From NCBI GenBank assembly GCA_902604245.1, contig CACKXQ010000004.1, positions 23,896 to 87,895 on the forward strand: 64,000 nt of DNA, read 5' to 3'. The translations under genes and the position numbers were made by a program. Source of the DNA: an uncultured Pelagibacteraceae bacterium. Its GTDB lineage: Bacteria; Pseudomonadota; Alphaproteobacteria; Pelagibacterales; Pelagibacteraceae. The number at the start of each line of letters is the position of its first letter. Within the stretch, counting starts at the first letter, position 1. Below are positions 1 through 64,000 of this stretch, one piece after another. The notes under the pieces were generated by a model that was given only the letters and a program-made list of their open reading frames with translations, did no database searches and was not told the DNA's origin.

Positions 1-15
1 GTAGTATTTGGAATT

Positions 16-819
16 ATGGATAGCAATCTGATAATTAAAAATAATGAATTTCCAAAGTTTTTGAACCAACTAGCAATTGATTTAACGAATTTTTATTTTA
101 AAAAACTTAATAAGCCTTTTAAAGTTAATAATAAATTACTTGGCAAAGGATATGACCCTGTTACTACATGCGATAAAGCTTTTGAAAAATTCATTAGAGC
201 GAAGATAGGAAAAAAATTTCCTGGTCATGAAATTATTGGAGAAGAATTTGGTTACAAAAAAACTAAAAGTGATTTTAGTTGGGTAATTGATCCCATAGAT
301 GGAACCAGGTCATTTGTTATAGGAAGTCCTACTTGGAGTAATTTAATATCAGTAAATTACAAAGGTGATCCAATATTTGGTTTGGCAAACTTCCCAATGT
401 TAAACAAATATTATTATAATCAATCTCCAAAAATTGCATATGTTGTTGAAAATAAAAAAAGAAAAAAAATATCAGTCAACAAGAGTGTTAAATTTAAAGA
501 TATCAAATTAACTGCTGGTTTTCATGGAGCAATTTCATTAAATCAACAAAAAAAAATTCCAAAACTCATTAAATTGATACAATTCCCTTGTTCAGATGCA
601 TTGTCATATGCTCAGATATGTGAGGGTAGAATTGATGTTGTATTGCAATGCAACAATAAAATTTGGGACATTCATCCACTAATACCAATTATCAATGCAT
701 CTGGTGGTATTACTACAACTTGGAATAATAAAGACGCAAAGCAAGCAGGACATGTTGCTGTATCATCTAATAAAATAATTCATAAAAAAATATTAGGTTT
801 GCTAAAACCCATCGTATAA
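16..819 (+). CDS. Inositol monophosphatase family protein (histidinol-phosphatase/HisN-like)
   Basis: ORF; GEEFG and WVIDPIDGTRSFVIGSPTW metal-binding motifs. Confidence 0.85.
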   Translation: MDSNLIIKNNEFPKFLNQLAIDLTNFYFKKLNKPFKVNNKLLGKGYDPVTTCDKAFEKFIRAKIGKKFPGHEIIGEEFGYKKTKSDFSWVIDPIDGTRSFVIGSPTWSNLISVNYKGDPIFGLANFPMLNKYYYNQSPKIAYVVENKKRKKISVNKSVKFKDIKLTAGFHGAISLNQQKKIPKLIKLIQFPCSDALSYAQICEGRIDVVLQCNNKIWDIHPLIPIINASGGITTTWNNKDAKQAGHVAVSSNKIIHKKILGLLKPIV

Positions 820-821
820 TA

Positions 822-1553
822 ATGGAAATTCTTGTTCTTCAACATATAAATATTGAAGATCCTGGTTATATAAAAGATTTAATGATTAAAGATGGAGTTA
901 ATATTACAACTATTGAATTAGATGAAGGCGAAAAAATTCCGAATAATTTAAATTTTTTTGACGGTATGCTATGTATGGGTGGACCTATGGATACTTGGAT
1001 GGAAAAGGATTTTCCTTGGCTCATCGAAGAAAAAAAAAAAATTAAAGAGTTCGTTGTAGAATTAAATAAGCCATACTTAGGTTTTTGTCTCGGATGTCAA
1101 TTACTAGGAGAAGCAATAGGAGGAAAAGTAGTTAAAACTAATAATCCTGAAATTGGAATGCTGGATGTAAACTTTTTAGATGAAAAAAAGAAAGATATAC
1201 TTTTCGCAGATTTTCCTCAAAAAATTACATCATTGCAATGGCACTCTTATGAAGTTCAAGAATTAGAAAAAAATAAAGATGTAACATTGATTGCTTCATC
1301 AAAAGAGACAAAATATCAAATATTTCGATATAAAAATAATGCTTATGGCATTCAATTCCACATAGAGATCAAAGATACAACTGTAAATGATTGGGGTTGT
1401 GTCCCTGAATATAAGTCAGTACTAGAAAATCAATTAGGACAGGGTGCTCTGGAAAAATTTGATAAAGACGCCAAAGAAAATATGAAAAATATGAATAATT
1501 ATTCAAAAATTTTATATACTAACTTCAAAAACGATATCATTCTTAACGATTAA
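822..1553 (+). CDS. Type 1 glutamine amidotransferase (GMP synthase GATase-like)
   Basis: ORF; GFCLGCQLLGEAIGG nucleophile motif and YGIQFHIE. Confidence 0.85.
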   Translation: MEILVLQHINIEDPGYIKDLMIKDGVNITTIELDEGEKIPNNLNFFDGMLCMGGPMDTWMEKDFPWLIEEKKKIKEFVVELNKPYLGFCLGCQLLGEAIGGKVVKTNNPEIGMLDVNFLDEKKKDILFADFPQKITSLQWHSYEVQELEKNKDVTLIASSKETKYQIFRYKNNAYGIQFHIEIKDTTVNDWGCVPEYKSVLENQLGQGALEKFDKDAKENMKNMNNYSKILYTNFKNDIILND

Positions 1554-1624
1554 GTTACCTATTTTACCCTTGTAGTTAATCCATTAATCAGGTTTAATTT
1601 TGTTTGTAATAATTAGGAGGAAAA

Positions 1625-3187
1625 ATGAAATTTAAAAATTTTATTAAAATTTTCTTTGCAATTTTATTTGTTTTTGTATCAACACATTCATACGCGAAAA
1701 CAATTAAATGGTCTATGCAAGGAGATAGCTTAACTTTGGATCCTCATGCCCAAAATGAAGGTCCCACAACACAAGTTTCAAGACAGGTCTATGAAGCACT
1801 TGTAACAAGAGGTTTAGATATGAGTATTGAACCTCAACTTGCAACTGATTGGAAAACAACTGATCCAAATACTTGGGTTTTTAATTTAAGAAAAGGTGTA
1901 AAATTTTCTGACGGTACAGATATGACTGCAAAAGATGTTGTATTTAGTATTTTGAGAGCAAAACAACCTACATCAGATTTTAAAGAATACATAAGTACAA
2001 TTTCTGATGTTAAAGAAATTGATAACTACACTGTTCAAGTGAGTACAAGTAAACCAAATCCAATTCTTTTAAACCAATTATCAAATATTTTTATAATGTC
2101 TAAAAAATGGTCTATTGATTTCGGAGCAACAGTTTCACAAAACTGGGATGGTGGAGAAGAAACATTCTCAGCAACTAATGCAATGGGAACTGGACCATTC
2201 AAAATTACTCTAAGAGAGCCAAATACCAAGACAGTATTTGAGAGAAATAGTAATTGGTGGGGTTCAATGAAAGATAATAGTCTTAGTGAAATACACCTAT
2301 TACCAATTAAAAACTCAGCTACAAGAGTTGCAGCATTATTATCTGGTGAAGTTGATTTAGTAACTGATGCTCCAGTTCAAGACTTAGCTAGAATTGGAAA
2401 TTCTGCAGATCATGAAGTAGTGAGTACTGCTCAAATGCGGACAATCTTTTTAGGTATGGACCAAGCAGCAGATAAATTAAGATCTGGAAATACTGGTGAT
2501 AATCCATTTAAGAAAAAAGAGGTAAGACAAGCCCTTTATCAAGCAATAGATATTGAAGCAATAAAGAAAAAAGTAATGAGAGGTCTCAGTGAGCCTGCAG
2601 GAATCATAACTTTTCCTGGTGTAAATGGATACACACAAGACCTAGATAAAAGATTGCCTTATGATGTTGATGCAGCTAAAAAATTATTAGCTGATGCAGG
2701 ATATCCAAAAGGTTTTGATGTTGAACTAAGATGCCCTAATGACAGGTATGTAAATGATGAAGCAATTTGCACTGCAGTAGTTGGAATGTTAGGTAAAATA
2801 GGCGTTAATGTAAACTTATTTGCTCAAACTAAAAGTAAACATTTTAAAGAACTCAAAGAAGATAAAGGTGATTTCTATATGCTAGGATGGGGAGTTCCAA
2901 CATTAGATAGTCATTATGTTTTCCATTATTTGTATGAGTCAGGTGCTAGCTGGAATAAAGTAAACTTTAGTAACAGCGAAGTTGATGCTGCTATAAGAGT
3001 TATGGAAGGTGAAGTTGACCTAGATAAAAGAAATGCAGCTATTGCAAATGCTTGGAAAATTGTAAAAGATGATATTTCATATCTTCCTCTACATCACCAA
3101 GTAATTTCTTGGGCAACTAAAAAAAATGTAGATGTTCCAATAAGACCGAATAATGAACCATTATTCCGTTTTGCAAGTTTTAAATAA
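1625..3187 (+). CDS. ABC transporter substrate-binding protein, peptide/nickel type (SBP family 5)
   Basis: Signal peptide; SLTLDPHAQNEGPTTQVSRQVYEALV typical of DppA/OppA; SD AGGAGG upstream. Confidence 0.92.
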   Translation: MKFKNFIKIFFAILFVFVSTHSYAKTIKWSMQGDSLTLDPHAQNEGPTTQVSRQVYEALVTRGLDMSIEPQLATDWKTTDPNTWVFNLRKGVKFSDGTDMTAKDVVFSILRAKQPTSDFKEYISTISDVKEIDNYTVQVSTSKPNPILLNQLSNIFIMSKKWSIDFGATVSQNWDGGEETFSATNAMGTGPFKITLREPNTKTVFERNSNWWGSMKDNSLSEIHLLPIKNSATRVAALLSGEVDLVTDAPVQDLARIGNSADHEVVSTAQMRTIFLGMDQAADKLRSGNTGDNPFKKKEVRQALYQAIDIEAIKKKVMRGLSEPAGIITFPGVNGYTQDLDKRLPYDVDAAKKLLADAGYPKGFDVELRCPNDRYVNDEAICTAVVGMLGKIGVNVNLFAQTKSKHFKELKEDKGDFYMLGWGVPTLDSHYVFHYLYESGASWNKVNFSNSEVDAAIRVMEGEVDLDKRNAAIANAWKIVKDDISYLPLHHQVISWATKKNVDVPIRPNNEPLFRFASFK

Positions 3188-3195
3188 ATAACTTT

Positions 3196-3230
3196 TTTAT
3201 AAGCCCTTTGTTTAACAAAGGGCTTATAAG
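3196..3230 (+). terminator. Intra-operon hairpin between SBP and permease genes
   Basis: TTTATAAGCCCTTTG-TTTAA-CAAAGGGCTTATAAG near-perfect 14-15 bp stem, no downstream T-tract. Confidence 0.7.
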
Positions 3231-3247
3231 TATAAATATTTCTTAAA

Positions 3248-4231
3248 TTGATAAAGTATTTTTTCAAACGTCTGATTCAATCAGTAATAGTGATGCTTGT
3301 TGTATCATTTGTTTCGTTTTCTTTATTTAACTTTGTGGGTGATCCAATTAACAATATGGTTGGTGAAGAAACTTCTGATGAAGAAAGAGCAGAATTAAGA
3401 GAAACTCTAGGATTAACAGATCCAATACATATTCAATTTTCAAGGTTTGTAGTTAATGCTTCTAAAGGGGAATTTGGGATTTCATATCAGCTTAGAAGAC
3501 CAGTTTCAGAATTAATTATTGAAAGATTACCAGCAACTATGGAATTAGTTTTAATTTCTGCATTAATTGCGTTAGTTTCAGGCACTTTATTGGGAGTTTA
3601 TACAGGTATTAATAGAAAAGGTTTTTTGAGTGATTTTATATTGGCCATATCACTCTTAGGAGTATCTCTTCCAACTTTTGTAATTGGTATACTTTTTATT
3701 TACTTATTCGCAGTCATATTAGGCGTTCTCCCATCCTTTGGAAGAGGAGAGGTGATTGACTTAGGATTTTGGACTACTGGACTTTTAACAGTTTCAGGAT
3801 TGAAAGCAATTATACTTCCATCTGTAACACTTAGTCTTTTTCAAATGACATATATAATTAGATTAGTAAGAGCTGAGATGATGGAAATATTACAAACTGA
3901 TTATATAAAATTTGCCAGAGCTCGAGGCATAAGTGAAAAAAGTATTAATTATAAACATGCACTAAAAAATGGATTAATTCCTGTCATAACTATAGCAGGA
4001 ATAAACATAGGTACGTTAGTTGCTTTCTCAATTATTACCGAAACTGTTTTTCAATGGCCTGGTATGGGCTTTTTATTTATTCAGGCGGTTCAATTCGTAG
4101 ATATACCAATTATGTCGGCTTATTTAGTATTTATAGCTTTTGTATTTGTGATGATAAATTTTATTGTAGATATTCTATATTATTTTATTGATCCAAGAAT
4201 TCGAGTTAAAGGTGATGCTACAAGTGGATAA
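3248..4231 (+). CDS. Peptide-type ABC transporter permease (DppB-like), TTG start
   Basis: ORF; RARGISEKSINYKHALKNGLIPVITIAG EAA loop. Confidence 0.9.
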   Translation: MIKYFFKRLIQSVIVMLVVSFVSFSLFNFVGDPINNMVGEETSDEERAELRETLGLTDPIHIQFSRFVVNASKGEFGISYQLRRPVSELIIERLPATMELVLISALIALVSGTLLGVYTGINRKGFLSDFILAISLLGVSLPTFVIGILFIYLFAVILGVLPSFGRGEVIDLGFWTTGLLTVSGLKAIILPSVTLSLFQMTYIIRLVRAEMMEILQTDYIKFARARGISEKSINYKHALKNGLIPVITIAGINIGTLVAFSIITETVFQWPGMGFLFIQAVQFVDIPIMSAYLVFIAFVFVMINFIVDILYYFIDPRIRVKGDATSG

Positions 4232-5153
4232 TAAAACACTAAATTCTTGGGAAAGACTAAGAGATAGCGACATTTACTTTAGTTTTATTAAATCTCCAAC
4301 TGCAATTGTATCATCAGTAATATTATTAATAATTTTCTTTTGTTCTTTTTTTGTTGAGTTTGTAACTCCTCATAACCCTTTTGACCCTGCATCATTATCT
4401 TTAATGGAAGCTTTTACTCCTCCTTCTTGGACTGAAGATGGTATGGCAAAATTTATTCTTGGTACTGATGGACAAGGAAGAGATATGCTTTCAACAATAT
4501 TATATGGTTCAAGAATTTCTTTAATAGTTGGATTTTCTGCAATTATTTTTAGTTTAATTTTAGGTGTCTCCCTAGGTTTAACAGCAGGTTACTTTGGTGG
4601 AAAATATGAAATGATAGTAATGAGATTAACAGATGTCCAATTAACTGTGCCAAGTATATTAATGGCTCTATTAGTTGATGGTATTGCAAGAGGTATCATC
4701 TCCAGAGAAATGCACGATGAGATGGCAATATATGTTTTAATTTTTGCAATAGGCATTTCAGAGTGGCCTCAATTTGCAAGAGTTTCTCGTGCAGCAACTT
4801 TAGTAGAAAAAAATAAAGATTATGTTTCAGCTTCATCAATTATAGGTGTTTCAAATTTACTTATTATGTTTAAGCATATACTGCCAAATATAATGAGACC
4901 TATTTTAGTAATAGGCACAATTGGATTAGCTCTTGCTATAATTGCAGAGTCAACATTGAGTTTTTTAGGAGTGGGAGTTCCTCCAACAACACCTTCATTG
5001 GGTACTTTAATTAGATTAGGAAATGATTTTTTATTTTCAGGTGAATGGTGGATAACATTCTTTCCTGCAATATTCTTAGTTATTCTTGCTTTTTCAATTA
5101 ATTTATTAGGAGATTGGATGAGAGATACGCTTAACCCAAGGTTAAAAAAATGA
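4215..5153 (+). CDS. Peptide-type ABC transporter permease (DppC-like)
   Basis: ORF called from 4188; ATG at 4215 (MLQVDNKTL) is the more likely start; LGTDGQGRDMLSTILYGSRISL motif. Confidence 0.9.
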   Translation: MLQVDNKTLNSWERLRDSDIYFSFIKSPTAIVSSVILLIIFFCSFFVEFVTPHNPFDPASLSLMEAFTPPSWTEDGMAKFILGTDGQGRDMLSTILYGSRISLIVGFSAIIFSLILGVSLGLTAGYFGGKYEMIVMRLTDVQLTVPSILMALLVDGIARGIISREMHDEMAIYVLIFAIGISEWPQFARVSRAATLVEKNKDYVSASSIIGVSNLLIMFKHILPNIMRPILVIGTIGLALAIIAESTLSFLGVGVPPTTPSLGTLIRLGNDFLFSGEWWITFFPAIFLVILAFSINLLGDWMRDTLNPRLKK

Positions 5154-6832
5154 CTTTTCTTAAAATAAGTAATTTGAGTGTCGACTATAAAATGAGAAAA
5201 GAAACAGTAAATGCTGCAAAAAACATTAGTATAGACATTAAAAAAGGTGAAATTGTTGGATTAGTTGGGGAGTCTGGTTCTGGAAAAAGTACTGTAGCTA
5301 ATTCAATTGTAAATTTAATTGATGAACCAGGTAAAATTTCAAGTGGATCAATATTGATGGGAGAAACAAATATCTGCGAAAATCCAGAAACAATTGTTCA
5401 GTATCGAGGAAAAAAAATTGGATTAATATTTCAAGATCCTCAAACCTCTTTAAATCCAATTTTAACAATTGGTGAACAGCTTATAGAAACAATACAGACT
5501 CACTTAAATTTAAGTTCAGAGGATGCAAAAAATAAAGCAATTAATTTATTAAAAGAAGTTGGGATCAAGGATGCCGAGAAAAGGTTTTATAATTATCCTC
5601 ACCAATTTTCTGGTGGTATGAGACAAAGAGTTGTTATTTCTCTTGCTTTATGTTGCGAACCCGAATTATTAATTGCAGATGAACCAACTACAGCACTAGA
5701 CGTTTCTATTCAGTCTCAAATTCTAGAATTAATCAAAAGACTAACAAAAGAGAGAAACTTAGCTGTAATACTCATTACCCACGATATGGGAGTTATCGCT
5801 GAAACTACAGATAGAGTGGCTGTAATGAAAAATGGAGACTTAGTTGAGCTAGGTTTAACCAAACAGATATTGGTTGAGCCTAAGGAAAAATACACAAAAA
5901 GCCTAGTTAGCTCTGTACCACCGACTAATAAAAAAATATCTAGATTTACAATAATTGAAAAAGAGAACGTTAATAATCAAAATAATAACATTAAAATATT
6001 AAACAGGTGGTCTAAAAAGATAATTGTTGATCAAAATTTAATAGAAATTAAAAACTTGAGTAAATCTTTTGATGATAGTTTTTTCACTGAGAATACAAAG
6101 AATTCTGTAATGGCTGTAGATGATGTCTCACTAAATATAAAAGAAGGACAGTCTTTTGGCTTAGTTGGTGAAAGTGGAAGTGGCAAAACAACAATAGCAA
6201 AAATGGTTGTTAATTTGTTTAAGCCTAGTTCTGGAGATATTTATTTTGATAGTGTTAATGTTACCAAAATTAAAAAAAATAAAGATCTACTTAAATTTAG
6301 AAAACAAATTCAAATGATATTTCAGGATCCATTTTCTTCATTAAATGGAAGACTTAAAGTAAAGGAAATTATTGCAGAACCTATTAAACTTCATAATCCA
6401 GATATAAAATCTAGTGATTTAGACAGTTATATCTATGATTTATTAGAGTCTGTTGAATTAACTCAACAGTCTGCAATTAGATATCCTCATGAATTTTCAG
6501 GGGGCCAAAGGCAAAGAATATCAATAGCAAGAGCATTGGCTACACAACCAAGACTTCTTGTTTGCGACGAACCTACATCAGCATTAGACGTCAGCATTCA
6601 AGCTCAAATATTAAACTTATTAAAAGATCTTCAAGAACAGTTAAATCTAACAATTTTATTTATAAGCCATGATTTACCGGTTGTAAGACAAATGTGTGAT
6701 AAAATAGCTGTGCTTAAAGACGGAAAATTATGTGAAGTGTCCGAAACAGAAGAGCTATTTAAAAATCCTAAACATAATTATACTAAAGAACTACTTAAAT
6801 TAATGCCAAAAATTGAATCAATTTATAACTAA
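5150..6832 (+). CDS. Fused two-domain ABC transporter ATP-binding protein (DppD-DppF-like)
   Basis: Two Walker A (GESGSGKST, GESGSGKTT) and two signature motifs (FSGGMRQR, FSGGQRQR). Confidence 0.93.
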   Translation: MTFLKISNLSVDYKMRKETVNAAKNISIDIKKGEIVGLVGESGSGKSTVANSIVNLIDEPGKISSGSILMGETNICENPETIVQYRGKKIGLIFQDPQTSLNPILTIGEQLIETIQTHLNLSSEDAKNKAINLLKEVGIKDAEKRFYNYPHQFSGGMRQRVVISLALCCEPELLIADEPTTALDVSIQSQILELIKRLTKERNLAVILITHDMGVIAETTDRVAVMKNGDLVELGLTKQILVEPKEKYTKSLVSSVPPTNKKISRFTIIEKENVNNQNNNIKILNRWSKKIIVDQNLIEIKNLSKSFDDSFFTENTKNSVMAVDDVSLNIKEGQSFGLVGESGSGKTTIAKMVVNLFKPSSGDIYFDSVNVTKIKKNKDLLKFRKQIQMIFQDPFSSLNGRLKVKEIIAEPIKLHNPDIKSSDLDSYIYDLLESVELTQQSAIRYPHEFSGGQRQRISIARALATQPRLLVCDEPTSALDVSIQAQILNLLKDLQEQLNLTILFISHDLPVVRQMCDKIAVLKDGKLCEVSETEELFKNPKHNYTKELLKLMPKIESIYN

Positions 6833-6844
6833 AAGGAGAAAACT

Positions 6845-7237
6845 ATGACAATATTCAAAAAAATTTCTGAAAATGAGGCTACTGGCAAAGTAAAAGAAAT
6901 TTTTGATGAAATAAAAGCAGCCCGACAAATAACTGAAATTCCAAATTTTTGGAAAACTATGGCTAATAGTCCAGAAACATTAGAAAGAACCTGGAGATCA
7001 TTACAACAAGTAATGGGAAAAGGTGAATTAGATCCTGCTGTAAAGGAGCTTATTTATGTTGCAGTTTCAATTACTAACAATTGTGAATATTGTATTAAAT
7101 CTCATTCTTTAGCTGCCAGAAAAAAAGGTGCTACAGACGGAATGATAAACGAAATGATCGCAATTGTCGGGATGGCAAATGAAACGAATCGTTTAGTTGA
7201 AGGTTATCAAGTAGAAGTAGACGACTTTTTGAAATAA
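6845..7237 (+). CDS. Carboxymuconolactone decarboxylase / AhpD-like protein
   Basis: ITNNCEYCIKSHS CxxC...H motif. Confidence 0.85.
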   Translation: MTIFKKISENEATGKVKEIFDEIKAARQITEIPNFWKTMANSPETLERTWRSLQQVMGKGELDPAVKELIYVAVSITNNCEYCIKSHSLAARKKGATDGMINEMIAIVGMANETNRLVEGYQVEVDDFLK

Positions 7238-7238
7238 A

Positions 7239-7583
7239 ATGAATTTTGATTTTGTTTACAAGATATGTACAAAGTCTGAGTGGAGTAAAGCAAAACAAAA
7301 TAATATTTTTAAAGGCACTGCATTAGATTTAAAAGATGGTTATATTCATTTTTCAGACAAAGATCAGGTCAAACAAACACTAAATAAATTTTATCTTAAT
7401 CAAACTAACTTAATGATTCTTAAAGTAGATGCTCTAAAATTAAAAAATCTAGTTTGGGAGCAATCAACTGATGGCAACATGTTTCCACATTTATACTCAG
7501 ATCTAGATTTAGATTTTGTAGTTAAAGAATATATTATTGATTTAAAAGATGATGGTAAGCATAATCTGCCAGACGAACTTTAA
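7239..7583 (+). CDS. DUF952 family protein
   Basis: VYKICTKSEWSKAK...DGYIHFSDKDQV pattern. Confidence 0.75.
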   Translation: MNFDFVYKICTKSEWSKAKQNNIFKGTALDLKDGYIHFSDKDQVKQTLNKFYLNQTNLMILKVDALKLKNLVWEQSTDGNMFPHLYSDLDLDFVVKEYIIDLKDDGKHNLPDEL

Positions 7584-7586
7584 TAT

Positions 7587-7922
7587 TTAATTTGATTTTC
7601 CAATTAAATTAACAATTAAAACACCAGATATAATTAATATGAGACCTATAATTGTAAAAAAGTCTGGAATTTGATTAAATTTATAAATACCCACAACTGA
7701 AGTAGCTATTATACATAAGCCTGCAAATGAAGCGTAAGTTACGCCAACAGGAATAGTTTTCATAACTAAAGACAGCGTATACATGCATGCTACAATTGTT
7801 ATTGCAGTAAAAACACTTGGTAAAAAAATTGTAAAACCATTTGCTGCCTTTGCAAAACCATTTGATGCTGTACCAAGGGCAACTGCAATAATTAGAATTA
7901 TATAAGCAGTTAGATTACTCAT
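7587..7922 (-). CDS. SMR-family (EmrE-like) small membrane transporter, atypical
   Basis: 111 aa, 4 TM, K-x3-GFT...P and GVTYASFAGL motifs; Glu14 equivalent absent. Confidence 0.7.
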   Translation of the reverse strand: MSNLTAYIILIIAVALGTASNGFAKAANGFTIFLPSVFTAITIVACMYTLSLVMKTIPVGVTYASFAGLCIIATSVVGIYKFNQIPDFFTIIGLILIISGVLIVNLIGKSN

Positions 7923-7969
7923 AACTAAAGAATAATATATCCTTAATTAATATCTACAACTTTTCTAAT

Positions 7970-8467
7970 TTATTTAATTATTATAGGACCGACCATTCCA
8001 CTTTCGTAGTGACCAGGAATATTACATGCCATTTCTAAAGAAATATCTTTTGAAAACTTCCATATAATTTCTCCTGTTTTATTTGGCTCTAGCATTACAC
8101 TATTTGCGTGTTTGTGGCCCAATGAATGATCTTTTTTTGACATTTCTTTCATTTTTTTATGATCAATTCGGTCGCCTAAAAGAATATCATGTTCAATTAA
8201 TCTTGCCATTTCGGGTTGGTGATCAATATGCATCTTTTTAGTGCCAATATTATATTCATGCACTAATTCACCTAAATTTTTAACAATTATTTTTACTGTT
8301 TCACCCTTTTTAACTTGAATTGAACTTGGCTCATAATAATTGTCATACATCTTTACTTCTATTACTCTTGTAACATCATTTGGATCACCCTTAGACCCAA
8401 TCATCTTCATTGAAGCTGCATGAGAATTAAAGGTGATAAAAATAAATAAAAGTATAAGTTTTTTCAT
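7970..8467 (-). CDS. Secreted cupredoxin-domain protein with His/Met-rich insertion
   Basis: Signal peptide; LVHEYNIG ... MACNIPGHYESGMVGPIIIK type-1 copper C-x4-H-x4-M motif. Confidence 0.85.
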   Translation of the reverse strand: MKKLILLFIFITFNSHAASMKMIGSKGDPNDVTRVIEVKMYDNYYEPSSIQVKKGETVKIIVKNLGELVHEYNIGTKKMHIDHQPEMARLIEHDILLGDRIDHKKMKEMSKKDHSLGHKHANSVMLEPNKTGEIIWKFSKDISLEMACNIPGHYESGMVGPIIIK

Positions 8468-8811
8468 TATTTAGGCATTGGTGTTGCGCCAGTCTCTAAA
8501 CTCATGATTTTTCCGTTATCATATTTGTAGACTGCCATTACGGCTTCAACATTACCATCGTCAAATGTTACAAAGGCATGATGTACACCAACTTCATCAT
8601 TTTCATACACAATTCTTGTATCTCTTTGATTAATATCACCGCTCATCGCCCATTTGATCACTTCAGCTTTACCCAAAGTATTTCCTGATTTATGCATTTT
8701 AAATTTGAAATCTTCATGCAAAAGTTCGTTCATAGCTGCTTCATCTTTATTTTTTAATGCAGCACTGTATTTCTCTAATATTGACATTTTATCTCCTTTA
8801 TACTCCTTCAA
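8467..8811 (-). CDS. NTF2/SnoaL-like small protein
   Basis: ORF; probable start MSILEKY; similar to 10624-10950 product. Confidence 0.7.
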   Translation of the reverse strand: MKEYKGDKMSILEKYSAALKNKDEAAMNELLHEDFKFKMHKSGNTLGKAEVIKWAMSGDINQRDTRIVYENDEVGVHHAFVTFDDGNVEAVMAVYKYDNGKIMSLETGATPMPK

Positions 8812-9085
8812 TTATCATTCCATTAGAATCTGCGTTATCTAACCGAATTTGTTTTATTGGTTTATATTCTTCAGAATTATACCATTCCTTTGCTTTCTCG
8901 TAACTTGGAAATTTTATCACAACTGTCCTTGGATGCTGCCATGATCCTTCAATAGTCTCACTGGCACCACCTCTCACAAGATACTCTCCACCAAATTTTT
9001 CTGCAGTGGGTTTAACTTTGTCTATGTATTCCTTATAATTTTCAGGATTGTTAACATTAAGGTTAAAGATCGCATAACCACTCAT
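8798..9085 (-). CDS. DUF1330 family protein
   Basis: YAIFNLNVNNPENYKEY...GGEYLVRGG...VVIKFPSYEKAKEWYNSEEYKP. Confidence 0.88.
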   Translation of the reverse strand: MSGYAIFNLNVNNPENYKEYIDKVKPTAEKFGGEYLVRGGASETIEGSWQHPRTVVIKFPSYEKAKEWYNSEEYKPIKQIRLDNADSNGMIIEGV

Positions 9086-9087
9086 AA

Positions 9088-9423
9088 TTATTCTCCTGGT
9101 TTAATAACAGACTTCGTGGCATCTGCAGCATTTTGAAAAGCTTTATTGTAGTCAATAACTTCATGTACCATCAAATCATCCATTAGACCTGAATTTTTAA
9201 AAGCAATCTTCAAGGCAAGTGCTTGTTCATAATCTCCTTCTACACATGAGATAACATCAAATCTACCTCTTACCCATTCATAGCTGATCAATTTTAAACC
9301 AGCTGCCTCAGTAACTTTCTTAGTCGATGCATATCTATCGGCAGAAGGATCATTTTGCATTCTTTTCATTAATTCTGAACTTATTTTGCCAACCAAATAA
9401 AATCTTGCCATATTACATTTCAA
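9088..9423 (-). CDS. GYD-domain-like small protein
   Basis: ARFYLVGKISSE...AAGLKLISYEWVRGRFDVISCVEGDYEQALAL. Confidence 0.6.
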   Translation of the reverse strand: MKCNMARFYLVGKISSELMKRMQNDPSADRYASTKKVTEAAGLKLISYEWVRGRFDVISCVEGDYEQALALKIAFKNSGLMDDLMVHEVIDYNKAFQNAADATKSVIKPGE

Positions 9424-9703
9424 CTTTTGTTAAATCCCAAGCAGTCATTTTCTCAACACACTCATCGTAAATTGGCTTTCCAACTGGATGTGTACCAGAT
9501 ACTAGTTCTTTCATTTTTTCCATATTATGAACAAATACCTTAAACATTACGCCACTTTTATCTGGCTTTACTGCTCCTATAGTTTTTTCTGGATGAGCTG
9601 CTGATTTTCTTACACTCATACCCTCATCTGATTGCATCCATCCCATAAATTTTTCAAGTTTTCCTTCTTTCAAATCTACGATTACTAACACTTCTTTTTC
9701 CAT
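9413..9703 (-). CDS. Hypothetical small protein (dimeric alpha/beta barrel-like)
   Basis: ORF with RBS, embedded in operon. Confidence 0.65.
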   Translation of the reverse strand: MEKEVLVIVDLKEGKLEKFMGWMQSDEGMSVRKSAAHPEKTIGAVKPDKSGVMFKVFVHNMEKMKELVSGTHPVGKPIYDECVEKMTAWDLTKVEM

Positions 9704-9757
9704 TTTTTTTCTCCTTTTTTTTATTTAGTATTTTAAATCAATCTAATGATTATTCAA

Positions 9758-10279
9758 TTATTTCATTAAAGAATATTCACCTTTAAAATAAATTGATGAG
9801 GCAAATTTATTTTCTTGGGCTGAGTTAATTGGTGTGTACCCTGTTGAGCCACTACATTCTATTCCATTATATTTTCCTGTTCCCCCTAAACATTTAAATG
9901 TACCGTTCATTGAGTCTCCAAGTGGAATTTCGTAGTATGTAAAAATAGTATCCCCATCCATTTGATTTATTTTACAGTGTCCCATTTCAAATCCCTTTCC
10001 TGGGATTGTGCCTGCGCCAAGACAATATTGTGAAGCATTATCCATGAATGTTGTACCTTCGACTGCCATTAATCCTCCAACTCCATCGTAAGTAAAAGTT
10101 AAAAAGTTACCCTCGTTATCAGTAAGAAATTTGTTATCTCCAACAATAAAACCTTTAAGATCAATTTTTCCTTTATGACCGTCTGCAAAACTTGATGTTG
10201 TAAATATTATAAACATCATAATTAAATATATTTTTTTCACTATTACCTTTCTGTTATTATTTTTAATCTGAACAAACAC
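9758..10279 (-). CDS. Secreted hypothetical protein, possible AOC-barrel/DUF3224-like
   Basis: Signal peptide; GGTGKYNGIECSGSTGY motif. Confidence 0.6.
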   Translation of the reverse strand: MFVQIKNNNRKVIVKKIYLIMMFIIFTTSSFADGHKGKIDLKGFIVGDNKFLTDNEGNFLTFTYDGVGGLMAVEGTTFMDNASQYCLGAGTIPGKGFEMGHCKINQMDGDTIFTYYEIPLGDSMNGTFKCLGGTGKYNGIECSGSTGYTPINSAQENKFASSIYFKGEYSLMK

Positions 10280-10532
10280 TCATTACTGTTGTCTCTTGTT
10301 TATGGCCAGATTCCGCAATTACCTTAGCATTCTCTGGATTCTGCATAAATTTTTGCATAGTGTCTGCTGCTGGCGTTTCCATCACAATATGTACTTTATT
10401 TGGATTTTCTATTTCATTACCTACGTAAATAGTTTTAATACCTGCTGCTTCTCTTGGGCCAGAATGTTCATCAAACATTTTTTTCCAGTGAGCCCAGTCT
10501 TTTACTTCAAAGTTACCAACCATTTTTACCAT
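10263..10532 (-). CDS. Small antibiotic-biosynthesis-monooxygenase/EthD-like protein
   Basis: ORF called 10263-10589; M at 10532 (MVKMVGNFEVKDWAHWKKMF) preceded by GGGGGG is the likely start. Confidence 0.6.
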   Translation of the reverse strand: MVKMVGNFEVKDWAHWKKMFDEHSGPREAAGIKTIYVGNEIENPNKVHIVMETPAADTMQKFMQNPENAKVIAESGHKQETTVMSVCSD

Positions 10533-10533
10533 T

Positions 10534-10599
10534 TTATTCCCCCCAAACCCCAGCAAATTCATATGCTTTTTCAAAAGTTTTAAACTCAATGCTAGCCAT
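10534..10599 (-). CDS. 21-aa upstream ORF MASIEFKTFEKAYEFAGVWGE (or N-terminal part of the downstream gene via a G6 frameshift)
   Basis: SD AAAGGAG upstream of ATG; stops just before downstream start; ends in a G6 run. Confidence 0.45.
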   Translation of the reverse strand: MASIEFKTFEKAYEFAGVWGE

Positions 10600-10623
10600 A
10601 TTAACTCCTTTGTAAGTCTATAG

Positions 10624-10950
10624 TTATTTTGGTAATTTTGTTGCTCCAGTTTCTACTTCAATGATTTTACCGTCTTTAAATTTCCAACAACACATCAAAG
10701 CTTCAGTATTTCCATCTTGATAAGTAACATATGAATGATCAAAACCAATTTCATCATTTTCAAAAAGGATCCTGTATTTTGCGCGACTCATCATACCTTT
10801 GCTTACAGCTTCAACCATACCTGCTTTTCCCATATGGACATATTCACCTTTTAGATGAGAAAACATTTTGTAGTCTTCGTGCACCAACTCACCAGCTGCT
10901 GCACCATCTTTTTCCATAATTGCTTTGTTTAGTTTTTCTAAAATTGACAT
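10624..10950 (-). CDS. NTF2/SnoaL-like small protein
   Basis: ORF; paralogue of 8467-8811 product (shared MSILEK... and ETGAT..PK ends). Confidence 0.7.
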   Translation of the reverse strand: MSILEKLNKAIMEKDGAAAGELVHEDYKMFSHLKGEYVHMGKAGMVEAVSKGMMSRAKYRILFENDEIGFDHSYVTYQDGNTEALMCCWKFKDGKIIEVETGATKLPK

Positions 10951-10958
10951 TCTGTTAC

Positions 10959-11333
10959 TTACTTTTTCATTGCATTAGCACTGCTTAGAGTATCATCAAA
11001 AGCCATGAACATAGACATTTTTCCATCAGTTACTTCAAAATAATGACCAAATATAGTGTCCATTCCATCTGCTGTTGCCTTACATTTTGCGAATACTTTA
11101 TTTCCTTCTGCAATCATAAATTCAGGAGTTACTGAAAAATTATTCCATAACTGTGGAATTAATGACATTGTTTTCATCATAGCTTCTTTTCCTTTGTGAG
11201 TTCCTGACATTGGATGTTTGTCACCAGGAAAAATCCAAGTTATGTCATCATGCACTACTTCAGTAAAGAAAGTTTGCATATCTCCTTTGGCAAACAGTTC
11301 ATAGCCTTTTTTTACTAATTCTTTTGGTTCCAT
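10959..11333 (-). CDS. SnoaL-like protein
   Basis: GYELFAKGDMQTFFTEVVHDDITWIFPGDKHPMSGTHKGKEAM. Confidence 0.8.
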   Translation of the reverse strand: MEPKELVKKGYELFAKGDMQTFFTEVVHDDITWIFPGDKHPMSGTHKGKEAMMKTMSLIPQLWNNFSVTPEFMIAEGNKVFAKCKATADGMDTIFGHYFEVTDGKMSMFMAFDDTLSSANAMKK

Positions 11334-11419
11334 AAAATCTCCTTTAATTAAAATTTTTATACTTTGAATTAATTTATTAAAGAAAGATAAAGCTTTTATT
11401 ACAAATCAGCTATGCGTGA

Positions 11420-12421
11420 TTATATCCAGTGAGGATAGGGAAGGCCTTTTTCTTGTAAAAAAGATTTATTAAACATCTTTGAGTTGTATTTATCAGATTT
11501 ATCACAGAGAATTGTCACAATTGTTTTACCTGGACCTAAAAGTTTACCCAATCTTATTGCTCCAGCAATGTTTACTCCACAACTTGTACCTAAACTTAAA
11601 CCTTCCTTTTCAATTAAATCAAATAAAACAGGCAAAGACTCATGATCACTTATTGAAAATGCTCCATCAATTTTTGCTTTTGCAAAATTTGCAGTAACTC
11701 TACTAGATCCAATACCTTCAGTTATTGAACCACCTTCACTCTTTAATTCACCATTTTCAATATAACTATAAAGAGAGGAACCTGTTGGATCCGATAAATA
11801 TATTTTAATATCTTTATTCTTTTCTTTTAAAAAACTACTTACTCCTGCAATTGTGCCACCAGTACCTGATGAACATACAAAACCATCAATTTTGCCGTCA
11901 GTTTGTTCCCATATTTCTGGCCCTGTTGTTTCATAATGACCTTTAGAATTTGCAGTATTATCAAATTGATTAGCCCAAACTACACCGTGATTGTTACTAC
12001 TCTTCAACTCATCAGCCAATCTTCCTGCATATTTAACAAAGTTATTTTCATCTTTATAAGGTTTGGGTGGAACCAACCTTAAATCAGCTCCAATATTTCT
12101 TAATAAATCTTTTTTTTCTTGTGTTTGATTATCGTTCATCACGATAATTGTTTTATAACCAATAGAATTTCCTAAAAGACATAACCCAATCCCAGTATTA
12201 CCTGCGGTTCCCTCAACAATTGTTCCACCTTTTGAAATTAGTTTTTTTTCTTCAGCATCTCTTATTAAAGCTAGAGCCGCTCTATCTTTTACAGAGCCAC
12301 CTGGATTAAGGTATTCTGCTTTTCCATAAATATTACAACCTGTAATTTCTGATGCAGCTTTTAATTTAAATAATGGAGTGTTTCCTATTGCTTCGATAAA
12401 ATTATTTTGTAAAGTTTTCAT
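11420..12421 (-). CDS. cysK: Cysteine synthase A-like PLP enzyme
   Basis: [42 protein letters not shown]. Confidence 0.88.
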
Positions 12422-12999
12422 ACATCAAGCTTTGTATCACCCCCCGGTGCAACACCATAGGGTTTAAATTCTTCAGATGCAGTTCCAACATTTTTTGCAG
12501 GAATACCAACCATTACTGCATTTTCTGGAACATTTTTTGTAACAACAGCGTTGGCTCCAATTTTTGCATTTTTACCAACCACAACTGGTCCAAGTATTTG
12601 TGCACCAGAACCTACTACAACATTTTCTTTTAATGTTGGATGTCTCTTAACATTTCTTTGATTGTCTGAATTTATACTTGGAGCAATTCCGCCTAATGTT
12701 GCCATGTGATAGATAGTAACGTTATCTCCAATATCAGATGTTTCTCCAATTACTACTCCCATACCATGATCTATAAAAAGATTTTTTCCAATTTTAGCAT
12801 TTGGATGGATTTCAATACCTGTTAAAAATCTTGAGAACTGAGAAATTATTCTTGCAACAAGATGAAATTTTGCAATTGAAAAAAAATTTGCAATTCTATG
12901 AAAAAATACAGCTTTAACACCAGGATAAGTTAGTATTAAACTTAACTTTGATCTTGCAGCAGGATCTCTTTTAATTATCGACTCTAAAAAATCATTCAT
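12418..12999 (-). CDS. cysE: Serine O-acetyltransferase
   Basis: Hexapeptide repeats; [29 protein letters not shown]. Confidence 0.93.
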
Positions 13000-13029
13000 G
13001 TTTGTTTAAGATTAGTTATTAAAATTTAA

Positions 13030-13140
13030 CTATTTATTGCAACAGCAGTTTTCTGATGATGGTTTGCAATCACAATTTTTACAAACGCATCTGTCACAAG
13101 AACAGTTTTTACATTTACAGTGTGAATTATTGCAAGCCAT
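13030..13140 (-). CDS. 36-aa metallothionein-like Cys-rich peptide MACNNSHCKCKNCSCDRCVCKNCDCKPSSENCCCNK
   Basis: Translated by hand; 12 Cys of 36 residues in a CxCxxC repeat; ATG to TAG; absent from the ORF track because of length. Confidence 0.75.
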   Translation of the reverse strand: MACNNSHCKCKNCSCDRCVCKNCDCKPSSENCCCNK

Positions 13141-13194
13141 AAGAGTTATATAATTGTATATTTTTTAAAAACAATACCAATAATAACCCTGATT

Positions 13195-13887
13195 TTAGAG
13201 TTCTTTAAGCGTTAATCCCTTTAGATTTGCTGGTACTGCGATATCCATCATTTTTGGATTGGCAAGATTAAGATTATCCATTATTTCAGCATATTCCTCT
13301 TTTGAGCTAACTTGTAATCGAGGATTATTACTTTTCTCACTACCAATTGTTGAATACTTTTTGCCATTATAATCATGAGCAGGATAAACAAGTGTTTCTT
13401 CTGGAAGTCTTAAAAGTTTACCAAATAATGAGTCATACGCTTCGTGGGCGCTACCATTTTGAAAGTCAGTTCTACCTGTTCCATTTATTAAAAGAGTATC
13501 TCCTGTAAAAACTCTATCATTCATTAAGTAACTATATGAACAATCTGTATGACCTGGAGTATAAATAGTTTTAAGTTCAATATTCTCGACATTTATATTT
13601 TCTTCATCTTTTAATTTGATATCAATAACCTCAGACTTTGAGTTTTCACCCATTATACGAATACAATTTGTTCTTTGATTAAGTTCATTTAAGCCAGTTA
13701 CATGATCTGCATGAATATGAGTATCAATTACTTTTACAAGTTTTAATTCCAAACTTTCTAAAACTTTTATGTATTCATCAGTATGTTCAATTACAGGATC
13801 AATTATTAATGCTTCTCGTCCTTTTCCACTAGAAATAATATAAGTGTAAGTAGAGGATTTAGTATCAAATAGTTGTTCAAAAATCAT
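13195..13887 (-). CDS. MBL-fold hydrolase, ETHE1-like persulfide dioxygenase
   Basis: THIHADHVTG, TPGHTDCSYSYL, FTGDTLLINGTGRTDFQ, YPAHDYNG. Confidence 0.85.
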   Translation of the reverse strand: MIFEQLFDTKSSTYTYIISSGKGREALIIDPVIEHTDEYIKVLESLELKLVKVIDTHIHADHVTGLNELNQRTNCIRIMGENSKSEVIDIKLKDEENINVENIELKTIYTPGHTDCSYSYLMNDRVFTGDTLLINGTGRTDFQNGSAHEAYDSLFGKLLRLPEETLVYPAHDYNGKKYSTIGSEKSNNPRLQVSSKEEYAEIMDNLNLANPKMMDIAVPANLKGLTLKEL

Positions 13888-13922
13888 AATTATAAAATTA
13901 CTAAAATTTTATAAAATTGAGT

Positions 13923-15203
13923 CTAATTTTCAATAGCTTTATGATTAGGCTTGCTCCATTCTTTTCCTTTAAACATTACATTCCATTGCAACCAAGGAAA
14001 AAGCTTTGATTTCATTTGCCAGTATAAAGAACTAGGTTTTGTTGGATCAAATGGCAAACTTGGAGTTACTTTTCCACCATAACAAAATTCTGCTAACATA
14101 ACTTTACCGTATGCAACTGTAAGAGGGCAGGCTCCATATCCATCATAAAGTCTATATGCTTCAGATGATTTATTGATATCTTTAATTATATTGTGAGCCA
14201 CTATTGGAGCTTGTTTTCTAACTGCTGCACCTGTTTTTGCATTAGGTGCATTCATTACATCTCCTAAACTATAAATATTTTCATATTTAGTATGTCTCAA
14301 CGTCCCTTCTTTATGATCTACATCAACCCATCCACCAGCATCAGCTAATGGACTATTCTTAATAAAGTCAGGAGAAGTTTGTGGTGGCGTTACATGAATA
14401 AAATCAAATTTCTTCGTAACCTCTTTAGAATTTCCATCTTTATCCGATTGTTTGAATACAGCTTCTTTGGCCTCACCATTAACTGAAATTAAATTATGCT
14501 GGAAACTTCTTTTAATACCATATGAATCACATATTTCATTTAGTGGACCTTGAAAGTGAGGCACACCAAAAATAACTGGTTTTGCACATAGAAATTCTAA
14601 ATTACTATCTTTAAGAGCTCCTTTTTTCTTTAAGTGATCAGCAGCTAAGTAAGCTATTTTTTGAGGTGCTCCTGCACACTTAATTGGCATTGGAGGTTCA
14701 GTAAATAATAAATTTCCTCCCTGCAAATTCTTTAAACATTCCCATGTATAAACAGCCATATCTGAACTATAATTGGTACAAACATTATTTTTTCCTAAAG
14801 TTTCTTTTAACCCTGCCACTCCATCAAAGTTAATTTTTAAACCAGGACAAACTACTAAGTAATCATAAGAATATTCACCGCCTGAAGTCTTCACCGAATT
14901 AGACTCTGGAGAAAAACTTTCAGCATATTCTTTAATCCAATTAACATAATTAGGCATTACAGATGACATTGGCTTTATGGTGCTGTTTACATCATAAGCA
15001 CCTGCGCCTACTAAAGTCCATGCAGCTTGATATAAAGATTTTTCTGAAGGTTCTATTATTGATATTGATAAGTCAGACTTTAAACTTTTAAGCCTTGTAG
15101 CAACTGATATACCAGCGCATCCGCCACCGATAATCAAAATGTTTGAGTGATTAGTGTTATTCATATCAAAAAATCTAACACTTATAATCTGCTTAAGATA
15201 CAC
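13923..15203 (-). CDS. Sulfide:quinone oxidoreductase-like FAD/NAD(P) oxidoreductase
   Basis: ILIIGGGCAGISVATRL; CPGLKINFDGV; YSLGDVMNAPNAKTGAAVRKQAP; likely start at MNNTNHSN. Confidence 0.82.
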   Translation of the reverse strand: MYLKQIISVRFFDMNNTNHSNILIIGGGCAGISVATRLKSLKSDLSISIIEPSEKSLYQAAWTLVGAGAYDVNSTIKPMSSVMPNYVNWIKEYAESFSPESNSVKTSGGEYSYDYLVVCPGLKINFDGVAGLKETLGKNNVCTNYSSDMAVYTWECLKNLQGGNLLFTEPPMPIKCAGAPQKIAYLAADHLKKKGALKDSNLEFLCAKPVIFGVPHFQGPLNEICDSYGIKRSFQHNLISVNGEAKEAVFKQSDKDGNSKEVTKKFDFIHVTPPQTSPDFIKNSPLADAGGWVDVDHKEGTLRHTKYENIYSLGDVMNAPNAKTGAAVRKQAPIVAHNIIKDINKSSEAYRLYDGYGACPLTVAYGKVMLAEFCYGGKVTPSLPFDPTKPSSLYWQMKSKLFPWLQWNVMFKGKEWSKPNHKAIEN

Positions 15204-15295
15204 GTCTTATAAGTTGTTTTTTCAAACTTAAATATCGTTGATAAACCTAATCAATAATTTATAATAGTTCTAATTAATTAAAAGGAGAGTGAAGA

Positions 15296-15955
15296 ATGTT
15301 AAAAATAAACAGTATGTGTCCTGATTTTCAATGTAAAACTACAGAGGGAGATATCTCTTTTCATGAGTGGCTTGGAGATAGTTGGGGCGTATTATTTTCT
15401 CACCCAAAGGATTTTACACCAGTTTGTACTACAGAATTAGGTTCATTAGGACAAATGAAAGCTGAGTTTGATGCAAGAAATGTAAAAGTAATCGGACTAA
15501 GTGTAGATGGAGTTGAGGATCACAAAAAATGGTTAGAAGATATCAAAGATGTATCTGGAACGATGCCTGATTATCCTATTATCGCTGATGAAGATTTAAA
15601 AGTTGCAAAACTTTTCAATATGTTAGAAGCCGATGCAGGAACAACTTCAATGGGAAGAACAGCAGTTGATAATGAGACTGTTAGAACTATTTTTGTTGTA
15701 AGACCAGATAAAAGAATTGGACTTTATTTAACTTACCCAATGGCTACAGGTAGAAATTTCCATGAAATTTTAAGAGCCATAGACTCAATGCAACTTACTG
15801 CAAAACATAGAGTTGCTACTCCAGCTAATTGGAAAAAAGGTGAAGATGTAGTAATTCTTCCTGCTGTAAAAGACGACGAGGCTAAAAAAATATATCCAGA
15901 TGGATGGGAAACAGTTAAGCCTTATTTAAGAAAAGTTCCAGATCCAACAAAGTAA
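15296..15955 (+). CDS. 1-Cys peroxiredoxin (Prx6 class)
   Basis: HPKDFTPVCTTELG; RTIFVVRPDKRIGLYLTYPMATGRNF. Confidence 0.92.
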   Translation: MLKINSMCPDFQCKTTEGDISFHEWLGDSWGVLFSHPKDFTPVCTTELGSLGQMKAEFDARNVKVIGLSVDGVEDHKKWLEDIKDVSGTMPDYPIIADEDLKVAKLFNMLEADAGTTSMGRTAVDNETVRTIFVVRPDKRIGLYLTYPMATGRNFHEILRAIDSMQLTAKHRVATPANWKKGEDVVILPAVKDDEAKKIYPDGWETVKPYLRKVPDPTK

Positions 15956-15978
15956 TAAGGATTTAGGATTAATTTATT

Positions 15979-16012
15979 ATCTCGGTTCTAGTTTAATAAT
16001 TAGAACTGAGAT
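15979..16012. terminator. Hairpin between convergent genes
   Basis: ATCTCGGTTCTA ... TAGAACTGAGAT stem (one G-U pair). Confidence 0.65.
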
Positions 16013-16016
16013 TAAA

Positions 16017-16715
16017 TTAAAATCTTTTATATTTTTTCATTGAAATATTTGCCAACAGAAGGTTTGGATCAATAAATACTTTTGATTGTTTAATTTTCTT
16101 AAAAGATTTGTAAGCAAAAATTGCTATTGGCAGCTCAGTACAGCCTAGAATAATTTTTTTACATTTAATTTTCATTAAGTAACTTACTGCTGGTCTAATT
16201 GCTTTTTCTGCTTCTTTAATTTTTCCCATTTTAACTAGCTTTATAGATTTATTTACTGAATTTTTTTGTAAACTTTTGTTAGGACTTACTAAATTAAAAT
16301 TTTTATCAAAATATTTATTATAAACTTTAGTACTTAATGTAGCCTCAGTAGATAAGATACCAATCTTAGAGTTTTTTTTACAGTTTTTTGATGTATCCAA
16401 GTAAACTTCTTTAGGCATACTAAGTATTGGTATTTTAACTTTTTTTTTTAAATCATCGTACCAATAATGAGCTGTATTGCAGGGCATTACTATGAATTTA
16501 CAATTATTTTTTTGCAACATTTTACACCCTTCAACAAGTGAATTTAAAACGTTGTAATATTTTTTTAAATTTTCTGGTCGTTTTGGGATGTTAGACTTAT
16601 TATATAAAACAAACATTGGATATTGTTGATCAAGTTTTCCAGCATTTATTTTTGCAAGTTTATTACAAAAATCTAATCCGGCCTGTGTTCCCATTCCTCC
16701 AAGAATACCAATCAT
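16017..16715 (-). CDS. Aspartate/glutamate racemase family protein
   Basis: IGILGGMGTQAGLDF; MPCNTAHYW; LGCTELPI. Confidence 0.9.
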   Translation of the reverse strand: MIGILGGMGTQAGLDFCNKLAKINAGKLDQQYPMFVLYNKSNIPKRPENLKKYYNVLNSLVEGCKMLQKNNCKFIVMPCNTAHYWYDDLKKKVKIPILSMPKEVYLDTSKNCKKNSKIGILSTEATLSTKVYNKYFDKNFNLVSPNKSLQKNSVNKSIKLVKMGKIKEAEKAIRPAVSYLMKIKCKKIILGCTELPIAIFAYKSFKKIKQSKVFIDPNLLLANISMKKYKRF

Positions 16716-16775
16716 AAATTTACTTTGAATTTTGTTTTAATAATAACAATATACAACTATATTTTATAAACAATT

Positions 16776-17528
16776 ATGCAAGATATTTATATTGATGATA
16801 TAGGTTCAGGATATCCACTAGTTTTAGTTCATGGATATCTAGGATCATCAGAAATGTGGAAACTCCAAAAAAATTATCTGCATAAAAAATTTAGAATTAT
16901 TGCACCAGCTTTACCAGGGTTTGGTGAAAGCTTTAATGCAAAATCTTTAAATAGTATTAGTTTAATGGCTAAATTCATTATCCAACAAATTGATTTAAAA
17001 AATATAGACAAGTTTAATTTAATGGGTCACTCGATGGGTGGAATGATAGTACAAGAAATTGCAAATCTATCTGGAAATAGAATTAATAAATTGATTTGTT
17101 TCGCTACTGGGCCTATTGGTGACATCCCAGGAAGATTTGAACCTATAAATACATCGATAAAAAAGCTGGGTGAGGAAGGAATTAAGGAACAAGTAAAAAG
17201 AATACCACCAAAGTGGTTTGTTGAAGGAGATCAAGCCAAAAATTATTATTTATGTGAAAAAGCAGTTAAAAAAATATCTGAAGAAACAGCGCGTAACGCC
17301 CTAATAGCCATGAGAGACTGGAATGGATTAGAAAATTTAAAAAAAATAAAAAACAAAACCTTGATAATTTGGGGAGATAAAGACAAATCTTATAATTTTG
17401 AACAAGTCTCAACACTTAACAATAATATTCCTGATAGTGATTTAAAAATATTTAAGAACTGCTGTCACAATGTACATCTTGAGCAGCCTCAGAAATTTAA
17501 CCAGGTTGTTGAGGAATTTCTTATTTAA
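16776..17528 (+). CDS. Alpha/beta hydrolase
   Basis: LVHGYLGSSEMW; MGHSMGGM; WGDKD; CCHNVHLEQP. Confidence 0.9.
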   Translation: MQDIYIDDIGSGYPLVLVHGYLGSSEMWKLQKNYLHKKFRIIAPALPGFGESFNAKSLNSISLMAKFIIQQIDLKNIDKFNLMGHSMGGMIVQEIANLSGNRINKLICFATGPIGDIPGRFEPINTSIKKLGEEGIKEQVKRIPPKWFVEGDQAKNYYLCEKAVKKISEETARNALIAMRDWNGLENLKKIKNKTLIIWGDKDKSYNFEQVSTLNNNIPDSDLKIFKNCCHNVHLEQPQKFNQVVEEFLI

Positions 17529-17648
17529 ATCGGCCATTTTAGGCTTTTGCATAGCAGTATTTACATTTTAGCTTATTAGAAATGTTGACTCTAAATTTAA
17601 AACAAAGTTAGATTTTATTTATAAAAAAATAACTTAAATGGGGAAAAT

Positions 17649-18611
17649 ATGAATATAATCAAAAAATTTCTTGTGGCTGGAGTAATTTCATTATTTGTAC
17701 CAGCCTCAAGTTTTGCTGAAAAAGTAAAAATTGGTGATCCTGGTTGGACGGGCGCAACTGCAATTGCAAATTTACTTGCTGCTGTTGTCATTGACAAAAT
17801 GGGTGGTGAAGCCGAGCTAGTTCCAGGAAACAATACTGCAATTTATGGAGCGATTGATAGAAGCAAAGGTGAAATCGAAGTTCACCCTGATATTTGGCTA
17901 CCAAATCAAGAAGCTTATACAAAAGATTTAGTACCAAAAGGAACATTAAAATTAAGCAAAAATCCTTATGAGGGAAATCAAGGTTATTGTGTTTCTCAAC
18001 AATTTGCAAAAAAAATGAATATTACTGCAATAGAAGATTTGGGGAGACCAGAAGTTGTTAAAGCAATGGATAGTGATGGAAATGGAAAAGGTGAGTTTTG
18101 GATTGGTGCTGACGGATGGGCTTCAGCAAATGTAAACCAAGTAAAACTTAGAGACTATAAACTTTACGATGCTGGTATAGAGCCAATAAGAGCTGCTGAA
18201 GCTGTTAAAAATGCTAGAGTTTTAGACTCGATCAAAAAGGGTGAGGGTTACGCATTTTACTGCTACAAACCTCATGCTATTTGGGGAATGGCTGATGTAG
18301 TTATGTTGGAAGAACCAAAGTATGATCCAGCTAAATATAAAATGATTCAACCAAAAGCAGATGCAGATTGGTATCAAAAATCATATGTAGCTTCAAAGGA
18401 TGCTTTGAAACAAATTCAAATCGGATGGGGAACTTCTTTAGAAAGTAAATCACCAGCGATTGTTGAATTTTTTAAAAATTTCCAGATCACAGCAGATGAT
18501 GTTTCTTGGATGGCATACGAAGTATCAGTTCAAAAAAGAGACCCAGGAGAAGTTGCAAGAGACTGGATGGCTAAAAATAAATCAACAGTTGATGGTTGGT
18601 TAGGTCTTTAA
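17649..18611 (+). CDS. proX: Glycine betaine/proline ABC transporter substrate-binding protein
   Basis: Signal peptide; GDPGWTGATAIANLL; upstream of proV/proW. Confidence 0.88.
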   Translation: MNIIKKFLVAGVISLFVPASSFAEKVKIGDPGWTGATAIANLLAAVVIDKMGGEAELVPGNNTAIYGAIDRSKGEIEVHPDIWLPNQEAYTKDLVPKGTLKLSKNPYEGNQGYCVSQQFAKKMNITAIEDLGRPEVVKAMDSDGNGKGEFWIGADGWASANVNQVKLRDYKLYDAGIEPIRAAEAVKNARVLDSIKKGEGYAFYCYKPHAIWGMADVVMLEEPKYDPAKYKMIQPKADADWYQKSYVASKDALKQIQIGWGTSLESKSPAIVEFFKNFQITADDVSWMAYEVSVQKRDPGEVARDWMAKNKSTVDGWLGL

Positions 18612-18633
18612 TTTAGTCAATTTAAATTTATTT

Positions 18634-18660
18634 TACCTGGCGACTTATAGTTGCCAGGTA
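18634..18660 (+). terminator. Intra-operon hairpin between proX and proV
   Basis: TACCTGGCGAC-TTATA-GTTGCCAGGTA 11-bp stem with one G-U pair. Confidence 0.7.
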
Positions 18661-18693
18661 TCATTTTCAATAATATTAAGCTAAAATCCTTTT

Positions 18694-19746
18694 ATGGAAG
18701 CTGCTATACAGATCCAAAACGTTTGGAAAATATTCGGAAATACATCCAATGATGCATTAGATGCAATCCAAAATAAGAAAATTTCAAAACAAGAAGCTTT
18801 AGAAAAGTATAACTCAGTAATTGGAGTTTCTGATGTTTCGTTTGATGTCAATAAAGGTGAAATCTTTTGTGTTATGGGATTGTCTGGAAGCGGTAAGTCA
18901 ACACTTGTAAGGCATATTAATAGATTATTAGAGCCAACATCTGGAAAAATTTTAATAAACAACCAGGATGTAATGCAATTTAATAAAGAAAATTTACAAG
19001 AACTTAGAAATAAAAAAATTGGTATGGTTTTTCAAAATTTTGCATTGATGCCCCACAGATCTGTTTTAGATAATATTGCAATGCCTTTAGAAATAAGAGG
19101 AGTAAGTAAAAACGATAGGTTAGATGCAGCAAATAACATCTTAAATATTGTTGAATTACAAGGGTGGGGTAATAAATACGCACATGAATTATCTGGAGGA
19201 ATGCAACAAAGAGTAGGGTTGGCAAGAGCATTAGCTGCTGATCCTGAATTTTTACTCATGGATGAGCCGTTTAGTGCACTTGATCCGCTTATAAGACGCC
19301 AACTTCAAACAGAGTTTATTAAACTTTCAAAACAAATGAAAAAGACAACTGTGTTTATAACTCATGATCTTGATGAAGCTGTAAGAGTTGGACATAGAAT
19401 AGCAATAATGCGAGATGGAAGAGTAGTTCAAATCGGAACCCCTGAAGAAATAGTTGTAAATCCATCTGATGATTATGTTGCAGATTTTGTAAAAGGAATT
19501 TCAAGATTAAAAGTTGTTCAGGCTAAAACTATTATGCAACCTTTAGAGCAATATAAAAAAAACTTCGGGGAAAATTTAAGTAATAATGAAAAAGTAAATG
19601 AAAACGACATATTAAGCAAACTTATTGAAACTTCTGTTTCTAAAGATAAACCAATTGTAGTTGTAAATGATCATAATATGGAAGTTGGAATTATTACTCA
19701 ATCAGACCTATTAAAGGCAGTTGTTGAAGGAAATGAGAATGAGTAA
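18694..19746 (+). CDS. proV: Glycine betaine/proline ABC transporter ATP-binding protein
   Basis: GLSGSGKSTLVRHINRL; LSGGMQQRVGLARALA; C-terminal CBS-type region. Confidence 0.93.
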   Translation: MEAAIQIQNVWKIFGNTSNDALDAIQNKKISKQEALEKYNSVIGVSDVSFDVNKGEIFCVMGLSGSGKSTLVRHINRLLEPTSGKILINNQDVMQFNKENLQELRNKKIGMVFQNFALMPHRSVLDNIAMPLEIRGVSKNDRLDAANNILNIVELQGWGNKYAHELSGGMQQRVGLARALAADPEFLLMDEPFSALDPLIRRQLQTEFIKLSKQMKKTTVFITHDLDEAVRVGHRIAIMRDGRVVQIGTPEEIVVNPSDDYVADFVKGISRLKVVQAKTIMQPLEQYKKNFGENLSNNEKVNENDILSKLIETSVSKDKPIVVVNDHNMEVGIITQSDLLKAVVEGNENE

Positions 19747-21241
19747 GGAAATTAAAAATTTATCAAGATCCGAACTTATCAAAAATTTTGTAATTTCAAA
19801 TCCAGATTATTATATCAAAGAGTTTAAAAAAATTGGTAGCAAACCATCATACTCTTACTCTTTTAACCTTTTTGCAGCATTGTTTGGACCTGTATGGTTT
19901 GGACTAAGAAATGTATGGAATTATGCTCTGGCATTTCTAATTGTGGAAACATTTGCTGTTGTTCAAATTGTTAGAGGATTATTTGGCAACATCACTAAAG
20001 ATGCAGTTGAAAAAATTGACAAAATTCAATCAACTATCGATTTTAGATACAAACAATTAGAGGCTGCAAAAGAAAACAACCCAGAAAAAGTCGAAGTCTA
20101 CGAAAGAGCAATTAAATCACTTGAAGAGGCAATGAAAGAATATGTAGTTGATGTTCAGCAAATTGAGGCTTCGGCAATATGGATTACTATTTCAGGAATT
20201 TTATTATTAATTTTTGTAAAATTTATTCAAGGAATATTAGCCAATACAGTTTTAGAAAAAAGATACTCTGAGTGGTTATCAAATAAATCAATAAGTCCTG
20301 GCATGAAACCAAAAAATTACTTACTTAGTATTGGTTTTACAATAGTGATAATGTTTTTTTCAGTAATACATTATAGTTTCCCAGGTTTCTTCTCAATAAT
20401 GAATGATTTTCCTACTCATCCAGAAATAAGACTTACTTCTATTAAATGGGTAGAAACAATTTTTGATTATGCTGTTATTAAAGGAGACGCAGTATTTACT
20501 GCAATTACAATTGGAATAAGATCTGTTCTTGATTTTTTAGAATTGTTATTTGTAAAAACACCTTGGATTGTGATCATAACTACCATTGTAGTTTTAACTG
20601 CTTTATCAGCAGGAATAAGAACCGCAATATACTCTGCAGGATTTTTAGCTTACATGGGTTTTTTGGGATTTTGGGTTAAAGCAATGACCACACTTGCTTT
20701 ACTTGGTACAGCTGCAATACTAAGTATTGTTATTGGAATACCTTTAGGAATTTATTGTGCGAGACGTCAAAGATTTTATTCAATGATAAGACCAATAATG
20801 GATTTTATGCAAACTATGCCTGCATTTGTATTTATGATTCCAGTCATTGCGTTTTTTGGAACAGGTAAGGTTGCGGCTGTCATCATTACAATGATTTTTG
20901 GAGGAACACCTGTTGTTAGACTTACAGTGTTAGGTTTAAGAGGCGTTCCTGAAACTATAAGAGAAGCTGCAATAGCTTATGGTGCATCCAAATGGTATTT
21001 GTTAAGAAAAGTAGATCTACCATTGGCGACACCTTCTATACTTGCTGGTGTAAATCAAACTGTGATGTTAAGTTTAGCAATGGTTGTTGTAGCTTCACTT
21101 ATCGGAGCAAAAGGTTTAGGACAAGATGTACTTGAGGCACTTCAATATGCAAATGTTGGACAAGGAATTTTAGCTGGTATTGCAATATTATTTGTTGCTT
21201 TAATATTGGACAGAGTAGTTCAAGGTAAGAAAAGAGTTTAA
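19721..21241 (+). CDS. proW: Glycine betaine/proline ABC transporter permease with N-terminal DUF2628-like membrane extension
   Basis: C-terminal ProW motifs (MQTMPAFVFMIPVI; AIAYGASKWYLLRKVDLPLATPSILAGVNQT); N-terminal FNLFAALFGPVWFGLRNVW. Confidence 0.9.
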   Translation: MLKEMRMSKEIKNLSRSELIKNFVISNPDYYIKEFKKIGSKPSYSYSFNLFAALFGPVWFGLRNVWNYALAFLIVETFAVVQIVRGLFGNITKDAVEKIDKIQSTIDFRYKQLEAAKENNPEKVEVYERAIKSLEEAMKEYVVDVQQIEASAIWITISGILLLIFVKFIQGILANTVLEKRYSEWLSNKSISPGMKPKNYLLSIGFTIVIMFFSVIHYSFPGFFSIMNDFPTHPEIRLTSIKWVETIFDYAVIKGDAVFTAITIGIRSVLDFLELLFVKTPWIVIITTIVVLTALSAGIRTAIYSAGFLAYMGFLGFWVKAMTTLALLGTAAILSIVIGIPLGIYCARRQRFYSMIRPIMDFMQTMPAFVFMIPVIAFFGTGKVAAVIITMIFGGTPVVRLTVLGLRGVPETIREAAIAYGASKWYLLRKVDLPLATPSILAGVNQTVMLSLAMVVVASLIGAKGLGQDVLEALQYANVGQGILAGIAILFVALILDRVVQGKKRV

Positions 21242-21248
21242 TACCTTA

Positions 21249-22415
21249 ATGAATAAAAATGTATGGTTGCTATTTGCAAGCAATGCATGCGCATTTTCAG
21301 TTGCACCTGTAACAGTGTTTTTAAGTGGAATAATTGGATCTAGCATAAGCCCAATTAAATCTTTGTCGACTTTACCAATGTCGTTATCAATTGTAGGCAC
21401 AGCTGTTTTTATAATAGCTGCTTCCAAAATAATGAGTATCACTGGTAGAAAAAAAGGATTTATACTTTCATCCATCACAACCTCATTGTTTGCTTTACTG
21501 GCAGCGTATGCAGTGATGAAACAAAATTTTATTCTTTATTCATTTTCATGCTTTTCACTTGGATTTGGGATGGCATTTGCTCATCAATATCGTTTTGCTG
21601 CTGCTGAAAGTGTAGATAAAAAACAGGCTCCAAAGGCTATTTCCTTATTACTCTTTGCAGGAATTTTATCAGCTCTTTTAGGTCCTAATCTAGCAAATCT
21701 TGGAAAGAATTTAATTTCAGAGGGTTTATATGTCGGCTCTTATTTATGTTTGTCATTTTTAACTTTATCATCAATTATTTTTTTAGTTTTTTATAATGAA
21801 AAGAAAGTTACCGAGAAAAAAAAAATCTCAAGAGGAAGATCAATTTTAGAATTAATTTCTCAACCAAGGTTTCTTCAGGCTTTAGTCTCCTCATCTTTTG
21901 CTTATGCAGTAATGTCTTTTTTAATGACCGCTACTCCAATAAGCATGCATATTAATGATAATATGTCTTTAAACAGCACCAGTTTTGTAATTCAATTACA
22001 CATAATTAGCATGTTCTTACCGGCATTAGTTACTGGAAATCTAATTAAAAAATTTGGACACAGCAAAATTATGTATTTTGGCGTACTATTTTTTATAATA
22101 ACAATATTTCTGAGTTATCTTAATCAAACAGTTACAAACTATTTATTTTCATTAATATTTTTAGGTCTTGGATGGAATTTTCTATTTATATCAGGGACAA
22201 GCTTACTTGTATTAAATTATAGAGAAGAAGAAAGGTTTAGAGCTCAAGGTTTTAATGATTTTATAGTTTTTTCAATTCAAGCTACTGCAAGTTTAACAGC
22301 TGGTGTTGTTTTAAGTTATACTAGCTGGAAAACAATGAATATGCTTTGCATACCTTTTTTAATTATAATAATTTTTACAACACTAAGAGCAGATAGATTA
22401 TCAAGAAAAGTTTAA
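21249..22415 (+). CDS. MFS transporter
   Basis: Multi-TM protein, ~12 hydrophobic segments. Confidence 0.85.
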   Translation: MNKNVWLLFASNACAFSVAPVTVFLSGIIGSSISPIKSLSTLPMSLSIVGTAVFIIAASKIMSITGRKKGFILSSITTSLFALLAAYAVMKQNFILYSFSCFSLGFGMAFAHQYRFAAAESVDKKQAPKAISLLLFAGILSALLGPNLANLGKNLISEGLYVGSYLCLSFLTLSSIIFLVFYNEKKVTEKKKISRGRSILELISQPRFLQALVSSSFAYAVMSFLMTATPISMHINDNMSLNSTSFVIQLHIISMFLPALVTGNLIKKFGHSKIMYFGVLFFIITIFLSYLNQTVTNYLFSLIFLGLGWNFLFISGTSLLVLNYREEERFRAQGFNDFIVFSIQATASLTAGVVLSYTSWKTMNMLCIPFLIIIIFTTLRADRLSRKV

Positions 22416-22479
22416 TTCTTGAAGGCCGTGTCAACTTGTAACAGATATTTCTTATTGTAAGATTATTTTAAAAGCATAT

Positions 22480-22932
22480 ATGCACTTCATGAAATCACAC
22501 AATAAATTTTTAATTATAACTACGTTTTTATTATCAACACTTTTTGCTAATATCGGTTTAGCTGCAGATGTAACAGTGGAAATGTTAAATAGACTGGATA
22601 AACAGTCAAATGTTTTTGAGCCAAAGATAGTAAGAGTAAACGTTGGAGATACAGTTTTTTGGAAAGCCAAAGACAAAGGTCACAACGTTGAATTTATAAA
22701 AAAAGGAGTTCCAGAAGGCGTTGGTAAATTTAAGTCAAAATTCAATAAGGATGTTGAATACAAATTTGAAGTTCCTGGAATTTACGCATACTGGTGCACA
22801 CCCCATAAAAATATGGGTATGATTGGTTTTGTAGTTGTTGGTGATGATAAATCAAACCTAGAAGCAATAAAAAAACTTAGATTTTCGTCAAAATCTAAGA
22901 AAATGGCTCCAGATTTAATAAATTCACTCTAA
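22480..22932 (+). CDS. Pseudoazurin-like cupredoxin
   Basis: Signal peptide; VGDTVFWKAKDKGHNVEFI ... YWCTPHKNMGMIGFVVV. Confidence 0.9.
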   Translation: MHFMKSHNKFLIITTFLLSTLFANIGLAADVTVEMLNRLDKQSNVFEPKIVRVNVGDTVFWKAKDKGHNVEFIKKGVPEGVGKFKSKFNKDVEYKFEVPGIYAYWCTPHKNMGMIGFVVVGDDKSNLEAIKKLRFSSKSKKMAPDLINSL

Positions 22933-23588
22933 TTAAATATTAAACTAGTTTTTAACTTTCTTACCCTAATCTGTGAGTTTTTGAACTTACTATCGGTGTG
23001 AAAATCTCCTGGAAAAGCAATACATTTAATTTTTGCTTTAACAGCAGACTTTAGGCTAATTTCGGTATCTTCAATTGCAATACATTCATCATTTTTCAAT
23101 TTAAGTTTCTTTAAACAATGTTTGTAAACTTCTAATTTTGATTTTGTATTTTTATTCCTAGTGGTATTACCAATATAATTAAAATCTTTCTTCTTAAGAT
23201 ATTTTACCGTGGATAAAAAAACTGAATCAATATTATTTTTTGTTGTAGATGAAGCAAATCCTATTTTTATTTTGTTTCTCTTACAGTAACTGATAATATT
23301 TAAGACTCCAGGTCTTGGTTTTATTTTATTTTTTTTTAAATAATTATTAAATATTAATGTTTTTAAATTTCTTATTTTTTTTGCATTAGTAGATGTATTA
23401 TTTTCTAAACTGTATTTCCTAACCCTTTTCTCTCCACCTGGTTTTTTTAACATTGATTTATAAATTTTTTTACTCCAGTACCAATTTAATCCTACTTTTT
23501 GAAATGCTTGATTAAAACAATTTCTTTGTATATCAGAGGTCTCAATAATTGTTCCAATTGAACCAAATAAGACTGCTTTGATTGTCAT
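22929..23588 (-). CDS. HAD-superfamily hydrolase (phosphatase/phosphomutase-like)
   Basis: KAVLFGSIGTIIET (atypical first motif), GFASSTTKNNID, AIEDTEISLKSAVKAKIKCIAFPG. Confidence 0.75.
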   Translation of the reverse strand: MTIKAVLFGSIGTIIETSDIQRNCFNQAFQKVGLNWYWSKKIYKSMLKKPGGEKRVRKYSLENNTSTNAKKIRNLKTLIFNNYLKKNKIKPRPGVLNIISYCKRNKIKIGFASSTTKNNIDSVFLSTVKYLKKKDFNYIGNTTRNKNTKSKLEVYKHCLKKLKLKNDECIAIEDTEISLKSAVKAKIKCIAFPGDFHTDSKFKNSQIRVRKLKTSLIFN

Positions 23589-24469
23589 TAGCCTTTAATG
23601 GCACCAGCGGTTAATCCACTTATAACCTGTCTTTGAAAAAACATTACTAATAGAAATAATGGAGCGGTAGCAGACACAACTGCAGATACAGCCCACATTA
23701 AATTTCCTTCATGCTGATTGGTTCCAAGGTAACTTTGAATTTTGGGAACCATAGTGTGGTTCTCTTGGTTTAACAATAAAGCTGTTACAGTAAAGTCATT
23801 ATAAGCTAACATGAGACTAAACAATCCAGCTGTGATTACTCCTGGCCACATCACTGGCATTATAATATGTCTAAAGGCTTGGAAGTATGAACAACCATCA
23901 ATCAAGGCACTTTCATCTAATTCTTTAGGCACAGTTTTAAAAAATGAATAAAGGAGCCATAAGGTAAAAGGTTGATTGATTGCAACAAGAACTACAATTG
24001 TAGTTGGTAAAATTCCCCAAATTTGTAATTGAAAAAAAGGGAATAGATAACCTGACACCAATGTTATATGCGGCATTGCTCTAAAAATTAAAGCAATAAT
24101 TAAAATCCAAAATGCATAATTTTTTGTAGATCTGGATAGTGCGTATGCACCTAATGTGCCTAGAAATAATGAAATTGAAACAACACTAATTGTAACTATT
24201 ACTGTATTTCTTGAAGCTTTCCAAAATTCACCTTCAAACCACGCGCCACTATAAGCTTCCTTGGTAAATCTAGCGCCAGTCTCAATTAAAGTATTAAAAG
24301 CTGTTATTGCATACCACCAATCAGCTCTTGAGAAAAAGTCAGCTCTGACTTTAAAGGATCCCCAAAACGTCCAAATAAATGGAAAACATGCAAGTAACAA
24401 CCATATAACTATAAATATTGTGTTAAAAGTTTTTAAACTGTTTGATTTTTTATCTAATCCAAAATCCAT
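23588..24469 (-). CDS. Carbohydrate-type ABC transporter permease (MalG-like)
   Basis: DGCSYFQAFRHIIMPVMWPGVITAG EAA loop. Confidence 0.9.
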   Translation of the reverse strand: MDFGLDKKSNSLKTFNTIFIVIWLLLACFPFIWTFWGSFKVRADFFSRADWWYAITAFNTLIETGARFTKEAYSGAWFEGEFWKASRNTVIVTISVVSISLFLGTLGAYALSRSTKNYAFWILIIALIFRAMPHITLVSGYLFPFFQLQIWGILPTTIVVLVAINQPFTLWLLYSFFKTVPKELDESALIDGCSYFQAFRHIIMPVMWPGVITAGLFSLMLAYNDFTVTALLLNQENHTMVPKIQSYLGTNQHEGNLMWAVSAVVSATAPLFLLVMFFQRQVISGLTAGAIKG

Positions 24470-24471
24470 AA

Positions 24472-25500
24472 TTATCTATTTGTTCTAAACTCTTTCCAAG
24501 TTCTCAGTAAAACTGGCGTTAAAATTATTGAAATTCCCACAATAGTCATAATCGATGTTGCTGCTGCTGATCCAAATAAAATTACTTCCTCATTAACTAA
24601 GTTATCATAAATCAACCAAGATAAAGATTGGGCACTACCTTCAGCACTAAAACCTATTATTGGTTCAAATACTCTAAAATTATCCATTAATGAAATTAAA
24701 GCAACAAAGGTAACTACAGGATATATATGAGGTAAAACTATATGTTTAACTCTTTGAAATCTTGAAGCACCATCTATAATTGAGGCTTCCAATGGTTCTT
24801 GTGGAACAGTTTGAAGTGCTGCATAAAAAACAACAAAAGCAAAAGGGGAGTGATGCCAAACTCCATAAATAATAATTGTAATCCAAGTTAAAGCTTTTGA
24901 TGATTTAACAGATAAGTAAGGATCATCCATTAATATTTGAAGATTTGCACCTATAATTCCTTCTGCATCAATCATCCAGAATAACACCAGAGAACCTACC
25001 AAAGGAGTTACAATCATTGGTAAAATTGTACCAAAAATTAGAGGACCTCTAATTTTTCTAGAAATTGCGTTTAGACTTAGTGCAATAATAAATCCTAAAA
25101 GCAGAACGCATGGTGTAACAATTACACAATAGGTTAAGGTAAATACTAAAGCTTTGTAAAACGGAAGATTTCCTACCTTGCCAATAAATTCACCTACTGA
25201 TTTACTCTCACTCCAAAATTCTGACACTTGATCAGATGCCAAGTGATTTCTATCAATGTATGTACCAAAACCATTAAATTTTCCTAACGGTTTCTCTTCT
25301 TTAATTTTTGAAGTAGCTTCTTGATCTACAACTACTGATGTTTTGCATCCAAATGGATCACATTTTTTAACTTCAATAAGTATTTGATCATGTTGAGCGT
25401 AAAAAGATTGAATGCCTGTTGAAATAATTGGTAGCCCAATGAATAAAATCATTGCTAAACCTGCTGGGAAAAAAAACCAGAAAAAACTTCTATTGGGCAT
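24472..25500 (-). CDS. Carbohydrate-type ABC transporter permease (MalF-like)
   Basis: EASIIDGASRFQRVKHIVLPHIYPV. Confidence 0.9.
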   Translation of the reverse strand: MPNRSFFWFFFPAGLAMILFIGLPIISTGIQSFYAQHDQILIEVKKCDPFGCKTSVVVDQEATSKIKEEKPLGKFNGFGTYIDRNHLASDQVSEFWSESKSVGEFIGKVGNLPFYKALVFTLTYCVIVTPCVLLLGFIIALSLNAISRKIRGPLIFGTILPMIVTPLVGSLVLFWMIDAEGIIGANLQILMDDPYLSVKSSKALTWITIIIYGVWHHSPFAFVVFYAALQTVPQEPLEASIIDGASRFQRVKHIVLPHIYPVVTFVALISLMDNFRVFEPIIGFSAEGSAQSLSWLIYDNLVNEEVILFGSAAATSIMTIVGISIILTPVLLRTWKEFRTNR

Positions 25501-25510
25501 GATAAATTTG

Positions 25511-25538
25511 TAAGTGGGGATAGTTATACCCCCACTTA
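25511..25538 (-). terminator. Intra-operon hairpin between carbohydrate SBP and permease genes
   Basis: TAAGTGGGG ... CCCCACTTA 9-bp stem. Confidence 0.6.
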
Positions 25539-25551
25539 ATTAATTTATATT

Positions 25552-26772
25552 TTATAGAAAACCTTGTTCTTTTGCTTTAGTGATATAAGCAGCTTCAACA
25601 TCTTTCAATGCTTGTTCAGCTGACTCATTTCCTTGCAAAAACTCAACAATTTCACTACCCAATGCACCATGCATTAATCCCATTTGTGGTAACATTGGAT
25701 AAGGTTTTGCTCCCATTTTAACTGCTTCAATTACTCCAACAGATTTTGGACCAGGCACAAAGCCTTCTACTAACCAAACAGCTTGATCAGCAGCTTTCGC
25801 AACCATCTCTTTTGATGATGCTGCATGAGCCATTGCTCTAAAAGAAGCTTCTGCATCTGCGTCAGATCTATTTTTAGCAAGTGTAAATCCATCCCACCAA
25901 AGTGTTGCTGCAGGAATGTTACCTCCACCAACTGTTGCAGGAGCAACTAACTTAGTAGCAGCAGTTATCTTAGCATCTCCTTCATCATCAAGTAATGTTC
26001 CAGATCTAGATGCCCATAAAGTCATAATAGCTACGTTTCCTGATTCCCATTCAACTTTAATAGCTTCACTATCATGCGTTAAATAATCAGGGTTACTTAA
26101 ATCAGCCAGTTTTTTTAACATATTTAAAGTTGCTATACCTTTAGCATTATTGATGTTTGGTTGTGCACCACCATCTTTAAAAAATTCACCACCATGACCA
26201 ATGTACATGTTTACAAATTCTTCAGCTAAATTCCAACCTGCTTTGTAAGCTGCTGCATAAGGATATTTCATTTTCCCAGCTGCTCTGATTTTTTCAGCAG
26301 CCGCTACAACTTCCTCGTAAGTTTTTGGAATAGCAATTCCATTTTCTTTTAAAACATCTGTTCTTACATAAAGATGTTGAGTATTAGCCATAAATGCTAC
26401 AGCCATTACTTTTCCATCAATTGTAATGAGTTGTGACTCTTGAATTCCTTTTCCATATTTTTTAACTAGATCATTCATTGGTCTAATTAAATCAGCATTC
26501 ATTAAAGGAACTATAGAACTATTAGCAGCAACTCTAACTGAAAACTCAGAAGGATTTGCTGTTAAAGCTGGTACTGCAATTTTGTTGTGTTCAGCTGAGT
26601 GAGTGACTTTAAAGTCAGCACTTCCTTTACATTCTTTTGCAGTTTCAACTAAAGTTCTTAGAGCAGGAAAATCATTTGCTAAAATATTTATTGATCCACT
26701 TTTAATGTTACAGTCAGCGTTAGCTACTGTTCCAAAAAGTAAAAACAATAAAGTAACTAGTATTTTTTTCAT
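25552..26772 (-). CDS. Carbohydrate-type ABC transporter substrate-binding protein
   Basis: Signal peptide; SBP family 1 layout; upstream of two permease genes. Confidence 0.88.
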   Translation of the reverse strand: MKKILVTLLFLLFGTVANADCNIKSGSINILANDFPALRTLVETAKECKGSADFKVTHSAEHNKIAVPALTANPSEFSVRVAANSSIVPLMNADLIRPMNDLVKKYGKGIQESQLITIDGKVMAVAFMANTQHLYVRTDVLKENGIAIPKTYEEVVAAAEKIRAAGKMKYPYAAAYKAGWNLAEEFVNMYIGHGGEFFKDGGAQPNINNAKGIATLNMLKKLADLSNPDYLTHDSEAIKVEWESGNVAIMTLWASRSGTLLDDEGDAKITAATKLVAPATVGGGNIPAATLWWDGFTLAKNRSDADAEASFRAMAHAASSKEMVAKAADQAVWLVEGFVPGPKSVGVIEAVKMGAKPYPMLPQMGLMHGALGSEIVEFLQGNESAEQALKDVEAAYITKAKEQGFL

Positions 26773-26852
26773 ATTATTCTCTCTTTTGTTAGTATTATTT
26801 AGTTTTATTTGAGAAAAATATACATATACGGTTAAGTTTATAAAAGTAAAAT

Positions 26853-27980
26853 TTAGATTTGTTTTGACGCAAGTTCAGCACCTGCGACAAGTGCTTCAAG
26901 TTTTTTGTAAACAATATCTTCATCTACATTTCCATAGCCTGCAAAGGTACTAAATCCACAATCTGTTCCTGCCATTAATTGATTTGGCTCTAGTACTCTA
27001 GAAAAGGCTAAAATTCTGTGTTTTATAACATCTGGGTGTTCTATAAAGTTAGAAGTAGACTCAACAACTCCTGGAATAATAATCTTATCTTTTGGCACTT
27101 TTGTATTTTCAAATACTTCCCATTCATGGGCATGTCTAGGGTTAGCAGACTCTATTAAATATTTACTCACATTAGCCTTAAAAGCTAATCCAATTATTTT
27201 ATCTAAACCAATATCATGAGTATGAGGCCCTTCATAATTTCCCCAGCATATATGCATTCTTACTTTAGATGGATCTATATTAGATAATGAATTATTTAAA
27301 ACTTCCACATGTTTGTTAGCTCTTTCCAAAAAATCTTTTTCTGAAATTTCCTTGTAAATCATATGCCTTGATAATGCGAGATCTGGACAATCAATTTGAA
27401 TAGATAATCCATTCTCGGTTATTTTCTCATATTCAAACTTCATTATATCTGACAGTTTCTCAAGATACTCATCATCATTTTTATAAAACTTGTTGGGTAA
27501 AAAATTACATATAACTCCTGGAGATGGAGAATTCATAAATCCATCAGTATGTGAATTTTCTTCTAAGGCATTCTTAAAGTTTAAAATATCTTTGTTAACT
27601 GAAACCTCATCTTTTATTTTAAGTTCACTTGTACAACATGGTCTTTTATATGTTGGAGTACCACCTGATAGAATAAGTTTTTTTTTAAAAGATGGAAAAT
27701 CATCTAAGTCTTTTGGAGCTTTTCTTTCACTTTCTCCAGAGAAACCTTCAACTCTATCTTTAATGTAAGTTGCGTAACTTATTTTTGACATTTCTCCATC
27801 GCTAACAGAATCTATTCCGGTATTAATTTGCTTTTTTACAACTTCAGATACATTTTTTTTAACCACTGCATCAAAGCTGCTAATATCTATTTTTTCTTGA
27901 TTATCTTTAGAGGCAAGAAGACTGGAGAGTTCGTTTGATCTTGGTAAGCTACCAACATGTGTAGTTTTTATTTTAACCAT
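26853..27980 (-). CDS. MetE C-terminal-like zinc methyl/alkyl transferase
   Basis: TTHVGSLPRS; HxC (MHICWGNYEGPH) and GTDCGF zinc ligands. Confidence 0.8.
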   Translation of the reverse strand: MVKIKTTHVGSLPRSNELSSLLASKDNQEKIDISSFDAVVKKNVSEVVKKQINTGIDSVSDGEMSKISYATYIKDRVEGFSGESERKAPKDLDDFPSFKKKLILSGGTPTYKRPCCTSELKIKDEVSVNKDILNFKNALEENSHTDGFMNSPSPGVICNFLPNKFYKNDDEYLEKLSDIMKFEYEKITENGLSIQIDCPDLALSRHMIYKEISEKDFLERANKHVEVLNNSLSNIDPSKVRMHICWGNYEGPHTHDIGLDKIIGLAFKANVSKYLIESANPRHAHEWEVFENTKVPKDKIIIPGVVESTSNFIEHPDVIKHRILAFSRVLEPNQLMAGTDCGFSTFAGYGNVDEDIVYKKLEALVAGAELASKQI

Positions 27981-28959
27981 TGTTCAATAATATTTGTTTC
28001 CATATAGCAACTTCATCAAATAAAACCCATTCTCTAATAATTGAGTTATTATTAAATTCAGCATGGTTAATACCCATTATAAATATTTTTTTATTTGATG
28101 CTTTACCATATTCATCACTTTCATTAGCATGTTCCCCTTCTAAAAACCATCTGATTGACACTCTTGGATTTTTCTCTGGCTCTTCTAAAAATCCAACATG
28201 CTCAATACTGAATTTTATATTTGTGAATATTTTCTTAATGGAATTCCATTTTTCAATAATATCTTCTCTTCCGTGACCAAGTTTATTTCCTGGCCAAAAT
28301 AAATTTGCAGCTCTGTCATAATCTTCATATTCGTAACTTTTATTAAAAATATTACTTAACACCTGCGTATATTTCTCAGCGATTGATCCATCTTTATAAC
28401 TCTCTGCTTTATAATCTGAATTTTTATCAGAATTAGCATCATACAATTTACTTGAATTTGATACGCCTCCTTCCTTTTCAATCATTTTTCTAGCAAACTC
28501 CTCTGGGGAATAACCAATCTGTCTGACCATTGCACCTTGATCTCTAACGATCCATTCATCATAAACTTGGTTATTCTTACAAGCACAGTCAGCAATAACC
28601 CTATAATAAATATCTTTACCAGTGGGTTCACCATAAAAGCCTTTTCCAAGATGAGTTCCTTTGCTTAAAATTCTATGAGATGAGTGATATCCCGTTTCAT
28701 CATTTCCATTCCAAATAACGTCCTCACCTAATAACTGTCTGTTTGGAAATTCTTTTAAAGTAGAATAAGTAGAATCTATAACAGGTTTGTTTCCATATGT
28801 AACACCAAATGGTGATCTAACAGGTATGTCATTGGTATAAAAGTCACCAATTGACTCAACATCTTTATTTTCCCAAATTTGTTCTGTGATTTTTAAAATA
28901 AAGTCTGGAAAATCTTTATATTTTTTATCAAAACCTCTCATTAGATGCTTGATACACAA
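27973..28959 (-). CDS. Tandem SnoaL-like domain protein
   Basis: Two NTF2/SnoaL-like segments (YGNKPVIDSTYSTLKEFPNR; GREDIIEKWNSIKKIFTNIKF). Confidence 0.65.
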   Translation of the reverse strand: MCIKHLMRGFDKKYKDFPDFILKITEQIWENKDVESIGDFYTNDIPVRSPFGVTYGNKPVIDSTYSTLKEFPNRQLLGEDVIWNGNDETGYHSSHRILSKGTHLGKGFYGEPTGKDIYYRVIADCACKNNQVYDEWIVRDQGAMVRQIGYSPEEFARKMIEKEGGVSNSSKLYDANSDKNSDYKAESYKDGSIAEKYTQVLSNIFNKSYEYEDYDRAANLFWPGNKLGHGREDIIEKWNSIKKIFTNIKFSIEHVGFLEEPEKNPRVSIRWFLEGEHANESDEYGKASNKKIFIMGINHAEFNNNSIIREWVLFDEVAIWKQILLNNG

Positions 28960-29885
28960 TTAAGATATGAAACTTCGCTTTCATTAATCTCAATATTAAC
29001 ATTCACACCTAATGGAACTGAAATAGTATCTTTAAAATTTATTTCTTTTGATAAATTTTCCATTTCAATTTTCCAATTTCCTTTTTGTGAAAAAAGTATT
29101 GTTGGTTTATTAAAAATTAAATTTTCAACTCTCCCTTTTTTTGATTTGAAACAACTCAAACTAAAACCTGTATCTTGTTTTATTATTGGATTAATAGACT
29201 TATCTTGAAATATGTTACCTAGTATATGTGAAATTTTAATATTATCTCCAATATTTATTTCATTTTGAATTCTATTGCTGAGACTGGATATATTACTTTG
29301 TAATTGATCTAACTTGTAATTATTAAATTTTTTTATTTCATCATTAGATATAGGTTCTAATAATCTCCTGCCATTTGGTATTGCTTTAATGTTTAGATCG
29401 ATTAATGAATTATCATCTAAAAGTGCCATACCTGTCTTTTTTGCTCTCTCTAATACCTCAGGTATCCAAGTAACAATTCCTGGATCATCACCTCCTAGCA
29501 CAACAAAAATTAAGCCTTCTTCATCTCCAGCATTTTCAAATGCTCTAAACATATTTGTTGGCATTGAAATAATGTCTCCTGGATTTAAAATCGCTTCATC
29601 TTTACCCTCAGACCCCCAATAAAATCTCCATTTACCTGAATATATTATGAATACCTCTGCTGTTAAATGGCTATGCAAACCCGATCCATTAAAAGGTTTT
29701 GCTGATACTGCACCTAAATTAAAACCATGGGGTTCAGATATTTTTATTGATTGGTCAGCGTCTTCTGCGACACCTGGACCTAAAATAGAATAGTTTTTTC
29801 TTTCTTTGTGTCCATCTAATTTACCTTCAACAAATGGTAAAGTGCTTGGAATTAAATCTTTAAATTTTGCTAGTCTAATATTCAT
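28941..29885 (-). CDS. Cupin-domain protein
   Basis: GSGLHSHLTAEVFIIYSGKWRFYWG ... LNPGDIISMPTNMFRAFENAGDEEGLIFVVLGGDDPGIVTWIPEVLERA. Confidence 0.8.
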   Translation of the reverse strand: MNIRLAKFKDLIPSTLPFVEGKLDGHKERKNYSILGPGVAEDADQSIKISEPHGFNLGAVSAKPFNGSGLHSHLTAEVFIIYSGKWRFYWGSEGKDEAILNPGDIISMPTNMFRAFENAGDEEGLIFVVLGGDDPGIVTWIPEVLERAKKTGMALLDDNSLIDLNIKAIPNGRRLLEPISNDEIKKFNNYKLDQLQSNISSLSNRIQNEINIGDNIKISHILGNIFQDKSINPIIKQDTGFSLSCFKSKKGRVENLIFNKPTILFSQKGNWKIEMENLSKEINFKDTISVPLGVNVNIEINESEVSYLNCVSSI

Positions 29886-29937
29886 ATTTTTTTAATTATA
29901 ATATTGTGATACACGAATATTTCCAATAAATAAATAT

Positions 29938-31023
29938 ATGCAAATAGAACAATTTGATACAGGTCTAAAAACAAAAACAAATGTACAGAACATTGTTCTT
30001 TCACCTGAAAAAAATTTAGAAAATAAAAACTTAGTTAGAGGTTATTTAAATAAGATCATCACATCGGGAATAAATGAAATCGATAGTAATTTAGATGAAG
30101 CATTTATAGCTGATGTTAAGATAAATAGTTTTTATCCAATTAATGAATTTACAGGAGTTAAAAATTTAAAAGATAAAATTTGGTTACCATTATTTGAAGC
30201 ATTTCCTGATCTTGAAAGAAGAGAAAATATTGTTGTTGGAGGAGCTTTCAGAGATAAAATTTTGATAGGATCATACTCTGTTTTATCAGGTTATTTTAGA
30301 AATTCATGGCTAGGAATAAAACCAAATAATAAAATGATAAATCTTCGATGTTGTGAAATTCATGAGCTTAAAGAAAAAAAAATAATCGAGAGTCATATCT
30401 TAATTGATGTAATGGACTTTTTAAGACAATGTGGCATCTCCTCAATCAATCCATCAAGAGGTTCAGAGGGAGCTTGGCTTCCACCAATAAATACAGATGG
30501 GGTAAATTTTTTTGAAAAAGATTTAGAGGTTTCAAATTCAAATTTAAAACAAGCCTTGGAAATGGGTAGAAGTCTGAATATAAAACCAGAGAAAGAAAAT
30601 CTCTCAGATAATGAATTAAAAGAAAGATTATTAAATCATCCCCAAAAAGAATATTGGCATAAAAAAATGATTTGGTACGGTCCATGTGGAATTGGCACTT
30701 CAAGATCACTAGAGGGATTTATTGATATGCATCAATTACCATTTAGAAAATCATTTACTGAAAGAGATTATTTTAAGCTAGGACATTATTGTGAAATAGG
30801 GGATGGTAAATTTTCACTTTGTGCAGGTTGGCATAGTTTAGAGGCGAACTATGGTTCAAATGATTGGTTGGGATATAAAGCAAATAATCAAAAATTAACT
30901 ATGAGAGTTATGGATTTTTATCACCATGATGAGGGAAAAATCCGTGAAAATTGGGTACCAATTGATATACTTCACATTCTAAAACAAATCGGCATTGATG
31001 TTTTAGATAATATTAAAGGCTAA
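29938..31023 (+). CDS. Tandem SnoaL-like / ester cyclase-like protein
   Basis: Two SnoaL-like segments (EFTGVKNLKDKIWLPLFEAFPDLERR; C-terminal GYKANNQKLTMRVMDFYHHDEGKIRENWVPID). Confidence 0.7.
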   Translation: MQIEQFDTGLKTKTNVQNIVLSPEKNLENKNLVRGYLNKIITSGINEIDSNLDEAFIADVKINSFYPINEFTGVKNLKDKIWLPLFEAFPDLERRENIVVGGAFRDKILIGSYSVLSGYFRNSWLGIKPNNKMINLRCCEIHELKEKKIIESHILIDVMDFLRQCGISSINPSRGSEGAWLPPINTDGVNFFEKDLEVSNSNLKQALEMGRSLNIKPEKENLSDNELKERLLNHPQKEYWHKKMIWYGPCGIGTSRSLEGFIDMHQLPFRKSFTERDYFKLGHYCEIGDGKFSLCAGWHSLEANYGSNDWLGYKANNQKLTMRVMDFYHHDEGKIRENWVPIDILHILKQIGIDVLDNIKG

Positions 31024-31024
31024 A

Positions 31025-32074
31025 ATGGCAAATATAAAATTTACTGGAGTACATAAATCTTTTGGAACTAATAAGATTATTACAGATTTTAATTTATCAG
31101 GCAAGGATGATGAATTTCTTGTATTAGTTGGACCGTCTGGATGTGGGAAATCAACTTTGTTAAGAATGATCGCAGGTTTAGAAAAGATTGATGAAGGCGA
31201 AATATTTATTAATGATCAAAAAATAAATGATCTTCATCCTTCTAAACGACAAACAGCAATGGTATTTCAGTCATATGCTCTTTACCCTCATATGAACGTT
31301 TATGAAAATATGTCATTCGGGTTAAAGATAGAAAAGAGATCTAAAGAAGAAATCCAAACAAAAGTTATGCAGGCAGCAAAAATATTAAAGATAGAGGAAT
31401 TGCTGGAAAGAAGACCCAAACAATTGTCAGGAGGACAGAGACAAAGGGTTGCAATTGGAAGAGCAATTACAAGAAATCCAAAAATATTTTTATTTGATGA
31501 ACCTTTATCAAATTTAGATGCAGCACTAAGATCAGAAATGAGAGTTGAGATTTCAAAATTACACAATCAAATTAAAACAAATATGATTTATGTTACACAT
31601 GATCAAGTAGAGGCAATGACACTTGCCGATAGGATTGTAATTTTAAATCTTGGTAATATTGAACAAGTTGGAACCCCAGACGAAATTTACAATAATCCAG
31701 CAAACATTTTTGTAGCCCAATTTATTGGAACTCCAAAAATGAATATTTTACCTTTAAATAATGAAAATATAATTTCAGATAATAAAATTATTTTTTTAGG
31801 CAATGAAATCACTTTTGAAAAAACTAAATTTGATAAAAAGAAATATTTCTTAGGAATAAGACCTGAACATTTTAACTTATCTAGTGAATCACAATTTAAA
31901 TTTAAGCCTAAAATTGATCTTGTTGAAAACTTAGGAAATGAAAAGATTGTCTATATGAGTAACGACAACTTAGAACTTAGCGCAAAAATTTCTAGTCAGG
32001 AAGATTTTCAAAATCAGATTAATTTTGACTCCAAAGATATTTTTATTTTTGACGAAAACGGAAGAAGAATTTAA
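31025..32074 (+). CDS. Carbohydrate-type ABC transporter ATP-binding protein (UgpC/MalK-like)
   Basis: GPSGCGKSTLLRMIAGLE; LSGGQRQRVAIGRAI; TOBE-like C-terminus. Confidence 0.93.
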   Translation: MANIKFTGVHKSFGTNKIITDFNLSGKDDEFLVLVGPSGCGKSTLLRMIAGLEKIDEGEIFINDQKINDLHPSKRQTAMVFQSYALYPHMNVYENMSFGLKIEKRSKEEIQTKVMQAAKILKIEELLERRPKQLSGGQRQRVAIGRAITRNPKIFLFDEPLSNLDAALRSEMRVEISKLHNQIKTNMIYVTHDQVEAMTLADRIVILNLGNIEQVGTPDEIYNNPANIFVAQFIGTPKMNILPLNNENIISDNKIIFLGNEITFEKTKFDKKKYFLGIRPEHFNLSSESQFKFKPKIDLVENLGNEKIVYMSNDNLELSAKISSQEDFQNQINFDSKDIFIFDENGRRI

Positions 32075-32101
32075 ATTTTCTTTTATTACTTATAATTTGT
32101 T

Positions 32102-33007
32102 ATGAATTGGATAGTTGTTACAGTTATTGCTGCTTTTTTTCAAAATTTAAGGTCTTCATTTCAAAAAAAAATAAATAAAGATGTTTCAACAATAGCTTCA
32201 ACTTACGTAAGGTTTTCTTTTGCTTTACCTTTAGCATTAGTATTGTTTTTTATATATTTCAGAGAAGTTTCTGTAATTAATGAAATACTTAATCAACCAG
32301 GTTTTTTAATAAATGTAACTCTAGCATCAATTTTTCAAGTAATATTTACCTTCGTATTATTGTACTTATTTAAGTTTTCAAATTTTGTTGTTGGAACCTC
32401 GCTAAGTAAAACAGAAGTTGTTCAAGTAGCTATATTTGAATATCTAATATTAAATGAAAAATTGAGTAAGTTAGGAATTAGTGGCATTTTAATATCAACT
32501 TTAGGAGTAATAATTCTATCAATTAAAGATTTAAAATTTTTTTTATATAATATGTTTTCAAAAACTACATTAATAGGTTTGGTATCAGGTTTATTTTTAG
32601 CTTTGAGTATAGTTTATTTTAGATCTGCTGCCTTATCTTTAGAAAATTTTGACTCTAATTTTGAAAAAGTAATATCAACCTTACTTTTTGGATTATTAAT
32701 TCCAACAATTATTTTAACTTTATATCTTTTAGTCTTTGAAAAAAAAGAATTTAGAAAATTATATAATGATAGATATGATTGTATGTTAATTGGTATTGGA
32801 GGATTTTTTGCCTCACTATCATGGTTTTATGCATTTACTCTAATCCAAGCGTCTTTTGTAAGAGCAGTTGGTCAAATCGAATTATTATTTAGTTATTTTT
32901 CCTCAAAATATTTATTTAAAGAAAAAATAAAGTTAACAGAAATTCTAGGTATTTTTGTTTTTGTAATTGGAGTTAGTATTTTATTACTTTCTAGAGTTCA
33001 AAACTAA
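32102..33007 (+). CDS. EamA/DMT family transporter
   Basis: ~10 TM, two DMT repeats. Confidence 0.82.
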   Translation: MNWIVVTVIAAFFQNLRSSFQKKINKDVSTIASTYVRFSFALPLALVLFFIYFREVSVINEILNQPGFLINVTLASIFQVIFTFVLLYLFKFSNFVVGTSLSKTEVVQVAIFEYLILNEKLSKLGISGILISTLGVIILSIKDLKFFLYNMFSKTTLIGLVSGLFLALSIVYFRSAALSLENFDSNFEKVISTLLFGLLIPTIILTLYLLVFEKKEFRKLYNDRYDCMLIGIGGFFASLSWFYAFTLIQASFVRAVGQIELLFSYFSSKYLFKEKIKLTEILGIFVFVIGVSILLLSRVQN

Positions 33008-34290
33008 TTTGAAAATCCATATTTTCTAAGTCTTACATCTCCAGTTCGAGCATGAGCCTCCATACCTTCATACCTTGAAATTCTTGCACATGCTGCACCT
33101 ACTTCTTTAGTAGACTCCTTAGTCATTCTTTGGAAACTTAAAGTTTTTATAAATTTTCCAACAAATAAACCGCCTGTATATTTTCCTGCACCTTTTGTTG
33201 GTAAAATATGGTTTGTTCCAGAACATTTATCTCCATAAGCAACCGTAGTTTCTTCTCCTATAAATAATGATCCATAATTTTTTAATCGATCATGAAACCA
33301 TTGAAGGTTTTTAGTTTGTATCTCTAAATGCTCAGGTGCATATTCATCACTAATTTTTGCCATTTCTTCATCCGTATCGCACAAAATAACTTCTCCATAA
33401 TCTCTCCAAGCTGCACCAGAGTTTTCTCGTGGCAAGTCTGGTAAGTCTGCAATTAATTCTGGAACTCTTTTCATAACGTATTCAGCTAATGACTTACTAG
33501 TAGTAAATAACCAAGCAGGAGAGTTGTAACCATGCTCTGCTTGCCCAACTAAATCAAAAGCAACTAATTCTGGGTCAGCTGTTTCGTCTGCTATGACGGC
33601 AATTTCTGTGGGACCAGCAAATAAATCTATACCTACTTTGCCAAATAAAATTCTTTTTGACTCTGCAACAAATTGATTTCCAGGACCAACAAGCATATCT
33701 GCGGGAGCATTACCAAAAAGACCATAAGTCATTGCAGCAATAGCTTGAACTCCACCTAAATTCATTATTACATCCGCTCCACACAAGTCAGCAGTATAAA
33801 CAATAGCTGGATGAACTCCCACTCCAGGTTTTGGCGAACTGCAAACAATAATATTTTTAACGCCTGCAACTTTTGCCGTTGTTACACTCATTACAGCTGA
33901 AGCTATATGAGCATATCTTCCAGCAGGTACATAACATCCTGCTGTATTAACAGGAATTAATTTTTGACCAGCAAATAATCCATCTGAAAGTTCAACTTCA
34001 AAATCTTGCCCATAATTTTTTAATTGTGCTTCAGCAAACTTTCTTACTCTCTCATGGGAAAATTGAATATCATCTTTGGTTTTAGGATTTAAATTCTTTT
34101 TAATTTGCTCAATTTTTTCTCTTGTAACTACGACTTCTCCTTCGTATTTATCAAATTTTTTTGATAATTCGATACATCCTTCTTCTTTTGTTTTCTCTAT
34201 GTCTTTTAGAATGTTCTCTACAATCTCTCTAGTTTTAGTATCATCAGTAGAAGATGTTTTTGGTGATTTCTTTAAATAATTTATTGCCAT
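33004..34290 (-). CDS. hpsN: Histidinol dehydrogenase superfamily; most like sulfopropanediol 3-dehydrogenase (HpsN)
   Basis: GRYAHIASAVMSVTTAKVAGVKNIIV; GPGNQFVAESKRILFGKVGIDLFAGPTE; next to Pta-like gene rather than his genes. Confidence 0.65.
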   Translation of the reverse strand: MAINYLKKSPKTSSTDDTKTREIVENILKDIEKTKEEGCIELSKKFDKYEGEVVVTREKIEQIKKNLNPKTKDDIQFSHERVRKFAEAQLKNYGQDFEVELSDGLFAGQKLIPVNTAGCYVPAGRYAHIASAVMSVTTAKVAGVKNIIVCSSPKPGVGVHPAIVYTADLCGADVIMNLGGVQAIAAMTYGLFGNAPADMLVGPGNQFVAESKRILFGKVGIDLFAGPTEIAVIADETADPELVAFDLVGQAEHGYNSPAWLFTTSKSLAEYVMKRVPELIADLPDLPRENSGAAWRDYGEVILCDTDEEMAKISDEYAPEHLEIQTKNLQWFHDRLKNYGSLFIGEETTVAYGDKCSGTNHILPTKGAGKYTGGLFVGKFIKTLSFQRMTKESTKEVGAACARISRYEGMEAHARTGDVRLRKYGFSN

Positions 34291-34332
34291 GTCTAAATCC
34301 TAATTTAATTATAATTTTTTTTCAATATTCAT

Positions 34333-35244
34333 TTAATCTAAAGCTACCACAGCTGCTGCAATAGAGGCTAGCCTTGCTGTCGCATCATCTGATCTACTAG
34401 TAATTACCACTGGAACTTTTCCTCCTATAACCACTCCTGCCGCACATGCTCCCATAAAATAAATCATCATTTTAACCAGGGCGTTTCCTGTTTCAACATT
34501 CGGAACTAATAATACGTCAGCATCTCCTGCAACTATATTTTTTATACCTTTTATCTCTGCTGATTTTTTTGACACGCTGTTATCAAATGCAAGAGGTCCA
34601 AAAATATCTGCATTTAAATTCTCCTGTTCAGCTAAATCACATATTTCTTTAGCATCCAGTGAACTTTGCATGCTATCTAAAACCTCCTCTGTTGCAGAAA
34701 GAATGGAGACTTTTGGTTTGGATATTTTAATTCTATGACAAAAATCAACTACATTTTTAAGAATATGCATTTTTGTTTTAACATTTGGATTAACATTGAG
34801 GGCTCCATCAGTTATTATTAAAGGTTTATCTTCTTTATCTAAAGTCATATGCCAAATGTGACTCAATCTTTTTTTACCAATTAAATTATATTTTCGTAAT
34901 AAAACTTCTTTCATCAAGATGTCAGTATGAATATGGCCTTTTACAATTATTTTAACTTTCTCATCCCCAGCAAGTTTTGCAGCAACTTTTGCTGTATTAT
35001 TTTCAACTGGTTCATTGATGATTTCAAAATCTGATATATCAAATTTTAAATCCTCAGCAGTTTTTTTAATTTCAATTTCATTACCTATTAAAACAGGTGT
35101 GATTAATTTTTCTTTAACCGAATCCATAATGGCTAACATAGGAAGTTTTTTACCTGCATTTACAATTGCAGCTTTTGCTCCTCTTTTATTATTAGCAATA
35201 TCAAGCAAATTGATGGGACAAACTGTAGATTTATCAGAAAGCAT
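34333..35244 (-). CDS. Phosphate acetyl/butyryltransferase-like protein
   Basis: LITPVLIGNEIEIKKTAEDL; GPLAFDNSVSKKSAEIKGI; NVETGNALVKMMIYFMGACAAGVVIGGKVPVVITSRSD. Confidence 0.85.
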   Translation of the reverse strand: MLSDKSTVCPINLLDIANNKRGAKAAIVNAGKKLPMLAIMDSVKEKLITPVLIGNEIEIKKTAEDLKFDISDFEIINEPVENNTAKVAAKLAGDEKVKIIVKGHIHTDILMKEVLLRKYNLIGKKRLSHIWHMTLDKEDKPLIITDGALNVNPNVKTKMHILKNVVDFCHRIKISKPKVSILSATEEVLDSMQSSLDAKEICDLAEQENLNADIFGPLAFDNSVSKKSAEIKGIKNIVAGDADVLLVPNVETGNALVKMMIYFMGACAAGVVIGGKVPVVITSRSDDATARLASIAAAVVALD

Positions 35245-35306
35245 TGGATTATATATACTAAATAAATATTTAAACTAATATACAATTTATAATGTAAGGT
35301 TAAATA

Positions 35307-36155
35307 GTGGAAATAGTTACAAAAATAGCTCCAATCTCACTTGCTCTTATAATGCTAGGTCTTGGACTAGGATTAACTGGTCGTGATTTTTTAAGAGTGC
35401 TTAATAATCCAAAGGATTTTATAGTTGGTTTTATTTGCCAATTGATATTATTGCCAGTAGTTGCATACATCATTGTATTAATAATGGATTTACCCATTGA
35501 GATTGCTTTAGGTATTATGATAATCGCTGCTGCACCTGGAGGCGTGACTACAAATGTTATGACAAAATTTGCAAATGGAGATGTTGCATTATCTATCTCT
35601 TTAACCGCTATAATAAGTCTAATCAGTATTATTTCTGTGCCTTTTATTATTTTTAAATCTGCAGATTTATTAGGGAGCACAGGCATGTCTTCCAATCTTA
35701 CCATGACAGGTATTGCATTAAAAATGGCTTTAGTTGTTACCGTTCCTGTAATCTTAGGGATGACTATCAGAAAATTTGCGGTAAACTTTGTTTCGTCAAA
35801 TATTTCTATAATTGAGAAGATTACAATAGTTTTATTTCTAATTGTTTTTGCTGCAATTATAGTTGAAGAAAAAGATAATATTTTAAATTATTTTAAACAA
35901 GCAGGTATAGCTGCACTTACTCTTAATGTTGTTATGATATTGCTGTCATATTATATAGCAAAGTTCTTTGCATCAGGCGTTAAGCAAAGAAAGTGTATTT
36001 CAATTGAGTGTGGTCTTCAAAATGGGACATTAGCAATATTTGTGGCTACACAAATATTTAATGATATTAGTTATGTCATTCCAACAGCTGCATATGCCCT
36101 TATAATGTATTTAACAGGTTTTATTTTAATTTTTGTCCTACGGAAATCTACTTAA
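35307..36155 (+). CDS. Bile acid:sodium symporter (BASS) family transporter
   Basis: MLGLGLGLTGRDF; IIAAAPGGVTTNVMTKFANGDVALSISLT; ECGLQNGTLAIFVA. Confidence 0.92.
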   Translation: MEIVTKIAPISLALIMLGLGLGLTGRDFLRVLNNPKDFIVGFICQLILLPVVAYIIVLIMDLPIEIALGIMIIAAAPGGVTTNVMTKFANGDVALSISLTAIISLISIISVPFIIFKSADLLGSTGMSSNLTMTGIALKMALVVTVPVILGMTIRKFAVNFVSSNISIIEKITIVLFLIVFAAIIVEEKDNILNYFKQAGIAALTLNVVMILLSYYIAKFFASGVKQRKCISIECGLQNGTLAIFVATQIFNDISYVIPTAAYALIMYLTGFILIFVLRKST

Positions 36156-37113
36156 TATTCATTTTGCCAAATATCTTAAAGATTAAATAAGCAAGAGAGT
36201 GAACATTTTTCTCTTGTAGTTTAATTGTATCAGTTAAAGCTTTGTCTTTCATTTTAACGTTAAATAATTTTTTTTTGTTAACACTTATATATTTATTTTT
36301 TAACAAATAATTTAATTTCCTTACCACTGTTGGTCTGGGAATATTAGTTATTTCTGAAATTGACATTGTGTTAACCCCAGTCTCAGGAACTTTAATTTTA
36401 TTTTCTTTCCACTTTGAAAAATTCCATCCATTTGCTTCATAAGATTTTGTAACAAGTGAATGCCACATTATAACCATTCCAACCGAAAATATTTCAAGAT
36501 CTCCTACTTGTTTTTTCCATCTATTTGTAAAAATAAAAATAAATTCACAAAAAAAATACCAACAATATGTAAAATTGTTATTAATTTCATTTAAGATTTC
36601 ATCAAATTGCTTTGACTGAATGATAAGGTTATTTTTTTTACATAATTCAACAATTTTTGAGAGCAATGTACTTAAATTTTTAAGTGTGCTTTTTGATTGA
36701 ACTAATTTAAAAGCTGATCTGTCTATATAAATATTTTTGTGTACTTTTTTTAATACACCAAACTCTTCTAAGCGAAGAATTTTTCTGCGTACACTTTCTT
36801 TTGGAATGTTTAAATTTCTCGATATTTCAATAATGTTTATTCTGCCTAGTTCTAAGGATTTATCATATAAAAAAAAACCATCATAACTTTCCACAAGTCC
36901 ATTTTTTATGTAATAAGCAAAATCTTTTTGTATTAGATAAAGAATTATTAGATATTTTTCTATGTCTTGAAATTTGTTAAAGGAGGAATTTACCCATTCA
37001 GATAATAATTTGTAGTAAATGGGAGCGATTTCATCAAAATTTTCTATAATAATTTTATGAATATTTTTTTCGCTTAATTGTGATGAGTTTGTAATCATTT
37101 TCCGCAAACCCAT
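36148..37113 (-). CDS. Uncharacterised regulator with two winged-HTH segments
   Basis: IPKESVRRKILRLEEFGVLKK and IPRPTVVRKLNYLLKNKYISV; HTH-like repeats in N- and C-terminal halves. Confidence 0.7.
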   Translation of the reverse strand: MGLRKMITNSSQLSEKNIHKIIIENFDEIAPIYYKLLSEWVNSSFNKFQDIEKYLIILYLIQKDFAYYIKNGLVESYDGFFLYDKSLELGRINIIEISRNLNIPKESVRRKILRLEEFGVLKKVHKNIYIDRSAFKLVQSKSTLKNLSTLLSKIVELCKKNNLIIQSKQFDEILNEINNNFTYCWYFFCEFIFIFTNRWKKQVGDLEIFSVGMVIMWHSLVTKSYEANGWNFSKWKENKIKVPETGVNTMSISEITNIPRPTVVRKLNYLLKNKYISVNKKKLFNVKMKDKALTDTIKLQEKNVHSLAYLIFKIFGKMNIK

Positions 37114-37204
37114 TTTAAACTTTTCACCCCATTTTGGACATTAAATAAAATTTGATTAACCCATTTTGGTCACTTGAAGAAATAAAAATACTCAATTTGG
37201 TGAC
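37106..37204. promoter_or_regulatory. Cluster of CCCATTTTGGACA-like operator repeats
   Basis: CCCATTTT at 37109, 37128, 37160 and variant CTCAATTTGG at 37191; two spacings of 31-32 bp. Confidence 0.65.
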
Positions 37205-37249
37205 ATACAAAATAGTAAAGAAATTTTTTTCTGTTTAAATGCGTTATTT

Positions 37250-37462
37250 ATGAGTTACAATATTCAAAATAGAGCATCTAATATTGAAATTTCTTCTCAA
37301 TTAACAGGTGACAATAATATTGATACCCCTCAAAAAGTAAATATTGATGCTCTAAAGTCTAAAATCAGAGCTCAAGAAAAAAAAGAAAACTTTAAGAATA
37401 AAGCAATCTTTGTATCACTATTTATTGGATTAGGAACTATTGGATATTTTGTTTCGAGTTAA
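37250..37462 (+). CDS. Small hypothetical protein with C-terminal TM helix
   Basis: 70-aa ORF divergent to regulator. Confidence 0.6.
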   Translation: MSYNIQNRASNIEISSQLTGDNNIDTPQKVNIDALKSKIRAQEKKENFKNKAIFVSLFIGLGTIGYFVSS

Positions 37463-37554
37463 GTTTGTTAAAATTAAAAAAATAATCAAAAATTTAGTTA
37501 TTCTCAACAATTATCAGTTATTGTAATAAATGATAATTAGTAAATAATGATGAT

Positions 37555-37890
37555 ATGAAACCATTTGCAGGATATTTAATTTTAGCTTTAGGAATCACAA
37601 CAGGTATAGCAGCAAATAGTTTTGCTAAAATTTCAGATGGTTTTACAAAACTAACACCAACTATTGCATGTCTACTTTTAATGTCTGTTACAATGTTTTC
37701 TTTGGCCAAAGCAATGTCAGTAATACCTGTTGCATTTAGCTACTCAACTTACAGTGGTCTAACAGTTGCTGGCGTAGTTCTATTTGGTATTTTGAAATAT
37801 AATCAAGTCCCTAATGTTTATGGGTTAATTGGTATTTGCTTAATTGTAACTGGGGTTATTATGGTAAATTATCTAGGACGAGCTGGTTAA
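37555..37890 (+). CDS. SMR-family (EmrE-like) small membrane transporter, atypical
   Basis: 111 aa; FAKISDGFTKLTP, IPVAFSYSTYSGL; Glu14 equivalent replaced by Gly. Confidence 0.7.
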   Translation: MKPFAGYLILALGITTGIAANSFAKISDGFTKLTPTIACLLLMSVTMFSLAKAMSVIPVAFSYSTYSGLTVAGVVLFGILKYNQVPNVYGLIGICLIVTGVIMVNYLGRAG

Positions 37891-37899
37891 CAATTTAAT

Positions 37900-38904
37900 C
37901 TATTTCAATAGAATACGAATATCCTCCATTATATTATCTGGAATTTTAATCTCAGATTTATAATTTTTTTTATATCTTCTTAACTTATTTTCCCCTGGAT
38001 ATAATATTTCTTTAAGTCCTTTTAATTTAGGAAGTTTTTTAATTCTTTTTATGTTTTCTTTTATTCTTTTTTTGTAATTAGATTGAAATAAGTTTGCTTT
38101 CATCACAATAAATAAATGACCAATATTTTGTGGGCCAGAAAAATCATCAAAAGGATCTTTCACTTTACCACCATGATTACCTCCAGTATAAACACCACTT
38201 AATATATCAACCATCCACGCAAGTCCTGATCCTCTAAATCCCGCTATAGGAAGTTGAACACCCTCAAGTGCTTTTTTTGCATCAGTTGTGGGATTGCCAA
38301 ATTTATCCAAGGCAACTCCTTCAGGAATTTTTGAATTTGATCTTGATGCAACTCTTATTTTCCCTCTATTAATCATTGAGACAGATGTATCTAATATAAA
38401 TGGAACTTTAGAACCAGTTGGCGATCCAAAGCAAATAGGGTTTGTACCAAATAAAGATTTTATAGCTCCATGTGGGGCAATTGCAGGTGGTGCATTAGTG
38501 AATACTAAGGCGATCATATTTTTTTTTACAGCTTGTTCAGCGTAATATCCTGACATGCCGTAATGACCACTGTTTTTAACTGCAACAAGTCCTATTCCTG
38601 TTTTTTTTGCATTTTTTATGGCTTTTTTAATAGCTGTATCTGCAGCAATAAATCCAATGCTGTCATCAGCATTAATATGAGTAACAGATGGGGAAATATT
38701 TTTTAGTTTGATTTTAGGCCTTGGATTAATCAGCTTTTTTTTGATCCGATCACAATACATTTTTAATCTAGATAATCCATGGGTTGGAGCGCCTACTAAT
38801 TCAGCATTAATTATTGCATCAGCACAAATACCTGCATGTTTTTTTGAAAGTTTAAACTTATAAAATATCTTAATAATAGTCTTTTTAAGTTTATTTTTTT
38901 CCAT
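37900..38904 (-). CDS. Ldh family malate/L-lactate-type dehydrogenase
   Basis: GAPTHGLSRLKMYCDRI; NSGHYGMSGYYAEQA; FGTNPICFGSPTG. Confidence 0.9.
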   Translation of the reverse strand: MEKNKLKKTIIKIFYKFKLSKKHAGICADAIINAELVGAPTHGLSRLKMYCDRIKKKLINPRPKIKLKNISPSVTHINADDSIGFIAADTAIKKAIKNAKKTGIGLVAVKNSGHYGMSGYYAEQAVKKNMIALVFTNAPPAIAPHGAIKSLFGTNPICFGSPTGSKVPFILDTSVSMINRGKIRVASRSNSKIPEGVALDKFGNPTTDAKKALEGVQLPIAGFRGSGLAWMVDILSGVYTGGNHGGKVKDPFDDFSGPQNIGHLFIVMKANLFQSNYKKRIKENIKRIKKLPKLKGLKEILYPGENKLRRYKKNYKSEIKIPDNIMEDIRILLK

Positions 38905-38905
38905 C

Positions 38906-40054
38906 TTAAATATTTAAATCTTTATTAAAAAATGACCTTATATCATTAACTAATAAATCTGGCTCCTCAAGAGCCGCAAAGTGTCCACCTTTTTTCATTT
39001 TTGTCCATCTTTTAACATTAAAAATTCTTTTTACATACGATTTAGGCGGCCAGCTCAACATTTCTTTTGGAAATTCTGCAATGGCAGTAGGTATTCTAAT
39101 TTTTTTAAAATTTTTTGGAAAAGGTCTTCCACCTTCTTCTCTTCTACCAAAATAAATCCAAGCTGCAGAATTAAAAGTTTTTGTTAATATATAAATCATA
39201 ATATTTGTTAGTAACAAATTCTTTGAGTAAACATTTTCAATATTGCCTTTTTTTAAGTCTGACCATGAGTAAAACTTTTCTAATATCCATGCAGCAGTAC
39301 CCACAGGGCTATCTATCATTGCATAACTTAATGACTGAGGTTTGGTTGCCTGTTGTGTCCTATATCCCTCTTGCATAACTTGCTCTTTAGCAAATCTTTG
39401 TTCCCATTTTTTTTCTTTTGAAGTTATTGCTCCTTTTGGGTGTCTCATATTTAAACAATTTATATGAATAGCTTTACAATTATAATAATGATCATGACCT
39501 AGCCAATTACAAACAGCAGAACCCCAGTCTCCTCCCTGAGCAAAATAATTTTTATAACCTAGTTTTTTAGTCATTAATTTATTCATAATTTTTGCAATTT
39601 TTTTTGGACCAATTGGTTTTTTAGGCGTTCCAGAAAATCCAAATCCAGGTAGAGAAGGTATTATTACATCAAAACTCTCTTCTTTATTCCTTCCGAATTT
39701 TTCAGGATGGGTTAGTTTTTCCACGATATGTAAAAATTCAACAAAACTTCCAGGCCATCCATGAAGAATAAGCAATGGATTTGGTTTTTTTCCACTACCA
39801 TTTTGCTTAATAAAATGAATATTAATCCCATCTACATTAGTAATGTAATTGTTAAGTTTGTTGATTTTTTTTTCTTGTAACTTCCAATTAAACTTTGATG
39901 TCCAGTACTTAGAAATCTTTTTTAAATAAGCATGATTTGTTCCATGTAACCATCCATCCATCTTTTGGATGTCATTAAATGGAAATTCCCTAACTTTTTT
40001 GTAGATATTATTTAAGGTCTTTATAGAAACATTTACCTTAAATTTTTTTATCAT
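38906..40054 (-). CDS. Epoxide hydrolase family alpha/beta hydrolase
   Basis: LLILHGWPGSFVEFLHIVEKLT; GGDWGSAVCNWLG; GGHFAALEEPDLL. Confidence 0.92.
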   Translation of the reverse strand: MIKKFKVNVSIKTLNNIYKKVREFPFNDIQKMDGWLHGTNHAYLKKISKYWTSKFNWKLQEKKINKLNNYITNVDGINIHFIKQNGSGKKPNPLLILHGWPGSFVEFLHIVEKLTHPEKFGRNKEESFDVIIPSLPGFGFSGTPKKPIGPKKIAKIMNKLMTKKLGYKNYFAQGGDWGSAVCNWLGHDHYYNCKAIHINCLNMRHPKGAITSKEKKWEQRFAKEQVMQEGYRTQQATKPQSLSYAMIDSPVGTAAWILEKFYSWSDLKKGNIENVYSKNLLLTNIMIYILTKTFNSAAWIYFGRREEGGRPFPKNFKKIRIPTAIAEFPKEMLSWPPKSYVKRIFNVKRWTKMKKGGHFAALEEPDLLVNDIRSFFNKDLNI

Positions 40055-40065
40055 TAATTATTATA

Positions 40066-41991
40066 TTAACCCTTTCCTCGCCAAGGAATAGTTCTATCAA
40101 TTATTTTTCTTAAAGTTATATCAAATAATAATCCTAACATTCCCATAATAAAAATTGTTATCCAAATTACTTCATATTGAAAATATTTTTTTGCAACATT
40201 TTCAACAAATCCAATACCCGTAGTTCCAGCTAAAAATTCTGCTGCTACCAAAGTTCCCCAACACATTCCAACAGCCACTCTAATTCCAGTAAGAATTTCA
40301 GGTAAAGAGTTTGGAAATATAACATGACGAAGTATTTGTCTTTTAGAAGCACCTAACGAGTGTGCAGCATGAATTTTAGAAAGTTGAGTTCCTGATGCTC
40401 CAGCTCTAGCAGATATAATCATAATTGATAAAGAAACCATAAATAATAAAAATACTTTTCCAGTATTATCAATTCCAAGGACTGAAATTATAAGTGGAGC
40501 CCAAGCTAATGGAGGCACTGGTCTATATAATTCAATCAAAGGATCAAAGAAACCTTTAGCAAATCGGTTTAGACCCATAAACAAACCTAATGGAACCCCT
40601 ATAATTATTCCAAAAACCAATCCTAAAAATACTCTTAAGAATGAATCCCATATATGACCATAAGGAACAGGTATCTTGAATAGTTTAAAATCACCCGTAA
40701 CAACTTTTAAAACTTTACCTTTAAAGTTTTCTTTGACTATCCCTTCGCTTGTATGAACAGGGTATTCGCCTGGCAAAATATCAGCAATCCAATCTGGTAA
40801 AATAAATCCAACTATTGAACTAACATCAATCATTTCTATCCAGAGAAGAGGTATATTTTTGTATCCAACACTTGGATTAGACATAAGGATAAATTTATTT
40901 AATGTATCTGACGGTTTAGGTAACCATCTACCAGAACCTTGTTCCGAGCAACTTGGACCACTTGCAACAATTGTTCCAGCTGGAAATAAAACAATATCAA
41001 TTAATCTAAGACCAGCTTGTTCTTTCTCCTGAAGGTCATCAAATTCAATTATCGCCTTTTGCATTTCATTTAGTGCATTTGGAGGATAAATGCTTGCAAA
41101 TTCAATTCTTCTTGCAATTTTGACTATATTTTTAGCATAATCTGAGGCAATTTCCTCATTATCATCTAAACTTTTTCTATAAGCTTTAACTTCATCTTTC
41201 AGTTCTTTAATTGAACTTTTGAACTGTGGATTGTGATTTCTTAATTTAAAAAATTTATCATTAATTTTTTTCAGTTCCTCTGCAGCAGCTTGAAATTTTA
41301 AACCTTTTGAAGTTTCTGCAACAAACGGAACTTCAATAGTATTTTCTATAGTACCAGTTCCTGATCTAACTGTTGTTATGCCCCAGTTACCTTGCTCAGA
41401 TATTGCTTTTAACCGTTCATTTTTTTCAACTTCTGTTTCAAATGGATAATCTTCTTTTATAAAATTTGAACTTAATTGTTTAATCTCATTTGTCATTTCA
41501 CTTATTTTAATTTTAGTATCCATTTCAATTAAATCCTCGTTAGTTAACAAAGGAATTAATTTTTTTGTTTTATTTATATATCCAACTAAAATTGTTTTTT
41601 GTTGATTACTAAGATCTTTAGAATTTTGTATTTCAGCTGTTATTTTTTGAAGATTTTTATTTTCAATCTTTATGATCGATGTACTTTTAAATTCACGTTC
41701 TTCTATTGGAAATTGATATTTTAATCCTAACAGTGACTCATTTATTTTAGCAACTTGACATAATTCATTTGCTGATTTTGGATAAAAACCTTTTGCTATG
41801 TCCCAAGAGTAATAAAGCCATACTAGTAATATTGCAGCACTTCCAACAATAACCCAATGGGTTCCACCTTTAGCTCTTTCAGGATTTCCAAATACAGCAT
41901 CAACTTTCTCAGTTTGTATTAGTCTTCTGCCGTACAAAATGCATCCAATTATGGATACAAATATAAGTATGGTGATTATTTGAGTTAACAT
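40066..41991 (-). CDS. tauC: Taurine-type ABC transporter permease with long N-terminal coiled-coil extension
   Basis: C-terminal permease motifs (LYRPVPPLAWAPLII; HSLGASKRQILRHVIFPNSLPEILTGIRVAVG); 641 aa. Confidence 0.85.
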   Translation of the reverse strand: MLTQIITILIFVSIIGCILYGRRLIQTEKVDAVFGNPERAKGGTHWVIVGSAAILLVWLYYSWDIAKGFYPKSANELCQVAKINESLLGLKYQFPIEEREFKSTSIIKIENKNLQKITAEIQNSKDLSNQQKTILVGYINKTKKLIPLLTNEDLIEMDTKIKISEMTNEIKQLSSNFIKEDYPFETEVEKNERLKAISEQGNWGITTVRSGTGTIENTIEVPFVAETSKGLKFQAAAEELKKINDKFFKLRNHNPQFKSSIKELKDEVKAYRKSLDDNEEIASDYAKNIVKIARRIEFASIYPPNALNEMQKAIIEFDDLQEKEQAGLRLIDIVLFPAGTIVASGPSCSEQGSGRWLPKPSDTLNKFILMSNPSVGYKNIPLLWIEMIDVSSIVGFILPDWIADILPGEYPVHTSEGIVKENFKGKVLKVVTGDFKLFKIPVPYGHIWDSFLRVFLGLVFGIIIGVPLGLFMGLNRFAKGFFDPLIELYRPVPPLAWAPLIISVLGIDNTGKVFLLFMVSLSIMIISARAGASGTQLSKIHAAHSLGASKRQILRHVIFPNSLPEILTGIRVAVGMCWGTLVAAEFLAGTTGIGFVENVAKKYFQYEVIWITIFIMGMLGLLFDITLRKIIDRTIPWRGKG

Positions 41992-42789
41992 TTAGTTTTC
42001 TTTTCCCATAATTTCTTCTTCCATATTCCAAATCATAGATAAAATTTCCTCACGCTTAGATGAAAATTCTTTATTTTTTTTAATTTCTCTTAAATCTTCT
42101 TTTAAACCCATTTCTGCAAAAGGAAGATTGTATTCTTTATGTATCCTTCCTGGTCTTGGTGCCATTACATATAGTCTTTCACCAAGTAATAGAGCTTCTT
42201 CAACTGAGTGAGTAATTAAGATGATAGTTTTTCCTGTTTCTTTCCAAATTTTAAGAACCAAAGATTGCATCTTTTCTCTAGTTAATGCATCTAACGCACC
42301 TAAAGGCTCATCCATCAATATTAAATCAGGGTCATTTATTAGACATCTAGCAAGAGCCACTCTTTGCTGCATTCCACCTGACAATTGATAGGTAGGAGTA
42401 TTACCAAACCCTTTTAAGCCAACAATTTCTAGCCATTCATCCACTCTTTTAGCAGTTTTTATTGGATCTTCTTTTTTCATCCTAAGTCCAAAATCAACAT
42501 TTTCAGCAACTGTTAACCACTCAAATAATGCTCCTTGTTGGAAAACCATTCCTCTTTCAACTCCTGGACCATTAATTTCATTGCCAGCTAAAACAATAGA
42601 GCCTGAGGTAGGCCTTAAAAACCCTGCAGCAATATTTAAAAGAGTAGTTTTTCCACATCCTGAAGGACCAAGAACAGTAAGAAGTTCTCCTTTTTTTAAA
42701 GTAAAATTTACATCTTTTAATGCGTGAACAGTTTCACCTTTGGGAGTTTTAAAAATCATATTTAAATCTTTGGAAACTAAGTCACTCAT
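41992..42789 (-). CDS. tauB: Taurine-type ABC transporter ATP-binding protein
   Basis: GPSGCGKTTLLNIAAGFL; LSGGMQQRVALARCL. Confidence 0.9.
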   Translation of the reverse strand: MSDLVSKDLNMIFKTPKGETVHALKDVNFTLKKGELLTVLGPSGCGKTTLLNIAAGFLRPTSGSIVLAGNEINGPGVERGMVFQQGALFEWLTVAENVDFGLRMKKEDPIKTAKRVDEWLEIVGLKGFGNTPTYQLSGGMQQRVALARCLINDPDLILMDEPLGALDALTREKMQSLVLKIWKETGKTIILITHSVEEALLLGERLYVMAPRPGRIHKEYNLPFAEMGLKEDLREIKKNKEFSSKREEILSMIWNMEEEIMGKEN

Positions 42790-42814
42790 AGAAACTTTAT
42801 ATAAAACTTATATT

Positions 42815-42848
42815 AAAAAAAATAGGCGCTAAATAATTAGCGCCTATT
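42815..42848 (-). terminator. Intrinsic-terminator-like hairpin between tauA and tauB
   Basis: AATAGGCGCTAA-(4 nt)-TTAGCGCCTATT 12-bp perfect stem followed by TTTTTT on the minus strand. Confidence 0.85.
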
Positions 42849-42870
42849 AAATTTGTTTTACTCTTTAATT

Positions 42871-43812
42871 TTATAAAGGTAAAAAACTAGTATCAACGGC
42901 ACCACCTGGAGTTCCCATACCTTTTAGGAAGCCATCAAGATTACCGCTCTCCATTGACTGTTTAGTCTCTTCTGGAGTAAGAAATTTAAATCCACTTAAA
43001 GTTTCTTTCATGTCAGCAACTTTCATTTCTGAAGCTTTAGACATTGAATTCATATCGCTTTTACCTGCTCTATATCTGTCATTTGCTTCATGAGTTACTT
43101 CTATGAAAGTTCTAAGCATACCTGGATTTTCTTTCATGAATTTGTCAGTTACAGATGTAATATCTATACCTAAGATACCAGCATCTCTTGCTTCTTGAAC
43201 TGTTAAAAGTCTTGAACCAACTGCAACTGCAGCTTTGATAGAATTTCCACCAAATAAACATGCCATCACAACATCACCACTTACTAATGCAGCAGCACCT
43301 TCTTCAGGATCCATTTGAATTATATCCATTTTACTTCTGTCAGCTCCAACAACTTTCATACTTTCGTCAAAGACGTACTCAGCCATAGTTCCAAGTGGAA
43401 CTGCAACTTTTTTACCTTCTAATTCAGAACCGTTTGCTTTTGTAATTCCAGAAGCATTTGATGTAACGCAAGTTGTTCCGCCCATTCCATATTCCATTGC
43501 AATATCAACTAATTTGATAGGTGCATTAGATTTTACAGCATTAATAAAAGGTACTAAACCTTGAGAATAAGAAATATCAATATCCCCAGCTAGCATTGCA
43601 TCAGTCATAGCTCCACCGTTAGTGAAGTTAGTCCATTTTACTGGAACTCCTAGTGCTTTAGCAAAATTCTTTTTTTGCATGTCCTCTAAATTTGGACTTG
43701 GCCATTCTAGAAAGTAAGCAACTCTTACTTCATTTGCAGCAGCATTTGCAGCTGAAATTGACAAGTTAAGAGCGAATAAACTTCCTAAAATAAAGCTAAT
43801 TAGTTTCTTCAT
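42871..43812 (-). CDS. tauA: Taurine-type ABC transporter substrate-binding protein
   Basis: Signal peptide; VRVAYFLEWPSPN; TNGGAMTDAMLAGDIDISYSQGLVPFINAV. Confidence 0.85.
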   Translation of the reverse strand: MKKLISFILGSLFALNLSISAANAAANEVRVAYFLEWPSPNLEDMQKKNFAKALGVPVKWTNFTNGGAMTDAMLAGDIDISYSQGLVPFINAVKSNAPIKLVDIAMEYGMGGTTCVTSNASGITKANGSELEGKKVAVPLGTMAEYVFDESMKVVGADRSKMDIIQMDPEEGAAALVSGDVVMACLFGGNSIKAAVAVGSRLLTVQEARDAGILGIDITSVTDKFMKENPGMLRTFIEVTHEANDRYRAGKSDMNSMSKASEMKVADMKETLSGFKFLTPEETKQSMESGNLDGFLKGMGTPGGAVDTSFLPL

Positions 43813-43910
43813 TTTATCTCCTTAATTAAATTTAATTACCCTTATTTAAGTTCAATTTTGATTATAAGTAAATGTATTTTGTAAGCATATTAATCATAGG
43901 TGATTTGAAG

Positions 43911-43930
43911 ATGTCTAAAATGGGTTCAAC
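43911..43930 (-). promoter_or_regulatory. Operator-like site GTTGAACCCATTTTAGACAT
   Basis: Matches CCCATTTTGGACAT at 37128 in 13 of 14 positions. Confidence 0.55.
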
Positions 43931-44042
43931 TATTGGTTGTAATTAATATTACGTAATGACATACTAATAATGCATAGAAATTATTTTCTATTTTTTTATT
44001 TTAGTCTATGAGAGAGTGATAATAACAATTTAAAAATTTTTT

Positions 44043-45386
44043 ATGAGTTCAGAAAAGCCACAAATACCTAATTCTTTAAATGAGCATTGGATGCCATTCT
44101 CTTCAAATAGAGATTTTAAAGCAAACCCAAGGTTAATAGTTGAAGCAAAAGGTGTTTATTTAAAAAACCACCACGGTAAAACACAAATCGATGCAAGTTC
44201 AGGATTATTTTGTAATCCATTAGGACATGGTAGAGAGGAAATTATTGAAGCGATAACTAAACAACTAAGAACAGTTGATTATGCACAACCTTTCCAACAA
44301 GGATTTGGTGGGTCATTTGAATTAGCAACAAGAATTTCAAAACACACACCAGGAAACTTAAATAGAATTTTTTATACTATTTGTGGATCAACTGCTGTTG
44401 AGACAGCAATAAAAATTTCAGTTGCTTATCACAAAGCTCGAGGAGAGGGGCAGAGATTTAGATTTGTCGGAAGAGAAAGAGCTTACCACGGTATGAATAT
44501 TGGAGCAACATCAGTTGGTGGTATGATCAACAATGTTAAAACATTTGCGAGTGTTTTAATGCCAGGGGTTGTTCATATGAGACATACTCATTTACCTGAA
44601 CATAAATTTGTATCAGGTCAACCAGAAACGGGAGCAGAAATTGCAGATGATTTAGATAGAATTTGTACAAACTTTGGATCAGAAAATATTGCTGCGTGTA
44701 TTGTTGAGCCGATTGCAGGATCAACAGGAACACTTGTTCCACCAAAAGGATATTTACAAAGATTAAGAGAAATTTGTGACAAACAGGGAATCCTTTTGAT
44801 TTTTGATGAAGTAATTACTGGATGGGGAAGAACAGGTTCTCCGTTTGCATCACAAGAATATGGTGTTACTCCGGATATTATTACAATGGCAAAAGCAACA
44901 ACTAATGGAATAAGTCCTTTAGGCGCTGTTGCTTGTAAAGAAGAAATTTATGATGCAGTAATGGATGCATCACCTCATGGGTCAGTTGAATTATTTCATG
45001 GCTATACATATTCTGGAATTCCTGTCTCTGTAGCAGCTGGATTAGCAGTACAAGATATATTTGAAAAAGAAGATATATTTAATAGAGCTAAAAATTTAGC
45101 TCCATACTTTCAAGAAGGATTGATGTCATTGAAGGATATTGATGTTGTTGATAACATTAGAGGATATGGAATGATGGGTGGAATAGATATTAAAATGGAT
45201 AAAAAACCTGGAGCAGCTGGATTTACATGTTTTAAACATTGTTACGATGCAGGTGTTAACTTTAAAGCAACAGGTGATTGTTTAATTATTGCGCCAATGT
45301 TTATTTGCGAAAAAAAACATATAGATGAAATAATTGATAAATTAAGAACTGGAATTACGAATTATTCTAAAAGTAAAAAAAATTAA
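44043..45386 (+). CDS. tpa: Class III aminotransferase, probable taurine/omega-amino acid--pyruvate aminotransferase
   Basis: LIFDEVITGWGRTGSPFASQEYGVTPDIITMAKATTNG; divergent to tauABC, next to ald. Confidence 0.8.
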   Translation: MSSEKPQIPNSLNEHWMPFSSNRDFKANPRLIVEAKGVYLKNHHGKTQIDASSGLFCNPLGHGREEIIEAITKQLRTVDYAQPFQQGFGGSFELATRISKHTPGNLNRIFYTICGSTAVETAIKISVAYHKARGEGQRFRFVGRERAYHGMNIGATSVGGMINNVKTFASVLMPGVVHMRHTHLPEHKFVSGQPETGAEIADDLDRICTNFGSENIAACIVEPIAGSTGTLVPPKGYLQRLREICDKQGILLIFDEVITGWGRTGSPFASQEYGVTPDIITMAKATTNGISPLGAVACKEEIYDAVMDASPHGSVELFHGYTYSGIPVSVAAGLAVQDIFEKEDIFNRAKNLAPYFQEGLMSLKDIDVVDNIRGYGMMGGIDIKMDKKPGAAGFTCFKHCYDAGVNFKATGDCLIIAPMFICEKKHIDEIIDKLRTGITNYSKSKKN

Positions 45387-45395
45387 TTCACTTAT

Positions 45396-46511
45396 ATGAA
45401 AATAGGTGTCCCTAAAGAGATAAAACCTCAAGAAAATAGAATTGGATTAACACCTGATAGTGTAAAAACGCTTACTTCAAATGGTCACGAAGTCTTAGTT
45501 GAGAATGATGGTGGTTTTGAAGCTGGCTTTGATAACAATCAATATAAATCTGCAGGAGCTAAAATAATTGATAAAGCAGAAGATATTTTTAATGATGCAG
45601 AGATAATTGTAAAAGTTAAAGAACCTCTTTCTAATGAAGTAAAAATGTTAAGAGAAAATCAAATTGTTTTTACTTATCTGCATTTAGCTGCTGCCAAAGA
45701 ATTAACAAAAGGTTTAGTAGACTCTAAATCTGTTTGTATCGCTTATGAGACAGTAACTGATAACAACGGTAGGTTACCATTATTAGCACCTATGAGTGCT
45801 GTTGCTGGAAGAATGTCAGTTCAAGCAGGCGCACATTGTTTAGAAAAAAATCAAAAGGGCAGAGGTATTTTGTTAGGAGGCGCTCCAGGTGGAGAGCCTG
45901 CGGAAGTGGTAATTCTTGGTGGAGGAGTTGTTGGAGAAAATGCTGCAATTATTGCAACTGGAATGAGAGCAAAGGTTCATGTTGTAGATAAGTCAGAGGC
46001 AAGACTAAAACAACTATCAGAAATGTTTGGTGATAAAATTATTCCCCAGCTAAGTGATAAAACTGATTTAGAAAAATTAATTTCAGAATGCGATTTATTA
46101 GTTGGAGGAGTTTTAATTCCAGGAGCAGAAGCACCAAAATTAGTTACTAAAAATATGATTAAGAATATGAAACGAGGATCAGTAATAGTTGATGTTGCAA
46201 TTGATCAAGGCGGATGTGTAGAGACTAGCAAACCTACAACTCATGCTGAACCAACTTATATAGTTGATGATATTGTTCATTATTGTGTAGCAAATATGCC
46301 AGGTGGTGTCCCTAGAACATCAACCATCGCATTAAATAATGCTACACTTCCTTTTTTAAACAGATTAGCTAGTGATGGTTATTATAAAGCTTTAAAAAAT
46401 GATCCAAATTTCTTAGCTGGCTTAAATATCCATAAGGGTGAAGTAACGTACAAAGCAGTTGCAGATGTTTTTGGATATAATTATTTAAGCGCTGGTGAGG
46501 CTTTAAATTAA
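45396..46511 (+). CDS. ald: Alanine dehydrogenase
   Basis: MKIGVPKEIKPQENRIGLTP; VVILGGGVVGENAAIIATGM. Confidence 0.95.
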   Translation: MKIGVPKEIKPQENRIGLTPDSVKTLTSNGHEVLVENDGGFEAGFDNNQYKSAGAKIIDKAEDIFNDAEIIVKVKEPLSNEVKMLRENQIVFTYLHLAAAKELTKGLVDSKSVCIAYETVTDNNGRLPLLAPMSAVAGRMSVQAGAHCLEKNQKGRGILLGGAPGGEPAEVVILGGGVVGENAAIIATGMRAKVHVVDKSEARLKQLSEMFGDKIIPQLSDKTDLEKLISECDLLVGGVLIPGAEAPKLVTKNMIKNMKRGSVIVDVAIDQGGCVETSKPTTHAEPTYIVDDIVHYCVANMPGGVPRTSTIALNNATLPFLNRLASDGYYKALKNDPNFLAGLNIHKGEVTYKAVADVFGYNYLSAGEALN

Positions 46512-47119
46512 TTAATTAAACTAGTTATCTTTTTTTCAATATTTTTACTTATAACTTGCACACCTTTAGGATTTGGATGCATTCCATCCTCTAGATTTAG
46601 TTCTGGATTCAATGCAACTCCTTCCAGAAGAAAAGGTAAAAAAGTTAAGCTATATTTATCAGAAAGACTAGAATAAATTATATTAAATTTATCCCTGTAG
46701 TCTTTGCCATGACTTTCAGGCGCAACCATACCTGCTAATATAATTTTAATATTTTTATCAATTATAATTTTAATTATTTTTTCTAAATTTTCTTTTGTCT
46801 CGTTTGGCTTTATACCTCTTAACATATCATTTGCGCCTAAACCCAAAACCAAAATATCAATATTCTTTTCTGATAGGGTCCAATTTATTCTATTTAAACC
46901 TCCTGCAGTTGTATCACCTGAGACACTTGCATTTATAATTCTGACATCTAACCCATTATTAGTTAAACTTTTTTGAAGCACTGTAGACAAATGATCTTCT
47001 TTATTAAGTCCATAACCAGCCATTAAACTATCTCCAAATAAAACAACTTTATTCTCAGCATTTACCCCAAATGCAACTAGACATAATATAATTATTTTAA
47101 TAATACATTTTTTATACAT
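46508..47119 (-). CDS. tesA: SGNH/GDSL arylesterase / thioesterase I
   Basis: VVLFGDSLMAGYGL; LGLGANDMLRG; DGMHPNPKG; ORF called to 47125 but MYKKC start at 47119 is likely. Confidence 0.9.
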   Translation of the reverse strand: MYKKCIIKIIILCLVAFGVNAENKVVLFGDSLMAGYGLNKEDHLSTVLQKSLTNNGLDVRIINASVSGDTTAGGLNRINWTLSEKNIDILVLGLGANDMLRGIKPNETKENLEKIIKIIIDKNIKIILAGMVAPESHGKDYRDKFNIIYSSLSDKYSLTFLPFLLEGVALNPELNLEDGMHPNPKGVQVISKNIEKKITSLIN

Positions 47120-47783
47120 GACCAAACTTCTTAAACTATCAGATGTGAACTTAAACTATAATACTGATAACAATCTTATAAAAGTTTTACAAGATGTAAG
47201 CTTTGAAGTTGATTATAAGGAAACAATATCTGTAGTAGGAGAAAGCGGGTCAGGAAAGACAAGCTTAATAATGTTGATAGGTGGTTTAGAAAAAGCATCA
47301 TCGGGAAAAATTGAATTTAAAAACTTTGAGATTTCGAGTTTAAAAGAAGATGAGATTTCAGAGATAAGAAGAAAGGATATTGGTATTGTTTTTCAATCAT
47401 TTTATTTAATTCCCAATTATACAGCTTTAGAAAATGTGAGTTTAGCATTAGAAATTAATAAAATTAAAGATCCGATTAATAAAGCAAAAGAAATCCTAGA
47501 TAAATTTGGCCTTGGAAATAGGCTAAATAATTTACCCAGTCAATTATCTGGAGGAGAACAGCAAAGAGTAGCAATTGCACGATCAATTGTTATGAAGCCT
47601 GAATTAATTTTGGCAGATGAACCTACTGGAAATTTAGATAGTGAAAATTCTGAGCTAATCTCAAATATTCTTTTTGATTATGTGAAAGAAGAAAATGCAA
47701 GTTTAATTATGGTTACGCACGATAATAAATTGGCAAATCTTTCTAAGAGAATTATTAAAATAAAGGATGGTAAAATTGAATAA
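47118..47783 (+). CDS. ABC transporter ATP-binding protein (LolD/YbbA-like)
   Basis: GESGSGKTSLIMLIGGLE; LSGGEQQRVAIARSI. Confidence 0.92.
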   Translation: MTKLLKLSDVNLNYNTDNNLIKVLQDVSFEVDYKETISVVGESGSGKTSLIMLIGGLEKASSGKIEFKNFEISSLKEDEISEIRRKDIGIVFQSFYLIPNYTALENVSLALEINKIKDPINKAKEILDKFGLGNRLNNLPSQLSGGEQQRVAIARSIVMKPELILADEPTGNLDSENSELISNILFDYVKEENASLIMVTHDNKLANLSKRIIKIKDGKIE

Positions 47784-50301
47784 AAATCAAAATTTTGGTC
47801 TTTATTTTAAATATGCTCTTAGAGATTTAACAAGAAGCTATAATAAGATCTCAAGTATAATTATTACTCTTTTTATAAGTCTCTTTATTTTAAGTTCTAT
47901 AATGACGATTGAAGATAGTCTAGAAAATGAACTTAATGAAAATGCAAAATTATTATTAGGGGGTGATATAGAAATTGACTATAACAACAAAGAAGGTGAT
48001 CAAACTAAAATAGATAAGATTACTAAATTTGCTACGGTCTCCCAAATGGTTGAATTTAGCACAATGATTTCAACTGTAAATAAAAAAATCAATAAATCGT
48101 CATTTACTAGAGTAAAATCAGTTGATCAATTTTATCCATTGTATGGAAAAGCAGTCTATGAACCCAATGACGCTTTAGAAAAATTAAATCAGATAGAAAG
48201 TTCAATATTAGTAAATGAAAATATTTTTAAAAATTTAAACTTAAAAATAAATGACATTGTAAAAGTTCAAGACAAAGAGTTTAAAGTTATTGGTATAGTT
48301 AAAGTTTTACCAGATATTGGTGGTGCATTTGTATTTGGAGATTTTGCTTTAACAGGTAAAAAAACCTTAGATAATTTAGATTTAAATACCCTTGGTAGTT
48401 TTTTAAATTATGAATATAAAGTAAAATTTAACAAATCTGTTAATAGTAAAGAGGGCATTAAAAAAGTAGAGATCTTATTTAAAGATCAAAATAGAGTTAG
48501 ATTAAGATACCCAGAAAACTCAGCTGGAGGTATTAGACGGATTGTTGATAATTTCTCACAATTTTTATCACTTGTATCAATAAGTGCTATGTTAATTGCT
48601 GGCATTGGTATAGCGAATACTCTTCTATCGTTTATAAATCAAAAAAATTCATCAATCGCAGTTCAAAAAGCAATAGGTGTATTTTCTGGAAATATAAAGA
48701 CAATCTATTATTTGCAATTAGCTATCTTATTAGTTTTAATCACTATATTTTCGTATGGGTTAAGTTTTTTTTTAATTCCAATAGTCGATAAATATATTTC
48801 AGATGGTTTGGGTTTAAATATAGAAGCCAGTTTTTCTATTATAAATTTAATTATAGTTTTTTTGGTTGGAATGTTGGTAATGATAATATTTTCTATACCA
48901 ACTGTTAATTCTATAGATCAAGTTAAAGCATCAAATTTATTTAGAAATGTATTTCAAAGTCTGCAGTTTAATTATTCAGTGAAATCAGTAATAATTAGTA
49001 TAGTATTATTGCTAATATTAATTAGTCTTTTTGCGATTAGGTCTTCAATACCATTTTATAGTGTTGCATATTTCGTATCATTTTTTATTTGTTTATTAAT
49101 TTTTTATTATCTTTCTGTAACAATTATTCATTTATTAAAAAAATATAAAAATTCTATGATTTCAGTAAAAATAGCAGTCAAAAATATTACTCAATCAAAA
49201 AGTATCACGCCCATTACAATAATGTCCTTAGGTCTTGGAATGACACTTTTGTTTACACTGGCATTTGTAGGCTCAAATTTTAAAAGAGAAATTTCCAAAT
49301 CTATTCCAGAAATTGCACCAGATTATTTTTTCTTAGGAATTCAAAATGATCAACGAGAAAAATTCGAAAAAATAATATTTAATTCTGATAATAAGTCAAA
49401 ATTAGAGGTAGTTCCTATGGTTTCAGCAGGTCTTGTAAAAATTAATGGGATAGATCCTAATTCTTACATCAAAAATACTAATGACAGTTATTGGGTTATA
49501 ATGAATGATAGAAGAATATCATGGTCAGATGAGATACCAAAAGATAATCCTTTAACACAAGGCAAGTGGTGGGATTTATCAAGCCCAGACAAACTACAAA
49601 TTTCTTTAGATAGCAAAGTGGCACAAGATTTTGGAGTAAAAATTGGAGATATATTCACTCTCAACATTTATGGAAGAGAAATAGATGGCGAGGTAGTAAA
49701 TTTTAGACTAGTTAATTATAGAGATCTGAGCATTAATTTTGCGATGTTACTAAACCCTCAATTTGCAAATAAAATTCCACATGAGTACCTTTCGACAGTG
49801 AAGTTTAATAATATTGATAAATTCGATGATATTAATTTTTTAAATGAATTCCCTAGTGTTTCTATTGTAAAAATTTCTGATTATTTAAAAAAAGTTACTG
49901 ATGTTCTTAATAAAGTATTTATAGCGGTCATTATAATTTCAACTGTTACAGTAATAATAGGATTGGTTGTTATATCCAGTGCAATTATAGTACAAGGAAA
50001 AATAAAAACTTTCCAAAATTTAGTTTTTAAGATTTTAGGATTTTCAAAAAAAGAAATAATTTACTCATCTTTAATTGAATTTATAATTACATTTTTTTCT
50101 ATAATTCTTTTTTCTACAATTTTTTCTATAATTTCATCAAAATTTATTATTGAAAATATTTTTCAACTAAAATGGCTATTTGAATTTGATATATTCTTAA
50201 ATGTAACAATTACAGTTGGATTAGTAACAATGATATTGATAGTTTTTACAAACCTCAAGTATCTAAGTCCAAAAGTTTATCCACTTGTCAGAAATGAATA
50301 A
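47767..50301 (+). CDS. FtsX-like ABC permease (YbbP-like)
   Basis: 844 aa multi-TM protein with FtsX-type layout; tesA-ybbA-ybbP synteny. Confidence 0.88.
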   Translation: MVKLNKNQNFGLYFKYALRDLTRSYNKISSIIITLFISLFILSSIMTIEDSLENELNENAKLLLGGDIEIDYNNKEGDQTKIDKITKFATVSQMVEFSTMISTVNKKINKSSFTRVKSVDQFYPLYGKAVYEPNDALEKLNQIESSILVNENIFKNLNLKINDIVKVQDKEFKVIGIVKVLPDIGGAFVFGDFALTGKKTLDNLDLNTLGSFLNYEYKVKFNKSVNSKEGIKKVEILFKDQNRVRLRYPENSAGGIRRIVDNFSQFLSLVSISAMLIAGIGIANTLLSFINQKNSSIAVQKAIGVFSGNIKTIYYLQLAILLVLITIFSYGLSFFLIPIVDKYISDGLGLNIEASFSIINLIIVFLVGMLVMIIFSIPTVNSIDQVKASNLFRNVFQSLQFNYSVKSVIISIVLLLILISLFAIRSSIPFYSVAYFVSFFICLLIFYYLSVTIIHLLKKYKNSMISVKIAVKNITQSKSITPITIMSLGLGMTLLFTLAFVGSNFKREISKSIPEIAPDYFFLGIQNDQREKFEKIIFNSDNKSKLEVVPMVSAGLVKINGIDPNSYIKNTNDSYWVIMNDRRISWSDEIPKDNPLTQGKWWDLSSPDKLQISLDSKVAQDFGVKIGDIFTLNIYGREIDGEVVNFRLVNYRDLSINFAMLLNPQFANKIPHEYLSTVKFNNIDKFDDINFLNEFPSVSIVKISDYLKKVTDVLNKVFIAVIIISTVTVIIGLVVISSAIIVQGKIKTFQNLVFKILGFSKKEIIYSSLIEFIITFFSIILFSTIFSIISSKFIIENIFQLKWLFEFDIFLNVTITVGLVTMILIVFTNLKYLSPKVYPLVRNE

Positions 50302-50327
50302 GATTTAATATTTTTTAGATGTTAGTT

Positions 50328-50717
50328 TTAAATAGAAGCTTTTAAAGCTTCATAAATTAAATCCTCTGTAGTTTCACCAATGCTTCTATAAACTTCCTCA
50401 TCACCCTTGAAAATTAATAGAGTAGTTTGATAAAGCACATCAAACGAATTCGCTATATCTCTGTTTGTTACATCAAATGCAAAATATTCGATGTTATCAA
50501 ATTTAATGTCTAATAATTCACCCTCTTTTTTTGCTTTCTGCAGAACTTTCATTTGATTTGCACAAGATCCACAATATTCGATCCAAGAACTGATAACTAT
50601 AATTTTACCCTCAGATTGGGCCTTGCTAAACAAATCTTTATCAAATGTTGTTTTTTTTTCCATTGAATTTGCAGCAAATGCAAAAAAACAAAAAATTAAA
50701 ATCGAAAATATTTTCAT
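50328..50717 (-). CDS. Secreted thioredoxin-fold protein
   Basis: Signal peptide; SSWIEYCGSCANQMKVLQ (CxxC). Confidence 0.82.
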   Translation of the reverse strand: MKIFSILIFCFFAFAANSMEKKTTFDKDLFSKAQSEGKIIVISSWIEYCGSCANQMKVLQKAKKEGELLDIKFDNIEYFAFDVTNRDIANSFDVLYQTTLLIFKGDEEVYRSIGETTEDLIYEALKASI

Positions 50718-50989
50718 AGAATTTATTAATTACACCCTGTAACAAATAAAGAAATAATTAATAGTGACACATGTGTTTGGTATTTAAGCTGAAAATTTAA
50801 TAAAATTTCTTCTCTAGGCTTCAAACTACGAAGCCTAGTATTATAATTAACTTATAATAAGAGAGAGAAATTAATTAATATAGCATCAGTCATACTTTAG
50901 GAGCGCTAATAGTGAATAATAGCTATGTATAATTCATATAGTTGCTTAACATCTCTCTTTACTTATTTATCATTTAATATAAAAATTAT

Positions 50990-51053
50990 TAATGGGGTGC
51001 CATATGGCTGAGAAATACCCAAGGAACCTGTCCGGTAATTCAGAAAGGGAAAA
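50990..51053 (+). promoter_or_regulatory. TPP riboswitch (THI element)
   Basis: GGGGTGC..GGCTGAGA.ATACCC..GAACCTG..CCGGTAATTCAG...AGGGAA; ends at the ATG of the symporter gene. Confidence 0.9.
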
Positions 51054-52484
51054 ATGGATCAGATAAATATCTTAAATCAATCATCTGCAATTTTATTAAC
51101 CCTAATTATTAGTATTATTTTTGTAATAGTTGGCCTTGTATATTCAAAAAAATATCAAGGGTTAAACAATTATTTAGTTGCAAGTAGATCTGTAGGGACC
51201 TTTTCACTAACTACTAGTTTAGTTGCATCTGCCTTAGGAGCATGGATTTTATTCGGTCCCGCATCAGCAGCAACCTGGGGGGGCGTAGGGGCTGTTATTG
51301 GATATTCTTTAGGGACAGCATTTCCTCTTTTTGCATTAATTTATTTAGGAAAAAAATTTAGAGATAAATACTCAACAGGGAAATCCTTAATTGAAGTAAT
51401 TAGATCAAGATTTGGCTCACAATTATTTAAGTTAATTTTGTTTTTATCAATTTTTTATATGACTATTTTTTTAATAGCAGAAGTTACCGCCGTTTCAATT
51501 TTAATTAATTACATTTCAGGAACTGATCTATGGATCACGGCATCTATTGTAATTGTCAGCTCACTTGTCTACACTTTGTATGGAGGGCTTAGAGCTTCAA
51601 TATTTACAGATAATATACAATTTATAGTTTTTGGTTTGCTGTTAATAATTGCATTTTCTTATTTAATTTCTTTTAATTCTAATGACTTTAGTTTTGAGTT
51701 TGTAAAACAGAACAAGCCTCATTTGTTAAGCTCAGGCTATTTACCTAACTTCACTGCAGGCCTAACTTTTTTTATAGCTGTTGCCGCAACTAATCTTTTT
51801 CATCAAGGTAACTGGCAAAGAGTTTATGCTGCTAAAAATAATAAAGTTTTAAAAAATAGCTTAATAGTATCTTTTATAATCATTATACCAATAGTATTCA
51901 TGATGGGCTTTTCAGGTTTAGTTGCAACCTCCCAAAATTCAAGCGTAGTTCCTGATCTTGCATTCTTTTCTTTATTGTTAAAAGACCAAGCCATCTTTTT
52001 ATCAATAATAATAACTATTTTAGCAATTTCACTGACAGTGAGCAGTATAGATACACTGGTAAATGCTATCTCTAGTTTGATTATTGTTGATGGAAATAAA
52101 GTTATAAAATTTAAAGGTAATTATTTAAAATTATCTAAACAAATTATAATATTTTTATCCTTGATTTCATTTTTTGTTGCATCAAAAGGATTAAGTATTT
52201 TATATCTATTTTTATTAGCTGATTTATTTTGTTGTGCAGCAGTATTAAGTGTATTTTATGGTTTTTATTCAAAATCATTTAATGAAAAAAATGCATATGT
52301 TTCAATTATAGTTGGTTTAATTGGTGGAATTCTATTATTTCCTAGTCCCGATTTCTCAAAATCAATACTTGTAGGAATAATATTACCTGCTGATTTTTTT
52401 CCAATATTTATCTCACAATCTTTGTTGTTTTGCTCATTTATTGTTGCAACACTCTTACCTGTGGTTACGTGGAAATTGAGGTAA
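51054..52484 (+). CDS. thiV: Sodium:solute symporter, ThiV-type thiamin-precursor transporter
   Basis: SSS-family layout; directly downstream of TPP riboswitch. Confidence 0.85.
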   Translation: MDQINILNQSSAILLTLIISIIFVIVGLVYSKKYQGLNNYLVASRSVGTFSLTTSLVASALGAWILFGPASAATWGGVGAVIGYSLGTAFPLFALIYLGKKFRDKYSTGKSLIEVIRSRFGSQLFKLILFLSIFYMTIFLIAEVTAVSILINYISGTDLWITASIVIVSSLVYTLYGGLRASIFTDNIQFIVFGLLLIIAFSYLISFNSNDFSFEFVKQNKPHLLSSGYLPNFTAGLTFFIAVAATNLFHQGNWQRVYAAKNNKVLKNSLIVSFIIIIPIVFMMGFSGLVATSQNSSVVPDLAFFSLLLKDQAIFLSIIITILAISLTVSSIDTLVNAISSLIIVDGNKVIKFKGNYLKLSKQIIIFLSLISFFVASKGLSILYLFLLADLFCCAAVLSVFYGFYSKSFNEKNAYVSIIVGLIGGILLFPSPDFSKSILVGIILPADFFPIFISQSLLFCSFIVATLLPVVTWKLR

Positions 52485-52485
52485 T

Positions 52486-53898
52486 TTAATTTTTTTTAAA
52501 TTTTTTAAAGGAGAAGTTTCTTGGTCTTTTTCTATTCTTAAATTTTTTCTTAAATTTAAATTTTTTTCTACTATCAGGATTATCACCTTGTTTTTCTAAG
52601 TTATAAGTATGAAATTTTTTAAATTTTTCATTTTTAAACTTAGTTTTTTTTTTATTATTTCTCCTATCGTCTCTATTTCTACTATCTTTGAATGATTTAC
52701 CTCTTTTTTTAAATTTTTTATTTTTTTTGTTAGATTTTTTATTAAAGATTTCTTCTAATTTAAAATTTGGATTTATTAATTTCTGAATTTCTCTCCATAT
52801 ACTTCGATCATTATTTGTTAAGAAGGTGAGTGCTGATCCTTCTTTACCAGCTCTACCTGTTCTACCAACTCTATGAATATAATCCTCAGGTACTTGTGGT
52901 AGATCATAATTTATTACATGTTGAATTAATGGAATATCCAATCCTCTAGCAGCAACATCAGTTGCAACTAAAATTCTATTTTTACCAGATCTGAATCCTC
53001 TAATAACTCTGTCTCTTTTACTTTGTCTTAGATTTCCATGAATTGCTTCTGCTGAATGAGCATCATATTTTAATCTTTTTACAATTTTATCTGCACCATG
53101 TTTTGTTTTAACAAAAACTAATATTGAACCTTGTCTCTCAACTAATTGATTGATTAATTCATGATATTTTTTATCTGGAGTTATTTGAAAGGTTTCTTGT
53201 TTAATTTTTTTTATTGGAGTTGAAACTGATCCAACTGAAATTCTTTCTGGTTTTCTCAAATATTTTTCAGAAATTTTTAAAATATTATTTGGCAATGTTG
53301 CTGAAAATAATAATGTTTGATGTTCTTTTGGGATAAATTTTAAAATTATTTCAATTTGAGGTGTAAACCCCATATCAAGCATTCTATCAGTTTCATCTAA
53401 AACTAAGTAATTAACTCTTGATAAATTTAAGCTTTTTCTTTTTAAGTGATCGTTAATTCTGCCAGGTGTACCAACAATTATTCTAGCTCTTTTATTCAAC
53501 TGTCTCAGTTGTTTTTGCATACTTTCTCCACCAATTAAAAGAGCATTGCCAATTCTTATATCTCCCAAAGTAAGCTTCGATATCGTACCCATTACCTGAC
53601 TAGCTAATTCTCTCGTTGGGCATATGATTAATGCCATTGCATTTTTATTTATCATCAATTTATTTATTAGAGGAATTGTAAAAGCTAAAGTTTTACCTGT
53701 ACCTGTTTGTGCGGTTCCAAGAACATCTTTTCCTTCTAGTGCAATAGGTATTGCTTGAGATTGAATTGGTGTGGGCGTGATAAAATTTGAATACTTAATT
53801 GAATTCTTTAGTTTGTTTTCTATGTCTAATTCATTAAAGTTTTTCATGCTTGATTCTTTTAAAGATATATAGAAAATGCTTATATGTTCTAATGCCAA
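52486..53898 (-). CDS. DEAD-box RNA helicase with Lys/Phe/Asn-rich C-terminal tail
   Basis: AQTGTGKT, VLDETDRML, SATLP, HRVGRTGRAGKEG. Confidence 0.95.
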   Translation of the reverse strand: MALEHISIFYISLKESSMKNFNELDIENKLKNSIKYSNFITPTPIQSQAIPIALEGKDVLGTAQTGTGKTLAFTIPLINKLMINKNAMALIICPTRELASQVMGTISKLTLGDIRIGNALLIGGESMQKQLRQLNKRARIIVGTPGRINDHLKRKSLNLSRVNYLVLDETDRMLDMGFTPQIEIILKFIPKEHQTLLFSATLPNNILKISEKYLRKPERISVGSVSTPIKKIKQETFQITPDKKYHELINQLVERQGSILVFVKTKHGADKIVKRLKYDAHSAEAIHGNLRQSKRDRVIRGFRSGKNRILVATDVAARGLDIPLIQHVINYDLPQVPEDYIHRVGRTGRAGKEGSALTFLTNNDRSIWREIQKLINPNFKLEEIFNKKSNKKNKKFKKRGKSFKDSRNRDDRRNNKKKTKFKNEKFKKFHTYNLEKQGDNPDSRKKFKFKKKFKNRKRPRNFSFKKFKKN

Positions 53899-54002
53899 TT
53901 ACAATAAATCATTTATTTAGGACTTTAGAATGCTTATAATTGACATTAACTGGACACTTTGAAACTTGTAAGAAACGCATATAGTTAATATAATTAAATT
54001 AA

Positions 54003-55112
54003 ATGCTCTCTTTTATATTGCCATTTATAGTACTGATTTTAGTAGTTGTTTTCATACATGAATATGGCCATTATTATTTTGCAAAAAAATATGGAGTTGG
54101 TGTAACAGATTTTTCAATTGGTTTTGGTAGAGAATTGATTGGTTGGAATGATAAATCGGGTACAAGATGGAAAATTTGCTGGATACCTCTTGGAGGTTAT
54201 GTAAAATTTTTTGGTGATAGAAATGTATTTTCTCAAGCCGATCAAGAAGAATTGTTAAAAAAATATAGCAAAGAGGATCAAGAAAAACTCTTTGTAACAA
54301 AACCATTATATCAAAGATCCTTAATTGTAGCGGGTGGGCCGATAGCAAATTTCGTTTTAGCAATATTTATTTTTTTATTCATATATATGTTTGCTGGAAA
54401 AGACTTTACACCTGCAGTTATTGACGAAGTCCAAAAAGATAGTCCAGCAGAAGTAGCGGGAATGCAAAAAAATGATGTGATACTTGAAATAGATCACAAT
54501 AAAGTTGAGAGTATTCTTGATGTTTCTAAACTAATTTTAATGTCAACATCTGAAATAGTTGATTTCAAAATTTCTAGATATGATCAAGAGGTATTATTAA
54601 AGGTTAAACCAAAAATTGTTGCAGGTATTGATAATTTAGGAAATAAAATTAATAAAAGAATAGTTGGTATTAAACTAAGTCCATACAATAATGAAATAAA
54701 TCATAAACGATTAGGGCCAGCAAATGCATTAATAGAGTCTGTTAAAGAAGTATATTTTGTAACTACATCATCACTTAAATATATGGGTTCAATGCTTACT
54801 GGATCTGGAGATAGTTCACAATTAGGTGGACCAATTAGAATAGCAAAGATTTCAGGCCAAGTTGCGGAATTTGGAATATTACCATTTATAAGTATGATGG
54901 CTTATATATCGATAAGTTTAGGCTTAATTAACCTTTTTCCAATACCACTTTTAGATGGGGGCCATTTAATGTTTTATGCATTTGAAAAGGTTTTAGGAAA
55001 GCCATTAAGTCAAAAAACACAGGAAGGTTTTTTTCGAATCGGAATGTTTTTATTGTTAACTTTAATGTTTTTTGCAACATTCAATGACCTTAAAGATTTA
55101 GGCTTATTTTAA
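54003..55112 (+). CDS. rseP: M50 site-2 protease
   Basis: HEYGHYYFAKK; PDZ region; LGLINLFPIPLLDGGHLMFY. Confidence 0.93.
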   Translation: MLSFILPFIVLILVVVFIHEYGHYYFAKKYGVGVTDFSIGFGRELIGWNDKSGTRWKICWIPLGGYVKFFGDRNVFSQADQEELLKKYSKEDQEKLFVTKPLYQRSLIVAGGPIANFVLAIFIFLFIYMFAGKDFTPAVIDEVQKDSPAEVAGMQKNDVILEIDHNKVESILDVSKLILMSTSEIVDFKISRYDQEVLLKVKPKIVAGIDNLGNKINKRIVGIKLSPYNNEINHKRLGPANALIESVKEVYFVTTSSLKYMGSMLTGSGDSSQLGGPIRIAKISGQVAEFGILPFISMMAYISISLGLINLFPIPLLDGGHLMFYAFEKVLGKPLSQKTQEGFFRIGMFLLLTLMFFATFNDLKDLGLF

Positions 55113-55263
55113 AGGGATTTTCTAACGTTAAAAAAGCTATATAAATCAATACTTATTTATAACTATATGTTGTGGTGAATTTAATTAGAGACACAAAAAA
55201 AAAGCTTGAATTATCAACGATTTTGTTAAGTATATAATTATAACCTTTAAAACCGGAGCTAAA

Positions 55264-55539
55264 ATGAACAAAAAACAACTTATAGCAAAATTAGCAGGGT
55301 CATTAAATCAAAGTAAAGCTGATGCTGAGCGTACATTTGATACTATTACCAACACTATTTTGGACGCTTTAAAAGGCGACGATAATGTTAAAATTGCTGG
55401 TTTTGGAACATATAAAGTGGCTAAAAGAAAAGCCCGAATTGGTAGAAATCCAAGAACTGGAGAACAAATCCAAATCGCTGCTTCTCAAAAGGTAAAGTTT
55501 TTACCTGCAAAAGCGCTTAAAGAAGTTTTCAATAAATAA
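55264..55539 (+). CDS. hup: HU-family DNA-binding protein
   Basis: MNKKQLIAKLAG...GFGTYKVAKRKARIGRNPRTGEQIQIAAS. Confidence 0.97.
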   Translation: MNKKQLIAKLAGSLNQSKADAERTFDTITNTILDALKGDDNVKIAGFGTYKVAKRKARIGRNPRTGEQIQIAASQKVKFLPAKALKEVFNK

Positions 55540-55547
55540 ACTTTTTA

Positions 55548-55594
55548 AAACAGCCTTTATTAAAAATTAAAATTTAATAGAGGCTGTTTTTTTT
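55548..55594 (+). terminator. Intrinsic terminator downstream of HU
   Basis: AAACAGCCTTTATTAAA ... TTTAATAGAGGCTGTTT + T-run. Confidence 0.9.
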
Positions 55595-55705
55595 ACAAGC
55601 ATACGGTGTACTACATGCAAATACTGCATATCTCTTTTAAATAACAATCAATAGTTTTTAGTTTTATTAAATCTATAACATCCTCTTTAATTAAACGGAG
55701 GTGAA

Positions 55706-57007
55706 ATGGTTAAACTTTTAAAAAAACTGGCTGGTCCATTAGTAAGTTTATTTTTCCTACTAAATATGACTAGTGCAGGTTATGCTGAAACTACAGTTTC
55801 AGCTGAAGTTGGTTTCATATTCAATACATTTCTTTTCTTGGTTTGTGGTTTCTTAGTAATGTTTATGGCAGCAGGTTTTGCCATGCTCGAATCAGGGATG
55901 GTAACATCAAAAAGTGTATCAGTAATATGTGCCAAAAATATCGGATTATTTTCAATAGCTGGAATTATGTTCTGGATGGTTGGATATAATTTAGCATACG
56001 GAATTCCAGAAGGTGGATACATAGGTAGCTTTACTCCATGGTCTGATGCAAGTTCAGTGGATACTGGATATGCAGATGGATCTGATTGGTATTTCCAAAT
56101 GGTTTTCTGTGCAACAACAGTTTCAATTGTATCTGGAACATTAGCTGAAAGAATTAAATTATGGCCGTTCTTTTTATTTGCGGCTATTCTATCAGGAATT
56201 ATCTATCCAATCGTTATGGGTTGGCAGTGGGGAGGTGGCTGGTTAGCAGCTGCTGGTTTCTCTGACTTTGCCGGTTCAACACTAGTTCACTCTACTGGAG
56301 GTTCAGCAGCATTGGCTGGAGCAATTCTTTTAGGAGCTAGAACTGGTAGATTTGATAAATCTGGAGCAGCTAAACCTATGAAACCATTTGCAGCGTCTTC
56401 TGTACCATTGGTAACAGTTGGTGTATTTATTTTATGGTTAGGTTGGTTCGGATTTAATGGTGGATCACAATTAGCAATGGGAACATTTGATGACGCTGTA
56501 GCAGTATCAAATATTTTTATTAATACAAACTTAGCAGCCTGTGGTGGTGTATTAGCAGCTGGTGCATTAACAAGATTAATGTCGGGTAAAACTGATGTCA
56601 TTCAAATGCTTAACGGAGCAATTGGTGGTCTTGTTGCAATTACAGCTGAACCATTAATGCCTTCACCGCTAGCAGCAATTCTTATAGGTGCGATTGGTGG
56701 AATAATAGTTGTCTTCGGAACAAAATTATTATTCTCACTAAAAATCGATGATGTAGTAGGAGCAGTACCTGCTCACTTGTTCGCTGGAATTTGGGGAACT
56801 TTAGCAGTTCCACTAACTAACGGTGATGCATCATTCGGAGCGCAGCTTCTAGGAGTAATTTCAATCAATGCATTTGTATTTGTAGTATCTCTAATAGTGT
56901 GGGGAATTATGAAGGGTACAATGGGTATTAGATTGAGCAAAGAAGCAGAAAGACTTGGTACAGATGTTACAGAGTCTGGAGTAATCGCATACGCAATAAG
57001 AGACTAA
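55706..57007 (+). CDS. amtB: Ammonium transporter
   Basis: MLESGMVTSKS; FNGGSQLAMGTFDDAVAVSNIFINTNLAACGGVLAA; SD CGGAGGTG. Confidence 0.96.
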   Translation: MVKLLKKLAGPLVSLFFLLNMTSAGYAETTVSAEVGFIFNTFLFLVCGFLVMFMAAGFAMLESGMVTSKSVSVICAKNIGLFSIAGIMFWMVGYNLAYGIPEGGYIGSFTPWSDASSVDTGYADGSDWYFQMVFCATTVSIVSGTLAERIKLWPFFLFAAILSGIIYPIVMGWQWGGGWLAAAGFSDFAGSTLVHSTGGSAALAGAILLGARTGRFDKSGAAKPMKPFAASSVPLVTVGVFILWLGWFGFNGGSQLAMGTFDDAVAVSNIFINTNLAACGGVLAAGALTRLMSGKTDVIQMLNGAIGGLVAITAEPLMPSPLAAILIGAIGGIIVVFGTKLLFSLKIDDVVGAVPAHLFAGIWGTLAVPLTNGDASFGAQLLGVISINAFVFVVSLIVWGIMKGTMGIRLSKEAERLGTDVTESGVIAYAIRD

Positions 57008-57037
57008 AGAATAACTATCTCTCTCTCTATAGTTGAC

Positions 57038-57068
57038 AAAAGGCCCCTTAATGGGGCCTTTTTTTTAG
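57038..57068. terminator. Bidirectional intrinsic terminator
   Basis: AAAAGGCCCC-TTAAT-GGGGCCTTTTTTTT between convergent genes. Confidence 0.92.
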
Positions 57069-57508
57069 TAATTTTTTATAAAGTCTAAAACCTCTGCAGC
57101 ATGGCCCGCTGCCTTAACGTTTCTCCATTCCTTAATGATTTTATTTTTCTCAATAATAAAAGTGCTTCTTACTGTACCCATAAATTCTCTACCCATAAAT
57201 TTCTTTTTGGCCCAAGCTTTATAAGCTTTTAAGGAAGTTTTATCTTCGTCTGCCAATAGTTCAAATTTTAAGTTAAGTTTTTTACTCCATTTTTCATGAC
57301 TTTCTAAACTATCTTTAGATATTCCAAAAATTGTGCATCCAAGTTTCTCAAATTTACTTAAAAGTTTATTAAAATCATTTGTCTCAATTGTACATCCACT
57401 TGTATTATCTTTCGGATAGAAATAGATGATGATAAATTTTGATTTTACTTTACTTAATTCAACAGTTTTACCTGATGTAGATGATAATTTAAAATTTGGA
57501 GCTTTCAT
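57065..57508 (-). CDS. bcp: Peroxiredoxin Bcp/PrxQ
   Basis: FYPKDNTSGCTIETNDFN. Confidence 0.93.
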   Translation of the reverse strand: MKAPNFKLSSTSGKTVELSKVKSKFIIIYFYPKDNTSGCTIETNDFNKLLSKFEKLGCTIFGISKDSLESHEKWSKKLNLKFELLADEDKTSLKAYKAWAKKKFMGREFMGTVRSTFIIEKNKIIKEWRNVKAAGHAAEVLDFIKNY

Positions 57509-57567
57509 TAAATAACCTTTTGTTTAATTTATATAGTAATATTTTTAATTTAGTGTAATAAACATTT

Positions 57568-57954
57568 ATGACAATAAAATCAGCATCAACTTTAGTCGCA
57601 GAAGCTTTAAAGGAAATTAAAACTATATCACCAGAGGAAGCTCTAGAAAAATTAAATAATGATAAATGCAACCTTATCGATATCAGAGATGTAAGAGAAT
57701 TAGAAAGATTAGGAAGAATAGAAAAGTCTTCTCACATACCAAGAGGAATGCTGGAATTTTGGATGGATCCAGATAGTCAATATTTTAAAGATGGTAAAAT
57801 TGATATGAATAAGGAAATGGTTCTTTTTTGTGCTGGAGGTCTGAGATCTGCATTAGCAACAAAAACTTTACAAAGTATGGGTTTTAAAAATATTTGCCAT
57901 GTAGATGGTGGTTTTGGATCAATGCAAAATTCAGGTTTTAAAGTAGTAAAGTAA
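57568..57954 (+). CDS. Rhodanese-like domain protein
   Basis: NLIDIRDVRELERLGRI; LFCAGGLRSALATKTL. Confidence 0.9.
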   Translation: MTIKSASTLVAEALKEIKTISPEEALEKLNNDKCNLIDIRDVRELERLGRIEKSSHIPRGMLEFWMDPDSQYFKDGKIDMNKEMVLFCAGGLRSALATKTLQSMGFKNICHVDGGFGSMQNSGFKVVK

Positions 57955-57962
57955 TTTAGCTT

Positions 57963-58436
57963 TTAATCTAACAAATTTATTCTTTTAGCGTAGAACATTC
58001 TTATTATCCAATAAATAACTAAACCTAAGGGACCAATAAAATAAGTTATTATTATTGGGGTGAAGACTATGTATCTAGACATAAATAATTTTTGACTATC
58101 TTTCATTATCCACGCTCCACAAAATAAGTTTATTGCTAAAAAGTGTGTCCAAAACATTATCAAAAAAGCTTCGGCTTCAAAAAGATTTCTCAAGTCATAC
58201 AGACCAAGGTACAACGTAAAATTATAATCAAAATCATATCCAGAAATGTAGAAATAATAACCTAGATAAACATAGACAGCTGTTAAAATAAAAAATGGGA
58301 ACACAGAAGTAACCAATAATCCACAAATCTTTGATTGTGGAAAAATAATCAGAATTAACCAGAAGGGTATTACACCTATATTTAACCATAAATAAATCAT
58401 CTCAATGGTAAAAAAAGCTGCTATTTGTTCAATCAT
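57963..58436 (-). CDS. ABA4-like (DUF4281) membrane protein
   Basis: 4-TM; NIGVIPFWLILIIFPQS; LIMFWTHFLAINLFCGAWIMKDSQ; FIGPLGLVIYWIIR. Confidence 0.75.
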   Translation of the reverse strand: MIEQIAAFFTIEMIYLWLNIGVIPFWLILIIFPQSKICGLLVTSVFPFFILTAVYVYLGYYFYISGYDFDYNFTLYLGLYDLRNLFEAEAFLIMFWTHFLAINLFCGAWIMKDSQKLFMSRYIVFTPIIITYFIGPLGLVIYWIIRMFYAKRINLLD

Positions 58437-58465
58437 AATATTTTTATATTATATTAAATAAAACA

Positions 58466-59029
58466 ATGATTCCCATAAAAAATAAAAAAAAGACTTTAGA
58501 AGTAACTGTTGATGAGATGACGAATTTTGCACTTAATTATGTAGAAAAATTTGCACCATCTAAACAACAATTAAGAACTTATTTATTAAAAAAATATTTA
58601 ACATCAAGGACCCCTAATATAAAAAAAAACGATGTTTCTAATCTTATAGATATTGTTCTTGAGGATTTAGAGAAATCAAAGTTTATAAACGATAAGTTTT
58701 ATTCAGAGTCTAAAGCAAAAAGTTTAATACAAAGAGGATCATCTATAAACAAAATACGAAATTACTTAATGAATAAAGGTGTAGGTGAAAAATATATTAA
58801 AAATACAATTGAACAAATAAAAGATAAGAATGAAGATCAGGATTTTTTTTCAGCCATAAAAATCTGTAAAAAGAAAAGAATTGGACCAGCAAGACAAGAG
58901 GACAATCGACCTTTGTTTTACAAAAAAGATATAGGAGTATTAGCTCGTTCAGGTTTCGATTTTGAAGTTTCAAGAAGAGTTATGGATCTTGAAAAAGACG
59001 AATATTTAAAAATAATTAATCTTCTTTAG
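58466..59029 (+). CDS. recX: Regulatory protein RecX
   Basis: ALNYVEKFAPSKQQLRTYLLKK; DDKFYSES-like FINDKFYSESKAKSLIQRGSS; LARSGFDFEVSRRVM. Confidence 0.82.
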   Translation: MIPIKNKKKTLEVTVDEMTNFALNYVEKFAPSKQQLRTYLLKKYLTSRTPNIKKNDVSNLIDIVLEDLEKSKFINDKFYSESKAKSLIQRGSSINKIRNYLMNKGVGEKYIKNTIEQIKDKNEDQDFFSAIKICKKKRIGPARQEDNRPLFYKKDIGVLARSGFDFEVSRRVMDLEKDEYLKIINLL

Positions 59030-59162
59030 TTTTTTTATTTTTTTCTTCTAAATAGTATTGAATTTTATTTCTTATATAGTTTTTAACCATCACAAATACA
59101 ATTAAACCAAATATTGATACAGATACAATTATAATTAAAATTATTCTTAATTGTTCGCTCAT
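59016..59162 (-). CDS. 48-aa single-TM microprotein MSEQLRIILIIIVSVSIFGLIVFVMVKNYIRNKIQYYLEEKNKKTKED
   Basis: Hand translation; ATG overlaps the stop of the upstream cysQ-like gene (TAATG). Confidence 0.7.
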   Translation of the reverse strand: MSEQLRIILIIIVSVSIFGLIVFVMVKNYIRNKIQYYLEEKNKKTKED

Positions 59163-59971
59163 TATAAATTTTTACTTCTCTTTAAAATTATACTTGGATT
59201 TTTAAAATCTTTTTTACCGTACGTAATTTCAGTGCCATTAAAATCTGTTACTATTCCACCTGCATTTTCAAGTATAGCATGCCCTGCAGCTATATCCCAT
59301 TCGCAAGCTCTTGGCTCAGCAACATATCCGTCAAATTCTCCTGTAGCTATTACACAAAATTTAAGAGAGCTTTTCATTCGAACGTGTTGTGTAACTCCTA
59401 AATCTTGATGAATTTTTTCAATTTCAGGTTTTAGTTTATTTGAATACGAAACTACTTTTATTGAGCCTTCAGGAGTAATTTTCTTACAGTCTAATTTTAT
59501 AGTTTTGTTAGAAGTAATTTCATACGATTGACCTTTTCCAAAACTATAAAACATCCTTTTTTTTGCAGGCACATTAATTAAACCTGCAACAGCTTTTCCA
59601 TTTAATATTAATCCAGCATTAATAGTGAATTCCTCACCATCATTTATATAGTCATATGTTCCGTCAATTGGATCAACTAGCCAGAAGTTTTTTAAATTAT
59701 TTTTAGATTTATTGTGTGATGTTTCCTCAGAAACAATGGGAATATCTGGCGTCAACTCTAGCAATTTTTTTGTGATAATTTTATTTACCTCAAGATCCCC
59801 ATTGCTTACAGGGGTATTGTCTGATTTGATTTCCTTACTTAAACCCTCATTTCTTAGATTAATTGAAACTTCTCCAGCCATTAGAAAAGTATTAATTAAA
59901 TCTTCGACAACACTCTTTATTTTACTTTCATCCATTATTATCAATTCTTTCGAGTTCAATATTATTTGCAT
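59162..59971 (-). CDS. cysQ: 3'(2'),5'-bisphosphate nucleotidase / inositol monophosphatase family
   Basis: SEETSHNKSKNNLKNFWLVDPIDGTYDYINDGEEFTINAGLI; likely start MDESKIK. Confidence 0.82.
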   Translation of the reverse strand: MQIILNSKELIIMDESKIKSVVEDLINTFLMAGEVSINLRNEGLSKEIKSDNTPVSNGDLEVNKIITKKLLELTPDIPIVSEETSHNKSKNNLKNFWLVDPIDGTYDYINDGEEFTINAGLILNGKAVAGLINVPAKKRMFYSFGKGQSYEITSNKTIKLDCKKITPEGSIKVVSYSNKLKPEIEKIHQDLGVTQHVRMKSSLKFCVIATGEFDGYVAEPRACEWDIAAGHAILENAGGIVTDFNGTEITYGKKDFKNPSIILKRSKNL

Positions 59972-60104
59972 TTATTACTTTTTTTCCAACATTTTGGAAA
60001 TTAACAGTTACTTTGTCATTAATAATTGACTGAACTTGACCAATACCCCAACTTTTATTAGCTGGATTAATAACTTTGTCACCTGGTTCAAAATCTAAAA
60101 TCAT
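59928..60104 (-). CDS. 58-aa DUF3553-like protein [58 protein letters not shown]
   Basis: Hand translation; FEPGDKV...[15 protein letters not shown]...GKKVI pattern; overlaps start of cysQ-like gene. Confidence 0.78.
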
Positions 60105-60145
60105 TTAATTTAACTTATAATGGAAATAAGTATAAATACCATCAA

Positions 60146-61264
60146 ATGAATTTAGAAACTAACTCATTAGGATTTAATAAAAAACCTTCAGAAACTACAG
60201 TAGTGGTAGCAATGTCTGGAGGTGTAGACTCTTCAACTGTTGCGGGGATGATGAAACAAGAAGGTTATAATGTAATTGGAATTACTTTAAAACTTTACAA
60301 TGATGGCAAAGAAGTTGCTGCCTCAAAACAGTGCTGCTCAGGCCAAGATATTATGGATGCAAAAAGAGTTGCGCATAAATTAGATATTGAACATAAGATT
60401 TTATATTACCAAGATAAGTTTAAACAAGGTGTTATCGATAACTTCGTTGAAAGTTATTTAAAGGGCGAAACACCAATACCATGCGTACAATGTAACCAGA
60501 CAGTTAAATTTAAAGATCTATTTGAATTTTCTAAAGATTTAAATGCTGATGCGCTAATCACAGGTCATTATGTAAAAAGTTTAACTCAAAATAACTTAAC
60601 TAATATGTACCAAGCAATTGATGAAAATCGAGATCAAAGTTATTTTTTATTTAATACCACAAGAGAGCAATTAAATTATATTAGATTTCCACTAGGTGGA
60701 CTTCTTAAAAATAAAACAAGAGAAATTGCTAAAAATCTGAATTTGAATGTTGCTGATAAACCAGATAGTCAAGATATATGCTTTGTACCCAATGGAGATT
60801 ATGCTTCTGTAATAAAAAAATTCAAACCAGAATCATACAAAAAAGGAAATATTAAAAATTTAGATGGAAAAGTTGTTGGAGTACATGATGGCATAGTCAA
60901 TTTTACTATTGGTCAAAGAAAAGGAATTAAAGTTTCAAATGATGAGCCATTTTATGTAATTAAAATTGATGCTGAAAAAAATGAAATTTACATTGGTCCA
61001 AAAGAAGAGTTGGCAAGAAGTAATATAAATTTAAAAAACGTAAATTTACTAACAAATATAAATGAATTAGACAAAAATATATTAGTGAAAGTAAGATCTA
61101 CTGGAAAACTTTTAGATGCAAAAGTAGATATAAAAGATAATGAAAATGTTAGAGTAAATCTTCTAAAACCAGAATACGGAATATCTCCTGGCCAAGCTTG
61201 TGTATTTTACAAAAGAGACCAATTTGGTCACAAAGTTCTGGGTGGTGGTTGGATTAAAGATTAA
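60146..61264 (+). CDS. mnmA: tRNA-specific 2-thiouridylase
   Basis: [40 protein letters not shown]. Confidence 0.96.
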
Positions 61265-61269
61265 ATTTT

Positions 61270-61353
61270 CTATTTCTTTTTATTTTTTTTTCTTGCTCTT
61301 CTCTTTTTAGAGCCCATTTTTCTACGGCCTCTATGTTTTTTTGGGTATCCCAT
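61270..61353 (-). CDS. 27-aa Lys/Arg-rich microprotein MGYPKKHRGRRKMGSKKRRARKKNKKK
   Basis: Hand translation; canonical SD AAGGAG 4 nt before ATG; convergent to mnmA. Confidence 0.72.
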   Translation of the reverse strand: MGYPKKHRGRRKMGSKKRRARKKNKKK

Positions 61354-61428
61354 AATCTCCTTAGTTTTACTATTTTATTGACTTATTTGGTGGATATAGC
61401 ATTGTCCTAAGTACATATCAAATTTTTT

Positions 61429-62604
61429 ATGGATTACTCCTTTAAAACTTTTTTAAAGCATACGGCTAAAGATTTTCACAACCATTCTGTCAATCCACCA
61501 GTTGTGAGGGCATCCACAATTATTTTTAAATCAATGCAAGATTTAAGAAAAATGCAAAGAATGGCTTTAAAAAAACCATTAGGTGGACATTATGATTACG
61601 GTAGAAAAGGCACATCAACTACTTTCATATTACAAAAAATTCTTACTAAATTGGAGGAATCATACAATGTATTTTTAACTCCAACTGGATTTGGATCCGT
61701 ATTTCTATCAATATTTAGTGTAACAAGACCAGGAGATGAGATAATAGTTTCAGATCCACTCTACAATCCAACTAGAAATTTAAGTGAAAATTATCTTAAA
61801 GAATTTGGAATTAAAACAAAATTTTATAATCCTCATGATTTTAAGTCTTTAGAAAACAGCATAACAAGTAAAACTAAACTAATTTACGTTGAGTGCCCTG
61901 GAAGTAATACTTTTGAATTCCAAGATCTAAAAAAAGTTATTTCTATTGCAAAAAAAAATAAAATATTTACTGCAATAGATAATACCTGGGCAACACCATA
62001 TTTTTTTAAACCCATTAAATTGGGTTTTGATATGTCAATAGTATCAGCAACAAAATATTATTCAGGACATTCCGATGTGATGGGTGGAAGTTTAGCTGTT
62101 AACAAAAAAGTATATAAACACGTCAAAAAAGCAGACGATGTTTTGGGTTTAAGATTAGGTCCTGATGATGCTTATTTAATAACAAGAGGGTTGAGAACTT
62201 TAGATATTAGATTAGATAAACATGAGTCTAATGCTAAAGAAGTCTGTAAGTTTCTTTCCAAAAGTAAAAAAGTAAAACTTTTGTATCCTTATAAAAAAAA
62301 CTCTTTCAATTTTAGAATGTGGAAAAAATATTACTCTGGCTCATCAGGTCTTATGGGATTAATTATAAGATCTAAAAGCAGAAAATCTGTTTTGAAATTT
62401 GTAAATTCGTTAAAATTATTTGGTCATGGTTATAGTTGGGGTGGGTTTGAAAGTTTAGCATTGCTGCAAAGTGATATTGAGATGGGTGATAGAAAATTCC
62501 TAAATTTAGATAAAAATGAACACTTGGTAAGATTACATATAGGACTAGAAGACCCAAAAGATTTAATTGCAGATATTAGAAAAAGCCTTATGCTCGTTAA
62601 ATGA
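61429..62604 (+). CDS. metC: Cystathionine beta-lyase-like PLP enzyme
   Basis: HYDYGRKGTSTTFILQKIL; AIDNTWATPYFFKPIKLGFDMSIVSATKYYSGHSDVMGG. Confidence 0.9.
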   Translation: MDYSFKTFLKHTAKDFHNHSVNPPVVRASTIIFKSMQDLRKMQRMALKKPLGGHYDYGRKGTSTTFILQKILTKLEESYNVFLTPTGFGSVFLSIFSVTRPGDEIIVSDPLYNPTRNLSENYLKEFGIKTKFYNPHDFKSLENSITSKTKLIYVECPGSNTFEFQDLKKVISIAKKNKIFTAIDNTWATPYFFKPIKLGFDMSIVSATKYYSGHSDVMGGSLAVNKKVYKHVKKADDVLGLRLGPDDAYLITRGLRTLDIRLDKHESNAKEVCKFLSKSKKVKLLYPYKKNSFNFRMWKKYYSGSSGLMGLIIRSKSRKSVLKFVNSLKLFGHGYSWGGFESLALLQSDIEMGDRKFLNLDKNEHLVRLHIGLEDPKDLIADIRKSLMLVK

Positions 62605-63824
62605 GCAAAGATAAATTTTTCACTAGTAAAAAAGCACTGGTTACCCTTATTGCAGCTTCATTAACAGTTATTTTTGCAATGGGTATTAGGCAAACATTTG
62701 GCTTATTTTTTTTTGATTTTAATACAGATCTGAATATTTCTATTTCACATTTTGGTTTTGTAATAGGTTTGCAACTTTTAATGTGGGGAATCTTCAGTCC
62801 AGTTTTTGGATTCATAACTGATAAATATGGAGGTGCAACAGCTATATTTGTGGGTTTTTTATTTTTTTTATCAGGACTATTACTTTTCTACTCAGGACTT
62901 AATACTGGACACTACTTTACTCTAACGATTGGAATATTAATTGGTATAGGATTAGGTGGTACTGCTATAAGTATCCCAGTATCAGTTGTTGCCAAACATT
63001 TTCCTGCTTCTAATAGAACAATAGCAACAGGTATTGTTACATGTGCAGGATCATTTGGTTTTTTTGTTTCACCTTTATTGGTTAGATACTCATTAATTGA
63101 AATGGGGTGGGAAATTACAATTTTATATTTTTGTTTTCTATTAGGGATTGGATTAATCGTTGCTCTATTTGTAAATACACCAAAAATTCCAGTTGGAAGT
63201 AGTAATTTAGATAACAATCAAACAGCATCAGAAGCGTTAAGAGAGGCTTTTAGAAATAAAAGTTTCATATTTTTAACTCTTGGTTTTTTTGTTTGTGGTT
63301 GGCATATTGCTTTAGTGGCTACGCATATTCCAACTTATATGATGGATAGAGGGCTACCCGATTGGACAGCAGCAATGATATTAGCTTTAGTTGGTGTTTT
63401 TAATATGATTGGTACAATTGGTGCAGGTTATTTAGCAACTAGATTTAGCAAAAAAAAAGTTTTAAGTGCAATTTATTTTTTAAGAGGTGTATCATTGATT
63501 TATTTTATATTTTTACCTCCAAGTGTATTTAATTGTATAGTATTCGGAGTAACATTTGGGCTTCTGTGGCTTTCAACTGTACCCCCAACTAATGGAATAG
63601 TGGGGCATATATTTGGAACAAAACATCTAGGTCTTTTATATGGTATTGTATTTGTCAGCCATCAGGTAGGATCCTTTCTTGGAGCATATCTAGGTGGAGT
63701 TTTCTATGAAATGCATGGTAACTTTGATTATGCTTGGTACGCATCTATCGCACTTTCTATTTTTGCTGGTGTGATACACTTACCTATAAAAGAGAAAACA
63801 ATTGAACGAGTTCAGGCAACATAA
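62601..63824 (+). CDS. MFS transporter (monocarboxylate-type)
   Basis: 12-TM layout; FSPVFGFITDKYGG motif. Confidence 0.87.
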   Translation: MSKDKFFTSKKALVTLIAASLTVIFAMGIRQTFGLFFFDFNTDLNISISHFGFVIGLQLLMWGIFSPVFGFITDKYGGATAIFVGFLFFLSGLLLFYSGLNTGHYFTLTIGILIGIGLGGTAISIPVSVVAKHFPASNRTIATGIVTCAGSFGFFVSPLLVRYSLIEMGWEITILYFCFLLGIGLIVALFVNTPKIPVGSSNLDNNQTASEALREAFRNKSFIFLTLGFFVCGWHIALVATHIPTYMMDRGLPDWTAAMILALVGVFNMIGTIGAGYLATRFSKKKVLSAIYFLRGVSLIYFIFLPPSVFNCIVFGVTFGLLWLSTVPPTNGIVGHIFGTKHLGLLYGIVFVSHQVGSFLGAYLGGVFYEMHGNFDYAWYASIALSIFAGVIHLPIKEKTIERVQAT

Positions 63825-64000
63825 ACTTAAGTTTAATAAATATTTAGAAAAACTTTATCAGTCAAATAAGCCCCTGATTATTTATAAAGTTGATGGGGGT
63901 TATAATATTTATACTGATTTTTCAAAGAAGATAACACTTAACAAAAATAATATTGCAAAATTTTTACATAGCTTTTCTTCGAAAAAATATAGAAAAGAAA
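63802..64000 (+). CDS. Partial CDS running off the window (function not recognised)
   Basis: Open frame from TTG 63802: LNEFRQHKLKFNKYLEKLYQSNKPLIIYKVDGGYN... Confidence 0.45.
   Translation, partial: MNEFRQHKLKFNKYLEKLYQSNKPLIIYKVDGGYNIYTDFSKKITLNKNNIAKFLHSFSSKKYRKE

Follow-up and report, generated by a model that had tools for sequence, protein, structure and literature searches.

The locus analysed here raises the question of what a peptide of 36 amino acids, one third of them cysteine, does directly ahead of cysE in SAR11, a group that ranks with the ocean's most abundant cells and for which few known regulators, few detoxification systems and no assimilatory sulfate reduction have been reported (PMC4161860, PMC5069961). 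With its 11-12 Cys the peptide is costly, it is under purifying selection and it has no Pfam or NCBIfam model. The reading favoured here, with a probability of about 0.55 on the basis of sequence comparison, is that it is a functional, metallothionein-like, thiol-rich product. The relevant features of the window (the whole stretch of DNA analysed, 64,000 nucleotides from an uncultured Pelagibacteraceae bacterium) are:

11420..12421, minus strand: cysK, cysteine synthase A, overlapping the end of cysE (NF007989, 517 bits, cut-off 387)
12418..12999, minus strand: cysE, serine O-acetyltransferase (TIGR01172, 213 bits, cut-off 210.65; synteny)
13000..13029, minus strand: spacer of 30 nt from the peptide stop to the cysE start, with no Shine-Dalgarno motif, conserved within clades
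13030..13140, minus strand, stop codon included: Cys-rich peptide ORF, 36 aa, 12 Cys (translation, genus homologues, dN/dS)
13147..13152, minus strand: predicted -10 box TATATA, separated from the peptide ATG by 6 nt (TATA conserved upstream)
13169..13174, minus strand: predicted -35 box TTGTTT, with 16 nt between it and the -10 box (sequence; a TTG-containing block is conserved among the class consensus sequences)
13195..13887, minus strand: ETHE1-like persulfide dioxygenase, 54 nt upstream of the peptide (PDB matches)
13923..15167, minus strand: sulfide:quinone reductase (SQR)-like flavoprotein (NF049943, type III SQR, 208 bits, below cut-off; synteny)
15296..15955, plus strand: 1-Cys-type peroxiredoxin (PF00578 and PF10417), the usual outer neighbour

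Translation of the minus strand at 13030-13140 yields MACNNSHCKCKNCSCDRCVCKNCDCKPSSENCCCNK followed by the stop codon, which bears out the preliminary description of an ORF with 12 Cys in a CxCxxCxC repeat (present twice) and a late CCC, placed between cysE and an ETHE1-like gene. This ORF was the only match within its own genome. Its Cys fraction of 0.33 lies above the maximum of 0.20 found in any ORF of at least 25 aa in 30 base-shuffled windows and, as the stronger argument, 143 fetched loci encoding 71 distinct peptides retain both the frame and the Cys pattern, so that chance is excluded and the ORF is a real, conserved gene. The preliminary description had named loss of the frame or of the Cys pattern in related genomes as grounds for rejecting it; homologous intergenic regions keep both, or have no ORF whatever.

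A search of 101 relatives with the single sequence gave matches in 14 genomes, some of them weak. A profile built from 12 members found the peptide in 61 of 300 genomes of the same genus and in a sister genus: in an order-level sample, 37 of 298 genomes were positive with the same profile, 35 of them in the genus and one (G515) in another genus of the family. A match in G074 in this sample (E=0.09) is probably due to chance. The resulting prevalence of ~20% is a lower bound, as many genomes are incomplete and a divergent member of 44 aa and 13 Cys (in G025), which the profile did not pick up, was seen on reading the gap. Family members range from 36 to 44 aa and from 10 to 13 Cys, about one third of residues being Cys; the longest (locus L057, 1059-1193; 44 aa, 13 Cys) carries an additional insertion, itself containing Cys, in the loop that joins its two halves. 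A pattern scan of 85,488 GTDB species gave 100 confirmed loci, of which 80 were kept, every one from Pelagibacteraceae by record title; most come from single-cell genomes, and 'Candidatus Pelagibacter ubique' SCGC AAA795-M22 is also among them. Nothing convincing was found in a class-wide sample of 290 genomes, where there were two weak matches (E 0.02-0.08), one of them in an unrelated region and judged to be chance on reading the sequence, and the viral contigs searched contained no relative of the peptide. In at least 29 genomes the ETHE1-like gene adjoins cysE with a gap of only ~26-50 bp and the peptide is absent, as determined from coordinates and from reading six of the loci. A tree of 126 CysE proteins requires three changes of the peptide-presence label, and the moderately supported (93/86) nesting of one peptide-less group, with a gap of 27, among peptide-bearing relatives suggests that this group underwent clean loss of the peptide.

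The gene order ETHE1-like, peptide, cysE, cysK is found across the 143 loci wherever the contig suffices, while the sister-genus loci differ. The identity of the ETHE1-like gene is indicated by its PDB matches, 4ysb at 237 bits and 4chl (human ETHE1) at 178 bits, compared with ~62 bits for glyoxalase II. cysE lies directly downstream in every copy for which the contig reaches that far, its start 25-39 nt beyond the peptide stop at every locus measured; the distance from the ETHE1 stop to the peptide is mostly 47-55 nt, with extremes of 37 and 79, and the SQR-like gene adjoins in only part of the relatives' loci. In the sister-genus genome G515 (locus L062, 5288-6910), the peptide heads an apparent unit with cysE and an msrB-like gene. 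Neither ETHE1 nor cysK lies alongside, and a divergent glyoxalase-like gene is found upstream, the msrB and glyoxalase-like names having been given by inspection rather than by family search. A further locus, L108, has no ETHE1 match within the fetched stretch. Since the sister-genus loci keep the peptide and cysE without ETHE1, cysE is the constant partner, and ETHE1 is usual but dispensable. The cysteine/persulfide cluster proposed in the preliminary description therefore stands as a description of the neighbourhood, except that the invariant neighbour is cysE and not ETHE1. The peroxiredoxin gene (15296-15955, plus strand) usually flanks the ETHE1-peptide-cysE-cysK block on its outer side across relatives, which suggests a thiol-redox gene cluster. 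No metal-regulator or metal-transport gene was found among the immediate neighbours scanned.

The pattern of substitution indicates selection on the peptide itself. The dN/dS check that had been suggested for this ORF returned purifying selection, with a Nei-Gojobori omega for the whole ORF of 0.18-0.24 within length classes (~0.18 in the 36-aa class); divided by codon type, omega was 0.01-0.08 for Cys and 0.30-0.43 for non-Cys codons. Codon bootstrapping of non-Cys pN/pS gave intervals of 0.10-1.00 in the 36-aa class and 0.42-0.78 in the 39-aa class, excluding 1 in three of the four classes and reaching 1.0 in the 36-aa class of the window, so that with intervals this wide the non-Cys constraint is firm only when classes are combined. 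Among 69 aligned peptides, numbered in a 39-column register, Cys 3, 8, 10, 18, 26, 28 and 35 are present in all, Cys 20, 36 and 37 in 68 and Cys 13 in 67; nearly all variants hold 11-12 Cys while positions 15 and 34 swap, and the CCC near the C-terminal end is almost invariant. Conservation extends to Asn5 (69/69), Pro30 (66/69), Asp/Glu16 (65/69) and Lys29 (61/69), and His occurs at position 7 only, in 21 of the 69.

The composition of the remaining positions is also distinctive. The residues FILMVWY make up 9% of non-Cys positions, where shuffling of the same bases gives 23% and the window proteome has 39%, and the corresponding figures for aromatics are 0.9%, 5% and 10%; this avoidance of hydrophobic and aromatic residues far exceeds the effect of base composition and is like that of metallothioneins. 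The third positions of Cys codons have diverged by 0.097, 0.095 and 0.345 in the 36-, 38- and 39-aa classes, where cysE 2-fold sites have diverged by 0.099, 0.128 and 0.230. Cys synonymous sites thus diverge like cysE 2-fold sites, or faster in the 39-aa class, placing the constraint on amino acids and not on RNA. TGC accounts for 39% of Cys codons in the peptides and 22% in window genes, an excess that may reflect selection for efficient decoding, in sequences that are not independent of one another. An AlphaFold model has a pLDDT of 57 and no secondary structure; the lack of a predicted metal-free fold is expected of a metal-templated peptide and equally of any disordered one.

The upstream region points to the mode of expression. 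TATA begins at -8 to -12 from the ATG in all 72 distinct upstream sequences, compared with 13 of 56 window genes under a looser criterion with a wider interval, and a Shine-Dalgarno-like motif is found in none of the 72. This arrangement indicates that the cysE(-cysK) transcript probably begins with the peptide ORF and has no leader before it, transcription in the window being predicted to start at the ATG or within 2 nt of it; the peptide would then be co-transcribed with cysE. A TATATA-like box ~10-50 nt before the cysE ATG, with no obvious Shine-Dalgarno motif, is common where the peptide is absent (L059, L060, L061, L163, L174 and others), and on the simplest reading the peptide would lie as the first ORF between cysE and its promoter. 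Leaderless or very short-leader mRNAs may be in wider use in SAR11. Compared with cysE 4-fold sites, the spacer between the peptide and cysE has diverged 3-4 times less in the 36- and 38-aa classes (0.038 against 0.164 in the 36-aa class), suggesting either a cis element or plain constraint on cysE translation initiation. In 39-aa-class loci (e.g. L045 and L025) the spacer CTGATCATTTAAATAATCA includes an imperfect palindrome, kept within that class and absent from the 36-aa class.

If the peptide is a metallothionein-like product, it would be a small, soluble, thiol-rich protein made from the leaderless ORF that opens the cysE(-cysK) transcript. With 11-12 Cys thiolates set close together, it would fold around a soft metal ion species, be it Cu(I), Zn(II) or Cd(II), or bind reactive sulfur, and metal or thiol status would be buffered in step with cysteine synthesis. 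By analogy with metallothioneins, the short length and 11-12 Cys would suit a single metal-thiolate cluster of ~4 divalent ions, or more of Cu(I). Such a product explains the fixed Cys spacing, the conserved non-Cys residues and the avoidance of hydrophobics, none of which is explained by a pure leader peptide. The obligate linkage to cysE is unexplained by this product alone, unless co-expression with cysteine supply matters, and the position of every checkable copy directly upstream of cysE, which a free metal buffer does not need, counts against such a buffer. The want of a match to any metallothionein model and of metal genes among the scanned neighbours also counts against the metallothionein-like product, and the conservation of the spacer within clades suggests some cis role, or cysE translation signals, beyond a product alone.

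A leaderless Cys-rich ORF 25-39 nt before cysE also fits a cysteine-responsive leader, an alternative missing from the preliminary description. The ORF would then be a cis-acting attenuator and the peptide a by-product, as in mycobacterial polycysteine uORFs: when Cys-tRNA is scarce, ribosomes would slow at the Cys codons, above all at CCC, and alter the translation or transcription of cysE-cysK. This is a possible but unlikely reading. It accounts well for the probable leaderless start, the short distance to cysE at all measured loci, the nearly invariant CCC, the persistence of cysE linkage where ETHE1 is absent and a spacer that has changed less within clades than synonymous sites have, and it has a precedent in the Cys-rich uORFs of mycobacteria (PMC4633059, PMC9031893). 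Against it, constraint spans the full length of the peptide, including its non-Cys residues and inter-Cys spacing, and hydrophobics are avoided. There is also no excess RNA structure in the multi-member classes: folding of the region from the peptide through the spacer to the cysE start gave class-mean z values of +0.3, -0.6, +1.6 and -0.6, the RNAalifold covariation term gives no support, and simulated stalling gained no accessibility of the cysE start in the 36-, 37- and 38-aa classes and a small amount in the 39-aa class. The only Rfam match was a chance, sub-threshold one on the other strand, inside cysE. No Cys-rich uORF takes the place of the peptide before cysE in 26 checked sequences from peptide-less genomes, and cysK and cysE were not raised in sulfur-limited HTCC1062 (PMC5069961), a strain that may lack the peptide. 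It is the constraint on residues over the whole length, together with the lack of conserved RNA structure, that favours a functional product over a leader.

A dual role, in which the Cys codons would sense cysteine in cis for cysE-cysK and the product would serve as a metallothionein-like thiol buffer, is rather doubtful. If true, a single translation event would set both metal/sulfur buffering and cysteine synthesis in streamlined SAR11 cells.

It is improbable that the peptide is a buffer or carrier of sulfane sulfur (persulfide or polysulfide) that partners ETHE1 and the SQR-like enzyme and does not bind metal. The adjoining ETHE1-like persulfide dioxygenase, joined in part of the loci by the SQR-like gene, is what such a carrier would suggest, but the SQR-like gene does not adjoin in the other loci, the sister-genus loci hold the peptide and cysE without ETHE1, and the at least 29 peptide-less genomes keep ETHE1 next to cysE. 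CxC arrays with few hydrophobics are, moreover, typical of metal clusters and not of known sulfur carriers. A secreted or modified Cys-rich peptide (a RiPP, toxin or disulfide-rich peptide), suggested by small size and Cys content, is rejected as highly implausible, since there is no signal or leader segment (the start is M-x-C-x-N), the conserved neighbours include neither a modification nor an export gene, and the many CxC pairs are not a disulfide-knot pattern and the operon position with cysE is conserved.

The metallothionein-like product, which remains the preferred reading, has no match in Pfam, NCBIfam, PHROGs or PDB. The literature searched gave no description of the family, though large smORF catalogues may include the sequence uncommented, and the few papers listed that name metallothionein together with SAR11 or Pelagibacter appear to mention both in passing. 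It is apparently an undescribed small-protein family of SAR11, real and conserved, and would add either a new class of metallothionein or a Cys-sensing leader outside mycobacteria, both directly testable.

The closest comparisons include the prokaryotic metallothionein family PF02069 (SmtA, BmtA, NmtA), whose members are likewise small and Cys-rich with CxC and CxxC motifs. Membership of this family is rejected, as there is no HMM match and no conserved His: the window peptide and 15 relatives gave no match to PF02069 at E<=10, where an SmtA control sequence, whose identity this match bears out, scored 1.5e-20. The resemblance to metallothioneins noted in the preliminary description, including a length shorter than SmtA, accordingly holds for composition and for a coding gene and does not extend to this family. 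PF02069 proteins are ~50-56 aa long and have a folded, zinc-finger-like part with conserved His ligands and an adjacent ArsR/SmtB-type repressor, whereas the SAR11 peptide has 36-44 aa, about one third Cys, no conserved His and no secondary structure in AlphaFold, and adjoins no such repressor, its operon including cysE instead.

The comparison with mycobacteria is one of layout, across different phyla. Cys-rich leaderless uORFs lie upstream of cysA2 in mycobacteria, where attenuation was proposed (PMC4633059), and PMC9031893 describes attenuation by polycysteine uORFs as reported by Canestrari et al. 2020. The SAR11 ORF shares with them a probable leaderless start (the transcription start being predicted), a first-ORF position, contiguous late Cys codons and a cysteine-metabolism gene directly downstream. 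Unlike them, it has Cys over its whole length at fixed spacing and conserved non-Cys residues; selection mainly on Cys codons, which a pure leader would lead one to expect although it does not formally define the family, is not what is seen, given the non-Cys omega and the conservation of N5, D/E16, K29 and P30.

The peptide has the general composition by which metallothioneins are broadly recognised, being below 10 kDa and very high in Cys, with CxC and CC motifs and few aromatics. Short eukaryotic Cu-thioneins and the alpha domain of vertebrate metallothionein are of similar size, with about one third Cys and no or few aromatics. No sequence relation between these and the SAR11 peptide was detected, and the shared composition is probably convergent.

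Follow-up and report, generated by a model that had tools for sequence, protein, structure and literature searches.

MarR-like regulators are mostly repressors, and the typical member is a homodimer of ~140-residue chains, each with a winged-HTH between dimerising helices, bound to a palindrome. TrmB-type regulators join an HTH to a sugar-binding C-terminal domain, LysR-type regulators of divergent genes act from shared intergenic sites, and Rep_3 initiators (RepE, pi) carry two winged-helix domains that bind direct repeats. The locus analysed here lies in a 64,000-nucleotide stretch of DNA from an uncultured Pelagibacteraceae bacterium (the window) and combines a regulator of two winged-HTH units with repeated sites in front of a divergent gene for a 70-aa protein. 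Literature searches on the motif strings brought up no recognisable bacterial operator among the papers listed, those on a SAR11 regulator beside a BASS transporter found no paper, and those on winged-helix or SAR11 regulation returned nothing directly relevant. The features are given below in window positions, with distances counted from the 70-aa start codon.

35307 to 36155, + strand: BASS-type (SBF) transporter gene (Pfam SBF, E 1.4e-31)
36148 to 37098, - strand: regulator gene, two winged-HTH units (316 aa from 37098; 321 aa from 37113)
37109 to 37116, - strand: partial CCCATTTT copy, an 8-base match out of the 32-bp register
37127 to 37140, - strand: putative operator copy, TGTCCAAAATGGGG on the regulator strand, at -123
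37159 to 37172, - strand: putative operator copy, TGACCAAAATGGGT on the regulator strand, at -91, the conserved distal site
37190 to 37203, - strand: degenerate putative operator copy, TCACCAAATTGAGT on the regulator strand, at -60, 3 mismatches
37213 to 37218, + strand: weak -35-like hexamer of the 70-aa promoter, first T in 31/31 non-redundant loci
37232 to 37240, + strand: extended -10-like element TGTTTAAAT of the 70-aa promoter, from the anchored alignment
37250 to 37462, + strand: 70-aa protein gene, proposed main target

Repeated sites in the window

The window sequence reads CCCATTTT at 37109, CCCATTTTGGACA at 37128-37140, CCCATTTTGGTCA at 37160-37172 and CTCAATTTGG at 37191, which bears out the repeats reported in a preliminary description of this DNA, together with the intervals of 32 and then 31 bp from 37128 to 37160 to 37191. 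Its count of four copies stands for the three in register (37128, 37160 and 37191), most relatives having two, and fails for the copy at 37109. That copy was rejected as an operator, and is probably not a functional one, because it falls outside the 31-32 bp register: it lies 19 bp from its neighbour, is without the GG(A/T)CA half, and has a resembling sequence at that offset in near relatives only. It had also been said to overlap the regulator start codon, which is probably not so; the most likely start is the next Met at 37098 and not 37113, because the frame assumed from 37113 is interrupted at codon 4 by a stop in the relatives L067 and L070. The copy at -123 is conserved at the same distance in the near relatives L011 and L073, and the degenerate copy at 37190-37203 fills the conserved proximal position; the window series of -60, -91 and -123 has one period more than usual, with the register kept.

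The whole-genome motif scan that had been proposed was run on the 1.07 Mb assembly and found exact CCCATTTTGGWCA matches at 37128 and 37160 only, single sites with one or two mismatches occurring elsewhere in the genome at about the control rate. First-order shuffling of the 151-bp intergenic region, repeated 20,000 times, never gave a pair spaced by 31 or 32 bp. Reading the repeats as RNA was rejected (no Rfam match).

Conservation across SAR11

Relatives of the regulator were found in 40 of 61 genomes of the genus, with one weak match in another family of the order. The GTDB contigs yielded 468 candidate regulator loci; among the best 80 of the 468, which were retained, nearly all are from Pelagibacteraceae or Pelagibacterales. 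Because closely related single-cell genomes make up most of the collection, non-redundant subsets were used.

Two sites of the form TGTYCAWWWTGGGTT, on the regulator strand, precede nearly all intact regulator orthologues, and they are spaced by 32 bp in 76 of the 84 measured loci and by 31 bp in the other 8. Conservation of the motif ahead of orthologous regulators, on which the preliminary description had staked its claim, was thus upheld by footprinting in the genus, as was the spacing that it took to place the sites on the same face of the DNA. The site is 14-15 bp long, TGTYCA-WWW-TGGGTT, and asymmetric. An unbiased 8-mer count recovered CAAAATGG and its neighbours in up to 17 of 28 intergenic regions, compared with no more than five regions for any GC-containing 8-mer in the shuffle control. 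In whole-genome pattern searches the pair, with one mismatch allowed, was present in 17 of 37 same-genus genomes, at one place in each and always in the regulator promoter; it was absent from 24 genomes of another family, and the reversed-pattern control gave 0. These genome-wide statements on the regulon come from consensus pattern searches with few mismatches allowed, so weak single sites could escape them. Both the putative operator and its predicted target (see below) are well supported by comparison between genomes.

The regulator and its homologues

By sequence, the regulator is a fused internal duplication of one MarR-like unit. Its N-terminal and C-terminal halves align with each other (hhalign probability 95.9, E 5.9e-9), Pfam TrmB/HTH profiles match both HTHs with no full-length family, and the AlphaFold2 model (pLDDT 85.5, pTM 0.86) has the same order of elements twice. 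The whole-regulator model matched no solved structure (best E 0.13). With one unit, the N-terminal half, as the Foldseek query, MarR entries were among the best matches, which were weak (TM 0.35-0.40 to the query, E > 0.03). A defence-system reading and a phage origin were considered and rejected: the PADLOC matches are to CARF/Csa3 and cover the HTH only, and tblastn found no match in phage records.

Most of the more distant homologues found in the class have a single unit, as do those of a sister genus in the same family, although the length of some would accommodate two. The exact palindrome CCCAWWWTGGG stands upstream of 4 of the 21 homologue loci outside the two-HTH clade, an own-genome paralogue included, and is absent upstream in the other 17; it reached at most 1/21 in any of 3000 shuffles and 0 in the downstream control. 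The SAR11 site can be read as this palindrome made asymmetric, as would follow from binding by a single fused molecule whose two HTHs have diverged.

The own-genome paralogue (L010, G000:C18:13730-14668) is ~27% identical to the regulator and has the palindrome CCCATAATGGG just ahead of it; two further exact palindromes (locus positions 2805 and 2868) precede the next gene, a predicted lipoprotein-like ORF. Single-unit homologues of other alphaproteobacterial families have the exact palindrome ahead of them in L205 (G269, position 2095), L213 (G458, 1339) and L226 (G456, 1153), that of L205 (ACCCATTTTGGGT) separating the regulator from a divergent ORF with, by eye, the look of a flavin oxidoreductase. 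In the sister genus, three CCCATTTT copies at an exact 20-bp spacing were observed before the single-unit homologue (L200/L209 of G198, and L211 of G475).

Predicted promoter architecture and proposed mode of action

Promoters were sought in an alignment of 31 non-redundant loci anchored on the proximal site, with a consensus that is not calibrated for SAR11. A T at +23 occurs in 31/31 loci and a T or G at +25, which makes for a weak -35. At a constant distance from the proximal site there follows an extended -10, TG(N)TTWAAT, its hexamer after a 17-bp spacer. With few exceptions the aligned loci have the 70-aa start codon at +56 to +61. If the predicted promoter is right, transcription would start near the 70-aa AUG and the two site centres would fall at ~-51 and ~-83. 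The placement is activator-like by virtue of the inferred -10, since the sites would then lie upstream of the predicted core promoter and not over it. On the other side, in the clade of L032 and L034-L039 the regulator gene has a TTGACA-like -35 and a possible -10 with the distal site between the two, and in other clades the distal site overlaps a possible regulator -10, so that the same binding would repress the regulator. From this geometry we infer the sign of regulation on both promoters.

The reading that we favour, and hold to be rather probable, is that the regulator is a single-chain pseudo-dimer which reads the sites and serves as activator of the 70-aa gene and as repressor at its own promoter. 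The repeats would be the operators of the adjacent regulator, whose two fused MarR-like winged-HTH units would form a built-in pseudo-dimer within one chain. Each asymmetric pseudo-palindrome would be bound by one molecule, with one HTH per half, and at a spacing of three helical turns (32 bp) a second molecule would sit on the same face of the DNA as the first. Bound just upstream of the weak -35 and extended -10, they would activate the gene for the 70-aa membrane protein, and binding at the distal site would repress the promoter of the regulator itself. A signal presumably belongs to the model as well.

The alternative that survives best has the regulator bind these sites as a repressor of both divergent genes. 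MarR-like topology is what such a repressor might have, and the sites adjoin both promoters; however, they stop ~10 bp short of the predicted -35 of the 70-aa gene, with no overlap of its core promoter, and the weakness of that -35 suggests that an activator is needed. We consider common repression unlikely.

The gene probably served by the sites

The distance from the proximal site to the 70-aa start codon is 56-61 bp in 87 of the 90 loci and 71 bp in the other 3, the typical positions of the two sites being about -58 and -90. Among 27 non-redundant loci its spread is small (SD 2.7 bp) compared with that to the regulator start (SD 8.5 bp), the regulator starts in this comparison being ORF-based and partly uncertain. 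In six loci the regulator is inverted (L028-L031, L033 and L175), and all of them retain a site ahead of the 70-aa gene, unchanged in orientation and lying at -57 to -59. Two of the six (L029 and L031) carry both sites, and the other four have a single site within three mismatches. Here the 70-aa gene is convergent, and the BASS gene lies at the 5' side of the regulator wherever the contig covers it; in the tree of regulators the six loci form one cluster, modestly supported (78). In a seventh case, L141 of genome G023, the 70-aa gene directly follows the BASS gene and has both sites, with no regulator between them. Because the sites hold their distance where the regulator is flipped or missing, the 70-aa gene, and not the regulator alone, is probably what they control.

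These results bear directly on the proposal that the array serves to repress the regulator alone and that the 70-aa gene is a bystander. The array does lie directly ahead of the regulator, in several clades the candidate -35 (TTGACA-like) and -10 elements of that gene lie on either side of the distal site or across it, single-unit homologues also bear a palindrome ahead of themselves, and L029 and L031 have an extra near-match before the regulator. Against this, the distance is loose to the regulator start and tight to the 70-aa start, and the sites stay at the 70-aa gene where the regulator has turned around or is absent; we regard exclusive autoregulation as improbable. The preliminary description had put its emphasis on autoregulation, which fits less well, the register being fixed to the 70-aa gene; its further suggestion of a control region in common with the divergent 70-aa gene is supported by footprinting in the genus. 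Conserved sites do lie between the regulator gene and its predicted target, in the intergenic DNA that the two share, as in an autoregulated divergent operator array.

It is also conceivable that another protein, e.g., a global regulator or a nucleoid protein, reads the sites, given that binding by the neighbouring product is a prediction and that G023 keeps the sites at its 70-aa gene with a distant, solitary homologue elsewhere as its sole detected regulator homologue. The pair, however, occurs once per genome and only in genomes with the regulator, and a related palindrome precedes homologous regulators in other alphaproteobacterial families, which makes this very improbable. The regulator and the 70-aa gene are found together in 38 genomes, with exceptions of 2 and 2 and neither in 19 (Fisher p 1.4e-11, a figure inflated because the two genes adjoin). 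Chance repetition in AT-rich intergenic DNA, despite the control-rate frequency of single mismatched sites elsewhere, can be dismissed, as spacing, register and sequence are conserved across regulators down to ~30% identity and shuffling never produced the pair.

Further targets were considered and rejected. A one-mismatch site at 43912 of the window (TGTCTAAAATGGGT), flanked by genes for an ABC binding protein and an aminotransferase, is present in near relatives only and lost elsewhere, and it is kept even in G004, where no regulator was found. Other exact single sites in relatives lie at unrelated genes or within genes, with no shared target among those inspected.

The 70-aa protein and its neighbourhood

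According to the family alignment, the 70-aa proteins have a variable N-terminus, a K/R-V-(N/D)-(I/V)-(N/D)-x-L motif, a basic stretch and one C-terminal hydrophobic helix; no Pfam or NCBIfam profile matches the family. Some loci (L168, L172, L174 and similar) contain two tandem family copies ahead of the regulator, the second diverged (e.g., MQIKSSTK...). A gene of the small multidrug resistance (SMR) type (37555-37890, + strand, Pfam E 3.5e-16) is located directly downstream of the 70-aa gene in the window. In four inverted loci (L176, L177, L179 and L180) the 70-aa gene adjoins an ORF of 809-814 aa whose N-terminus by eye resembles a FAD-dependent dehydrogenase, and L178 has a different ORF.

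Of 126 regulator loci, with overlapping records treated as separate, 120 have the BASS gene within the flank examined. Its orientation relative to the regulator is convergent in 95, co-directional in 15 and divergent in 10, and therefore its position is conserved and its direction is not. The regulator system may be functionally tied to the BASS transporter, and our guess from the neighbourhood is that the 70-aa protein is a transporter accessory.

A broader scenario, which we offer tentatively and think doubtful as a whole, is that the fused SAR11 pseudo-dimers arose from alphaproteobacterial single-unit ancestors, that CCCA-N3-TGGG drifted to an asymmetric site after the fusion, and that the outcome was a one-gene, paired-site regulon with the 70-aa protein, small and single-pass, as a possible accessory subunit of the BASS transporter.

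Significance

SAR11 bacteria are described (PMC13198564) as having relatively few transcriptional regulators, and for that reason a conserved set of regulator, operator and target lends itself well to the reading of regulation in uncultured cells. Loci with rearrangements serve as a natural experiment that can tell a target from a bystander. Comparing the fused regulator and its asymmetric sites with single units and their palindrome allows a test of how operators became asymmetric after fusion, and attention is drawn to an uncharacterised small membrane protein kept near a transporter gene.

Comparison with known regulators

The MarR family (MexR, OhrR, MepR, YusO) shares with this regulator the unit topology of helix-helix-(strand)-HTH-wing-helix, divergent or autoregulated promoters and pseudo-palindromic operators, and supplies several of the best structural matches to the N-terminal half. 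The predicted element order fits the MarR fold twice, with weak structural matches. The window protein scored 14.4 bits (E 0.043) against MarR_2, an orthologue 20.8 and a single-unit homologue 25.5, all below the curated cut-off of 27. In contrast to MarR proteins, the regulator has two units in one chain of 316 aa, duplicated and on an asymmetric operator, with TM < 0.5, and its operators are direct copies at 32 bp with a predicted activator placement.

The first HTH resembles the TrmB type (PF01978, 27.7 bits compared with a curated cut-off of 25.6), but the match spans ~40 HTH residues, with no TrmB effector domain found and no C-terminal domain match in Pfam. The Rep_3 initiators are alike in their duplicated winged-helix units in one chain and their directly repeated sites, and unlike in that the regulator here is chromosomal and its sites are spaced by 32 bp; no Rep_3 match was obtained in Pfam at E<=1, and RepE was outside the 50 best PDB matches. 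LysR-type regulators differ in protein fold and motif, which are unrelated, but come close to the logic that we propose for this locus, in which shared intergenic sites would serve to activate the neighbour and repress the regulator itself.

Follow-up and report, generated by a model that had tools for sequence, protein, structure and literature searches.

A clade-level link between a regulator with two wHTH domains and the taurine genes is likely in the window (the whole stretch of 64,000 nucleotides that was analysed), through a candidate copy of the regulator's operator that lies between tauABC and tpa-ald. On a wider reading, which we hold with roughly even confidence, the regulator belongs to a duplicated, single-chain wHTH family specific to the genus Pelagibacter, with polar pseudo-palindromic operators in a 32-bp tandem, and the taurine divergon was recruited at least twice via single operators flanking a pre-existing dyad. 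The analysis was computational throughout and used mostly draft genomes. No published account of what controls the taurine genes of SAR11 bacteria was found.

The regulator and its family

The regulator and its neighbours in the window are the following:
36148..37113, minus strand: regulator, 321 aa, with an internal duplication and two wHTH domains
35307..36155, plus strand: gene of the SBF (bile acid:Na+ symporter) family, a constant neighbour of the regulator
37250..37462, plus strand: ORF of 70 aa whose C-terminus is hydrophobic, oriented divergently to the regulator

The regulator, whose translation might start instead at the in-frame ATG of codon 6, belongs to a family without a Pfam or NCBIfam model of its own. 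Its Pfam matches are weak wHTH matches, of which TrmB (PF01978) is the sole one over its cut-off (27.7 bits versus 25.6, residues 87-127, covering 41 residues of the first wHTH), and other wHTH families match nearly as many family members as TrmB does; the match to MarR_2 was below cut-off. The two halves of the family profile were computed to align with each other (HHalign probability 98.4%, E 6.6e-15, 144 columns), and the AlphaFold model of the regulator (pLDDT 83, pTM 0.84) contains helices plus a wHTH, twice. Foldseek gave no match of this model to solved structures at E 0.001 or better, which is no evidence of a new fold. A second aligner returned wHTH-sized partial matches to IclR- and MarR-type domains (Z 8-9.5, 60-125 residues), with the MarR chain MepR (Z 8.3, 114 residues, rmsd 4.0) tied with IclR and others.

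The claim of the earlier note that the regulator does not look like a MocR-type TauR was borne out. The GntR wHTH (PF00392) was not among the Pfam matches of the regulator at E up to 1, and GntR-domain proteins were absent from the 11 genomes of the genus that were searched (the draft genome G000 and 10 others). There was no Pfam match in the regulator to an aminotransferase-like C-terminal domain, its second half being a second helical/wHTH unit, nor to the C-terminal effector (sugar-binding) domain of TrmB, the second half repeating the first.

Of 201 genomes sampled within the genus, 146 contain a homologue. Across the class, a sparse sample of 289 genomes, only two of them from this genus, contained the regulator in those two and nowhere else, and the named homologue matches came almost all from Pelagibacteraceae single-cell genomes and assemblies. 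The most constant residues of a 39-member alignment are IPKESxRRK and IPRPTVxRK, and regulators with as little as 24% identity still have the same recognition-helix residues.

An SBF-type sodium symporter gene lies within 1.5 kb of the regulator at 107 of 110 loci; the SBF promoter was rejected as a general target, sites upstream of SBF being found in a few gene arrangements only (for example, L152). A crude pattern search found the small divergent ORF at 13 of 113 regulator loci, and similar small ORFs lie beside the regulator in several relatives. The segments around the regulator (33004-35244 and 37900-38904) carry HisD-family, phosphotransacylase-like and Ldh_2-family genes, and the best NCBIfam match of the Ldh_2-family protein is L-sulfolactate dehydrogenase, well below cut-off.

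Predicted operators at the regulator promoter

Upstream of the regulator, the array described in the earlier note is refined to two strong predicted sites (37126 and 37158) and a weaker third (37107):
37126..37140, minus strand: regulator promoter operator 2, TGTCCAAAATGGGGT (22.6 bits)
37158..37172, minus strand: regulator promoter operator 1, TGACCAAAATGGGTT (21.9 bits; spaced 32 bp from operator 2)
37107..37121, minus strand: weaker third copy, AGTTTAAAATGGGTT, clade-specific and overlapping the listed start codon (14.5 bits)

The pattern and its spacing were computed across the family. TGTYCAWWWTGGGTY occurs twice, in direct repeat, upstream of regulator-family genes, and of 95 distinct family promoters, 88 have the operator pair at a spacing of 32 bp and 7 at 31 bp. 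TTGAC starts inside operator 1 in 32 promoters and just before operator 2 in 11; since the 32 bp are kept in these 11 promoters with TTGAC elsewhere, the core promoter does not by itself set the spacing, and sigma-factor geometry was rejected as its sole cause. In G000 (1.07 Mb, 40 contigs, 76% complete) and 60 relatives, the exact operator pattern was found at 30 places, compared with 5 for the reversed control, and 23 of the 30 sit at regulator promoters. An operator also precedes an SBF-regulator gene pair in G209, and in G023 a lone operator copy stands where a neighbouring regulator gene is missing. From the paired direct-repeat operators in the family promoters, we infer that the regulator autoregulates.

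Related sites were observed at other loci. A diverged regulator paralogue (G000:C18:13727-14668, locus L243; E 6.9e-45 to the family profile) has the variant site TGCCCATTATGGGGA just before the paralogue gene itself, and at the same locus TGACCATTTTGGGCT and TGCCCAAAATGGGGA, 66 bp apart, precede a TolC-like outer-membrane gene. A perfect TACAACTTTTAGTTGTA lies upstream of a TRAP-type substrate-binding protein gene (L199, G000:C4:11705-11721), and TACAACCTTTAGTTGAA lies between the gene of a ProX-like binding protein and a methyltransferase-like gene divergent from it (L206, G004:C4:102705-102721).

The candidate operator and the dyad in the taurine spacer

The taurine locus comprises the following features:
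40066..42789, minus strand: tauB-like ATPase and tauC-like permease genes
42871..43812, minus strand: tauA-like substrate-binding protein gene
43844..43849, minus strand: putative tauA -10, TTAAAT (read from the sequence and the spacer alignment)
43867..43872, minus strand: putative tauA -35, TTTACT (read likewise; 17-bp spacing to the -10 conserved)
43912..43926, plus strand: candidate operator copy, TGTCTAAAATGGGTT, in the tauA/tpa spacer (17.3 bits by matrix scan; across 23 distinct clade spacers, one of its 15 columns varies)
43926..43940, plus strand: dyad copy TCAAC-N5-GTTGT (ACAAC-N5-GTTGA on the minus strand), directly adjoining the candidate operator (from 59 aligned tau/tpa spacers; coordinate by scan)
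44043..45386, plus strand: tpa-like class III aminotransferase (NCBIfam AptA equivalog, over cut-off)
45396..46511, plus strand: ald, alanine dehydrogenase (over cut-off)

Ald, and Xsc encoded elsewhere in the genome, pass curated cut-offs and the aminotransferase passes as AptA, while TauA, TauB and TauC score below their equivalog cut-offs. Upstream of tpa, TTAGTCTA (TAGACTAA on the other strand), at approximately 44002-44010 and in the same place in relatives, is nearly invariant in all aligned spacers and is a possible tpa promoter element.

The earlier note had reported a 20-mer at 43911-43930 whose minus-strand GTTGAACCCATTTTAGACAT agrees with CCCATTTTGGACAT at 37128 in 13 of 14 positions, placed in a 230-bp spacer between tauA and tpa and oriented relative to tpa-ald as the array is relative to the regulator. 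Sequence, coordinates, strand, number of identities, spacer length and orientation were all confirmed. The natural unit of the predicted site is, however, the 15-mer TGTCTAAAATGGGTT (43912-43926), and at its CAAC/GTTGAA end the 20-mer takes in one arm of a separate putative dyad at 43926-43940: GTTGAA belongs to the dyad ACAAC-N5-RTTGWA, so that the 20-mer joins part of the dyad to the operator.

A scan of the whole window found the 14-mer at up to one mismatch at 37128 and 43911 only. With a matrix built from 41 distinct regulator-promoter sites, TGTCTAAAATGGGTT was the third-best match in the window, and its 17.3 bits lie within the range of the promoter sites themselves (13.4-24.4 bits). 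In the 1.07-Mb draft genome, CCCATTTTRGACAT occurred exactly at 2 places, both inside the same 7-kb stretch, and with one mismatch at three further places; at up to two mismatches there were 24 places versus 16 for the reversed control, so the loose matches are mostly noise. Simulated 64-kb sequence contained 0.15 matches as good as the tau copy, which scales to about 2.5 by chance per genome; the match alone is therefore only suggestive, the score being no proof of function, and the weight for the tau copy is carried by its position and its conservation in relatives. The tau copy is single, with no partner 32 bp away, and tau copies carry T at position 5 in 23 of 23 cases, compared with C in all 41 regulator-promoter sites.

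Clade conservation was computed from 23 distinct tau spacers of the window's clade, in which the site varies at 1 of 15 columns versus 93 of 215 columns elsewhere in the spacer, although conservation is as high or higher in other 15-bp blocks (rank of the site: 23rd of 215). On a tauA+tauB tree, the proximal tau site belongs to a single clade (support 100/99), and a distal site, in the same orientation and on the other side of the dyad, is found in two other clades. These distal sites may stem from two gains, or from a single old gain followed by losses; the separate origin of this second tau copy was computed, and on the tree the predicted tau sites have at least two origins in all. No site of at least 12 bits was present in 48 of 81 distinct tau spacers, among them those of many genomes possessing the regulator. 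A total of 1.98 Mb of fetched, partly redundant loci held 36 matches of at least 14 bits in tau spacers alone, and 35 such matches outside the regulator, tau and SBF promoters.

It is quite improbable that the copy is an AT-rich 15-mer matching by accident, its conservation reflecting a spacer that is constrained, or young, for reasons of another kind. Such an accident would agree with the roughly 2.5 equal-scoring sites expected per genome and with the conservation of other spacer blocks, but at that rate the expectation for these 230 bp of divergent spacer is only about 5e-4, the local conservation extends over a clade with real divergence, and the distal sites, of separate origin, have the same orientation. 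That the tau copy is instead read by the diverged regulator paralogue (G000:C18:13727-14668) appears very remote indeed: the paralogue is of the same family (E 6.9e-45 to the profile) and has related sites nearby (TGCCCATTATGGGGA and TGCCCAAAATGGGGA), but these end differently (TGCCCA, GGGGA) from the tau copy, which scores well with the matrix of the local regulator, and a second family member was found in few genomes of the genus when the local regulator was used as the query.

The dyad ACAAC-N5-RTTGWA is present in nearly all of the 59 aligned tau/tpa spacers and is conserved nearly genus-wide. The element of the tau spacer conserved across the genus is thus the predicted dyad and not the candidate operator, and the dyad would be the likelier general tau operator. 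A genome-wide dyad regulon was rejected, as the pattern was not enriched over the reversed control. NtrX sites are described as CAAN2-5TTG in Sinorhizobium, and GCAN9TGC has been suggested for Rhodobacter (PMC9223101), with which the tau dyad CAAC-N5-GTTG shares the CA-N9-TG spacing. The dyad is, however, missing from the amtB upstream regions, where the stretches examined contained no ACAAC-N5-GTTGT at up to one mismatch and only a few 2-mismatch strings; NtrX was rejected as the factor of the dyad because the same dyad is absent upstream of this nitrogen-limitation gene, and the resemblance may be taken as a lead only.

In G004 (96% complete), no regulator-family match was found and SMR and SBF genes lie side by side where the regulator would be, while the tau site persists in the form TGTCTAAAATAGGTT (12.2 bits), altered at one position, a near-invariant operator G. 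This weakened site fits a recent loss of the regulator with decay of the predicted operator, and also fits another reader. A reader of the latter kind could be the factor that binds the dyad, with CCCATTTTAGACA kept as an extension of ACAAC-N5-RTTGWA and its operator resemblance fortuitous, which we consider unlikely. The block does run gapless into the dyad (TACAAC..RTTGAACCYATTTTAGACA), which is itself conserved nearly genus-wide, position 5 is off the regulator consensus in every tau copy, and in G004 the block, with one change, has outlasted the loss of the regulator; but in most of the genus the dyad stands without the extension, the operator-like site of other lineages is on the opposite side of the dyad, some 10-12 bp off, and the change in G004 hits the near-invariant operator G.

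Proposed control and comparison with known systems

Returning to the clade-level link, we infer binding, the assignment of half-sites, the sign of control and the ligand as follows. The regulator would be a transcription factor with a helical-plus-wHTH unit present twice in a single chain, and its two similar recognition helices (IPKESxRRK and IPRPTVxRK) probably read the unlike halves of the pseudo-palindrome TGTCCA-WWW-TGGGTT; with two unlike half-sites, each operator has a direction. At its own promoter, the two direct-repeat operators, about three helical turns apart, would cover the core promoter or lie next to it, an arrangement suggestive of autorepression. The window's clade has one extra candidate copy, TGTCTAAAATGGGTT, between tauABC and tpa-ald, beside the conserved dyad. 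The centre of this copy is about 82 bp upstream of where tauA transcription would start (putative promoter TTTACT-17-TTAAAT), a position that suits activation or modulation more than direct blocking. From this site the regulator probably modulates both the uptake and the transamination of taurine, in addition to a genus-wide control exerted through the dyad. As a guess, the regulator's ligand might be a metabolite that the SBF protein transports, or else a keto acid, for instance pyruvate, which taurine transamination uses.

The earlier note had linked the regulator to the taurine locus and had suggested a small dedicated regulon for organosulfonate or amino-compound use. The link is favoured by the good operator match, the clade conservation and the second tau site of the same orientation, but does not extend to most tau spacers of the genus, which are without the site. 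The dedicated organosulfonate regulon could not be upheld, given these spacers, an xsc without a site, the constant SBF neighbour and the weakened site kept in G004. The xsc gene was rejected as a target of the regulator, having neither operator nor dyad, with best matrix scores of about 7 bits or less. The patchy tau site, G004, the T at position 5, the lack of both elements at xsc and the steady SBF neighbour together indicate that, as far as sequence comparison can tell, tau is an added, clade-level target at most and the regulator no general taurine switch.

SAR11 bacteria have been described as having few transcriptional regulators (PMC13198564), and a regulator with a genus-wide, well-defined predicted operator offers a testable target in cells where genetics is hard. 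The clade-by-clade gain of predicted sites in the tau spacer would be a clear case of regulon turnover, and the conserved dyad provides a second lead, to the controller of taurine genes across the genus.

As with TauR, of the MocR/GntR subfamily, a wHTH regulator here may control tauABC and tpa; TauR, however, has an aminotransferase-like sensor domain and binds CTGGACYTAA repeats (PMC5320631), and the window's regulator is without such a domain. Direct repeats spaced by two or three helical turns are frequent among MocR operators, a likeness to the tandem at the regulator promoter. The TrmB family (PF01978) provides the best Pfam match, in the first wHTH, but only part of one wHTH matches and the TrmB effector domain was not found in the regulator by Pfam. 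In the MarR-like and IclR-like winged-helix repressors, two chains with one wHTH each form the acting dimer. Each half of the regulator likewise has a wHTH, and its best partial structural matches are IclR- and MarR-type, but in contrast to those dimers the regulator would carry the two copies fused in one chain.
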